Shown: piece by piece, positions 1 to 43,284 of the stretch
How positions within the stretch are numbered: the first letter of the stretch is position 1
Layout of the letters: each line of letters opens with the position of its first letter
Source of the DNA: Cryomorphaceae bacterium
GTDB taxonomy: Bacteria; Bacteroidota; Bacteroidia; Flavobacteriales; Schleiferiaceae
Assembly: GCA_020832345.1 (NCBI GenBank)
Contig: JAFIEY010000058.1
Location: forward strand, 1-43,284
DNA: 43,284 nt
Reading direction: 5' to 3'
Program-made: the position numbers and the translations under genes
The notes under the pieces: generated by a model
The model's input: only the letters and a program-made list of their open reading frames with translations
Databases searched by the model: none
What the model was told of the DNA's origin: nothing

Positions 1-103
1 ATGTGAAGTGCTTAAATCTTAAACAATCCATACCAAGTTACGAGAAACTTTCCTTTTGAAAAAAGCAAAATAATCTCTACCTTTACCCACTCATGCCAAA
101 ATC

Positions 104-1075
104 ATGAACCCAATAACCTGCTACCAAATCAACATCACCTACTGGTACCACCCCGATTACCTCGGTTCCATCGAATGGGTAACCAACGCGGACGGCAGAC
201 CAGTAGAGTATTTCTGGTATTCTCCCTGGGGTGAGACCTTGCAGGCGGATAATTCTTGGCGGGGGCGGTTTTCTAGTCCGTTTAAGTTTACCGGGCATAT
301 TGAGGATGAGGAGACTGGGCTTATGTATGCCGGGGCGCGGTATTACCCAGCGAGGGAGAGTCAGTGGTTAAGTGTGGATCCGTTGGCGGAGCATTTCCCG
401 AGTTGGACGCCGTATCATTATGTGCATAATAATCCTATTAACTTGATTGATCCGGATGGAAGAGGTGCAAAAGGAGCAGGTCCTCCAAATAATCCTGGGC
501 CTTTTTCTCTAAGAACTATGGAGCATTCAAATAAAGCAAAGTCTCATTTAGGAAAAGCTTTTTCAGGAAGGGTGGGCGTAAAAATTAGGTATGGAGCTTC
601 ATTTAAGGTTAAAGTAGGTCCAGTAAAAGTTGGAGCTGGATTATCCGCATTAGAGGTCAGTCCAAGTGTTAATTCAGATGGAAATATTGAAATAAATAAT
701 TCGACTTTGAAAGGGACTTTTGATTTGGGTTATAAAGATGTAGGTATCCAAGCTGAGGGTAGTTTAAATGAAAGGTCGGTTACTTTAGATCCTTGTAATT
801 TAGATGTTGTTGATGAGTCGGAATCAAATTTTTCAGGATCATATAATATTGGTAATGATAGTTATAATGTAGATGATAATTTCGTCCTAGGATTAGGAGT
901 GAACTTTTTCGGAGTCAAGCTTCAAGCTCAAGTTAATTTGAAAGCACTAATTACAGGATTAGGTCATAGTCTAATGGCAGTTGGTTCTGCAATAGCAGAT
1001 ATATTTTCATGGAGGGAAAACAACTTCATTATCGACCCTCAGCAAGGTTGGTGGGATTCTGCTATTCAATATTAA
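104..1075 (+). CDS. RHS-repeat core fragment with variable C-terminal tip (orphan rhs tip)
   Basis: Residues about 13-120 are the end of an RHS-repeat core: HPDYLGSIEWVTN, then SPWGE, FTGHIEDEETGLMYAGARYY, and the terminal YHYVHNNPINLIDPDGR, which in RHS proteins marks the junction to a polymorphic tip. The 5' part is missing: an in-frame stop lies at 71-73, so this is not a full RHS protein and may be silent, an orphan tip used by recombination. After the DPDG junction (about base 460) the DNA turns AT-rich and the protein changes to a roughly 200-residue domain rich in alternating Gly/Val/hydrophobic residues with no motif I recognise. In polymorphic toxin systems that tip is the toxin; here it is unknown and its beta-rich character could suit a membrane-active protein (inference). 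A small membrane protein gene follows 27 bases later. Confidence 0.8.
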   Translation: MNPITCYQINITYWYHPDYLGSIEWVTNADGRPVEYFWYSPWGETLQADNSWRGRFSSPFKFTGHIEDEETGLMYAGARYYPARESQWLSVDPLAEHFPSWTPYHYVHNNPINLIDPDGRGAKGAGPPNNPGPFSLRTMEHSNKAKSHLGKAFSGRVGVKIRYGASFKVKVGPVKVGAGLSALEVSPSVNSDGNIEINNSTLKGTFDLGYKDVGIQAEGSLNERSVTLDPCNLDVVDESESNFSGSYNIGNDSYNVDDNFVLGLGVNFFGVKLQAQVNLKALITGLGHSLMAVGSAIADIFSWRENNFIIDPQQGWWDSAIQY

Positions 1076-1102
1076 TGTTAAATTGTAAAGAATCACTAAA
1101 AA

Positions 1103-1366
1103 ATGAAAGATTTTTCTAGGCACATTTCGAATGGATTTTTTGCTGTAATGCCTTTTGTGTTTATATTCGTTGTTTTAGCGGTGTTTGATTTAATTCCTGT
1201 TGAATTTAATGATTCAAAAATTTACGGATTAAAAGCAGCATTTCTTATCTTCACTTACCTTACTTTTGTAGGTATTTTTTTGGGGGTAATATCTTTTTTT
1301 ATTGATTATATAGGTGAGAGAGTTAGGGTCTTTATTTTCTCTTTTTTTAAAAAGCCAAAAAAGTAG
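1103..1366 (+). CDS. small two-helix membrane protein, candidate immunity protein of the RHS tip
   Basis: An 87-residue protein with two strong hydrophobic segments (about residues 11-33 and 43-68) and a basic C-terminus ending KKPKK, so it should sit in the inner membrane. It starts 27 bases after the RHS tip stop, on the same strand and with the same AT-rich composition as the tip. Immunity genes of RHS/CDI toxins lie in exactly this place and are family-specific; a membrane immunity protein would fit a toxin that acts at the membrane. The protein shows no motif I recognise, so the immunity role rests only on position. Confidence 0.6.
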   Translation: MKDFSRHISNGFFAVMPFVFIFVVLAVFDLIPVEFNDSKIYGLKAAFLIFTYLTFVGIFLGVISFFIDYIGERVRVFIFSFFKKPKK

Positions 1367-1495
1367 AGGATATTTTGAATTATTATGGATGAAGAGGGTT
1401 GTCAGACACAGCTTAATTTATACGCCTTTGAAGGCAAGTACATTCTCCGGCGCAAGCGCAAAACCATCTCGCCCCAATCTTGGGGTAAGCGTGCA

Positions 1496-1759
1496 TTAGT
1501 AGTGTCCTTTTGCAGATAAGATAAACACTGTATCTTCCTTTACTTCGTACACGAGTCGATGTTCTTTATTGATTCTTCTCGACCATGTTCCTGAGAGGTT
1601 ATGCTTTAAAGGTTCTGGTTTGCCGGTTCCTGTAAAAGGGTGTTCGGTTAGTTCTTCTAAGAGGGCATGCATCTTTTTCAGCACAGCTTTATCTCCCGCT
1701 TTTTTGTGTGCGGTAATATCATTTTTGGCTTTATCGGTAAAGTCCAGATGGTATGCTAT
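1496..1759 (-). CDS. yoeB: YoeB/Txe-family mRNA interferase toxin, start codon ATA
   Basis: Ribosome-dependent mRNA endonuclease toxin of a type II toxin-antitoxin pair. The C-terminal part is a near-consensus Txe/YoeB: LLEELTEHPFTGTGKPEPL, LSGTWSRRINKEHRLVYEV and the end SAKGHY, including the family's Arg and His residues near the end. The N-terminal family sequence (AYHLDFTDKAKNDI) continues upstream to the antitoxin stop but without any ATG/GTG/TTG in frame; the codon where the family begins is ATA (1757-1759), one base after the antitoxin's TAA, so an ATG probably mutated to ATA. The first in-frame ATG is at 1684 and would remove about 25 residues. From the ATA the product is 87 residues, the normal length. 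The toxin may therefore be crippled or poorly translated. Confidence 0.85.
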   Translation of the reverse strand: MAYHLDFTDKAKNDITAHKKAGDKAVLKKMHALLEELTEHPFTGTGKPEPLKHNLSGTWSRRINKEHRLVYEVKEDTVFILSAKGHY

Positions 1760-1760
1760 A

Positions 1761-1982
1761 TTACAGTCCTAAAAACTCTTTGAGGTCTTCTTTTTTCACT
1801 CTTGTTACTTTCCCCTCCCTAACTTGTTGTCTGCTTTCCAAGACCTTTTCGACAAACTCCGGATCATACGGACTTTCTTTCGCCATCTCAAACTTGATTT
1901 TAAGGGCTTCCATGAATGCTTTTATCACCTTAAGCTCTTTGCTATTTTTTGTGTGGACGATAAGGGTGTTTTCGGCTTTCAT
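1761..1982 (-). CDS. DUF2683-type antitoxin partner of YoeB
   Basis: A 73-residue protein starting at the ATG at 1980-1982 (a longer frame begins at 2024 but adds residues not typical of the family). The pattern TLIVHTKNSKELKVIKAFME, then KESPYDPEFVEKVLESRQQ and the acidic end LKEFLGL matches the small proteins that precede yoeB/txe in Bacteroidota (DUF2683). It is expected to bind and neutralise the toxin and repress the operon. The stop codon TAA is separated from the toxin frame by one base, so the two would be translationally coupled. Confidence 0.75.
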   Translation of the reverse strand: MKAENTLIVHTKNSKELKVIKAFMEALKIKFEMAKESPYDPEFVEKVLESRQQVREGKVTRVKKEDLKEFLGL

Positions 1983-2258
1983 TGTATTTAAGTCATGTGA
2001 ATTACAAAGATATGAATTTCTCATCTAATTCAATGAAAGAAAATCTAAAACTTATAGACTGTTCAAAAAAGCATATCTTCAATTTTTCTCAACCAGTTAA
2101 AATTTCAAACAAATTAAAAGCTCCATTCCTCCCGCCAATAACTTAATCCTCAATCAACCAACATGAACTATATTCGCACAATGCCAAATGCAGTATAATG
2201 GAATTAACGCCCAATAAAACCACCGACTTATATTTTTGGAGGAAATAACCATCAACGT

Positions 2259-2384
2259 ATGTCATCCACCTCAATATTTTTTCGCCTTTCACACCCCGAC
2301 TACCTCGGCTCCATCGAATGGGTAACCAACGACGATGGCCGTCCGATGGAATACTTCTGGTATTCTCCCCGGGGGCGAGACTAA
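2259..2384 (+). pseudogene. RHS core scrap, frameshifted
   Basis: Codes for HPDYLGSIEWVTNDDGRPME and YFWYSPRG, nearly the same as the first part of the RHS fragment at 104-1075, at both protein and DNA level. One extra base in the run ccccggggg (about 2367-2375) shifts the frame where the other copy reads SPWGET, and the frame ends at a TAA nine bases later. If the base is removed the frame reads ETKAFNGRTCD then stops, so the core is also truncated just after. It is a decayed duplicate of the RHS locus. Confidence 0.8.
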
Positions 2385-2528
2385 AGCATTTAATGGTCGA
2401 ACATGCGACTAATGGTTTCTTTAAAATTGGTAAAATCCCAATCATTTATTTTTCATCATTTAACCCAATGGGAATTTGGGTCTCTGAGGGTACAAATGAG
2501 CGCATACACTTTAACGATATTTTGCTTT

Positions 2529-2753
2529 TCAAAACACCTTGTAGTGTGTCAAATAAGGGAATTTATTTAATTTGACACAGCGTATGTTTTTATATTTTTT
2601 TTGGAACAGAAGCGCATCCGTTTTAAGTGACTTTAGGGTTTTATTCGTAACGTTATAGAATTCAGTCCCTAAAAGTTTTTGTTTACTATTGTAAAAATCA
2701 ACAGCCTCTTGAATATCATCGGTAACATTATCAAATAATTCGATTTTGAAAAT
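2529..2753 (-). pseudogene. ParE/RelE-family toxin relic, truncated at both ends
   Basis: Reading the minus strand from 2753 gives a typical ParE core: FKIELFDNVTDDIQEAVDFY, NSKQKLLGTEFYN, then FQKKYKNIRCVKLNKFPYL and THYKVF followed by TGA at 2529-2531. Normal ParE proteins are about 95 residues and go on for some 20-25 residues after the THYKV strand, so the C-terminus is lost. At the 5' end no start codon remains: the frame runs straight into the short miniature element at 2755-2810, which lies where the start codon should be. No antitoxin is visible upstream. This short relic is too small to appear as an ordinary ORF. Confidence 0.8.
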
Positions 2754-2754
2754 T

Positions 2755-2810
2755 GAGTCTGCTTCAAAAAGTCCTTTTCTGCCAAAATCATCCTTTTTAA
2801 AGTGGACTCA
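2755..2810 (+). mobile_element. palindromic miniature element, short form (copy 1)
   Basis: 56 bp, beginning GAGTCTGCTTCAAAAAG and ending in GTGGACTCA. It has the two ends of the long element but lacks the interior: the join is at AAAATCATCC, a sequence that occurs near both ends of the long form. Same length as the copy at 38509-38564. The flanks (aaatt / ggctt) are not a target duplication. It lies at the lost start of the ParE relic. Confidence 0.85.
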
Positions 2811-2857
2811 GGCTTTAAAAACCCATTTTACCATAACCAAACCAATGTCCCGAAACC

Positions 2858-3010
2858 GCGCCCGGGATAGAAGTGGAAAGCCCACAGTGGACACCCCCTG
2901 CCGGGCCGCGAGCGGCGGAGGCTGGGGAGGATACGAGCCAGACCCCCCACGCCCCGGACCCGGCGGGGGGGGACACGAGGACTTGGAACGGATAGCCCGA
3001 ATTGGCGCCC
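2858..3010 (+). repeat. GC-rich structured repeat, copy A
   Basis: A very GC-rich block in an otherwise AT-rich region. It begins GCGCCCGGGAT and AAGTGGAAAGCCC and ends GAGGACTTGG, ACGGATAGCCCG, TTGGCGCC. The same beginning and end, with a different GC-rich middle, occur on the minus strand at 40274-40420 and 21386-21526. The ends can pair (GCGCC with GGCGC) and both halves carry a (T)xxAxCGGAxAGCxC motif, which suggests a folded RNA or DNA. No ORF in it is conserved between copies. I cannot name the family; GC-rich intergenic elements of this kind occur in Bacteroidota. Confidence 0.65.
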
Positions 3011-3028
3011 TGATAAGTCTTCGTAATA

Positions 3029-6000
3029 CTATCGTATGATATTGACCATACCCCTTACTTCCTTAAACTTTTCCTTGTCATAATCATTCCACTCGTAGAG
3101 TATGATGTAAATATATGTGCCTGTTTGCGCCGGGGTTCCGTTTAGTGTGCCGTCCCAAAAATGGGTTGGGTTGTTGCTTTGAAATACGCGTTGTCCCCAT
3201 CGGTTGAATATTTGAATATCAAAGCTGGTAATTTTGCAATCGCAACCGTAAGCAAAATAATCATTTACGCCGTCATTGTTGGGCGTAAACGTATTGGGTA
3301 TAAAAAACGGGCATTCGCAATTCTCTTCTGACAACCGCAATAGTTGATCATACATGCCGCAACTGTTGGTTACTTTATAGGGATAATTTCCCCCGGCAAA
3401 GAACTGTTTTGTCAGGGAGGTGTCTCCGTCATACCAGGACACCACGCGATGGTTTTCTGCCGCGAGATTTAGGGTAAAGCTATCTCCTTTACAAAGCATT
3501 CTATCGCGGGGTTCATCGGGAAGCTCTTCGTCAAAACCCACTGTTATGGTATCGCCATAAACGCCGCAAGAATTTTCAACAGAGGCTGAATATTTTCCGG
3601 GGACATGCACTTCAAAAGTATGCCCCTGGTGATCTTCATTCCACCGAACAGTATGTCTGGTGGGGACATCAGCCGTTAGAATGAGTGGTGCATCGGATTT
3701 ACAAATAAATGTATCGGGGCCCAAATTGAGTTCCAGCGGATATTCGTCGGCCAACCAAAAGGTATCGGTGTAAGTGAAGCAGCCGTTATCTACCATAAGT
3801 GTAAAAATTCCTACTTGCGACAAAAGTGCGGATGGTGTGGTGTCTCCCGTACTCCATAGATAACGCAAATCACCGGGAGGGCCATAAACCCGGGCATAAT
3901 CTGCATCAAAACATTTATACACGGTATCGAGGCTAAATTCGGGAACGCCCAGAAAAGTCACCTGAATACTATCTGATCTGGTTCCGCAAACGTTGGTCAC
4001 TTCTACAATATACAATCCGGTGGTATCCACTGTTATTTCCCTGGTCGTTTCTCCGGTGTTCCACAAATAAGTAGAATGAACATTGCCGGCATTTAGGACC
4101 AATGATTCCCCGTCGCACATAATGGTATCTTCACCAAACTGCACGCTTACGGGATCCACCACAATTACCTCAACAGAGTCTCGAAGGAAACCACAATCGT
4201 TTTCAATATCCACGTGATACCAGCCGGCTTCGGAAACTGTCAATCTTCGGTTGCTGCTGCTATCGGAATGCCAAAGGTATCTGCTTCCGGGGTTTCCCGC
4301 ATCCAGCATTATGGAATTCCCTCGACAAACGGTAACGTAAGTCCCTAAAATGCTGGCTGGTGGGCCGGTAATCAGAACGTTTATTACGTCCACAATGGTA
4401 TCGCAGCCATTAAATACCTGTACCCAATAATTACCACTGGTTTCCACCGTCCATGATGGCCCAAACCAACCATTAAACCATTTATATCGTTGGTTGGGAA
4501 TGGGGGCAAACATCTCCACAGGACCTTCGCAAACAATGATGGAATCCGAGTATTTAAACATTGGGAAAGGTTGGTCAAAAATCACGTGAACTGAATCCAC
4601 AATGGTATCGCATACATTACCGATGGTAATGGCATAATGCCCTGTTTGCGTCACCGGTTGGTTGAGTGCCTGAAAATTATTATTCCATTGAAAAAACGTA
4701 CCATTGGTGTCTGGCTCCAGCCAAACTGTATCGCCAATACAGGAATAGATCAAAGGCAACATGCGCCGTTTGGGAACATAAATCATGTTTACCATAATGG
4801 TATCGTAGAGTGTGTCGCAAGTATTGTGTTTTTCCAAAACATATTGCCCCGGACTACTGATAAATACTATGGGATTAAAGCTATAAATACTTCCATTTCG
4901 ATACCAATTATATTCAAACATTCTGGAATCTGCCGCGTTGGGATCGGTCACGTCCAGACGCAAACCCACGCCCTCACAAAGGGTGGTGTCGTTTGGTAGA
5001 GAAAAGGGGGTTAAATCCGGAATGATATCAATATACATGGAATCGGTGAGTGTATCACAGCGATTAAATGCCGTAACAGAAATCCAACCGATGGTGTCCG
5101 GATAGATAAAAGCCGTTGTGTCACCGGTACTCCAAATAAATCGCAGGGAATCTCCGGGCGGCCCCATAACTGGATGGGACCCCAATCTGCTTTGACAAAT
5201 TTCAAGGGTATCGTAAGGCAAGGAATCAGGCGGTAATAGGGTGTAAACATGCATTGTATCCGAAACGCTTCCACAGGCGTTAGACAAAGTGACATATATC
5301 TGGGTGTATTGATCCACAATTATCGTATCACCTCCTCCCCCGGTATGCCATGCAACGTTTGTTCCCGGTGGTGGATCAATTATTAACTCGAATGGCCCAC
5401 ACAACACGGTATCCGGCCCTAGATCAATAGAATCTAAGGGGAAAACTTCAATTACGGTAAAGGTAACGGTATCTTTAACACATGGGCCATCTATATAAAC
5501 CGAATAAGTACCAGGGGCAGTAATCCAACTAAAATTTCCGGTTGTATTGTTGCTCCATTGTACCGAGGTGTTTGGCGGCAGAGATGAAAGGGCTTGCACA
5601 AGTACAGAATCCCCATCACAAATGCCGATGGAGCTTTGTATTTGCACCTGTGGTGTTGGTAATACGGTTACATGAACACTATCGGTATAAGTGCCGCAAT
5701 CGTTGGTAACGGTGGCCCAATACCATCGTGTTGTAGTGGCCCACATGGTATTGCTTGGGCTACCATTGTGCCACTGAATGCTGCCGAGTCCGGGTGGCAC
5801 AAAAAGTTGATAATTTTCGCCTGCACAAATAACTGTATCAGGCCCCAAATCAAAATTAGGTTGATTACTGTAAACCACCTGAAATGTATCGGAAAAAGTC
5901 CCACAAGCATTGGTCACACTGCCCCAATAGGTGCCTGGGGTGGTGACCAGCAGTGAATCCGCAGTTGAATTATCACTCCACAAAAAACTCGAACCTTGGG

Positions 6001-6355
6001 GAAGTCTAAACACAAGGGGATTAGAACTTGTAGGACAAAGACCTATTACATTACCAAAATTAGGATTTATTGGCTCATCTACATATACCCTGACCGTATC
6101 GGAGGCTGTGCCACAGTTATTGGTAACATTTACCCAGTAAGTTCCGGTTTGTGTAACTGAAATGGTTTGGGAGGTTGCGCCAGTACTCCACTGATAGGTC
6201 GCACCGGAGTTTTGCGCATTTAGAATAACTGAGTTGCCCTTACATATACGTATCTCATTGCCTAGTCCCACAATGGGTAGGCAATCTGCCTTTACTACAC
6301 CTGAGAGCAGCAACATGAGGAGGCAAAATGCAAGATGTATATGTTTTAGTTTCAA
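3029..6355 (-). CDS. giant secreted repeat protein with T9SS type B (gliding-motility-type) C-terminal signal
   Basis: A 1108-residue surface or secreted protein. Residues 1-23 are a signal peptide (basic start, then FCLLMLLLSGVVKA). Then come about 14 diverged repeats of some 70-80 residues, each an Ig-like sandwich with a pattern such as LGPDTVICAG ... YLWSTGDTT ... GxYWVxVxNxCGTxSDSVxV; the two Cys of each unit probably form a disulfide. The last 90 residues (IPNTFTPNNDGVNDYF ... IFNRWGQRVF ... WDGTLNGTPAQTGTYIYII ... GMVNIIR) are the gliding-motility-associated C-terminal domain that sends proteins through the type IX system. The start codon is TTG at 6353-6355; upstream in frame is a stop, and the next ATG would cut the signal peptide. 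Ligand unknown; an adhesin or matrix role is inferred. Confidence 0.9.
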   Translation of the reverse strand: MKLKHIHLAFCLLMLLLSGVVKADCLPIVGLGNEIRICKGNSVILNAQNSGATYQWSTGATSQTISVTQTGTYWVNVTNNCGTASDTVRVYVDEPINPNFGNVIGLCPTSSNPLVFRLPQGSSFLWSDNSTADSLLVTTPGTYWGSVTNACGTFSDTFQVVYSNQPNFDLGPDTVICAGENYQLFVPPGLGSIQWHNGSPSNTMWATTTRWYWATVTNDCGTYTDSVHVTVLPTPQVQIQSSIGICDGDSVLVQALSSLPPNTSVQWSNNTTGNFSWITAPGTYSVYIDGPCVKDTVTFTVIEVFPLDSIDLGPDTVLCGPFELIIDPPPGTNVAWHTGGGGDTIIVDQYTQIYVTLSNACGSVSDTMHVYTLLPPDSLPYDTLEICQSRLGSHPVMGPPGDSLRFIWSTGDTTAFIYPDTIGWISVTAFNRCDTLTDSMYIDIIPDLTPFSLPNDTTLCEGVGLRLDVTDPNAADSRMFEYNWYRNGSIYSFNPIVFISSPGQYVLEKHNTCDTLYDTIMVNMIYVPKRRMLPLIYSCIGDTVWLEPDTNGTFFQWNNNFQALNQPVTQTGHYAITIGNVCDTIVDSVHVIFDQPFPMFKYSDSIIVCEGPVEMFAPIPNQRYKWFNGWFGPSWTVETSGNYWVQVFNGCDTIVDVINVLITGPPASILGTYVTVCRGNSIMLDAGNPGSRYLWHSDSSSNRRLTVSEAGWYHVDIENDCGFLRDSVEVIVVDPVSVQFGEDTIMCDGESLVLNAGNVHSTYLWNTGETTREITVDTTGLYIVEVTNVCGTRSDSIQVTFLGVPEFSLDTVYKCFDADYARVYGPPGDLRYLWSTGDTTPSALLSQVGIFTLMVDNGCFTYTDTFWLADEYPLELNLGPDTFICKSDAPLILTADVPTRHTVRWNEDHQGHTFEVHVPGKYSASVENSCGVYGDTITVGFDEELPDEPRDRMLCKGDSFTLNLAAENHRVVSWYDGDTSLTKQFFAGGNYPYKVTNSCGMYDQLLRLSEENCECPFFIPNTFTPNNDGVNDYFAYGCDCKITSFDIQIFNRWGQRVFQSNNPTHFWDGTLNGTPAQTGTYIYIILYEWNDYDKEKFKEVRGMVNIIR

Positions 6356-6476
6356 AATTTAATAAACAGGTTACAAATGTAATAAATATTTGCAAAGAAT
6401 AACACATTTGAAACCTGTTATTAATCAAAATGGGGGCTTTCCAAAAATAAGTCAATATTAAACCCCATAAACCACC

Positions 6477-6872
6477 TTACAATTCCACACATTGGTCACA
6501 GAGAATTAGCATACCACCGATAATGAGATCTTCTTCGGCACCGTACAATCTGCATTTTAAAGTTACCCTATCGCCAACTTGCCACTCGGGAAGATCAGTA
6601 TCTTCCAAAACGCGCACCTGAACCCCGGGATCTAATATGGCACTTCGACCTTCAATGGAAATAATAATCCCAGAAATTTCTACGGCTTTATCGTGGTATT
6701 TTTCGGCAAAATCACCGTCGATTTGTTCATACAATTCAGCGGATTCCCCGACAAATGCAGGCTTTTGACTTTGATAATCCAAATGCGCTTTATTGTACAC
6801 AAAAAACCAAACGTAAATCAGTGAAAGCAACCCCAAAATAATGGCAAAGAGAATTATTTTTTGTTTTGTCAT
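6477..6872 (-). CDS. membrane-anchored OB-fold (tRNA_anti-like) protein
   Basis: 131 residues. An N-terminal hydrophobic segment (IILFAIILGLLSLIYVWFFV, about 6-25) anchors it; the rest matches the small tRNA_anti-like OB-fold proteins common in Bacteroidota: YNKAHLDYQSQKPAF, ESAELYEQIDGDFAEKYHDK, then VEISGIIISIE and VQVRV strands and a VGDRVTLKCRLYGAEEDL segment. Function of the family is unknown. It lies head-to-head with the lipoprotein gene at 7195, with a miniature element between them. Confidence 0.7.
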   Translation of the reverse strand: MTKQKIILFAIILGLLSLIYVWFFVYNKAHLDYQSQKPAFVGESAELYEQIDGDFAEKYHDKAVEISGIIISIEGRSAILDPGVQVRVLEDTDLPEWQVGDRVTLKCRLYGAEEDLIIGGMLILCDQCVEL

Positions 6873-7018
6873 GACTATTGGTATTAGAATTGAAACGAAC
6901 TAAGCTTGATGTGCGCAATATACGATTTTTTGTTTGAGCATTTGATATTAAGTTCAAGGATAATTACTTAGTGGTTATCTCTCTAAAAGACTTTTTGTTT
7001 TGTATTTTCGCAAACTAT

Positions 7019-7161
7019 GAGTCTGCTCCAAAAAGTCCCTTTCTGCCAAAATCTTCCTTGTCAGTAGATTTTTGAATCCTCACTAACAACTAGTTAGCTG
7101 CGGTTCAAAAATCCCCTCCGCGTCGATTTTGATTAAAATCATCCTTTTTGGAGTGGACTCA
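7019..7161 (+). mobile_element. palindromic miniature element, long form (copy 2)
   Basis: 143 bp, starting GAGTCTGCTCCAAAAAG and ending CTTTTTGGAGTGGACTCA. The whole element is an imperfect palindrome: GATTTTTGAAT / GTTCAAAAATC in the interior and CTAACAACTAGTTAG at the centre. It is flanked by a perfect 5-bp direct repeat, ACTAT (7014-7018 and 7162-7166). No coding capacity. It lies in the shared upstream region of the genes at 6477-6872 and 7195-8157, ending 33 bases before the latter's start. Confidence 0.9.
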
Positions 7162-7194
7162 ACTATGGTAAATTGACAATAATCCTAATTTCGC

Positions 7195-8157
7195 ATGCAA
7201 ATTAAAATGATAATACCTCTCTTTTTTCAGTACCTGCTTATTGGTGCCATGGCAACTTCCTGCTCCAGTGGTAATCGCAATTGTGATGATCCCAATGCAG
7301 AAAACTACTCCTCACGGGCCAGAACAGATATGGAATGCGTATATTCCGAATCGAGAATCACCCCTACCCTGCTAACCGATTTGCCGAAAAAAATAAAAGA
7401 AACCTCCGGCTTAGCACTCATTAACAATGAATTATACACCCATAATGATAGGGGTCACGACAATATACTTTACACTTTTTCTCCGGAAAATGGAGCGGTG
7501 ACAGCTAAAATAACTTTATCGAATGGCACCAATGAAGACTGGGAAGATCTGGCACAAAGCGAAACCCACCTCTTTGTAGGCGATATGGGAAACAACAACG
7601 GCGACCGTACTGATTTAAAAATTTACATGGTGGAAAAGGAAAACCTCCAGGGAAGCGGTGACCGAAGTGTTGTGCACAGTGGGGTCATTACATTTAATTA
7701 TCCCGAACAAACCATTTTTTGGTTGGATGACCACAACTTCGATTGCGAAGCGATAATTTATCGAAATGGATATTTGTTTCTTTTTACGAAACATCGCACC
7801 GATGACCGCACCAACCTCTACCGAATTCCCGCCGAACCCGGTGATTATCCGGCGGAGAAACTGGCTTCATTTCCTGCAGGTGGAAGAATTACCGGTGCCG
7901 ATATTAGTCAATCGGGGCAAAAAGTGGTTTTATGTGGATATAAAAAAAGCGGAGATGTGTTTTTATGGGTGCTCAGTAATTTTGGAAATGATCATTTTTT
8001 CTCTGGCGACAAACACCGCATTGTCCTGGGAAGATTTTCAGCCATAGGACAAGTAGAAGCTTTGGTTTTTAAGGACACTTCAAATCTCTATATAAGTTCT
8101 GAAAAAACCAAAGAACACGGCTTACCCGCGCGACTGTATTCACTTCGCTTACCTTAA
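7195..8157 (+). CDS. lipoprotein with predicted beta-propeller (SdiA-regulated/esterase-like type)
   Basis: 320 residues. A signal sequence ends in a lipobox-like MATSC (Cys 23), so it is probably lipid-anchored in the envelope. Residues 30-50 (CDDPNAENYSSRARTDMECV) are one copy of the short CxDPxAxNY...C motif found in many Bacteroidota surface proteins. The rest resembles propeller proteins with repeated strands: KETSGLALINNELYTHND, EDWEDLAQSETHLFVGDMG, DCEAIIYRNGYLFLFTKH, EALVFKDTSNLYISSE. That pattern (SGLA, HND, GDxGNN) is what SdiA-regulated or esterase-like propeller domains show; substrate unknown. Its stop overlaps the end of the convergent barrel gene by four bases. Confidence 0.7.
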   Translation: MQIKMIIPLFFQYLLIGAMATSCSSGNRNCDDPNAENYSSRARTDMECVYSESRITPTLLTDLPKKIKETSGLALINNELYTHNDRGHDNILYTFSPENGAVTAKITLSNGTNEDWEDLAQSETHLFVGDMGNNNGDRTDLKIYMVEKENLQGSGDRSVVHSGVITFNYPEQTIFWLDDHNFDCEAIIYRNGYLFLFTKHRTDDRTNLYRIPAEPGDYPAEKLASFPAGGRITGADISQSGQKVVLCGYKKSGDVFLWVLSNFGNDHFFSGDKHRIVLGRFSAIGQVEALVFKDTSNLYISSEKTKEHGLPARLYSLRLP

Positions 8158-9338
8158 AGCCGCCATGCAATCCCTAATTCGGTGTATCTTGCTTTGGCCA
8201 TGTGGGTTAGCATGCTCAAATTGAGCATCAACTTGTCCGTCATTCTGTAGCGAAAACCCAGCCGATTAAAAATATATGCTTGGTTAAACGTCATCCGGTG
8301 GATAAAAGGGCCATCTTCGGGCACATAAACTATGGAGGAAGTCATTTCGCGATAATGGCCATAAAAATAGGCGCCTATGTGTAAAAACGCCGAAAACCGT
8401 TGAAAGACCCACTCATTGTTTATATATAGTCCACCGGTAAGCAATTCATTCCAACGATAAGATTGGTGGGTGCCATCGCCCCAATAATTTGCCCAACGCT
8501 CATACACCTTTTCGTGGGCTTCGTAAAAAATATTTAATCCTAGGCCCAAGCGATAATTTGGCGCCATTCGCCGATTGACTTCCACATAGCTGTTTGCCAA
8601 AAAATCATAAGGTCGATCTACTAAATATTGCCTTGCACTTCCGTTAAATCCCAACAACACTTCATATTTTTGGTATGGCCCACTTCGCGTAACTGAAGTC
8701 CCAGGTTTGGTATGTTTTTGATTATATCCCAAATGTAAGCCGAGAAAGTTCATACCACTATTGGGGAATTTTGTCCCGGCATTTGAAAAGTGAAAAAAAG
8801 TCAGTCCGAGGGCAAGCTCTCTATTTTCATTAAGATGATATGCAAAGCCGGTTCTAAAGTCAAAGTAAACATTTACATGAGAACTGATTGCGTCTTGTCT
8901 GGGATTTTCCACCGGATCGTAAACCTTGGTGAGATATCCCAATCCGAATCCAACTTGATAATAACACCGCCATTTATTTCTCGTCAAAAAATCATTTCCC
9001 ACCCATGGCCAAACCGAATGACCTCTACCCATGGCCGGGTCGGGCAGGTGAAAATAAATATATCGAACACCGTAACGCGGAAGAAAATTGTCGGTCTGCC
9101 AAACCTTTGTACCATCGGAATTTTTAGAAAGCCCAACATCCAGCCACAAAAACAAATCGCGATCGAAATTCATATCGGATTTATGGGGTGTAAAAACGCC
9201 GGAACCCAGTCCGAAATCCGGCTTCCAATCTCGCAAAAACTGTGAATTTGCCGTAGAAGCCGTCAAAAAAAACAACCCCAGAAAAATGATGTTTGAAATA
9301 CCTTGGGTGTATCCGGGCATCCGTTTCGCTTTACTCAT
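8154..9338 (-). CDS. outer-membrane barrel, PagL-like acyloxyacyl hydrolase/lipid A deacylase family
   Basis: 394 residues from the ATG at 9336-9338; the longer frame to 9395 would overlap purL. A signal peptide (IIFLGLFFLTASTANSQ) is followed by alternating beta strands of an outer-membrane barrel ending in an aromatic-rich C-terminus. The motif FFHFSNAGTKFPNSGMNFLG matches the catalytic His-x-Ser region of the PagL/acyloxyacyl hydrolase family, which removes an acyl chain from lipid A. The barrel is larger than PagL itself (about 150-190 residues), so the second half is an added barrel region or a different barrel type. It is divergent from purL with only 44 bases between start codons. Activity is inferred from one motif. 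Confidence 0.7.
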   Translation of the reverse strand: MSKAKRMPGYTQGISNIIFLGLFFLTASTANSQFLRDWKPDFGLGSGVFTPHKSDMNFDRDLFLWLDVGLSKNSDGTKVWQTDNFLPRYGVRYIYFHLPDPAMGRGHSVWPWVGNDFLTRNKWRCYYQVGFGLGYLTKVYDPVENPRQDAISSHVNVYFDFRTGFAYHLNENRELALGLTFFHFSNAGTKFPNSGMNFLGLHLGYNQKHTKPGTSVTRSGPYQKYEVLLGFNGSARQYLVDRPYDFLANSYVEVNRRMAPNYRLGLGLNIFYEAHEKVYERWANYWGDGTHQSYRWNELLTGGLYINNEWVFQRFSAFLHIGAYFYGHYREMTSSIVYVPEDGPFIHRMTFNQAYIFNRLGFRYRMTDKLMLNLSMLTHMAKARYTELGIAWRL

Positions 9339-9355
9339 TCTTTGTAGTACCTTTG
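9324..9355 (+). promoter_or_regulatory. Bacteroidota-type promoter of purL
   Basis: TACCTTTG at 9348-9355 fits the -7 box TAnnTTTG exactly; a weak -33 like TTTC lies at 9324-9327, 20 bases upstream. Transcription would start near 9360, giving a leader of about 20 bases before the ATG at 9383. No purine riboswitch is visible in this short leader. Confidence 0.5.
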
Positions 9356-9382
9356 CAGCGCATTTAGAAAGCAAATTTACAC

Positions 9383-11617
9383 ATGAACACCACATATCCC
9401 ACCGTCAACTTTGACGCTGCAAAAGAACTGGGTCTCAATGAAGAAGAGTTCCTAAAGATCCATGAAATTCTGGGTCGCGAACCCAATTTTACCGAACTTT
9501 GCATGTACTCCGCCATGTGGAGTGAGCATTGCTCATACAAAAATTCAATCATTTGGCTCAAAACCTTACCCAAAGACGGCCCACACATGTTGGTAAAAGC
9601 CGGGGAGGAAAACGCAGGTTTGGTTGATATTGGCGAGGGACTGGCATGTGCCTTTAAAATTGAATCCCACAACCACCCCTCTGCACTAGAGCCTTATCAA
9701 GGCGCAGCCACCGGTGTTGGCGGCATCAATCGGGATATTTTCACCATGGGTGCTCGCCCCATTGCCCAACTCAACTCCTTGCGGTTTGGAAACCCAAAAG
9801 AAGCACGAACCAAATGGCTACTTAAAGGTGTGGTTAAGGGCATAGGCGATTACGGAAATGCCTTTGGTGTGCCCATTGTGGGCGGCGAGGTTTACTTCGA
9901 TGAATGTTATCACCAAAACCCATTGGTCAACGCATTTTCCGCAGGCATTATGGAAGTGGGCAACATGATTAGCGCTACCTCCAAAGGCCCCGGAAATCCC
10001 GTTTACATCGTGGGTTCAGCAACCGGAAAAGATGGAATACACGGCGCATCCTTTGCTTCAAAAGACCTGAGTGAAGATTCTGCCAACGACATTCCCGCCG
10101 TTCAGGTCGGAGATCCTTTTCAAGAAAAACTCCTTTTGGAGGCCACACTCGAACTCGCACAAAGCGGTATCATCGTAGGTATGCAAGACATGGGTGCCGC
10201 AGGAATTATTTGCTCTACCGCAGAAATGAGTGCTGCCGGAAAATGTGGAATGGACATTCAACTCGACAAAGTGCCACTTCGTCAAGATCAAATGGAGCCG
10301 TGGGAAATCCTCCTTTCCGAATCACAGGAACGCATGCTTGTGGTGGTTCAAAAGGGTAAAGAAAAAGAAATGAAAGCCATTTTCGACAAATGGGATCTCA
10401 ATTGCGCCCATATTGGAGAAGTAACAGAAGGTGATACCTTGCAGTTTTTCTGGAACGGTGAAAAAATTGCCCACGCGCCTGCCGAATCACTGGTGCTGGG
10501 CGGTGGCGCTCCCATTTATTATCGCGAATACCGCAAGGCTGCCTATTACGATCAGTTACAAAACTTCGACATCAGCGAGGTTGAAGAGCCGAAAGACCTC
10601 CGCAAAGTGGCAACTTTTATGATAGGCCTTCCCAATATTGCTTCCCGTAAATTCATCATCGAACAATACGATAGCATGGTGGGCACAGTCAACATGAGCA
10701 CCAACAACCCCACGGATGCTGCGGTAGTGAACATCAAAGGAACCAATCGGGCACTTGCCATGACCGTGGACTGCAATTCACGATATGTATTTGCCGATCC
10801 GGAAGTAGGCACCATGATTGCGGTGAGTGAAGCCGCTCGGAATATCGTATGCTCGGGCGGATTACCTTCAGCGGTTACCAACTGTCTCAACTTCGGAAAC
10901 CCATACAACAAGGAGGTTTACTGGCAATTTGTATCTGCCATCAAAGGAATGAGTGCCGCTTGTGAAATGTTTAAAACCCCGGTTACCGGAGGGAATGTGA
11001 GCTTTTACAATCAAACCGTGCTCAAAGAAAAAACCGAACCGGTATTCCCCACGCCAACCATCGGTATGATTGGAATAATTGAGGACAAAAAATTCATCAC
11101 CACCATTCCGTTTAAGGAAAAAGGCGATTTAATTTTCTTGCTCGGTCAGGTTCGGGAGGACATCAACTCTTCGCAGTACTTAGTGCACTACCACGGAATT
11201 GAAAACTCGCCTGTCCCCACCTTTAGTTTAGAAGCAGAAAATGCCCTACAAGAGCAATTGAAAATGACCATTCGCGCCGGGTTGATAAAATCGGCGCACG
11301 ACGTTTCCGAAGGCGGTTTATTTTGTTGTTTAATGGAAAAATCCATGCCTTCGGGTATGGGATTCGACATTACCATTCCCGCAGAAATTCGTCCCGATGC
11401 CTACCTCTTCGGAGAAGGACAAAGCCGGGTGATTGTGACCGTGAAGCAAGAAGACGAAGCCGACTTTATCGACAATATGATGCTCAACGGTGTCGCCTTT
11501 GACCTATTGGGTCATGTTACCAAGGGTAGCATTCGCGTTGACGATGAAGATTGGGGAGACGTATCGGAATACAAAGCGATTTACGATACCGCATTAGAGA
11601 ACATCATCAATACGTAA
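9383..11617 (+). CDS. purL: phosphoribosylformylglycinamidine synthase subunit PurL (small type)
   Basis: Purine biosynthesis step four: ATP-dependent conversion of FGAR to FGAM, cytosolic. 744 residues is the length of the small PurL used with separate PurQ (glutaminase) and PurS; these are not in the window. Motifs run in the family order: [54 protein letters not shown] with [25 protein letters not shown], the glycine-rich [29 protein letters not shown], the second-half [25 protein letters not shown], and AHDVSEGGL. No lesion is visible. A Bacteroidota promoter lies just upstream and a tiny membrane ORF seven bases after the stop. Confidence 0.97.
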
Positions 11618-11623
11618 TCCAAT

Positions 11624-11698
11624 ATGATTCAAATTGTAGCCCTGATTTGTTTAACCATAATTGTTTTGGCTGTACTTCGTCGCAACAAAAACTTTTAG
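11624..11698 (+). CDS. possible 24-residue single-helix membrane peptide downstream of purL
   Basis: An ATG six bases after the purL stop opens a frame for a peptide that is one hydrophobic helix (IVALICLTIIVLAVL) followed by RRNKNF, the usual layout of tiny inner-membrane proteins with the basic end in the cytoplasm. It would be read from the purL message. It could be chance, but a 15-residue hydrophobic run followed by positive charges in so short a frame is suggestive. No family recognised. Confidence 0.35.
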   Translation: MIQIVALICLTIIVLAVLRRNKNF

Positions 11699-11754
11699 AT
11701 AGTCTTTGCAAGAAAACGTCACATACCTCGTTTTTTAATCAAAGACTTAAAAAA

Positions 11755-11892
11755 TGAATCCACTCTAAAAAGGATGATTTCAATCAAAATCGAGGGGATT
11801 TTTTAACCATAGATAACTAGCTGTTAGTGAGGATTCAAAAATCTAACGAAAAGGAAGATTTTGGCAGAAAGGGACTTTTTGGAGCAGACTCA
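11755..11892 (-). mobile_element. palindromic miniature element, long form (copy 3)
   Basis: About 138 bp, in the opposite orientation to copy 2 (it begins TGAATCCACTCTAAAAAG and ends CTTTTTGGAGCAGACTC at 11891). The flanks are AAAAA on both sides (11750-11754 and 11892-11896), consistent with a 5-bp target duplication. It lies between the purL/small ORF transcript and the rnpB promoter, about 90 bases upstream of the latter's -33 region. Confidence 0.88.
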
Positions 11893-11983
11893 AAAATTTA
11901 ACTTCACGCAAATCCTAGCTAAAGCATCTTGTGTTCCAAAATCCTTTGGAGGCGGCGCAAACAATTTGGGTTGTAATCTAAGG

Positions 11984-12018
11984 ATTGGTTATCGCAGTTG
12001 AATTTGTTCGTAATTTTG
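11984..12018 (+). promoter_or_regulatory. promoter of the RNase P RNA gene
   Basis: TAATTTTG at 12011-12018 is an exact match to the Bacteroidota -7 box TAnnTTTG. A TTG-containing -33 candidate, ATTGG, lies at 11984-11988. The box ends four bases before the first paired base of the RNA (12023), the expected distance to the transcription start. Confidence 0.6.
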
Positions 12019-12022
12019 CACC

Positions 12023-12373
12023 ATCGACCGGCCGACTTGTCGCTCCTTCGGGGGAGGAAAGTCCGGACAGCACAGAGCAGCATACCCTGTGAAAACGGGG
12101 GCATCCAATGCCATATCGTTGGATGACAGAAAGTGCCGCAGAAAACAAACCGCCAACGTTGGATTCGTCCGACACGGTAAGGGTGAAAAGGTGGGGTAAG
12201 AGCCCACCGCCTCAATGGCAACATAGAGGGCAGGGAAAACCTTATGCGCTGCAAGGCCAAATAAGTGTGTGATTCGGAGTTGCTCGCTCCGGTTTTTTCG
12301 AAAATGCGCACACGGGTAGGCTGCTTAGATAAATGACAGGCCGAAACAGAATCCGGCTTATGAGCCGGTCGAT
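12023..12373 (+). ncRNA. rnpB: RNase P RNA, bacterial class A
   Basis: Catalytic RNA that removes 5' leaders from pre-tRNA. The conserved 5' core GGAGGAAAGTCCGGAC lies at 12052-12067, followed by CAGAGCAG; the later conserved parts GGGTAAGAGCCCACCG-like (about 12194) and the 3' ACAGAATCCGGCTTA (12345-12360) are present in order. The ends pair perfectly: ATCGACCGGC at 12023-12032 with GCCGGTCGAT at 12364-12373 (helix P1), which fixes both ends; a T-rich stretch follows. Length 351 fits the type. Several ORFs can be drawn through it, but none is real. Confidence 0.96.
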
Positions 12374-12386
12374 TATTTTTATTGCT

Positions 12387-12572
12387 ATGGCAACAAAAAA
12401 ACGCGGAATTTCATATTACCGCACAGTATTAAAAGAAGAAGGTTGGAAGGGACTGATTAAAAAATTAGGTCCCAAAGCAGCTATTTTGCTTTTTCTTTTC
12501 TTTTTGGGAAAAGGAATCGTTTGGCTATTCATTTTTTATGGTGGCTTCGAGCTAATCAAAAAAACCTTCTGA
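12387..12572 (+). CDS. small membrane protein
   Basis: 61 residues from the ATG at 12387; the longer frame from 12333 would start inside the RNase P RNA. An amphipathic basic N-terminus (TKKRGISYYRTVLKEEGWKG, KLGPKAA) is followed by a single strong hydrophobic stretch (ILLFLFFLGKGIVWLFIFYG) and a short tail. Small proteins of this layout are common in Bacteroidota; role unknown. It lies 20 bases before the hydrolase gene on the same strand, so the two are probably co-transcribed. Confidence 0.65.
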   Translation: MATKKRGISYYRTVLKEEGWKGLIKKLGPKAAILLFLFFLGKGIVWLFIFYGGFELIKKTF

Positions 12573-12592
12573 TAACAACCCCATAATCTATT

Positions 12593-13858
12593 ATGCAATC
12601 CAAAACGAAAAAAAAGTTTGATCTTAAACCGCCTTTGATTCTTCGATTAACACTCAAATTTTTAGAAACGGTATATCCGCCCCAAGCGCTGAAATTAGCC
12701 CTTAAGCTATTTTTCACACCCCTGCCTTTTCCACGTCCAGAACGGGAAAAAAAGTCCTTTGAGCAGGGTGAACAACAAAAGCTGATGGTCGGAAAAAAAC
12801 AAATTTCCGTTTATACCTGGGGGAAAAGTGATAAGAAAATTTTACTGGTTCATGGCTGGTCCGGACGGGCCACTCAGTTTTTCAAAATCAAAAACTACCT
12901 CCTCTCAAGAGGTTTTCAGGTCATCGCATTTGACGCGCCCGCACACGGGGAAAACAAAGACCACCGACAAACGCACATGTTGGAGTTTGTCGAATCCATA
13001 GAACGGGTGAATATGACCTACGGACCTTTCTTTGGCGCCATTGGTCATTCCCTTGGCGGATTGGCCATTCTCAATGCCTACAACAAAGGTTTTAAAGTCC
13101 AAAAAATCGCTATGGTGGCCAGTCCCAACTCCATCGGCAACATCATCGGTGAATTTTGCCGTAGAATTCGGGTGGGCGCAAAAACGGAAAAAGGACTCAT
13201 CGCCCACCTCATTGCCCGCTACCAGGTTCCCCTCGAAGCTTTTTCGGGAAATGAACAAGTAAAAACCGTATCTGCTCAGGGACTCATTGTACACGATGTA
13301 CACGACGATGATGTCTCCATCGAAGAGAGTAGAAATCTCCACGCCGTTTGGAAGGGATCCAAAATGATTACCACTAAACGATTGGGGCACCGCAGCATTT
13401 TAATGAATAAAAATACGGTAGCCTCTATTGCAGATTTTTTCGGGAAACGCACGCATAAACCCAAAGGCAAACCTGCCAAACCCAAACAGGCGCCCAATAG
13501 CCAAAGCGGGGAAAAAACCAATCGTCCCCCTCGCAAAAAAACGACGCCCCAGGCTTCAACCAATCCAAGACCGGAAAACGAAAAGAAGGCAGGCAAAACA
13601 AATAACCCACGGGGAAAAGGTTCCGCACCTCAAAAGAGAAAAAACGACACGGCCAAACCTAAACCCCAACCTGCCGGTACAGAAAAACAAGACAAACCAA
13701 GCCGCACAGAAAAGTCCAGAAACCCATCCCGGCCACCAGGAAATACCCAGAGAAGGCCGCAAACCAAGGCAAAGGAAAATTTGGGAAATCGTGAAAAACC
13801 TGCCGCCCCTAAAAAACCCACGCCGAAGAAAGAAAGCGAAAAGGATGGGGAACAATAG
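12593..13858 (+). CDS. alpha/beta hydrolase with long basic disordered C-terminal tail
   Basis: Residues about 60-285 are an alpha/beta-hydrolase fold: LLVHGWSGRATQF (oxyanion region), FDAPAHGEN, nucleophile elbow IGHSLGGLA (Ser in GHSLG), a candidate acid in IVHDVHDDDV, and the catalytic His in RLGHRSIL. So a serine hydrolase of unknown substrate, probably cytosolic as no signal peptide is seen. From about residue 288 to 421 the chain changes to a low-complexity tail of Lys, Arg, Pro, Asn, Gln and Thr with no hydrophobic core; tail-less hydrolases of this family are about 280 residues, so it is an addition of about 130 residues. It may bind RNA, DNA or another polyanion (inference). Three spurious overlapping frames are produced by this biased DNA. 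Confidence 0.85.
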   Translation: MQSKTKKKFDLKPPLILRLTLKFLETVYPPQALKLALKLFFTPLPFPRPEREKKSFEQGEQQKLMVGKKQISVYTWGKSDKKILLVHGWSGRATQFFKIKNYLLSRGFQVIAFDAPAHGENKDHRQTHMLEFVESIERVNMTYGPFFGAIGHSLGGLAILNAYNKGFKVQKIAMVASPNSIGNIIGEFCRRIRVGAKTEKGLIAHLIARYQVPLEAFSGNEQVKTVSAQGLIVHDVHDDDVSIEESRNLHAVWKGSKMITTKRLGHRSILMNKNTVASIADFFGKRTHKPKGKPAKPKQAPNSQSGEKTNRPPRKKTTPQASTNPRPENEKKAGKTNNPRGKGSAPQKRKNDTAKPKPQPAGTEKQDKPSRTEKSRNPSRPPGNTQRRPQTKAKENLGNREKPAAPKKPTPKKESEKDGEQ

Positions 13859-13896
13859 AACAATTTTAAGGTTATTATTTGAGTGTAAAATTAATC

Positions 13897-14382
13897 ATGA
13901 TGCAATTGCCTAGGTTCACTGTAATTTTTCTCATCCTACCATGGATGGCTTTTTGCCAACAAACCCCAAAATCACCGGCCATGAATGAACAAAAATTTCC
14001 CATAGAAAAGGAAGAGGGTGAATGGAAACAAATCCTCGATAGCGATCAGTATCGCGTGCTCCGCCAAAAAGGCACCGAAGCACCCCACACCAGCAGATAC
14101 AATATGCACTTCGAAGATGGCATTTACCACTGTGTGGGTTGTAATGCGCCCTTATTTGCCGGAGAAAACAAATTTGACGCCCATTGTGGCTGGCCGAGTT
14201 TTGACCAACCGGTTTCTGATACTGCCGTAGTTGAAATCCCCGACAATAGCCACGGAATGAGGCGAACTGAAGTGGTGTGTGGAAATTGCGGCGGGCATTT
14301 GGGTCATGTTTTTCCCGATGGCCCAAGGGAGACGACCGGAATGAGGTATTGTATTAATGGTGTCATCCTAGACTTCAAGTAG
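13897..14382 (+). CDS. msrB: peptide-methionine (R)-S-oxide reductase, exported
   Basis: Repairs methionine-R-sulfoxide in proteins. The MsrB domain fills about residues 30-161: WKQILDSDQYRVLRQKGTEAP, the zinc pairs CVGC and CGNC, AHCGWPSFDQP, EVVCGNCGGHLGHVFPDGP and the catalytic GMRYCINGVILDF with the active-site Cys in RYC. The N-terminus (PRFTVIFLILPWMAFCQQ) is a hydrophobic signal, so the enzyme acts outside the cytoplasm. The ATG at 13897 (or 13900) is chosen over an upstream TTG. It lies 38 bases after the hydrolase gene on the same strand. Confidence 0.93.
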   Translation: MMQLPRFTVIFLILPWMAFCQQTPKSPAMNEQKFPIEKEEGEWKQILDSDQYRVLRQKGTEAPHTSRYNMHFEDGIYHCVGCNAPLFAGENKFDAHCGWPSFDQPVSDTAVVEIPDNSHGMRRTEVVCGNCGGHLGHVFPDGPRETTGMRYCINGVILDFK

Positions 14383-14390
14383 TACTTTTG
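14383..14390 (+). promoter_or_regulatory. candidate -7 box upstream of the acyl-CoA reductase gene
   Basis: TACTTTTG fits TAnnTTTG and overlaps the end of msrB. No good -33 box is at the right distance. If used, transcription starts near 14396, which supports the ATG at 14426 as the start of the reductase rather than the GTG at 14390. Confidence 0.3.
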
Positions 14391-14425
14391 TGGCCGCTAA
14401 AGGTACCAACACAGAAGTTTTTCTC

Positions 14426-15448
14426 ATGTCTAAAAATCCAGCCATACCGGCCATTCACGCTTTTGGAAAAGCACTTGGTGAAATCGCAAACAATCAAACG
14501 TTTACGGTGGAACCCAACCTGCAGGAAAAAATTGCGATTGTCGCATCAAACGGCGAACACGTCAATCCTTGGTTTACAGAAGAAAATGTGCATTTTGCCA
14601 TGCGCCATTGGTCGGGGATCCTTCAACCTGAGGAACTTCAACAATGGTTAGGTAATTATAAGCCGGTGAGCAGTCCCAAAAAAATCGGGCTTATTACGGC
14701 GGGGAATATTCCGCTGGTTGGGCTACACGACATTCTTTGTGTTTGGGCAGCCGGACATCACGCGCACATCAAACACGCCTCAGATGATCCCCTAACCCGG
14801 GAAATCATCCCTTTATTGCAATATATTGCCGGTGACGAGCAACGGTTTGTCCGTTTTGGCGAAATGCTGAAAAATGCCGATGCATATATCGCAACCGGAA
14901 GCAATAACTCTGCCCGCTACTTCGATTATTATTTTGGGAAATATCCCCACATCATTCGGAAAAACAGAAACTCGGTCGCGATAATAACCGGACGGGAAAC
15001 GGAGGCTGAAATGCAGGGTCTCGCCGAAGATATCTTTCTATACTTTGGCCAGGGTTGTCGCTCCGTTTCAAAGGTTTATATTCCTGAGGATTTCGATGTG
15101 CAAAACCTCTTTAAAGCCTTTTATGGGTATAAAGAAATTGGCAATCACCACCGATACGGCAACAATTACGACTACTACCGCACCATTTATATTATGAGTA
15201 GATTGCCCGTTTGGGACAATGGCTTTTTGATTCTCAAAGAAGATGAAGGACTCTCTTCGCCTGTGGCCGTATTGTTTTACGAGCGCTATAAAGACGAGGT
15301 AAATTTAAGGGCAAATCTCGCCAAACGCACCGATGATATTCAGTGTATTGTCAGCCAACAAGACCTTGCTTTTGGAACAACCCAAAAACCCGGACTTGCT
15401 GATTATGCAGACAATATAGACACCATGGCATTTTTGACAAACCTATAA
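14426..15448 (+). CDS. acyl-CoA reductase, LuxC-like family
   Basis: 340 residues. Family features: KKIGLITAGNIPLVGLHDIL, SDDPLTREIIPLLQYI, ATGSNNSARYFDYYFGKYPH, IRKNRNSVAI, DIFLYFGQGCRSVSKVYIP with the conserved Cys that forms the acyl thioester, and NNYDYYRTIYIM. LuxC proteins reduce activated fatty acyl groups with NADPH; the Bacteroidota members are annotated as acyl-CoA reductases but their physiological substrate is not known. A frame start at GTG 14390 exists; the ATG at 14426 is better placed. The stop is 10 bases before the D-2-hydroxyacid dehydrogenase, a pairing I recall from other Bacteroidota, so the two are likely one operon. Confidence 0.85.
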   Translation: MSKNPAIPAIHAFGKALGEIANNQTFTVEPNLQEKIAIVASNGEHVNPWFTEENVHFAMRHWSGILQPEELQQWLGNYKPVSSPKKIGLITAGNIPLVGLHDILCVWAAGHHAHIKHASDDPLTREIIPLLQYIAGDEQRFVRFGEMLKNADAYIATGSNNSARYFDYYFGKYPHIIRKNRNSVAIITGRETEAEMQGLAEDIFLYFGQGCRSVSKVYIPEDFDVQNLFKAFYGYKEIGNHHRYGNNYDYYRTIYIMSRLPVWDNGFLILKEDEGLSSPVAVLFYERYKDEVNLRANLAKRTDDIQCIVSQQDLAFGTTQKPGLADYADNIDTMAFLTNL

Positions 15449-15458
15449 GAACCTGAAA

Positions 15459-16415
15459 ATGTTAAATACCCCCACAGTTGGATTGGTGGACAGCCTTTTT
15501 CCCGGCTGTAGGGAAGCTTTGGAAAAAATAGGTTTTACCGTATATGATTTTGCACCATTAACCGAATCCTTGTGCCGGGAAAAAATCAAAGATGTCGATG
15601 CCATTGTGGTGCGCAGTCGATTTCCATTTGACGCAAAATTCATGGCACAAAACCAACATCTGAAATGCATCGCTCGTTGGGGCAGCGGCCTAGAAAACAT
15701 CGACTTGGAAGCCGCCAAAATGCACGGAATTAGGGTAGTCAATGCGCCGGAAGGAAACTGTCAGGCGGTGGGCGAGCACGCATTGCTACTATTGCTCAGT
15801 CTTTTGCGCAACATGCCCCGCATTGACCAGGAGGTTAGACAAGGGATATGGCTACGGGAGGCAAACCGTGGCACCGAATTGCGTGGAAAAACGGTGGGTA
15901 TTGTTGGTTATGGCAACACCGGAAGTGCCTTTGCTAGAATTTTAGGTGGGTTTAATGTAAAGGTATTGGCCTACGATAAATATCGGCGCGGTTTCTCCGA
16001 CGACCATATTCGCGAGGCAAAAATGGAGGAAATATACCGTCACTCGGATGTACTGAGTCTGCATTTACCACTAACCGTGGAAACAGAAAATTTTTTTAAT
16101 CGGGAAATGCTGAATGCCTTTAAAAAGCCAATATACTTTCTAAACACGGCAAGGGGATCATTGGTGGAAGGTGATACATTGCTGTACGGACTGGACACCG
16201 GAAAAATCATCGGTGCCGGATTGGACGTGTTGCCCTTTGAGAAACCGACATTCGAGCATTTGGCCGATCACCCCAAATTAAAATCTTTTATCCAACACCC
16301 CCGAATGGTTTTTAGTCCCCACATAGCAGGCTGGACGTACGAAGCCAACATCAAAACCGCGAAGATCATCAGTATGCGGATAGAAGAGGCGGTACTTGGG
16401 AAGGGGATTGGGTAA
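15459..16415 (+). CDS. D-2-hydroxyacid dehydrogenase (phosphoglycerate-dehydrogenase-like)
   Basis: 318 residues. NAD-binding Rossmann motif VGIVGYGNTGSAFARIL followed by an acidic residue (AYDK); catalytic Arg in CIARWGSGLENIDL, Asp/Glu region in GLDVLPFEKP, LNTARGSLVEGDTLL, and catalytic His in FSPHIAGWTYEA. Oxidises D-2-hydroxyacids with NAD; similarity to SerA suggests 3-phosphoglycerate, but the protein lacks SerA's C-terminal regulatory domain, so substrate is uncertain. It follows the acyl-CoA reductase gene by 10 bases. Confidence 0.9.
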   Translation: MLNTPTVGLVDSLFPGCREALEKIGFTVYDFAPLTESLCREKIKDVDAIVVRSRFPFDAKFMAQNQHLKCIARWGSGLENIDLEAAKMHGIRVVNAPEGNCQAVGEHALLLLLSLLRNMPRIDQEVRQGIWLREANRGTELRGKTVGIVGYGNTGSAFARILGGFNVKVLAYDKYRRGFSDDHIREAKMEEIYRHSDVLSLHLPLTVETENFFNREMLNAFKKPIYFLNTARGSLVEGDTLLYGLDTGKIIGAGLDVLPFEKPTFEHLADHPKLKSFIQHPRMVFSPHIAGWTYEANIKTAKIISMRIEEAVLGKGIG

Positions 16416-16447
16416 TCGGGCAACTGGTGGGTTGGGTTTGATTCACA

Positions 16448-16930
16448 TCAACCGCAGCATTTTTTGTATTTTTTTCCGCTACCGCAAATACAAGGTTCAT
16501 TTCTTCCCACCTTTATTTTAGGTGAAATTTTTGTTGCATTTAAATCAGGTAAAAAACGAACAAGTGGCATAGGATTGTAATCTGTACCTATTTCTAGGTG
16601 TCGTTTATTTATTGGAATTGCATTGAAATCAATTATTCCAGTAACCAAATATTTGAGGTTTTTATCTCCTCTAATGCCAAGTCTTACTGCTTTTTCAATT
16701 TTGTCAGAATCTAAAACAACAACCGGACATGATGGACAAAAATGACTATTCGTTAGATTGCTCATAAATTCAACTTCATCGGTATCAGATTTTGCGGTAA
16801 TATGCACGGTACATACCTCCTTTACCAATGGCAAATCACATTCCGGACATGATTTCAGCCCACATTCAATACTGAAATACCTTCTTCTCGGTTTTGATAA
16901 ATCAAATAGACTTTTAATTTTACCTTTCAT
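16448..16930 (-). CDS. SEC-C zinc-motif protein
   Basis: 160 residues. The C-terminus GRNEPCICGSGKKYKKCCG is a complete SEC-C motif (zinc knuckle also found at the end of SecA and in many stand-alone proteins). Near the N-terminus is a probable second zinc site: CPECDLPL with a later CPSC. The middle is not recognised. SEC-C proteins bind zinc and often act with nucleic acids or proteins; no more can be said. Confidence 0.8.
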   Translation of the reverse strand: MKGKIKSLFDLSKPRRRYFSIECGLKSCPECDLPLVKEVCTVHITAKSDTDEVEFMSNLTNSHFCPSCPVVVLDSDKIEKAVRLGIRGDKNLKYLVTGIIDFNAIPINKRHLEIGTDYNPMPLVRFLPDLNATKISPKIKVGRNEPCICGSGKKYKKCCG

Positions 16931-16962
16931 ATTGCTATACTTTTGTGTTAAACCTCAAAAAA

Positions 16963-17361
16963 TTACCACCTTCGAATATTTCCTAAATCAATATGGATAA
17001 AATTTTTATCCTCGTAAAAATTATACCCTCCTTTCCAATCGTGAAGCAACTGATTTAATCCAAACATATCATCACAAGTAATATCAATAGCCCCAAACAA
17101 GTGCTGGCTGTTTCCCGACCTACCCCGACTCATCTCATGGCGTTTAGACCTGTACCCACAGGTTATGAATATTGGTTCACCAAACTTTTCCCTTACCGGT
17201 TGAAGGGCGTGTAAAACATTGAGATTTCTTTGCTGTTCCGGTATTGATAATCCGAAAAAATCATCCTGTAATAAAATCCGATCATTTGCAGGCATTACCG
17301 ATCTGCTGCCATTGTTCAAATATTCCTCTAAGCTGAAATTAGACGGGGTAACTAGTTCCAT
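16963..17361 (-). CDS. M15-family peptidase (D,D-carboxypeptidase-like)
   Basis: 132 residues, the length of single-domain M15 peptidases. Zinc and catalytic motifs: ITCGYRSKRHEMSRGRSGN, SQHLFGAIDITCDD (His and Asp ligands) and FIHIDLG (third ligand His). These enzymes cleave peptide cross-links of peptidoglycan. No signal peptide, so it may be a phage-type endolysin or a moron gene; no other phage gene is nearby. The SEC-C gene lies 32 bases downstream on the same strand. Confidence 0.82.
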   Translation of the reverse strand: MELVTPSNFSLEEYLNNGSRSVMPANDRILLQDDFFGLSIPEQQRNLNVLHALQPVREKFGEPIFITCGYRSKRHEMSRGRSGNSQHLFGAIDITCDDMFGLNQLLHDWKGGYNFYEDKNFIHIDLGNIRRW

Positions 17362-17487
17362 TTTATCAATATATTCTAATGGTTATAATCTGAGGCAAAT
17401 ATTCAGTGGGGTTCTATTAGGCAAAGATAACATAATAAAAATCGATTTAGTCTTGTTGTTCATTGAGAATTTATGCCTTTTAATAGA

Positions 17488-17631
17488 TAAGTCCAACCCA
17501 AAAAGGATGATTTCAAACAAAATCGACGCGGAGGGGATTTTTGAACCGCAGCTAACCAGCTGTTAGTGAGGATTCAAAAATCTACTGATAAGGAAGATTT
17601 TGGCAGAAAGGGACTATTTGGAGCAGACTCA
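17488..17631 (-). mobile_element. palindromic miniature element, long form (copy 4)
   Basis: About 144 bp in minus orientation, from TAAGTCCAACCCAAAAAG to GGAGCAGACTC. Interior palindrome (GATTTTTGAACC / GGATTCAAAAATC) is intact. The flanks (ATAGA / ACATT) do not match, so the target duplication has decayed or the copy was rearranged. It is most of the content of the 372-base gap 17362-17733, upstream of the M15 gene; I see nothing else there. Confidence 0.88.
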
Positions 17632-17733
17632 CATTTTAATATTAAGAAAAGGAACCTATAGGACAAATTCCAACAGGTTATGCAACTCAAGAAGAACTTT
17701 CGTGTGAAGGTTTTTTCTTAAGATTCTCTCACC

Positions 17734-18279
17734 TCAATTTTTCCTTTCATAGTAAAGCACCACCGCCCCTCCACCAAAGATTTTCGTCTTTTTGAGTTTT
17801 AGCTCTGTCCTGTCGTTGCTGAACAATGGCAAACCACCACCTGCAATAACGGGGTGCACACAAATTTGGTATTCATCAATCAAATTGAGGCGCATGAGCT
17901 GGTGAATGATGCTCCTGCTGCCCAACAGAATGTCTTTTCCATCACCGTCTTTTTTGAGCGCTGAAACGGTTTCTTCCAATGTTTGGTTTGATAGTTTGGC
18001 GCTGCTCCAATCGGTGTTTTTCAGGGTATTTGAAAAAACAACCTTTGGAACGTTATCCATTACCACTGCAAAATCGTCCATTGATTTTTCTCCCGATGGA
18101 TTTTTTAGCAAGTCTCGCCAATACGTCATCAGTTGAAAGGTTTTCCTTCCGTATAATACCACATCGGCGCCCTTCAATAACTCCGCAAAATGGTGGTGAA
18201 TTTCTTCATCCGGCAACAAAGCGGTGTGATCACAATAGCCGTCAAGCGTCATGTTGATTGTTGCAATTACCTTTCTCAT
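17734..18279 (-). CDS. dihydrofolate-reductase-family (RibD C-terminal-like) protein
   Basis: 181 residues: IATINMTLDGYCDH, GADVVLYGRKTFQLMTYW, KVVFSNTLKNTDWSSAKL, KDILLGSRSIIHQLMRLNLI and HPVIAGGGLPLF are the usual blocks of stand-alone RibD-C/DHFR-like reductases. They bind NADPH; the substrate of this group is mostly unknown and it is not the housekeeping FolA. It follows the GyrI-like gene on the same strand. Confidence 0.88.
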   Translation of the reverse strand: MRKVIATINMTLDGYCDHTALLPDEEIHHHFAELLKGADVVLYGRKTFQLMTYWRDLLKNPSGEKSMDDFAVVMDNVPKVVFSNTLKNTDWSSAKLSNQTLEETVSALKKDGDGKDILLGSRSIIHQLMRLNLIDEYQICVHPVIAGGGLPLFSNDRTELKLKKTKIFGGGAVVLYYERKN

Positions 18280-18455
18280 ATTTTTTGCGTTTAATTATTG
18301 CGAATATTGCTAAATTCGGACACATAGAAACAGTGCAATTGCGACAATATTAGCGGTAATGCAGACAGTTGATGGAGTCATGGAAGTAGGATTCGATATC
18401 ATGCCCATTGATTTCTACCCAAGCCAGCTATGGGTGAATCGACCTTTGAAGTTTC

Positions 18456-18872
18456 TCAACTTGATGCCAGCCGAATCATGCATTTTACTTCTTCTTTGGT
18501 GGATGAATACCATTCCACACAATACCCTTGAGGATCCAGATTGGGTTCCTGAAGTAGTTTTTGAAATGCTTTGTCGATGCGCATGACATCTTCACGAAAG
18601 CCATGTACATCAATGGCAATGTATTCTCCTTTGGGAATGATCAACGTTTTGCAATTCAGCTTTTCTGCCTCGCCTTCATGCATTTCTTCTGCAGCAGCCT
18701 TGTACACTATTCCCTTGGTGTTCTCAGGCCTCGAAAGTCCAAATATTCTTCTTTTTTCGGAATAGGGAAACAAACTATGAAGGGTATGCGTAGCCTCCTG
18801 AATGCCTTGAGGAAAGGATTTTGCTGTTACGTAAAATACCTTGATGTCTTCCTTTAGATTGAATTTTTCCAT
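18456..18872 (-). CDS. GyrI-like small-molecule-binding domain protein
   Basis: 138 residues with the layout of GyrI/AraC effector-binding domains: strands KVFYVTAKSFP, AEKLNCKTLIIPKGEYIAID, the FREDVMRIDKAFQKLL helix, then QGYCVEWYSS and the last strand EEVKCMIRLA. Stand-alone members bind small amphipathic or cationic molecules. It lies 65 bases downstream of an AraC-type regulator gene on the same strand, which fits a ligand-sensing role with it (inference). Confidence 0.8.
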   Translation of the reverse strand: MEKFNLKEDIKVFYVTAKSFPQGIQEATHTLHSLFPYSEKRRIFGLSRPENTKGIVYKAAAEEMHEGEAEKLNCKTLIIPKGEYIAIDVHGFREDVMRIDKAFQKLLQEPNLDPQGYCVEWYSSTKEEVKCMIRLASS

Positions 18873-18937
18873 CTCGTTTTTTAGTTTTGTTTATGCAAAA
18901 GAACAACGGCAGGAAATCAAAAAATTGGAAAAATTCG

Positions 18938-19747
18938 TCATTGTTTGGGCGAATAGAACACCTCCATAGCCCTTCCGTCAAAATAGGCCTTGGGATTGTA
19001 CCCGGAATATTGTTTAAATTCCTGGATAAAATGTGACTGGTCGTAATACCCAAAGTCATAGGCAATTTCTGAAAGAGAACAATCTCTTTTTGGATAATTA
19101 TCTACAAGTGACTTAAAACGCACGAGTCTGGAAAACGATTTGGGACTGAATCCCGTAAGTTCCTTAAATCTCCGTTCGTATTGACGTTGCGACAAACAAG
19201 CCTGCTGTGAAATATTCTTTATATTTACATTCCCTTTTGCACGGGTAATTTGATGCACGGTATGTATTATTGGAGATTCTTTCCGTTCTATACGCAGCAA
19301 GGTTTGCAAATACTTGTCTAAAATTCTTTTTCGAGATAGGTTGTCTTTTGCCTGGAGTATCCTTTCGCTGATGTCTACCCCGTTTTGCCCGAGGAGTAAC
19401 GGCAAGTCAACCAATTCATTTTTAATTGCTTTGCCTGATACTCCAAACAATATCGGCACTGCGTAGGGCTGAAGCATTACGCCAAAAATCCCGCAGGAGT
19501 TTTTTGATGTGAAACGTCTGATGGTATCCGTCTGACCGTGAATGCCTGTTTTAAATGTACTGCAAATGGAGTTGTTGGTTCGTATTTCACGAAAGGTTCC
19601 GCCATAGTGAAAGATTAATTCGGGGCAGTGGTTGGCTAATGTTCTGTGGATGTACGTTCCATCCGGTGGAAGCACACCCTCCAACGACCAGTAGAAACGA
19701 ATCAGGCCCGACAGTTGTTTTGCCGGTATGTACGTTTTATATTCCAT
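18938..19747 (-). CDS. AraC-family transcription regulator
   Basis: 269 residues from the ATG at 19745-19747; the longer frame to 19855 adds an unlikely leader. The C-terminal ~100 residues are two helix-turn-helix motifs of AraC: NISQQACLSQRQYERRFKEL and the signature SLSEIAYDFGYYDQSHFIQE FKQYSGYNPKAY (given in two parts). The N-terminal part (YIPAKQLSGLIRFYWSLEG ... CPELIFHYGG) is the sensing domain common in Bacteroidota AraC proteins. Probable targets are its own cluster (GyrI-like and reductase genes downstream). Confidence 0.9.
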   Translation of the reverse strand: MEYKTYIPAKQLSGLIRFYWSLEGVLPPDGTYIHRTLANHCPELIFHYGGTFREIRTNNSICSTFKTGIHGQTDTIRRFTSKNSCGIFGVMLQPYAVPILFGVSGKAIKNELVDLPLLLGQNGVDISERILQAKDNLSRKRILDKYLQTLLRIERKESPIIHTVHQITRAKGNVNIKNISQQACLSQRQYERRFKELTGFSPKSFSRLVRFKSLVDNYPKRDCSLSEIAYDFGYYDQSHFIQEFKQYSGYNPKAYFDGRAMEVFYSPKQ

Positions 19748-20113
19748 CCGTTTGCAAAGAATATTACAGGTCGGATACGTTGTTTCGATACATCCGAGCC
19801 TGTAGCTAAAAATGTTTGCACCTCCATTTTTTCCCTCGCTTTTATTGGGATGCATGTGCTAAACCAGCCAAGCCACAGTTTGTTGTTTTAGGCACGACTG
19901 TTGTGCTGTCCTATTTTCCAAAAAGACAATCCACTTGACACCACAAATATACCTTCCAAACCATCTTTCACAGCTTTTGCAGTCCAATACGCTTTAAATC
20001 GAAAGAGGTCGACGAATTTTTGATTGTTGAGTAGGAAAACCAATAGCGTCAAAATATTTTTTGATCCAATTTTTTTTGTACATTCGATTCTTTCAAACAA
20101 ATACACCAACACC
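19748..20113. other. divergent intergenic region between araC-type gene and serpin
   Basis: 366 bases with no convincing gene. Promoters for both directions must lie here; the only hint is TATTCTTTG on the minus strand a few bases upstream of the AraC start. No repeats or strong hairpins seen. Confidence 0.4.
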
Positions 20114-21337
20114 ATGAGCGCATTCACTTTCCTCCAAAGCACATCCCTGGTCTTGCTTCTTGCCATTACCGCAGGGTGCAAAGACGATGGATCGGGAAAA
20201 CAGCCACCTTTCGGCAGTGGCGCCAATGACGTATCGCAGGCCAGTGGTTACATAGGCCTGGATGTGCTGAAAACCATCCACGCCAGTGAACCCGGTTCCA
20301 CCATACTCATTTCTCCGTTGAGCATTCAAACCGCTTTTAATATGGCTTTGGAAGCGGCCAAAGAAACCACCTTTGACCAAATTTCAGCAACCCTACACAA
20401 CCCGTCGCTCGACGTGAATGTGGTGCGCGTGGAAACGTCTGAAACCGCCAATGTGCTGGTCAACCAAAGCGGACATCCCTCGGTAACCATCGCCAATGCT
20501 TTCTTCTACGACCCAACCCGATTGGACCCCAACCAGGCTTTTTTGGATGGCATAGCCACGCATTATGGTGCACACATAGCATCCGATAACTTTGGACAGC
20601 AATCGGCTGTGGACAATATCAATCAGTGGGTGGAAAACAAAACCAATGGACTGATCGAAGAAATCATCGAGAAAATTAATCCGGAAGAACTTGCTTTCAT
20701 TATCAATGCATTGCACTTCAAAGCCGATTGGGCACATGGTTTTAATGAAAGTCAAACCGTTAAAGATGACTTCACCCAATCCGATGGCACGAAAATCTCT
20801 GTCGACTTCATGACCGAAGACCGAAACTTTACCTCGGTATTTACCGATGACTGGCAGATGGTTGACTTACCCTTCCGGGATTCCACCTTTAGTTTGACCT
20901 TGGTGCGGCCATCAGATGCACAGCAAACCGGTTGGTTACAGAGTTTTACCATGGCTGACCTTCAGGGATTGTATGATAAACTGGAATTGCAACGTGTCTA
21001 TTTGCGTTTGCCGGTCATGGAACTGGAGTTTGAATACGAGTTGAGTGACCCGCTCAAAGCCCTGGGTATGACGGATGCTTTTTCATCACAACGGGCAAAT
21101 TTTACCGGAATGGGCACACCGCTGCAAGGTCCCAACATCTTCATATCCCGCGTGGATCACAAAACCGTATTAAAGGTTGACGAAAAAGGAGCCGAGGGCG
21201 CCGCGGTAACCTCCATCGGTTTTGCCGTATTGTCCGCCCCGCCCTCCATGCGCTTCAATGTTCCCTATCTGCTCAGTCTGCGCCATATCCCATCAGAGAC
21301 CGTTTTGTTTATGGGCTTTGTGGAAGACCCTAAGTAG
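20114..21337 (+). CDS. serpin lipoprotein (serine protease inhibitor)
   Basis: 407 residues from the ATG at 20114 (an upstream in-frame start at 20024 precedes a normal lipoprotein signal and is rejected). Signal LQSTSLVLLLAITAGC with lipobox TAGC, so lipid-anchored in the envelope. The rest is a full serpin: NTILISP-like STILISPLSIQTAFNMAL, TIANAFFYD, INQWVENKTNGLI, FIINALHFKADWAHGF, FTGMGTP, and HKTVLKVDEKGAEGAAV. The hinge EKGAEGAAV has the small residues needed for loop insertion, so it is probably an active inhibitor. The loop aligns without gaps with human antitrypsin from EKG to the xRF strand, placing P1-P1' at Leu-Ser (in FAVLSAPPSMRF), which suggests chymotrypsin- or elastase-like targets. 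Serpins are uncommon in bacteria. Confidence 0.95.
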   Translation: MSAFTFLQSTSLVLLLAITAGCKDDGSGKQPPFGSGANDVSQASGYIGLDVLKTIHASEPGSTILISPLSIQTAFNMALEAAKETTFDQISATLHNPSLDVNVVRVETSETANVLVNQSGHPSVTIANAFFYDPTRLDPNQAFLDGIATHYGAHIASDNFGQQSAVDNINQWVENKTNGLIEEIIEKINPEELAFIINALHFKADWAHGFNESQTVKDDFTQSDGTKISVDFMTEDRNFTSVFTDDWQMVDLPFRDSTFSLTLVRPSDAQQTGWLQSFTMADLQGLYDKLELQRVYLRLPVMELEFEYELSDPLKALGMTDAFSSQRANFTGMGTPLQGPNIFISRVDHKTVLKVDEKGAEGAAVTSIGFAVLSAPPSMRFNVPYLLSLRHIPSETVLFMGFVEDPK

Positions 21338-21385
21338 GGCGCCTGCCGCCCTGTTGGCATCCCGTGAGGTGTGAAGTGCCTCGCC

Positions 21386-21526
21386 GGGCGGCACCGGGCT
21401 GTCCGCTATAGCCACCGTCGCCGAAGCCACATCGGCGGCGCGTACGGGGTCTGCTTTCGCAGCCTCCGCCGCCCACGCCACTGTAGGCTCCGGCTTCCGG
21501 TGGGCTGCCGCTTCCATCCCTGGCGC
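21386..21526 (-). repeat. GC-rich structured repeat, copy C
   Basis: Read on the minus strand it begins GCGCCAGGGATGGAAGCGGC and AGCCCACCGG and ends GGCTATAGCGGACAGCCCGG, TGCCGCCC, matching the ends of copies A and B, with its own GC-rich middle. It lies just after the serpin stop in the serpin/BNR-gene gap and creates long but meaningless frames on both strands. Confidence 0.6.
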
Positions 21527-21661
21527 GTATCCCTCATCGATGTTGTCTACACGACCACTCCCCATTACGCCACTCGTGCTACGCTTCACAAACTGCATAC
21601 TTCAATTTTCCATCAAGAGAATTTCTTTTTCAATTGCGACACCGCGATGTGATTCAACCAA

Positions 21662-22897
21662 CTATTCGTTGATTAGCACCAGTTTTTTAACCCGGATCGA
21701 ATCTTTTGTGGTAAAGCGAACATAATAAACGCCTGAAGGGAAAATCGGTAAGGTCAGCGTGGTTTCCGGATCATTCATCGAAAAGATCACTTTGCCACTG
21801 GTGTTGATCATTTCCATTTTGGAGATTACATCATGGCTGAAGATGTTGAGGATTCCTGTAGTCGGGTTGGGGTATAATCGTATGATCTCATCTTCCTCCA
21901 GTGTTAATCCCACGTTGTTTTGATTTTTATAAAACACGTTTCCGGCGCGTGCATACCCAACACTATCGTCTGCATAAAACACCTGAATTAAGTCACGGGT
22001 TGTGGGAATTGTTTGTTGCTGCCAGCTTTCTCCGCCATCATCTGTGTGGAGTACTGTCCCGGAATCACCAACCACCAAACCCTCATCGCTGGTTCGAAAG
22101 GCTAAAGCGTTTAGATCCGCCAAAGTACCTACGGATAAGTTGCTCCAAATTTGTCCGCCGTTTGTAGATTTTGCCAAATAGCCATTTTCTCCAATCAAAA
22201 AGCCGGTTTGATTGTCGACAAAGTGCATTCCACGGATATTGGCAAGGGTATCGGTTCATACAGTATCCCAGGTGGAGCCACCGTTTGCTGTTTTTAAGAT
22301 AACGTTCTTTTTGAAATCCCGCACACCGTGTACAAATCCAATTTGCTCTGAGGGAAAGGAGATGTATTTGAGCACGAGGTCCTCTCCAAAGTCATAGTGC
22401 TTAAAATTAAAAATACCATTGTCGTACTTAAATAGCAAATATTCACTTCCATAAATCGATTGAATGCCGTATAAAAGGGAGGAATTTACGATGGCGAGTT
22501 GTATCAGTGAAACTGCACTACCCACCATTTTCATTTGACCATCCTTATTGTATCGTCCAATTGTTGTATTTCCTTGAAAATTGTTCTGCCTCACCGCAAA
22601 TATATGCTCATCAGCCGCGTATAATTGAATTATGCGATGGTAATCGTGAATATCATTCCACATCATTCCACCGTCTTTTGTTTCCCGCAGTTCGGCAGCA
22701 AAACCTGAGCTTGGTGATAAATAGCGGCTAAGAGAATACATGCCCCAATTTTCACTTTCAAATATTGCTGCTTCTAAAACAATGGGATTAAGACTAAAAT
22801 TCCCCGGATTAAAACTCATGGAAAGTTGTATTGAATCACTCCATTGAGCTTGAACGGCCAATGGTAAGCACAATAGAAAGGTGTATAGTTTAGACAT
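21662..22897 (-). pseudogene. BNR/Ycf48-like secreted protein with T9SS type A signal, interrupted by one in-frame TGA
   Basis: Two frames, 22259-22897 and 21662-22255, lie in the same reading frame and form one protein with a TGA codon at 22256-22258 between GGSTWDTV and TDTLANIRGMHFVDN. The whole would be about 411 residues: signal peptide SKLYTFLLCLPLAVQAQ, BNR-like repeats (TKDGGMMWNDI, TANGGSTWDTV, STNGGQIWSNL, TDDGGESWQQQ) as in Ycf48-type propellers, and a C-terminal type A sorting domain (RLYPNPTTGILNIF ... KMEMINTSGKVIF ... SGVYYVRF ... KKLVLINE). A Trp codon TGG to TGA change would explain it. Without readthrough the product lacks its secretion signal. Confidence 0.88.
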
Positions 22898-23201
22898 ATC
22901 ACAAAGTAGTTTTCCATCCACTAAGAAGGATTGGTGCACGCATTTATATCGCCATATACTGAAGACTGGATCCCATTATTACATTCGTATAATTAATGTG
23001 CAGGTAACAGAACGGTTTCACCTTAATTATGGAGCAAAATGTATCTTGACTTAATTCGTGTTTTAATGCACCTACAAATATGGGGCAGAAATGTGAGGTA
23101 TTCACACTTTTTTCACAAATTGTCTGTGTTTTCTGTTCAATAGGGACTACAATACGAGTTGCACTTATATGTGAAAAATGAAGAAGAAGAGCTTGGTTGT
23201 G
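22898..23201. other. intergenic, no feature seen
   Basis: 304 bases upstream of the BNR gene and downstream of the lipoprotein gene at 23202. AT-rich, without a plausible frame, relic, repeat or RNA that I can support. Confidence 0.4.
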
Positions 23202-23861
23202 TTATTCCGTCAAACGCATTTCAAAAAACTCGCTGCGGCTATTTTGATATTTCGCATATACAAACCCTCTGTTTGGCGAAAAGACATACGATACACAGGA
23301 AATGTCATTGAGGATTGTGCCGCAGCCTTTTAGCACGAATGCAGACTCCGTTGCCCCGGCGTTTTTCAAAACAGTATCGGATGCAACGGTGAGGTGAAAA
23401 CTCGATGAATGACCTGTCCAATCACCCCAATTTCCCATCATGTGAATACTTCCTGCAATGGTATCGTTGAGCGTGAGGGGGAATTTCACCTCGGGGTAGG
23501 GGGCCAGTTGCGTTATGTATCTAAATTTATCCACTCGTGGTGGATGAAGCCAGATTCCCTCAACGGTTTCTGTGAAACCTGTTGTGCTTTCAGATAGAAA
23601 CTTCTCGGGATGTTTTGTGTTTGGTACGCGCTCCACAATGTATTTCAATTTCTTTTGCAATAGAAAATGGCCTCCACCGGAAATTAGTTGTATCTCGTAG
23701 AAAGTCGTGTCGGAGTCCTGGTCAACAAAAATGCCTTGGTAGGTGTGTTCTGTTCCCTGGAGGTATATGCACGTTTGATCGAAACACGAGTCGCCGGTGT
23801 TTCCACAAGAGAAAAACAGGAAGCCCACAAGCAGGTAGAGCATCGATTTTTTCAAAATCAT
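23202..23861 (-). CDS. lipoprotein of unknown function
   Basis: 219 residues from the ATG at 23859-23861. Signal KSMLYLLVGFLFFSC with Cys lipidation site at about residue 19. The following CFDQTC pair suggests a disulfide. The body is beta-rich (TFYEIQLISGGGHFLL, GIWLHPPRVDKFRYI, HSSSFHLTVASDTVL, SCVSYVFSPNRGFVY); no family recognised. Isolated: gaps of over 130 bases on both sides. Confidence 0.7.
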   Translation of the reverse strand: MILKKSMLYLLVGFLFFSCGNTGDSCFDQTCIYLQGTEHTYQGIFVDQDSDTTFYEIQLISGGGHFLLQKKLKYIVERVPNTKHPEKFLSESTTGFTETVEGIWLHPPRVDKFRYITQLAPYPEVKFPLTLNDTIAGSIHMMGNWGDWTGHSSSFHLTVASDTVLKNAGATESAFVLKGCGTILNDISCVSYVFSPNRGFVYAKYQNSRSEFFEMRLTE

Positions 23862-23998
23862 ATGATTAACTTCTTGCATTGTAATTTTTTAAAAGTGGAT
23901 TGCAGGTACGATTTGCTCTTTACTAAAGTTAGTAGCTAATCACTTAGTTTGGCCTATACATACTTTGAGCTACAACTGCGATCAAATTTGTTTTCCAG

Positions 23999-24418
23999 TT
24001 ACTTCTTGGTTGTTCGCATTGCTTTCACTTTTTTGATGCCCGGGTCATTTATCAAATCGTGATACCGCGAAGTCTCCATGCCAACAATCGCAATTTTTCC
24101 GTTGCTGTCTGAATGAACACCAAATCCATACGTTTTGGGCAACGGAGAAGCCCGAAAACACGGTTGGCCTTTGGAAAAAAATGTTGCTCGTGCAATGTCG
24201 TGCTCTTCTGTTGATAATTCATTTCGGTCGGCATAGATATGAAAGAACACCTCGTCCGAAGTAAATTTATATGGGTTGGTGGCAAGCAATTCGTATTGCT
24301 GCTCCGCTACAGTTTTTCGATTGGTTTTTGAAGGCGGTTTTGTTCCGGAAGTTGCTTTTGTGTCTTCCGATACTTCAATGAGTGTGTTGTAGTAATTTGT
24401 TGTGTGGATTTTGCCCAT
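23999..24418 (-). CDS. DUF6157-type small protein
   Basis: 139 residues from the ATG at 24416-24418; the much longer frame reaching 24715 is a shadow across the VOC gene. Sequence MGKIHTTNYYNTLIEVSEDT, KTVAEQQYELLATNPYKFTS DEVFF-like and RATFFSKGQPCFRASPLPKT YGFGVH-like blocks resemble the DUF6157 family, whose function is unknown. Seven bases after the VOC gene, so the two form an operon. Confidence 0.7.
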   Translation of the reverse strand: MGKIHTTNYYNTLIEVSEDTKATSGTKPPSKTNRKTVAEQQYELLATNPYKFTSDEVFFHIYADRNELSTEEHDIARATFFSKGQPCFRASPLPKTYGFGVHSDSNGKIAIVGMETSRYHDLINDPGIKKVKAMRTTKK

Positions 24419-24425
24419 GCTTATT

Positions 24426-24812
24426 TTATTGTTGCGTGCCAATCGACCACATATTTCCTGCAAAATCCGTAAAAGTTCCCCGCCTGTCCGGATCGCCTTT
24501 GTTTTCTTTTGGCTTCTCAACGACTTTGCAGCCAGCGTCCACAGCTTTTTTAAAAACCTCATCCACATTGGGAACATATACGTGCATGACCATTGGAACC
24601 GCGGGATATTTGTCTGAAGCATCCCCAACCATGAGTATCGAATCGTCGATTTGAATTTCAGCATGCATAATCGAACCATCCGGCATATCATACCGTCGGA
24701 CTTCTTTCGCATCAAAAATCGTCTGCATCAGGTCAATAAACTTTTGCCCACCATCAACGATGAAGTAGGGTGAAACGGAATTGTATCCCTTTGGTTTAAA
24801 ATCTTTTTGCAT
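24426..24812 (-). CDS. VOC-family (glyoxalase/bleomycin-resistance-type) protein
   Basis: 128 residues: SVSPYFIVDGGQKFIDLMQT, MPDGSIMHAEIQIDDSILMV, MVMHVYVPNVDEVFKKAVDA and GTFTDFAGNMWSIGTQQ are the PhnB-like VOC pattern. Metal ligands expected in the family: a His in MHAEI and a Glu/His later; the C-terminal family motif usually reads DPxGxxW and here is DFAGNMW. Substrate unknown. Confidence 0.85.
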   Translation of the reverse strand: MQKDFKPKGYNSVSPYFIVDGGQKFIDLMQTIFDAKEVRRYDMPDGSIMHAEIQIDDSILMVGDASDKYPAVPMVMHVYVPNVDEVFKKAVDAGCKVVEKPKENKGDPDRRGTFTDFAGNMWSIGTQQ

Positions 24813-24987
24813 TGGAAATTAGTGTTTTTGAAGTTGCCTTTCGCCAGCCTTCAGCAGAGAAGGAAATCAACATAGACCAACACCTTCGATATTCTATCGT
24901 ACCAAAAAACATCGAAGAATGTAGGCTCCTGTGTCCATTTGTAAAGACTGGTACATGTTGGAGTTTTTGTGCGTTTTACTGTGAAAG

Positions 24988-25335
24988 TTAATCCGAAAGT
25001 CCCTCGCCCAGATGGTAAAGATACAGAATAAGGTCATTTAAGTCTGTTTCGTTGATGACGCCTTCGTAAACGGGCATTTGCTTGTTGTCGTACAACCTGG
25101 GGTTTTGTATGTACGCTTTCAGTTCACTTTCGGTATACCTCAAGTTGAGGTTGGAGAAATCCCCTTCAATTTCGCCCTTTTTTCCATGACACGAGTGGCA
25201 GGCAAAGGTTTCGTAGAGAACTTTTCCCTTGGCTATTTTTCCTTCCTTATCACCTGTTTCACCTGGAGGTTTTTGTTGGTTGTTGGTGCCTCCAATTGTA
25301 TAAAACAATAGGAGAAAACCAGCGAAGAGATGCAT
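24988..25335 (-). CDS. small exported monohaem cytochrome c
   Basis: 115 residues. Signal (FAGFLLLFYTIGG), then one class I cytochrome c domain with haem site CHSCH (in ETFACHSCHGKKGEIEGDF) and a candidate axial Met in NKQMPVYEG. Located 41 bases downstream of the dihaem cytochrome gene on the same strand; they probably pass electrons to each other in the periplasm. Confidence 0.88.
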   Translation of the reverse strand: MHLFAGFLLLFYTIGGTNNQQKPPGETGDKEGKIAKGKVLYETFACHSCHGKKGEIEGDFSNLNLRYTESELKAYIQNPRLYDNKQMPVYEGVINETDLNDLILYLYHLGEGLSD

Positions 25336-25376
25336 AGACTGATGTTTTACAATGATTTGTCGTTATATCGGAGGTG

Positions 25377-26279
25377 CTATGGTTGGTTTTTAATGGCCGG
25401 GATGGACTGCAAATAGGCAAACATAGCAGAAATTTCGGTTGGGTTAAGGTCGGGGTAGAGGGGCATGGGGTAAGCGATGACTTTGTTGCCTTTGGTGAAT
25501 CCCTGCGTGATGGCTCGTGCAAAGTCAGCTTCAGTCCAGTCCTTTATGCCGGTTTCGTGTGGTGTTAGGTTTGGGGTCAGTACCTTTTCGCCCAATTTGT
25601 TGAGCATCTTGTTTCCACCTCCCATAAAGCCTTTGGATTTTTCAATGTCAACTTTGTCGACTTTTGCAAAGCTCTTGGAATGGCAATCGTAGCAGGCTAG
25701 GTTATCGATCAGGTACTTGCCGTAGGCCAATTTATCCGAAGAACCTGGTTTCTGTATTCCGTGTTTCCAGGGCGTTGGTTTTTCAGATCCAATGGCCATT
25801 TTCCCCACCCTAGAGTATTTGGTTTCTCCGGGTTCTATGTCAGATGCCTTGACCATAGGGTCGTCGGAGCGCAAAAAGGCGATGATGTCTCGTAGATCGT
25901 CGTCGGCTAAATTGGGTTTTTGCATAAATGGAATCAATCGTCCGTCACGGGCAATACCGGTGCGTATGACTTGGGCCAGTTCGGCATCGGTGTATTTGCC
26001 AATACCTTTTTCCTCGTGTTGTGTAATGTTGCTGGCAATGATGGTGCCCAGCACTTTTGGCACATCAACCATTTGAACACCTGTGAGCTGTCCCGTTTTT
26101 TGATCGAAATGACAAACCCCGCACATCATCGTCGTCAATCGTTTTCCTTCAGCCACGTCAGCACGGGCGAAATCGGGGTTGTAGTCAATGGCAAGTGCGT
26201 CGTAGGTCATTTTACAAGCGGTGGCAAAAGCCAGGGAAAGCGCTGTAACTATTAAGGTGTTGCGGATAGAATTTGTCAT
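25377..26279 (-). CDS. dihaem cytochrome c
   Basis: 300 residues from the ATG at 26277-26279. The signal TLIVTALSLAFATAC could be a lipoprotein signal. Two haem sites: CGVCH (MMCGVCHFDQKTG) and CYDCH (LACYDCHSKSF), each in its own domain with later candidate Met ligands (LIPFMQKPNL and AYPMPLYPDL). Repeated phrases GIGKYTDAELAQVIRTGI and GIKDWTEADFARAITQGF show the two domains arose by duplication. Periplasmic electron transfer with the monohaem protein encoded downstream. Confidence 0.9.
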   Translation of the reverse strand: MTNSIRNTLIVTALSLAFATACKMTYDALAIDYNPDFARADVAEGKRLTTMMCGVCHFDQKTGQLTGVQMVDVPKVLGTIIASNITQHEEKGIGKYTDAELAQVIRTGIARDGRLIPFMQKPNLADDDLRDIIAFLRSDDPMVKASDIEPGETKYSRVGKMAIGSEKPTPWKHGIQKPGSSDKLAYGKYLIDNLACYDCHSKSFAKVDKVDIEKSKGFMGGGNKMLNKLGEKVLTPNLTPHETGIKDWTEADFARAITQGFTKGNKVIAYPMPLYPDLNPTEISAMFAYLQSIPAIKNQP

Positions 26280-26533
26280 GGTTTTATCGTTTTTAGGTGA
26301 TAAGAATACAACGCCCGATTGCCGTGCTTGTATTTCGAATCCATTGATACTAAATGACACACGGCAATTTAATTGTTGTTTGGGGCGAAGTTACAATTTT
26401 TTTTTAAACGATTTGCGATGACGAAGACAAGGGTAATTCAGGATGGGTTTGGCGTGATGTAGTTGGCTGGAAGAATTTTTAATTTTCAGCCGGTTGATTC
26501 TTTGTTTTCAAAGTAGTGTAAATGGATCTTCTT

Positions 26534-26833
26534 TTACCAGTACGTAAGCTTATACGTTGCGTAAATCAGGGTGAGAGCCCCAATTAGCATAGCCGGCAGG
26601 TGCTTTTTGAACATTGACAATACAATCATTGCCGTCATACTGGCAACAAGCAATAAGCCAAACATCAGATGATAATACAAAACATCTTCATGAATTTTTT
26701 TTGTTATAGGGTTATGTGCAAGGTGTTGATATTGATATATATCTAGGTATATGTTTCCCATTTGAAGCACGGTTAGGACTTGAGTGATTTGACATCCTAT
26801 GCTCTTCCAATTTTTAGGTCGTTTTATGGTCAT
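26534..26833 (-). CDS. small predicted membrane protein
   Basis: 99 residues from the ATG at 26831-26833. Two hydrophobic segments (LMFGLLLVASMTAMIVLSMF and MLIGALTLIYATY) follow a polar first half. No family recognised. 59 bases downstream of the TraR/DksA-type gene, same strand. Confidence 0.5.
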   Translation of the reverse strand: MTIKRPKNWKSIGCQITQVLTVLQMGNIYLDIYQYQHLAHNPITKKIHEDVLYYHLMFGLLLVASMTAMIVLSMFKKHLPAMLIGALTLIYATYKLTYW

Positions 26834-26892
26834 CTTAAAATAACAAAGCAATGTATTTTTTGTCAGGAAAATTTAGTTTGTCAAACAAAACT

Positions 26893-27217
26893 TTATTGGG
26901 CGCAATTTACGCAAAACAGACTTTCAGGTTTAATCAATATTCGTCCTAAAGGTATTTGTGCTTTACACTTCATACAAATCCCAAAATCCTCACTGCCCAC
27001 CTTGGTTAAAATGTACTGTAGCTTTTTAAGTTTATCTTCCGCCCGCCGAAGCGTTGCTTCAATAACGGATTTGTTGTTGATTGGCGTCCATACGTGAAAC
27101 ACGGCCAATAGCAACGTCTGGCGCCACAGGCTTTGTCAATTCCTGGTATTCCGCTATTCGTTTTTCTGTTTGTGCAATTTCGTCAAGGAATTTTTGCTTT
27201 ATTTCCTCTTTGTTCAT
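26893..27217 (-). pseudogene. TraR/DksA-type zinc-finger protein, frameshifted
   Basis: The first part (MNKEEIKQKFLDEIAQTEKR, ELTKPVAPD, IGRVSRMDA) reads in one frame and the second (INNKSVIEATLRRAEDKLKK, then GICMKCKAQIPLGRI, PESLFCVNCAQ) in another. One extra A in GACGCCAATC (plus-strand T at 27081 or 27082) accounts for the shift; removing it gives a normal roughly 107-residue TraR/DksA-family protein with CxxC...CxxC zinc finger and the family motif GRVSRMDAI. Such proteins bind RNA polymerase. It may be a real mutation or a sequencing error. Confidence 0.85.
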
Positions 27218-27317
27218 ACGCGTATTGTATTTGTTTGGTTTCTGTTTTTTAGTGGATATGTGTGCAATGACACCATGAAAAGTCACTATTTAAATCGATG
27301 GACAATATACACCGATT

Positions 27318-27956
27318 TTACGTGCCGGACATTTTCGAGGTTTTTTCAAATACTATAAGTCGCTCTGTTTCAATTATGGTGTTTAAATGATACTTTCGGG
27401 AAATGTAGTCTATGGTTTTTGTTGTGTAAATAAAAATATGTGTAGGGTCGTTGCGGTAATACCAGTTTTGAAATTTCACCGACGGATCATACAGGTGTGT
27501 CATAATGATGAGGCGTCCATTTTCTTTAAGTAAATGGAGTAATTTTTCGATTTCATTTTTTGGGTTATGAAAATGCTCAAATACTTCACAGCTAAAAATG
27601 TAATCGTAGGTATGATCGCGGTAGTTTTCGTTGGGGAAGAAGAACGGATCGAATAATTTTACCTGAAAGTTTTGATCTTTTAGCATTTTTGAAATCACAG
27701 GACCTGTTCCGCAACCGTAATCCAGCCCCAAATGTGTTGCGTTGAAATTTTCCAACACATGATCAGTAATTGGGGCTACAAATCGCTGATAATTGATGTC
27801 ATCTACATCGTTATTGTGTTCACTATACCGATCTTTTTCCTGCTCCTTTGGAATGTAGTGTCCATGGTCTTTTACCAATGCGCCGCAATGTGTGCACTCC
27901 CAAAAATAGTCATCAACTTTCTCCAGTAATTTTGATGTGCAAAGCGTGCAATTCAT
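27318..27956 (-). CDS. class I SAM-dependent methyltransferase with N-terminal zinc ribbon
   Basis: 212 residues from the ATG at 27954-27956 (the frame extends to a TTG at 27968). N-terminal zinc ribbon: CTLC and CTHCG. SAM site LGLDYGCGTGPVISKML, then acidic motif VKLFDPFFFP, and YDYIFSCEVFEHFHNPKNEI (post-II motif typical of these methyltransferases), LKENGRLIIMTHLY. Substrate unknown. Confidence 0.88.
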   Translation of the reverse strand: MNCTLCTSKLLEKVDDYFWECTHCGALVKDHGHYIPKEQEKDRYSEHNNDVDDINYQRFVAPITDHVLENFNATHLGLDYGCGTGPVISKMLKDQNFQVKLFDPFFFPNENYRDHTYDYIFSCEVFEHFHNPKNEIEKLLHLLKENGRLIIMTHLYDPSVKFQNWYYRNDPTHIFIYTTKTIDYISRKYHLNTIIETERLIVFEKTSKMSGT

Positions 27957-28116
27957 GTTTTTGTTCAAATTAACGGAAGATATGCCGGTAACATCGGGGA
28001 AATTTGATTTTTTTCAAAACTTTCCCAAAGACTTGTTTTTCCTGTTTTGTGCGACCTGAATTTGTAAAATTAAATTACTTTCCTCACTTGGGTTATTTGT
28101 GTCATTGGATGTATAG

Positions 28117-28392
<276 letters not shown>

Positions 28393-29117
28393 CTTGATGC
28401 ATCTTGCATTGCCATTGGGGTGGATCTGAATTCATTGCTGTAGACCTGCATAAAACTTCGGTAACTAACCGCAATATCCAATTTGTCAAATTGAATGATA
28501 GCGTACTGGAAACCAATACTAAAACCAATTTGAAATGGTTGGTCTCGCGTATTGTATCTCCATTCACTATTGTTCGTAAGGTTTTGGGCTCCAAATGCGC
28601 GGGAATAAAATGAGCCTAAAGAATATTCAAATCGGTCGTTTTTCCCAAACTGTTTATGCCAAAGTACCGGTATTGTAAAGTGATTATACTTTACTTGATC
28701 ATAGTAATAATACGTTTTTCCATTTTCGAAATCACAACCAATTAAAGTCAGGTAAAATTTATCGTATTGCATACTGTATAACCCGATGCTTACTGACGTT
28801 CGATGTCTGAGCTTTTTGTGGAGCTGCAGGCCGCCGGCAAAGCTGTATTGGCGATCGTTGAAATAGGCGCTTGACGAATATGAATTAAAAGTTGACAAAA
28901 CCCCCGCATTCCCGCGAAGAAAATAGTTCTGCGCTGGTGACTGTATAGAAATAACGATAAAAAGCGGTAATAGCCAGAAGTAAAAACGCTTCATCTCCTT
29001 GTTTTTGTCAAAGTTACAATTAATCATCAACAACTCTAAAGGTTTGATAGTAAGCATCACCAGGGCATTCATCATTGGCATTATGAGCGCATCAATAGCT
29101 TAGGTTGTTGATAAGCG

Positions 29118-31616
29118 CTAATTTTTAATCACTTTGAAAACTGCCTTGTTATCATTCTCGATGATTTCCACAAAGTAAAGACCTGCTGCTTTTCCTTCTA
29201 ATGTCAGGTCAATATGACTTGCGGTTGGGTAGGATTGTCTGAATATTTCCTGACCCAAATAGTTTCTAACAGTCACATTCATATTGGATGTGTAATTATC
29301 TGTTTTGATGTAAAACTGCCCTCCGGTAGGGTTTGGATAAACCGTAAACCGACTTCCAAAACTATTTTCAGTAATACTTAAATTCTCAGTCAGCAATCTT
29401 GCTATTCGGTTTCTATGAATACCGTTGAAGGAGTCGAAATCCCCGCCAACGATTATTTTGCCGTCTGGCTGTTGTGCTATGTCAAATACCGAGTTAGGAA
29501 ACACAAAACCATTGCCCGGGTCAAAGTCTGTGTCCAGGCTACCATCGTTATTTATGATGGCAATGCTGTTCGTTGAAATGCCATTATATGAGGAAAACCT
29601 CCCCCCTGCTAATATTTTACCGTTGCTTTGAAGTTTGGTAAACAAAACTGCACGGTCAAATCCACTGCCGACATTAAAGTCTGTATCAATACCCCCGTTT
29701 GCATGTAATCGGGTAATTCCAACTACAGGCGTTCCATTGAAGTAAGTAAAGTCTCCACCAACAACTATTTTTCCATCGGGTTGAAGGGTGGTAGAGAAGG
29801 TAAACATATTAAAACCTGATCCCGGATCAAATCCGGTATCCAAACTTCCATCTGAATTTAATCGAGCTATCCTGTTTATAGGTATTCCATTAAAGATGGT
29901 AAACGCCCCACATACAAGTATTTTTCCATCAGGTTGCACGGTGGTAGACCAAACAAAATTATTAAACCCGGTTCCGGAGTTAAAGCTCCCATCCAGACTT
30001 CCATCTGCATTAAGCCTAGCAATCAGGTTTCTTGGTGTACCGTCAAAAGAGTTAAACCAGCCACCAACGATAATTTTTCCGTCATTTTGCAAGGTGACAG
30101 ATCGCACCGTATTGTCTAAACCTGCACCAATATTGAAGCTCGAATCCAAGCTGCCATCTGCATGTAAGCGGGCAATGTAGTTGATTGGGGTGCCGTTGTA
30201 TGCCGTAAAATCACCCACTGCAATTATTTTGCCGTCGGGTTGCAGTGCAGTGGAGAGAACATAGCTGTTAAATCCATTGCCCGTGTTAAAAGTCGTGTCA
30301 ATATCACCGTCTTCTGTCAAACGGGCAATCCTATTTCGTGCTGAGCCATTAAAGGAAGTAAAAAATCCTCCCACGACTATTTTTCCGTCGGGTTGGATTG
30401 ATGTGGATCTAACCGTGTTGTTAAAACCGGTGACCGGGGCAAAGTCGGTGTGCAAGCTGCCATCTGCCTTTAAGCGGGCTATGGAATTTCTCGCAGTGCC
30501 ATCAAAAGAGGTGAAATTTCCCCCCACAATTATTTTTCCATCGGGTTGAATTGCGGTGGGTGATACCGTATTGTCAAACCCAGCGCCGGGATTAAAGTCA
30601 GCATCCAGACTGCCGTTTGTGTTTAGGCGGGCAATTCGATTTCTCCCCGTGCTGTTGAAGGAGGTAAACGTTCCCCCAACAATAATTTTTCCGTCGGGTT
30701 GAAGTGTAGTGGAGCTCACCCAGCTGTTGAATCCTGTGCCAGGATTAAACCCAGTATCCAGGCTGCCGTCTGCGTTTATGCGAGCCACTCTGTTTCTGGC
30801 TATTCCGTTAAATGAAGTAAACGTTCCGCCAGCGATTATTTTTCCGTCTGACTGAATTGCAGTGGAGTACACTTCACTGTTAAATCCTGTGCCGGGGTTG
30901 AAGACCGTGTCCAGACTGCCGTTTGTGTTTAAACGGGCAATTCTGTTTCTTGGTGAGCCGTTGAAATCCGAAAAGTCTCCCCCAACAAGTATTTTTCCAT
31001 CCGATTGAAGAGTGATCGACCAAACGATGTCGTTGAATCCGGTGCCTATACTAAAACTATTGTCCAAAATGCCGCTTGCATGTAGTCGGACAATTCGGTT
31101 CACAGCCGATCCATTATACGAGGTGAACCATCCGCCCACGATAATTTTTCCATCCGGTTGAATCGCAATGGAGGTAACTCTATCGTTGAATCCTGTTCCA
31201 TAGCCAAAGTTCATATCCAGACTTCCATCCGGGTTTAATTTGGCAATGCGATTTTTTACATAGATATTGTATAGCGTAAATTGTCCCCCAATGATTATTT
31301 TGCCGTCGGGTTGAATCGCAGTTGCCAATACCCCATTGTTTAATTCCGTTCCTGAGATAAAGGTCGGATCCAGACTGCCATCCTCGTTTAAGCGTGCTAT
31401 ACTATTAATGGCAGTACCGTTAAAGTTTTTAAAATCACCTCCGACAATGATTTTACCATTGCTTAAAATTTCGGTAGAGTACACTCTGTCGTCAAACCCT
31501 GATCCATCACCAAAAGCGCCGTCATCAAAGGTGTTAAATGTGGGGTCATTGCTGCCGAATTGTGCAAATGCAACAATACTTGTGAAGAGAAGTACAACAG
31601 GAAAAAATTTACGCAT
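29118..31616 (-). CDS. delta-60 repeat protein with T9SS type A signal
   Basis: 832 residues. Signal RKFFPVVLLFTSIVAFAQ. Fourteen tandem repeats of about 52 residues with consensus QPDGKIIVGGxFTSFNG xxRNRIARLNADGSLDxxF, which is the delta-60 repeat, probably a many-bladed propeller or solenoid on the cell surface. The last 80 residues (FTVYPNPTGGQFYI ... GLYFVEIIENDNKAVFKVIKN, in parts) are a type A sorting domain, so the protein leaves by the T9SS. DNA repeats of about 156 bases are still similar to one another, so the number is likely to vary among strains. Confidence 0.93.
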   Translation of the reverse strand: MRKFFPVVLLFTSIVAFAQFGSNDPTFNTFDDGAFGDGSGFDDRVYSTEILSNGKIIVGGDFKNFNGTAINSIARLNEDGSLDPTFISGTELNNGVLATAIQPDGKIIIGGQFTLYNIYVKNRIAKLNPDGSLDMNFGYGTGFNDRVTSIAIQPDGKIIVGGWFTSYNGSAVNRIVRLHASGILDNSFSIGTGFNDIVWSITLQSDGKILVGGDFSDFNGSPRNRIARLNTNGSLDTVFNPGTGFNSEVYSTAIQSDGKIIAGGTFTSFNGIARNRVARINADGSLDTGFNPGTGFNSWVSSTTLQPDGKIIVGGTFTSFNSTGRNRIARLNTNGSLDADFNPGAGFDNTVSPTAIQPDGKIIVGGNFTSFDGTARNSIARLKADGSLHTDFAPVTGFNNTVRSTSIQPDGKIVVGGFFTSFNGSARNRIARLTEDGDIDTTFNTGNGFNSYVLSTALQPDGKIIAVGDFTAYNGTPINYIARLHADGSLDSSFNIGAGLDNTVRSVTLQNDGKIIVGGWFNSFDGTPRNLIARLNADGSLDGSFNSGTGFNNFVWSTTVQPDGKILVCGAFTIFNGIPINRIARLNSDGSLDTGFDPGSGFNMFTFSTTLQPDGKIVVGGDFTYFNGTPVVGITRLHANGGIDTDFNVGSGFDRAVLFTKLQSNGKILAGGRFSSYNGISTNSIAIINNDGSLDTDFDPGNGFVFPNSVFDIAQQPDGKIIVGGDFDSFNGIHRNRIARLLTENLSITENSFGSRFTVYPNPTGGQFYIKTDNYTSNMNVTVRNYLGQEIFRQSYPTASHIDLTLEGKAAGLYFVEIIENDNKAVFKVIKN

Positions 31617-31972
31617 GCTATTTTATTTTGAGCACGATTAACAAAAAAACGCACAATTCGTTGTAAATAAAATCAGAGGAATTAAAGCGACAATCAAACT
31701 ATTCTGAAGTATGTCTTATTAATGCTCTGAGCATAATTTACCACATTCTACATCAATACTAAACACGTAAACATTTACGGCATTACCATCGACTTAATGA
31801 ACAACGCAAAATTAGCTGAAATAGTACGATTATGACAGATGAATTCGTAATAGTTCGTGAAAATTGCATCGTAAACTGCGCATTATGTGATAATGAGAAA
31901 ATTAATGACTTCTCTTGTGTCTAAAGGGGTCGTGCGTGCTAAAATTATGGGGCATCAAGAATTGTCTTGATC
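31617..31972. other. intergenic region with two short palindromes
   Basis: 356 bases between two minus-strand genes. It holds ATGCTCTGAGCAT at 31722-31734 (6-base arms) and CGTAAACATTTACG near 31766-31779 (6-base arms), which may be regulator sites for the delta-60 gene downstream. No gene seen. Confidence 0.4.
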
Positions 31973-32881
31973 TTATTTAACCATAGGCATTAATTCGATT
32001 CCAGATACATCTGCATTACCAGCCTTTAAAAATGAATAGGTCAATTGATCCACTTTACAATCGGTGAACTTAATGCGATTCAATTTTCGATTGTTTTTAA
32101 AGAAGGTGTTGATGATGGTTGCATTTCGAAATTCCACCTTCTTAAAAGAACAATTTTCAAACGAGCAGTCCTCGATAGTTCCATCAAAAATGAGGTTGGA
32201 AAGATCAGACTTTTTAAAGGATGTTATTTTCCAATGGGCCAGTTCCATTTTATTGGAATTAAAATCGCATGAAATGATTTCAGCTCCCTCAAAATTCGCT
32301 TGGGAAAAATCACAGTTGAGCACTTCACTTTCGGAAAATACAACATCAATTAAAGAGCTGGCCTCAAAAATATTTCCGACAAGATCTGAGCGGTGAATCT
32401 TACTGTTCCGCCAGTCGGAATTGGTAAAATCACATTTTGCAATGCTGTTCCCTTTGAAAATAAGGTCTGTCAGTTCCGCATTGACAAACGTACAGTTTTT
32501 CAAATTGGAGCCACTGAATTTTTCCTTCAAATTCTTCAATCCTGAGAAGTCAGCATCCACCCAGTCGCCTCTAGACATATCCCAATTCAGATCGGAATTT
32601 TTATTTGGTTTGGTTGGGGAAATGTCATCTTCAAGCGCATCCATGCGTTTAGCAGATTCCGGTTGTGGAGGTTTGTTGTTTTCGGAGAAATGGTTTAGGT
32701 CGAGTCCAAAAATTTCCGTAATCCGGTTTAATGTTATGATGTCGGGCATCGATTCTCCCCGTTCCCATTTGCCCACTGCTTGCGGACTGATGGATACTTT
32801 TTGCGCCAATTCACTTTGTGTAAGATTGGCAGACTTTCTTGCTTCAGCAATCTTTTTGCCGATTGATTTTGAATTCGTCAT
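31973..32881 (-). CDS. XRE-type regulator fused to pentapeptide repeats
   Basis: 302 residues. Residues 7-65 are a helix-turn-helix of the XRE type (IAEARKSANLTQSELAQKVS, SPQAVGKWERGESMPD). From about 105 to 285 are pentapeptide repeats with central Phe or Leu: ADFSGLKNLKEKFSGSNLKN, CDFTNSDWRNS, CDFSQANFEGAEIISCDFNS, CSFENCSFKKVEFRNA. The repeats form a right-handed square helix; in Qnr-type proteins that shape mimics DNA. DNA binder plus repeat domain in one chain is unusual. Isolated on both sides. Confidence 0.85.
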   Translation of the reverse strand: MTNSKSIGKKIAEARKSANLTQSELAQKVSISPQAVGKWERGESMPDIITLNRITEIFGLDLNHFSENNKPPQPESAKRMDALEDDISPTKPNKNSDLNWDMSRGDWVDADFSGLKNLKEKFSGSNLKNCTFVNAELTDLIFKGNSIAKCDFTNSDWRNSKIHRSDLVGNIFEASSLIDVVFSESEVLNCDFSQANFEGAEIISCDFNSNKMELAHWKITSFKKSDLSNLIFDGTIEDCSFENCSFKKVEFRNATIINTFFKNNRKLNRIKFTDCKVDQLTYSFLKAGNADVSGIELMPMVK

Positions 32882-33080
32882 CGTATTTGAGTTTTTAAAT
32901 TTCGATGCCGCAAAATTATCCCGGTCAGTTTCGTTTCGCCAAGAAAAGCCGGCTACTTACCGTTGTATTTGACCTACGATTGGTTGTTTTTCACAACTGT
33001 TGGTTGCGTAAAGAGGGTGGGGTGGTTTTGGTTCGTGTACAAATGGGCTTATGTCGTATTTTGCGCAAATCTTTCGAGCA

Positions 33081-33686
33081 TCATTTTTCACTCAGTTCGT
33101 TTACGACATTGCCATTTTCATCCAAAAACTGAATTTTGGGCGTTCCGTCAGGTTGAACAAAGAGTTTTAATCGATCAGCGCCATTTGCATCCTTTAGTGT
33201 CAGCCCTGCCGTTTTATTTCTGTTTGACAAATCGACCCTGTTTACAGCATCGCCAATTTGCCCTTCCGGATTTGCATCGTTTATGCTAAAACCAGCATCG
33301 ACGTAGCTCCCGTCTGAACTTTCCGTTTTGTACATCGCAATTCCATCCACCGTGGAATAATCCAAGACGAAAGCAATTTTTTCACCTTCTGGCGCATTTA
33401 CAATTCCGAGTCCGCCTACTTCATTTCCTTTGTCGTTGTAGAGAACAAAGCCCGATGGGTTGACGTCTCTTTCGTATTCTTTGCCATTGAGGATCGGGTA
33501 GGGCATTCTTTCCTTATTTGTCAACACCATGATCTTGTTCCCTTCTTCATCTGTGATGTTTAGCTTTTTTACATCGATTTCTTCAAAGCTGTCCTTGAGA
33601 TTTTTAAAGGCCCCAAGACTCAGTACAAGTCCAATGGTCACAATGACCGAATAGATGACGAGAAATGTTTTGCTTGTGTTTTTCAT
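33081..33686 (-). CDS. membrane-anchored protein of unknown function
   Basis: 201 residues from the ATG at 33684-33686. One N-terminal membrane segment (FLVIYSVIVTIGLVLSLGAF), then an outside domain: DVKKLNITDEEGNKIMVLTN, KERMPYPILNGKEY, PSGFVLYNDKGNEVGGLGI, FVLDYSTVDGIAMYKTES, TAGLTLKDANGADRLKLFV. I have seen this kind of sequence (NITDExGxxxMVLxNKxRxPxP, NDxGxExGGL) in other bacteria without a known function. Confidence 0.7.
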   Translation of the reverse strand: MKNTSKTFLVIYSVIVTIGLVLSLGAFKNLKDSFEEIDVKKLNITDEEGNKIMVLTNKERMPYPILNGKEYERDVNPSGFVLYNDKGNEVGGLGIVNAPEGEKIAFVLDYSTVDGIAMYKTESSDGSYVDAGFSINDANPEGQIGDAVNRVDLSNRNKTAGLTLKDANGADRLKLFVQPDGTPKIQFLDENGNVVNELSEK

Positions 33687-33911
33687 TTTGAAACGGGATA
33701 TTTTTTGGAAAGCGTTGCTTGATACTTGTCTTTCAGGCAAAATTATAAATTCTCAACAATTTCATCTCGTTTTCTATTTGAGTAAATTTTTGTTTGTCCG
33801 TTGGAAGAAGCTAAAACACATTATTGACTTTCTGAAATCAAGGGCAGATGGATTAAGTTATCAATTTAGTAGATAGGTTGGGTGATAAATGTTAATAGGT
33901 CTTCGAGCCAA

Positions 33912-34607
33912 CTAATCTTTAATACAGCGAACTGAAAAACCACTTGTCTTATACAAGTGATATGTGATAGCCTCACCATTATCATACCCTAAAACCCGGC
34001 ACCAAGCTAAGATTCCGAAATTTTCTTTTGCCTGCCACCAGTAACCATATTGGCCATTAAAATCGAATGTCGCATTAAAATTACGAGAGCCGCCCGGAAG
34101 TCCGGAAAATCCACTTTCATTGGAAGCGTTTATATTTGGGGTCGCCCAATATTGCGTTCCGGCACTTTTCATTTTACCGCCAGCAATGCTGTCCCCGCCT
34201 AAATAATTTATCAACTTTTCCCATTCTGCATTTGAGGGAACATGCCAGCCGCATGGGCAGATATTTCGCTCGTCATCAACAGCGTACCAGTTGTATAATT
34301 TTCCAAACGAATCTTCGAATATACTGTCATTGTTGTAGTACGCCCATCCACCCATATTTAAAGTACGCCACTCTGAATTGCTTCTTTCGTTGCGTAAATT
34401 GTCACCATTACAATACCTGGTAGTTTTTAAGTTTTCTGCCATCCACTCTTGATCACCAATAACGATTGTGGCATATTCATTTCCATCCACATCCGTCACC
34501 GTACCAGTAGTAATGTTTGGCGAATCAGGCTCACTTGTTTCATCATCTTGTTTACAAGCGGCTAACATTCCAAAAATCAACAATAAGCTAAACGTTATTC
34601 TATTCAT
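33912..34607 (-). CDS. FISUMP-domain lipoprotein
   Basis: 231 residues from the ATG at 34605-34607 (an alternative ATG is at 34625). Signal with lipobox MLAAC. The domain matches the Fibrobacter succinogenes major paralogous domain: VTDVDGNEYATIVIGDQEWM, AENLKTTRYCNGD, LYNWYAVDDERNICPCGWHV, PSNAEWEKLINYLGG, GFSGLPGGSRN and GFSVRCIKD. Found in secreted or surface proteins of Bacteroidota and Fibrobacter; function not settled. Confidence 0.85.
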   Translation of the reverse strand: MNRITFSLLLIFGMLAACKQDDETSEPDSPNITTGTVTDVDGNEYATIVIGDQEWMAENLKTTRYCNGDNLRNERSNSEWRTLNMGGWAYYNNDSIFEDSFGKLYNWYAVDDERNICPCGWHVPSNAEWEKLINYLGGDSIAGGKMKSAGTQYWATPNINASNESGFSGLPGGSRNFNATFDFNGQYGYWWQAKENFGILAWCRVLGYDNGEAITYHLYKTSGFSVRCIKD

Positions 34608-34845
34608 GTGTTCCAAATTTTTCATGTATTAGTTCATTAATTTAATGGAGTTTTCCGCAAAGGTAAGGCATGTTCTGAAGGCGTTAGTGAAGTTGTTGCC
34701 TAGCTTTCCTCGACGCTTTGGTTGAGCTTTATTTTAACCATCCTCCCCCTAAAATGACGGGCCAATTTGAAACGTTGTTTGTCGTGCGAGCTTATTCTCG
34801 TTATCCAAAATGTGTCTTCAGCCAAAGTAACTATTCGACAATGCA

Positions 34846-35961
34846 TTACCCCTCGAGTATTCGGATTAAATCCTCATTCATATAATAAACCTCCACACCA
34901 TCCTTTCGAGGCGTAAGGATGTTATAGTGAACCAGTTCATTCATGTATTTCGTCAATGTTGTCCTTGAGGTTTTCCCTGTAATCGTACCTAAAAGACTTG
35001 GTTTCATGTATGGTTGACTGAATATGGCTTCATTGACTTCCTTACTATACCATTTTATTTTTCCTTTTGCATATTCATGGGTTGATTCCATCTGCGATAA
35101 TATCTCATTAATTCGCGTATTTGTTAGTTTGGACGTTTTTTCCGTTGCTTCTAACATATACTCAATCCAAGGTTTCCAGGCATTTTGCTGCTTTACTGCG
35201 CCTAATTTGAAATAATAATCCTCTTTGTTTAAAACTATAAACTTTGACATATAAAGAACCGGTTGACTCAATAATCCTTTGCTAAACAAATACAAAAGAT
35301 TCAAAATTCGACCTGTTCGACCATTGCCGTCTTGAAATGGATGGATTGCTTCAAACTGATAATGCGCCACACACATTTTTAATATTGGATCCATTGGATA
35401 TTTCTCGTCATCATTTAAAAAATCTACCAAATTGTCCATCAAGGTGTCTATTAGGCCTTCTCCTCTTGGGGGGGTGTAAATAATTTCTCCAGAACGAAAT
35501 TCGCTTTCACCTATTTTTATAACAACTTGAGCTTGTGGAGGTCGATAGCCAGAGGTCGTTTGTTTTATCTGATTAAAGATCCGTTTAATCAAACTCGTTT
35601 TGATAATCTGTTTTTCTTGCAATTCCTTAAAACCAGCCCAAAGTGCCTCTCTGTATCTTAACACTTCCTTTGTCGAAGGGTTGCTATTAGTCTCCTTATG
35701 CGTATCGGATATGGCCTTGTATAATTCGTCTTCAGTCGTAAATATATTTTCAATTTCTGTTGATGTTTTGGCTTCTTGCAATGCCAAAATATTGATGAGC
35801 ATTAATGGATTTGGCAGTCGATTCAGATTCCCATTTACAGTTGCCAAAGCCCTGGTCGCCAACACCAATCGTTTAAGAATAGCCGGATTATTTTCAATAT
35901 CTTCATTTGGGGGCAACAATGGTAAATCATTGTGCGGTATCTGCCTGTCAAATTTTCGCAT
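34846..35961 (-). CDS. Fic-family protein with inhibitory motif and C-terminal winged helix
   Basis: 371 residues. The Fic motif HPFQDGNGRTGR (active His) lies at about residues 216-227, so it should transfer AMP to a target protein. Upstream, TSTEIENI fits the inhibitory helix (S/T)xxxE(G/N), so the enzyme is self-inhibited (class II). The C-terminus (KPSLLGTITGKTSRTTLTKY, MNELVHYNILTPRKDGVEVY) looks like a winged helix, able to bind DNA or mediate contacts. A large dyad of repeated TGTTCA sites begins eight bases upstream of the start codon. Target unknown. Confidence 0.93.
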   Translation of the reverse strand: MRKFDRQIPHNDLPLLPPNEDIENNPAILKRLVLATRALATVNGNLNRLPNPLMLINILALQEAKTSTEIENIFTTEDELYKAISDTHKETNSNPSTKEVLRYREALWAGFKELQEKQIIKTSLIKRIFNQIKQTTSGYRPPQAQVVIKIGESEFRSGEIIYTPPRGEGLIDTLMDNLVDFLNDDEKYPMDPILKMCVAHYQFEAIHPFQDGNGRTGRILNLLYLFSKGLLSQPVLYMSKFIVLNKEDYYFKLGAVKQQNAWKPWIEYMLEATEKTSKLTNTRINEILSQMESTHEYAKGKIKWYSKEVNEAIFSQPYMKPSLLGTITGKTSRTTLTKYMNELVHYNILTPRKDGVEVYYMNEDLIRILEG

Positions 35962-35967
35962 ATTTTA

Positions 35968-36137
35968 AATGTTCAGTTATATTGATTTTTTGGACATACT
36001 GCAAATGTATGTTCAATTTTTGACACAAACGCCATATATGTTCAAATTTTAGCAATAAGTGAACATCACAAACCTCGACTTGCAAAAATGAACACTTACG
36101 CTTATCTGTCCATTTTTTTTTGGGTTTTATGAACATT
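35968..36137. promoter_or_regulatory. eight-half-site dyad upstream of fic
   Basis: TGTTCA at 35970, TGGACA at 35991, TGTTCA at 36010 and 36039; then their inverted partners TGAACA at 36060 and 36089, TGTCCA at 36107 and TGAACA at 36130. All four pairs share one centre at about 36052. The outer pairs also share flanking bases (AAATGTTCA). It is either a multi-site operator, perhaps for the winged helix of the Fic protein itself, or a hairpin element. AT-rich throughout. Confidence 0.6.
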
Positions 36138-36414
36138 TTCGTCGCCTCACTGCCAACTGAACCTTTATTTAATTCTTAAATCCAAAACATTTATAAACTT
36201 GGTCATATTTCTATCCCTTCGCAGTTATTGCGAACAACGAAGCAAGCATGAAGCCCCAACCTTATTATCAATAGCGAGGCACACATGGATAAGGTCCGAT
36301 ATGCCAAAGCATTGAATAAATATAAAAATATGATTCAACTGGTCACCATTGTATTTATTGCCTGAGATGAAGGCAGCCATAAAATAGATGCCCTCTTTTC
36401 AAAACTACGGTCAC

Positions 36415-36422
36415 TATATTTG
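36415..36422 (+). promoter_or_regulatory. -7 box upstream of the first barrel paralogue
   Basis: TATATTTG fits TAnnTTTG exactly. A weak -33 like TTTTC lies at about 36396. A start near 36428 excludes the GTG at 36422 as start codon and supports the ATG at 36446. The rest of 36138-36414 shows no feature I can support. Confidence 0.45.
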
Positions 36423-36445
36423 TGGAAATATTATCAAAATCATGT

Positions 36446-37231
36446 ATGCCAAACTTTCTAAATAAATTCAATCCCATTTTAATATGTGTTTTGGGTATAT
36501 TTTCGTTTGCACCCCTCCACGCCCAGCAAGAAACCATGGAAGGTATAACCAATTGGAGCAAGATGTCTGCAATAAATCTTTTATACCCAATTATTGTCAC
36601 AGAGATCACGACCAAAGACGGGAAAATTTTCCGCGGAACCATTAGCAAGTTTCCGAGTAAGGGTAATGACAGTACGTATGTCTTAAAACAAAGAGGAGGT
36701 CAAATAAAGATAATCCGAATTAATAATGTTAAAGAGTTTGCCTGGGTGTCTGGAGACAAGCGAGATTTCAATATTACTTTTGATTTTGGACTTAACACGC
36801 TGTTTGCTACCAGAAATAAATTGGGTGTTTCGCCGGGATTTGCGCTTTCAGTTGGCTATGAGTTTAAATCCAATTACGTTGTGCATTTTGATTTAAACGG
36901 CGCCAATTTTCGCAACTTTCGTCTTAAAGAATTCACCAATAGATCTGATACTTATTCTTCCGAACTATTAATAGGATACCGTTTTAATCGGACAAAAAAC
37001 CACATACAAACCCTTTCATTCGGAGGAGGTTTTATTGAAGAATTTGACACTGAAAGCAACTATTCACCGGTATTTAGCGCCTTGTTTGATTACGAGTTTC
37101 CATTGGGGAGCAAAAGTGGCATATCGCTGTTTACCCGTTTACAATTCTTTGGAAAAAATGCAGAAAAGAGTCACATGCTTTTAGGTTGTAAAATTAGACT
37201 TTATAATCGTATAATGACGGGAAGCCTTTAA
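36446..37231 (+). CDS. secreted barrel protein with N-terminal Sm-like strand region (paralogue 1)
   Basis: 261 residues from the ATG at 36446. Signal FNPILICVLGIFSFAPLHAQ. After it VTEITTKDGKIFRGTISKFP and a second strand block (QIKIIRINNVKEFAWV) resemble a short beta region of the sort Lxx(G)xxxxGxI found in Sm-like or DUF folds. The rest (FGLNTLFATRNKLGVSPGFA, SSELLIGYRFNRTKNHIQTL, SGISLFTRLQFFG) is an outer-membrane barrel. It shares this plan with the next gene, so they are tandem paralogues. Confidence 0.7.
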   Translation: MPNFLNKFNPILICVLGIFSFAPLHAQQETMEGITNWSKMSAINLLYPIIVTEITTKDGKIFRGTISKFPSKGNDSTYVLKQRGGQIKIIRINNVKEFAWVSGDKRDFNITFDFGLNTLFATRNKLGVSPGFALSVGYEFKSNYVVHFDLNGANFRNFRLKEFTNRSDTYSSELLIGYRFNRTKNHIQTLSFGGGFIEEFDTESNYSPVFSALFDYEFPLGSKSGISLFTRLQFFGKNAEKSHMLLGCKIRLYNRIMTGSL

Positions 37232-37268
37232 ACCATTTATCATGCTAAATCACAAAACGAATTACGCT

Positions 37269-37994
37269 ATGCAGCTCAAGCTGCTCATCCTAATACTTTG
37301 CATAGGTTTTTGGGGCAACCTTCAAGGTCAGATGATATTATTGCCGCATTACAGCAGCGGACAAATAACAGAAATCACGCTGAAAAATGGTGAAATATAC
37401 AGGGGGAAGGTCATTAGGGTTGTTCCTTGGAGTTATATAGCCATTCGCTTCCCTAGTAAAGAAACCACCACCATCAATGTATCCGACATCAAGGAATCAA
37501 AGCCTGTATTCCCGAACATTACTGAAAATAGCTTGTCCTTGAACCTTGGTGTAAAGGCCATTTCAACCTTACCACCTAGCACATCTGACCTTATGCTTCT
37601 TGGTGTAGTGGGCATAAATAATGACTTCGGAAAAGATTTAAAGTATTCGTTTTTAGCTGAATTCTCGCAGGGCGGTTTAGTATCTGAAAAACCCTTTTTA
37701 AATGGCGATTATCTAGCCGTATCATTAGCTGTTGCCATTGGTTACAAGCTCAATCGAAATAAAAAAATAAGTCAATCATACTTCATAGGATTGCGTAGAT
37801 TTTTGGGCGAGGATTATAATATTGGTTACCTTACACACCGGTTTGAATTGCCCATCACAATTAGAAACAATCGGCAAATAATCCCGTTTGTAGAGTATAA
37901 TCACCTCCCGAGCGCCAATCTAGAAAATGGTCTGAAGCATATCTTCAACGCTGGTATCGTTATTAGGTTTTATACTTTATCAGCCTACTTTTAG
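37269..37994 (+). CDS. secreted barrel protein, paralogue 2
   Basis: 241 residues from the ATG at 37269. Signal LKLLILILCIGFWGNLQGQ. Then ITEITLKNGEIYRGKVIRVV, the same block as ITEITTKDGKIFRGTI in the previous gene, followed by TTTINVSDIKESKPVF and a barrel (SLSLNLGVKAISTL, LAVSLAVAIGYKLNRNKKIS, IVIRFYTLSAYF with a terminal Phe). The spacing between the two genes is 37 bases. An operon of two diverged duplicates. Confidence 0.7.
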   Translation: MQLKLLILILCIGFWGNLQGQMILLPHYSSGQITEITLKNGEIYRGKVIRVVPWSYIAIRFPSKETTTINVSDIKESKPVFPNITENSLSLNLGVKAISTLPPSTSDLMLLGVVGINNDFGKDLKYSFLAEFSQGGLVSEKPFLNGDYLAVSLAVAIGYKLNRNKKISQSYFIGLRRFLGEDYNIGYLTHRFELPITIRNNRQIIPFVEYNHLPSANLENGLKHIFNAGIVIRFYTLSAYF

Positions 37995-37997
37995 GTA

Positions 37998-38129
37998 ATG
38001 AATGAAAAACGCATATTAATACCTTATTCCAAATGGCTAAAGAGGAATCCCATTGCAATAGCCGCAGTCGATTATGCCCTGTGTTCAATAATTTTCACTA
38101 AAATACTCAAGGCACTATTATTTTTATAA
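37998..38129 (+). CDS. possible 43-residue protein
   Basis: A frame starting three bases after the paralogue 2 stop: basic start NEKRILIPYSKWLKRNP then a hydrophobic end IAIAAVDYALCSIIF, TKILKALLFL. Could be a small membrane peptide or a scrap of a larger gene. No family. Confidence 0.3.
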   Translation: MNEKRILIPYSKWLKRNPIAIAAVDYALCSIIFTKILKALLFL

Positions 38130-38255
38130 AATTTCAAACTTACCATACCCGATAGGGCAAATAGGAAGACAAAAAAGAACAAGTAAAAATGCTTTCATGG
38201 TTTATGTAGTGTCTGTCTATAAAGTCCGATAGCTGCGTTATGCTCTTTCCAAAAT

Positions 38256-38474
38256 TTAGTCATTTACCAATATGTAAACTCCTTGATTTTCCCCGATAGT
38301 TATCGGGGTCTCAAGCCTTGCTCTCGAACTTTCTAGTTCAGCCACTGTGACTTTATGGTCAGACTCAAGGTAACGGGAATTTCGAGGTGAATGGTGTTTG
38401 CGTAAATGAATACGCTTTAAATTAAAGTCGCGGTCGGTGTGCGAATGGCCACAATTACAAGCACAATATAATAG
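38256..38474 (-). pseudogene. TnpB (IS605-type OrfB) C-terminal relic
   Basis: On the minus strand, after a stop at 38475-38477, the frame reads YCACNCGHSHTDRDFNLKRI then HLRKHHSPRNSRYLE. The CxCxCGHxxxDRDxN part matches the zinc finger and catalytic DRDxN of TnpB nucleases (CxxCGxxxxDRDxNAA). The frame continues for about 50 residues to TAA at 38256-38258, with the basic/acidic character of OrfB tails. A palindrome CCCCGATAGTTATCGGGG at 38291-38308 lies inside this tail. The N-terminal nine-tenths of the gene are absent. Confidence 0.45.
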
Positions 38475-38508
38475 TTAACACAGCGATTGAGACATGCTTC
38501 CTAATCTT

Positions 38509-38564
38509 GAGTCTGCTCCAAAAAGTCCCCTCCTTCCATAATCATCCTTTTTGGAGTGGTCTCA
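38509..38564 (+). mobile_element. palindromic miniature element, short form (copy 5)
   Basis: 56 bp, the same length and internal join (xxATCATCCTTTTT) as copy 1. Flanked by perfect 5-bp repeats ATCTT (38504-38508 and 38565-38569), so the short form itself was inserted. The last bases of the element, on the minus strand, supply the TGA stop codon of the gene at 38562-39134. Confidence 0.88.
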
Positions 38565-39134
38565 ATCTTTGAAAATTACATGTCTCGTTTTTTCGAATTC
38601 CCTATTATCACTCGTTGAACACTTGAAGGTAACCTCATACACGCCTGATTCAAATTGGATTTTGTTTGTGAGTTCTGTTGTGAAAATAATTTCACTCGTC
38701 ACGAATTCTTCGCATTCTTCTTCATTTATAGTGATTTGTGTTAAATCTTTGAACCTAGAAACACTCAGCAAATCTGTTGTTGAACCAATGGTGTCTCCAT
38801 CAAAAACAATTGGTCTGTCGAGTGAAATTTTGTATGACGTCTTCAAAAGTCTATTTGTAAATTTTGCGCACTTGGTTGTTGCATGCGCTGAATTGAAGAT
38901 TTGTGCGCTCGGAAAGTAGCAGGTCGGTGAGGATTCAACCGACATAATCTCAAATCCAATTTGATCGTCGAATGTATCGGGGCCTTCACTGTTATGTTTA
39001 AACATTGAATGGAGACCCGCAAATCTGATGTCACAAATTGTAGCGTCATAGCGTAACAAATAACCACAAGAGGTAAAAGATATTATACCAAGAGCAAAAT
39101 AACAAAAGGTAAATACGATAAACTTACGTGTCAT
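38562..39134 (-). CDS. lipoprotein of unknown function, stop codon supplied by a miniature element
   Basis: 190 residues. Signal FIVFTFCYFALGIISFTSC with lipidation Cys. The rest is beta-rich (CDIRFAGLHSMFKHNSEG, LKTSYKISLDRPIVFDGDTI, GVYEVTFKCSTSDNREFEK) and not recognised. The TGA at 38562-38564 is the last bases of the short miniature element, so the original C-terminus may have been longer. Confidence 0.65.
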   Translation of the reverse strand: MTRKFIVFTFCYFALGIISFTSCGYLLRYDATICDIRFAGLHSMFKHNSEGPDTFDDQIGFEIMSVESSPTCYFPSAQIFNSAHATTKCAKFTNRLLKTSYKISLDRPIVFDGDTIGSTTDLLSVSRFKDLTQITINEEECEEFVTSEIIFTTELTNKIQFESGVYEVTFKCSTSDNREFEKTRHVIFKD

Positions 39135-39230
39135 TTTTTTTGGTTTTAAAGGTTTTGAACCCGTCTATCCATACCGAACCAATAGCCCGGAATCCGGATT
39201 TTAGTTCGAGGTATTTTAGTGTTTGTCTCA

Positions 39231-39893
39231 TTATCCCGAAGGTTTTTTGTTAATAATTTTCTTCAATTTATCCGTAATGTAATACCCCCCTGTTTGAGCT
39301 GCTGAGCCTATAAACTCGATAAACCCAGCTACTCGCAACAGTTCTATATACCTCTCAATCGTTCTTTCGCCTCCAAGATTGGTAATTGCTTTGTAATCAG
39401 GTGTTCGTTTGCCTTCATTATTAACTATTGCATTAAGAAGAGCAGAAAGTTTAAGCTTAGTAGCTTTAGTAGCTCCGTCAATTTCATCACCTTTTGCTGG
39501 GTCAACTACATCTCCTAGAGGAATAATCGTTTTAAAAACATCGCCTTCTTCAAAAACAGGTTCACTGCCATTTGAATAAAGCCGGGTATAACGTTCACTA
39601 TTGCGATATCCGGAACCCAGTTCTTCTGCCCGGCCAATTTCGCGGAAGAAAGCAGCAATGACTGGATTTTTAGGAAAGAGCGTATATGAGTCTAAGCGAA
39701 ATTTGCCGCTGCCAAGCACCCCTTCAATTTTACCCTCATTAGACACACCCAAAAACAAATGTCCGCCTTGCCGATTGAGCATGGCACACACGCTTTCAAA
39801 AACGTTTTTGGGTAACTCAAATTGGGCCTTTTTGAACTCAATTTGAATGCCTTCTCCACGTTGAATGATATTGCGCAGATAATTGGGGCTCAT
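39231..39893 (-). CDS. AlbA_2/ATPase-type protein with an internal deletion
   Basis: 220 residues. Residues 1-65 are an AlbA_2 domain (GIQIEFKKAQFELPKNVFES, CAMLNRQGGHLFLGVSNEGK IEGVLG). They run directly into the C-terminal part of the ATPase region: FPKNPVIAAFFREIGRAEEL, GSGYRNSERYTRLYSNGSEP, VFKTIIPLG, then a winged-helix end (TIERYIELLRVAGFIEFIG). Whole proteins of this kind have about 150-250 more residues between, including the N-terminal ATP-binding half. The in-frame join is at about residues 66-74 (SGKFRLDSYTL). Probably an inactive remnant that still translates. Confidence 0.75.
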   Translation of the reverse strand: MSPNYLRNIIQRGEGIQIEFKKAQFELPKNVFESVCAMLNRQGGHLFLGVSNEGKIEGVLGSGKFRLDSYTLFPKNPVIAAFFREIGRAEELGSGYRNSERYTRLYSNGSEPVFEEGDVFKTIIPLGDVVDPAKGDEIDGATKATKLKLSALLNAIVNNEGKRTPDYKAITNLGGERTIERYIELLRVAGFIEFIGSAAQTGGYYITDKLKKIINKKPSG

Positions 39894-39946
39894 AGTAATT
39901 TCAGAATAAGCTGTCGCTCTATGTTAACATTAATATTTTGAAGATT

Positions 39947-40089
39947 GAGTCTGCTCTAAAAAGTCCCTTTCTGCCAAAATCTTCCTTGTCGGTAGATTTT
40001 TGAATCCTCACTAACAAATGGTTAGCTCCGGTTCAAAAATCCCCTCCGCGTCGATTTTAATTGAAATCATCCTTTTTAGAGTGGACTCA
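39947..40089 (+). mobile_element. palindromic miniature element, long form (copy 6)
   Basis: 143 bp, nearly identical to copy 2 (same two ends and interior). Perfect 5-bp target duplication AGATT (39942-39946 and 40090-40094). It lies 53 bases upstream of the AlbA_2 gene's start codon. Confidence 0.92.
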
Positions 40090-40273
40090 AGATTTTAATT
40101 CAAATGCAAATATAGGAGAGAAAAGCAAGGCTTGGAAAGGGACTGTGGTAGGTGTTCAAACGATATTATGAAATGGGATTAAGTCCGCGAAAAATATCCG
40201 CTTTGATTTTTAATGAATGCCCGTCAAGTGTTTCATCCAACTTCATATTCTTGCACGCAGAGGTTTGTTTTGT

Positions 40274-40420
40274 GGGCGCCAAATCGCGCTTTCCGCTGCA
40301 AGTCCTCGTCCAAAACCACCGTGGCCGCGTCAGCCGGCAAGGAGCTCCTACCGTCGCTCTTGCCAGCTGGCGGCCACTGGCGTTTTGGCCTGCGGGCTTT
40401 CCGCTGCAATCGCGGGCGCG
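40274..40420 (-). repeat. GC-rich structured repeat, copy B
   Basis: Read on the minus strand it begins GCGCCCGCGATTGCAGCGGA and AAGCCCGCAGG and ends GACGAGGACTTGCAGCGGAA, AGCGCGATTTGGCGCCC. Same ends as copy A with a different middle. The two halves share TTGCAGCGGAAAGC, and the outer GCGCC and GGCGC can pair. Long frames on both strands are by-products. Confidence 0.7.
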
Positions 40421-40467
40421 GCGCGTGGGGCATAATGACCGACCCACACAAAGTTTCGTTTTTTTCA

Positions 40468-40584
40468 GCCACGAATGAATACCAATACGCACGAATATTT
40501 TATTCGTGAACATTCGTGTAATTCGTGGCAATACAAATGCGTGTTGTTAGCGGTGCTACGAAGTGTTTTTTTCGCCACGAATGA
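40468..40584. repeat. cluster of ACGAAT/ATTCGT repeats
   Basis: GCCACGAAT at 40468-40476 and ATTCGTGGC at 40521-40529 form a perfect 9-bp inverted repeat; between them are ACGAATATT, ATTCGTGAA and ATTCGTGTA, and another GCCACGAATGA follows at 40574-40584. Simple CCACGAATTACACGAAT-type repeats are widespread in bacterial intergenic DNA. The stretch 40585-40748 shows nothing. Confidence 0.6.
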
Positions 40585-40748
40585 AACAATTTTATTTCAG
40601 AAATACTCTAATTTCCACGACTGAAATCCAGTAGAGTATTTTTTGTAAAAATCAAACTAGGAAAAAGATTTTAAGTGAGTCCCTTGGGATTTAGAGTTTG
40701 AGTTATCTGAATGGGGTCATATTGGCTGACTCTACCGGAGTCATCAAT

Positions 40749-42392
40749 TTATGGACTGGCTTTATCCAGTCTTAAATTAATAAATTCTTTGATAACAAAA
40801 CTTAGGCTATCAACTTTATCAGGATATAAAATCACTTCGGATTCAATATTTGAGCCATTCCAATAAAGTAGAACCGGATTCCGTATTTCTTTTGAATAAT
40901 AGTTCCTCAACTCCTTGTTATCTTCAAAATTCACGTAAGCTGAATTAACTTTTTTAAGGCTTGGATAACTTTCACCTATTTCATGCTCACAAAATAAATA
41001 GATCTCATTCTTCTTCATGAACTCAAAATTATCGAAATAATATTGCATTGAATTTTTCATGCAATATGGACACGATAATGACGGAATTAACAGAACAACG
41101 CTTCCCTTCGGCAAACTGAATTTTTGGAAGTATTGGCTTAGCGTTTTTATTGGTTTAATATCATCTTCTAATTCCTTCAATTCTTCAACTCGTTTTTGAT
41201 TTGAACGTTTGAAATTTAGTTCATAAAAATAGATATCAAGTTCATAATGGTTATTTTTATTTCTGTTTGCCCTAACAAACAAAGAATCCATATATCCAGG
41301 AATAGGGAGAGAAGTGTAAAAACGTAGAGGTTTCATGCCTTCTGCAATTAAGTTTAATTTGAAATCGTAAACCCCGAACCATTGATGAGAATAATTGAAT
41401 TCAGCATATTCGGATTCACTTAAGCCTTTTGGAACCGGTAGAGTGGCAAACCTAACTATATATTTATTCTGATGATCAATAATAATATTACTGAAAACGG
41501 GGCTATTTGGGTTTCTGTAGATTTTGTTTTCCACACCAGCAGCCAACTCATAAGCATCATCAATCAAATGATACATGTTTTTCGGCTCATGCAGAATATT
41601 TCCAAGTGTATCAGCAATTATCAACTTTCGATTTCCTTGTAGTGAAACAACAATAGAGTTTTTATTAATTGCCCGAGCCTTGGTATTTAACTTCTGGTCG
41701 ATAGAATAATTACCCTCTCTAAATAGCGTTTCTGATATTGAGATAGGAATTCGGATAAAGCCTTGGTTTTCATTGTTAAAATCAACATATCCCAATGATG
41801 GCACTCCATTATTTTCTGCTGATTTTATATCTTCGAAAAATGCTGGATTAGGAGTAATAAACAATCTGTTTTCTGCGATATTAAAATTTTCTAATTCATG
41901 CCCAAAATAAGAAGTACTTGAATCATATGTTTCGTCTTCGTGATATAAAAAAGTACCTCCTCTAAGATTTACAAACGAAATCAGGTCTCCTTGATTATTG
42001 ATAATTGCCAACAGTGAATCATGATAAGGACGGTCTAAGTTGCTAACGTCTCTTAAAATCAAAATTGAGTCATTATTGTGGTAATGGAAAAGAAAAATTG
42101 GATAAAAATCTTTTTTTATAAACTTAACTGGTATTATTCGTGAAACTATCTGGTGATCAATGTCAATTTCGATTAAGCATTTCTGGTTTACTGAATTTAA
42201 CATTAAAAAATTGGTGTCACCTCTTTTGTAATGCTGATTATATGTGCTAAATGAATGCTCTATTGGTAATTCAATTCGCAGAGAATCGACCAACTGAAAA
42301 TAAGCTTCCGTAAAATAATTATCGACTTCAACTTCTGTGCATGAAACAAAGAGTTTCAACAAGAAAACCAATTTTAATAATCTTATTGTCAT
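40749..42392 (-). CDS. DUF4221-like propeller lipoprotein with C-terminal thioredoxin-like domain
   Basis: 547 residues. Signal LLKLVFLLKLFVSC, lipidation at Cys 18. Residues about 25-430 are a predicted beta-propeller of the DUF4221 sort (NQHYKRGDTNFLMLNSVNQK, GEXYXXXX-type strands such as NSIVVSLQGNRKLIIADTLG, NKYIVRFATLPVPKGL). Residues about 440-540 look like a thioredoxin-type fold: VVLLIPSLSCPYCMKNSMQY has a CPYC motif at the expected place after a strand, followed by EIYLFCEHEIGESYP and PVLLYWNGS. So the protein may carry out thiol-disulfide exchange at the envelope. It is downstream of the Cys-rich lipoprotein gene with a strong hairpin between. Confidence 0.75.
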   Translation of the reverse strand: MTIRLLKLVFLLKLFVSCTEVEVDNYFTEAYFQLVDSLRIELPIEHSFSTYNQHYKRGDTNFLMLNSVNQKCLIEIDIDHQIVSRIIPVKFIKKDFYPIFLFHYHNNDSILILRDVSNLDRPYHDSLLAIINNQGDLISFVNLRGGTFLYHEDETYDSSTSYFGHELENFNIAENRLFITPNPAFFEDIKSAENNGVPSLGYVDFNNENQGFIRIPISISETLFREGNYSIDQKLNTKARAINKNSIVVSLQGNRKLIIADTLGNILHEPKNMYHLIDDAYELAAGVENKIYRNPNSPVFSNIIIDHQNKYIVRFATLPVPKGLSESEYAEFNYSHQWFGVYDFKLNLIAEGMKPLRFYTSLPIPGYMDSLFVRANRNKNNHYELDIYFYELNFKRSNQKRVEELKELEDDIKPIKTLSQYFQKFSLPKGSVVLLIPSLSCPYCMKNSMQYYFDNFEFMKKNEIYLFCEHEIGESYPSLKKVNSAYVNFEDNKELRNYYSKEIRNPVLLYWNGSNIESEVILYPDKVDSLSFVIKEFINLRLDKASP

Positions 42393-42430
42393 ACTTAACT
42401 ATATGTTTTAGAAGAAATATACCTGTAATT

Positions 42431-42466
42431 AAACACAAATACCGAATGAATTCGGTATTTGTGTTT
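42431..42466. promoter_or_regulatory. 16-bp perfect hairpin between the lipoprotein and the propeller-thioredoxin gene
   Basis: AAACACAAATACCGAA (42431-42446), loop TGAA, then TTCGGTATTTGTGTTT (42451-42466). On the minus strand, the transcribed strand here, it comes directly after the stop codon of the small lipoprotein gene and is followed by AATTACAG rather than by a U-run, so it is not a classical terminator. It may stabilise the upstream message or reduce readthrough into the large gene. Confidence 0.6.
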
Positions 42467-42475
42467 AAAAAAACT

Positions 42476-42931
42476 TTACATTCCAACATCCTGTTTAAAA
42501 ACAAGCACAATATCGCCACCTCCACTAACAGAGTGCCTACATTCATTTCCTCCCGGAGGACAATAAATATATTTAGCTCCACAATTTGTTACTCCTTCTT
42601 CCTTTTTTTTGTCAAAATTTAAACCATAGTGTAGCGTCACATCATCATCCTCAAAAATATAAATTTCTGCAAAAGCTGGAGTATTTGACCCAGAATCTAC
42701 TTCCTGAGTCAATAAGTATATTTCCAGATAATCCACATCTGGATGTAGAGGCTCGTAATCGCTAGGAGCAACTTGTACCTCCCCAAATTGACTGTAATAC
42801 TGAATAATTGGGTTTTGAACTTGTGCTTCAAAACTTGCATTATCAGATGGTGATTCTAAACTCAAATCCTCTTTATTACAAGCAACGCCAATTAAACATA
42901 AACTTGCAACCGAAAACAAGAACTTTTTCAT
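42476..42931 (-). CDS. small lipoprotein with Cys-rich C-terminus
   Basis: 151 residues. Signal KKFLFSVASLCLIGVAC with lipobox GVAC. A middle part without Cys (YYSQFGEVQVAPSDYEPL, DYLEIYLLTQEVDSGS, FAEIYIFEDDDVTLHYGLNF) is followed by a C-terminal part with Cys in GVTNCGAKYIYCPPGGNECR, then HSVSGGGDIVLVFKQDVGM. Three Cys close together after the lipid Cys suggest disulfides or metal binding. No family recognised. The large propeller-thioredoxin gene lies 83 bases downstream. Confidence 0.7.
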   Translation of the reverse strand: MKKFLFSVASLCLIGVACNKEDLSLESPSDNASFEAQVQNPIIQYYSQFGEVQVAPSDYEPLHPDVDYLEIYLLTQEVDSGSNTPAFAEIYIFEDDDVTLHYGLNFDKKKEEGVTNCGAKYIYCPPGGNECRHSVSGGGDIVLVFKQDVGM

Positions 42932-43085
42932 AGTGAAAATAAATAAAAGTAAACATCACCAAGCCCGTCTTGGCACCAGAAAAACAACCGCTGTTTTTCG
43001 TTGATAAAATAAAAAGGTCTTTTGAGAATATCCTAGTCGTATTTCGACTAAATTATTTTATCTGCAACTAATTAAATTAAAACCA

Positions 43086-43284
43086 TGACAAATATAGGAG
43101 AAAATATCAAACGATACAGGGATTATCGCCAATATAGCCAAGAGTATATGGCGAGTAAACTCAACATTACCCAAAGCAGTTATGCGAAGTTGGAAAAGCA
43201 AGACACCAAACTCACGGTAGAACGTTTGCAACAAATTGCGGAAACATTGGATGTTGATGTGAGTCTTCTGCTAAACTCCGCTAC
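43086..43284 (+). CDS. XRE-family helix-turn-helix protein, cut by the window end
   Basis: The first 66 residues are a complete XRE-type helix-turn-helix: IGENIKRYRDYRQYSQEYMA, SKLNITQSSYAKLEKQDTKL, TVERLQQIAETLDVD. The frame runs off the end of the window. It is divergent from the lipoprotein gene at 42476-42931, with 154 bases between, so it may regulate that cluster. Confidence 0.88.

Follow-up and report, generated by a model that had tools for sequence, protein, structure and literature searches.

Genes and features of the locus

The window, the whole stretch of 43,284 nt that was analysed (contig JAFIEY010000058.1 of a Cryomorphaceae bacterium), carries two lipoprotein genes in tandem on its minus strand, the large one beginning 83 nt downstream of the small one, with a perfect hairpin in between:

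42476..42931, minus strand: gene of the small lipoprotein, 151 aa (open reading frame; lipobox Cys18 followed by NKED)
42539..42562, minus strand: C-x6-C loop of the small protein, CPPGGNEC, Cys124-Cys131 (sequence and comparison with relatives)
42429..42468, minus strand: junction hairpin, a perfect 19-nt inverted repeat, proposed to be a leaky terminator or mRNA-processing element
40749..42392, minus strand: gene of the large lipoprotein, 547 aa, with a DUF4221-like propeller and a thioredoxin-like domain (open reading frame, hhalign)
41061..41072, minus strand: CPYC active-site motif, residues 441-444, in the thioredoxin-like domain of the large protein (sequence)
43085..43282, plus strand: divergent XRE-type regulator gene (HTH_3, E 5e-12), which runs off the contig; a neighbour, not a conserved part

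The elements named in a preliminary description of this DNA (the two open reading frames, the cysteines, the CPYC site, the XRE gene and the hairpin) are all present in the sequence. As a member of the system the XRE gene fails: none lies beside the other copies within the loci read, and a role as dedicated, conserved regulator was rejected. On the opposite side, 3' of the large gene, a GC-rich stretch (40213-40510) is followed by near-palindromic CACGAATG.../...ATTCGTGG repeats; the stretch resembles GC-rich intergenic repeats on other contigs.

Neither lipoprotein has a direct match in Pfam or NCBIfam. The first 390 residues of the large protein nevertheless align with DUF4221 in a profile comparison (hhalign 99.6%, E 1e-23, 337 columns), as does the propeller in a second one (98.9%, E 1e-17). 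By sequence profile (E 0.0013) as well as by fold (E 2.8e-9) the top match is 3s9j, a DUF4221 protein of solved structure; the fold search used a weak AlphaFold model (pLDDT 48) that was built, like that of the small protein, from three sequences. The window protein itself gives no hit at the Pfam gathering score of DUF4221 (PF13970), whereas a direct homologue (G005:C1) is above the cut-off (31.5 vs 23.4 bits). What had been a guess at a propeller is therefore backed by DUF4221 homology, from both profile comparison and structural search. The remaining C-terminal part is related to thioredoxin-like lipoproteins whose genes directly follow those of DUF4221 at other loci (hhalign 97.5%, E 6e-12). 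Further comparisons confirmed both assignments, and the window gene therefore fuses two genes which most of the class keeps apart.

The model, in its best-predicted region, places the CPYC motif at the junction of a strand (431-436) and a helix (442-454), and both C441 and C444 are invariant in eight relatives of the large protein. Pfam evidence for a thioredoxin family consists of a non-significant Redoxin match in one relative alone (E 0.086), and a PDB sequence search with the thioredoxin-like lipoproteins gave no match. In the separate lipoproteins the first cysteine of the motif is invariant (13/13), and the second is lost in three of the 13 (CQGA, CQGA, CPGT).

The small protein has three cysteines near its C-terminus (C115, C124, C131), all of which had been considered part of the system. 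Alignment with five relatives narrows this to the C-x6-C pair, as Cys124, Gly128 and Cys131 are invariant, while Cys115 is a variable extra. A K-(D/E)2 rule after the lipobox cysteine describes the surface-export signal (LES) of lipoproteins (PMC5080379), and by this rule the CNKED of the small protein makes a location on the cell surface fairly likely. C-x-K is present in 21 of 23 small lipoproteins. The AlphaFold model (pLDDT 53) is too poor for a fold search. A reading as bacteriocin with a GG leader was not supported; the small protein is a lipoprotein without such a leader.

Copies of the pair and the class-wide operon

The genome itself holds three complete pairs and what looks like a fourth divided between two contigs: the end of contig C166 interrupts the small gene, and contig C82 begins with a thioredoxin-like tail. 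In the pair on contig C178 the large gene is truncated before the thioredoxin-like domain, and in that on C209 CPAC takes the place of CPYC. Among relatives, one genome (G005) has a single small/large pair, another (G016, i.e., CP051243.1, Flavobacteriales bacterium isolate ih4) has two tandem small genes before the large gene, and a third (G037) has two tandem pairs; the large gene occurs without a small gene in G013 and G029 (Phaeocystidibacter luteus). A search of genome contigs with a narrow alignment gave two loci only, and a search of a plasmid collection gave no match.

Beyond these relatives, the reading covered 30 DUF4221 loci in 25 of 395 Bacteroidia genomes. In about 16 of these loci a gene for a small exported, cysteine-bearing protein lies immediately upstream, and in many a gene for a thioredoxin-like lipoprotein overlaps or adjoins downstream; one locus (L107) carries the fused propeller-thioredoxin form. 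A second search, anchored on the thioredoxin-like lipoprotein alone (23 of 325 genomes), yielded eleven complete modules absent from the first set. The order is that of small exported cysteine protein, junction hairpin, propeller and thioredoxin-like lipoprotein, every part of which is found in the window. Flanking genes vary between modules, indicating that the three genes form a free-standing operon. The operon was thus reached from two independent anchors, DUF4221 and the thioredoxin-like gene, and is widespread rather than specific to the window. The pair, for which the preliminary description had proposed a search in other Bacteroidota, recurs from the genome to the class level; its genes are not apart in most genomes.

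The cysteine loop recurs with it. C-x6-C occurs in 17 of 25 small partners, compared to 4.6 expected from shuffling, and other spacings depart less; nine of the 25 are family-level partners, among them the window protein and its close relatives. For the modules found via the thioredoxin-like gene alone it occurs in 8 of 11 small partners (0.9 expected). Among the 21 C-x6-C loops, position 5 is Gly in 14, and the second cysteine is preceded by Asn, Asp or Glu in 18. Some small partners have no C-x6-C. Where present, it is probably a disulfide loop.

Several observations concern the surroundings of the copies. A conserved promoter and structured 5' leader heads the small genes on C178, C209 and C166, as well as genes for unrelated secreted proteins or lipoproteins, both in this genome and in the genus (L078:1592-1780, L035:4361-4455, L039:6009-6110, L073 at 1857-2056, 3980-4113 and 11387-11549, L074, L075, L040 and L077), perhaps also, more weakly, an SpvB/Rhs-like gene on C125. 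Its 5-pair stem has changes on both sides in three pairs. The conserved leader has no match in Rfam, in which leaders and junctions gave none at gathering level, and it is possibly a new regulatory element of an exported-protein regulon; integron-type attC sites in the leader were considered and rejected, given how its core-like sequences are ordered. No second copy of the leader that precedes the window pair occurs in the genome. Four small contigs (L074, L075, L040 and L073) combine toxin-antitoxin-like genes, DUF4143-like ATPase genes, leader-headed exported genes and GC-rich intergenic repeats, as a cassette-like island whose repeats probably break the assembly. On one of them (L073:1-2200, G012:C39) a non-homologous small, cysteine-rich exported ORF with an apparent ATA start and the same leader is followed by a perfect hairpin (GTAAACACCATT...AATGGTGTTTAC) and by a 459-aa protein ending in a thioredoxin-like segment with CSGC, i.e., the same architecture in different sequences. 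In the tandem pairs of G037 (L032:3600-7200) a stretch of 556 nt covering the upstream region and the N-terminus of the small gene is shared at 99.8% before the copies diverge, although one copy adjoins an assembly gap, so that part of this identity may stem from the assembly.

Such patterns would also fit a diversifying peptide system, in which secreted signals or antagonists have a constant leader and a variable C-terminus and the propeller-thioredoxin protein serves as maturation, receptor or self-protection partner. Near-identical promoters, leaders and N-termini with divergent C-termini and propellers, in the G037 tandem and between C178 and C209, point in this direction, as do unrelated small partners within one architecture, arrays in which NVEALA peptides pair with propeller-like lipoproteins, and copies in cassette-like regions with toxin-antitoxin-like genes. 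We nevertheless regard this explanation as unlikely: many small partners are lipoproteins of 150-200 aa that should remain attached, the ORFs listed around six modules include no evident transporter, dedicated or of the kind used in RiPP or bacteriocin maturation or transport, the G037 copy adjoins the gap mentioned above, and the activity of the small proteins is putative.

The junction hairpin

At the window junction, the arms of the inverted repeat are 19 nt long, 100% complementary and 2 nt apart; as RNA they form an 18-bp stem capped by a 4-nt loop (-28.7 kcal/mol over an 81-nt stretch; z = -8.4 against shuffles, 0 of 200 as good). The hairpin is thus as perfect as the preliminary description had it, but its repeat is longer than the 16 bp given there.

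Other modules were scored by the best single hairpin in 110 nt around the stop of the small gene. With a threshold of -14 kcal/mol, which was picked after viewing the first set and on which neither the second set nor the rank tests depend, a strong hairpin is found at the junction in 18 of 25 modules of the first set and 8 of 11 of the second (26/36 together). The modules compared are related and not fully independent samples, and with this in mind the junction exceeds windows after the propeller stop (5/34; Fisher p 1e-6), random windows (64/432; Fisher p 5e-13) and DUF4221 genes without a small gene (1/13; p 7e-5). In the second set alone, rank tests give p 3e-6 for the comparison with random windows and p 2.5e-4 for that with the windows after the propeller.

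The hairpin usually lies 2-36 nt before the propeller ATG or within its first codons. In 27 of 28 modules, nearly all of them selected for having a strong hairpin, it ends less than 45 nt before this ATG or at or inside the gene start, and at three loci (L145, L150, L154) the small and propeller genes overlap and the hairpin falls within the signal-peptide codons of the propeller ORF. Behind the hairpin there is thus no space for a promoter of the propeller gene, and the partner must be made by read-through. The hairpin sequences are unrelated between modules while the position is the same, as expected if the hairpin sets the ratio of small to large product.

A rival explanation would be that the small gene stands by itself and ends in an ordinary terminator, in a neighbourhood kept by passive co-inheritance without joint function. 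The hairpins of C178, G005 and G016 look like intrinsic terminators, and at some loci the intergenic distance reaches up to 90 nt. Against this stand the lack of promoter room and the overlapping genes described above, and the recurrence of the pairing over many families with the thioredoxin-like domain fused in some, so that we consider an ordinary terminator very unlikely. In the 8 nt after the hairpin the T fraction is 0.53 over a background of 0.31, in keeping with weak terminators; in the window itself the sequence behind the hairpin, TTACAGG, makes a poor U tract.

The proposal that the hairpin gives more of the small product than of the large one thus gains a class-wide position without promoter room, though the excess itself is deduced from that position; on this ground, the small protein is likely made in excess over its partner.

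A proposed thiol module and its relation to known systems

We tentatively propose an exported thiol module, in which a propeller-thioredoxin partner handles the disulfide of a cysteine-loop protein present in hairpin-set excess, a reading that falls only a little short of an even chance. The small lipoprotein with its C-x6-C loop would probably sit on the cell surface and be transcribed together with its partner, and the hairpin just before the partner gene would act as leaky terminator or as processing or stability site, leaving the small protein in excess; a role in mRNA stability, as in the puf operon (PMC6238624), would give the same effect as a weak terminator. The DUF4221-like propeller may bind the small protein or a ligand common to both, and the thioredoxin-like domain, via its invariant first cysteine, could form, isomerise or break the disulfide of the small protein. 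Co-occurring conserved cysteines on both sides suggest such a redox exchange, which we hold to be somewhat less probable than the module as a whole, and the three of 13 separate thioredoxin-like lipoproteins without the second cysteine count against simple thiol exchange.

The same parts could instead serve ligand or metal capture, with a surface propeller that binds a cofactor, metal or small molecule, an abundant small lipoprotein that relays it via its cysteines, and a thioredoxin-like domain that keeps these reduced. After DUF4221, fold matching ranks BtuG2, BT2095, BT1954 and BtuK1 next, all of them surface propellers of Bacteroides that bind B12, and the published iron-dependent stimulon of B. 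thetaiotaomicron includes BT0664, a gene for a 6-bladed propeller (PMC10434189). The fold matches, however, derive from the low-confidence model (pLDDT 48), propellers match one another readily, and among the ORFs listed around six modules no TonB-dependent transporter is seen. To our knowledge, moreover, the C-x6-C spacing fits no known metal motif, and ligand capture appears rather improbable.

Extended to the class, the thiol module would be an extracytoplasmic system of Bacteroidia in which surface cysteine-loop proteins are kept in hairpin-set excess and their redox state is controlled by a propeller-thioredoxin partner, with NVEALA of gut Bacteroides as a branch; in this wide form we consider it doubtful. 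The operon nevertheless joins three uncharacterised sets of Bacteroidota proteins, NVEALA-type peptides or cysteine-loop lipoproteins, DUF4221 propellers and CxGC lipoproteins, and with its recurrent RNA element between genes provides each with a testable partner and with a predicted stoichiometry and redox link. As the module is also present in Bacteroides-like genomes, this can be tested in genetically tractable laboratory strains.

The preliminary description knew of no comparable system. This holds for papers, since within a coverage that lacked subscription papers and preprints none was found that mentions NVEAL, NVEALA or DUF4221, and broader searches gave no description of the operon; yet its parts belong to the Pfam families DUF4221 and NVEALA and the arrangement is widespread.

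With the thioredoxin-like extracytoplasmic oxidoreductases of the TlpA/DsbA type the window family shares a CxxC motif that is lipoprotein-anchored and placed at a strand-helix junction; it differs in having no significant Pfam thioredoxin match and in that the second cysteine is dispensable in part of its thioredoxin-like proteins. In the Rhodobacter puf operon, segmental mRNA stability around an intercistronic hairpin helps to produce unequal product amounts within one operon (PMC6238624, citing Klug et al. 1987); the likeness is one of working only, as the genes are unrelated and the action of the hairpin is here deduced from its position.

DUF4221 (PF13970; 3s9j, BVU_1028) shares the fold family, and many of its genes lie in the peptide-propeller-thioredoxin operon, whereas the window protein is below the Pfam cut-off and has the thioredoxin-like domain fused to it.

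The NVEALA peptides (PF14055, Bacteroidales) are similar in that a small exported cysteine protein directly precedes a gene for a propeller-like lipoprotein (L091, L097, L166), and the first set includes two small partners that are canonical NVEALA peptides. In a separate NVEALA search, which covered 17 genes read in 4 of 370 genomes, 16 are followed by an ORF of about 230-400 aa with a signal or lipoprotein start, mostly propeller-like. At one locus (L166, G478:C2:15000-31000) three NVEALA-type peptide genes form an array, each followed by a gene for a propeller-like lipoprotein. A hairpin is present in 6 of 17 NVEALA pairs, compared to 14/204 (p 0.002), and is rarer than in modules of the thioredoxin type; several NVEALA-propeller pairs have no thioredoxin-like gene downstream within the stretch read. 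Neither the window protein nor its genome matches the NVEALA motif or PF14055: in contrast to these peptides, the window protein is a 151-aa lipoprotein without the motif, and its partner has a thioredoxin-like domain.
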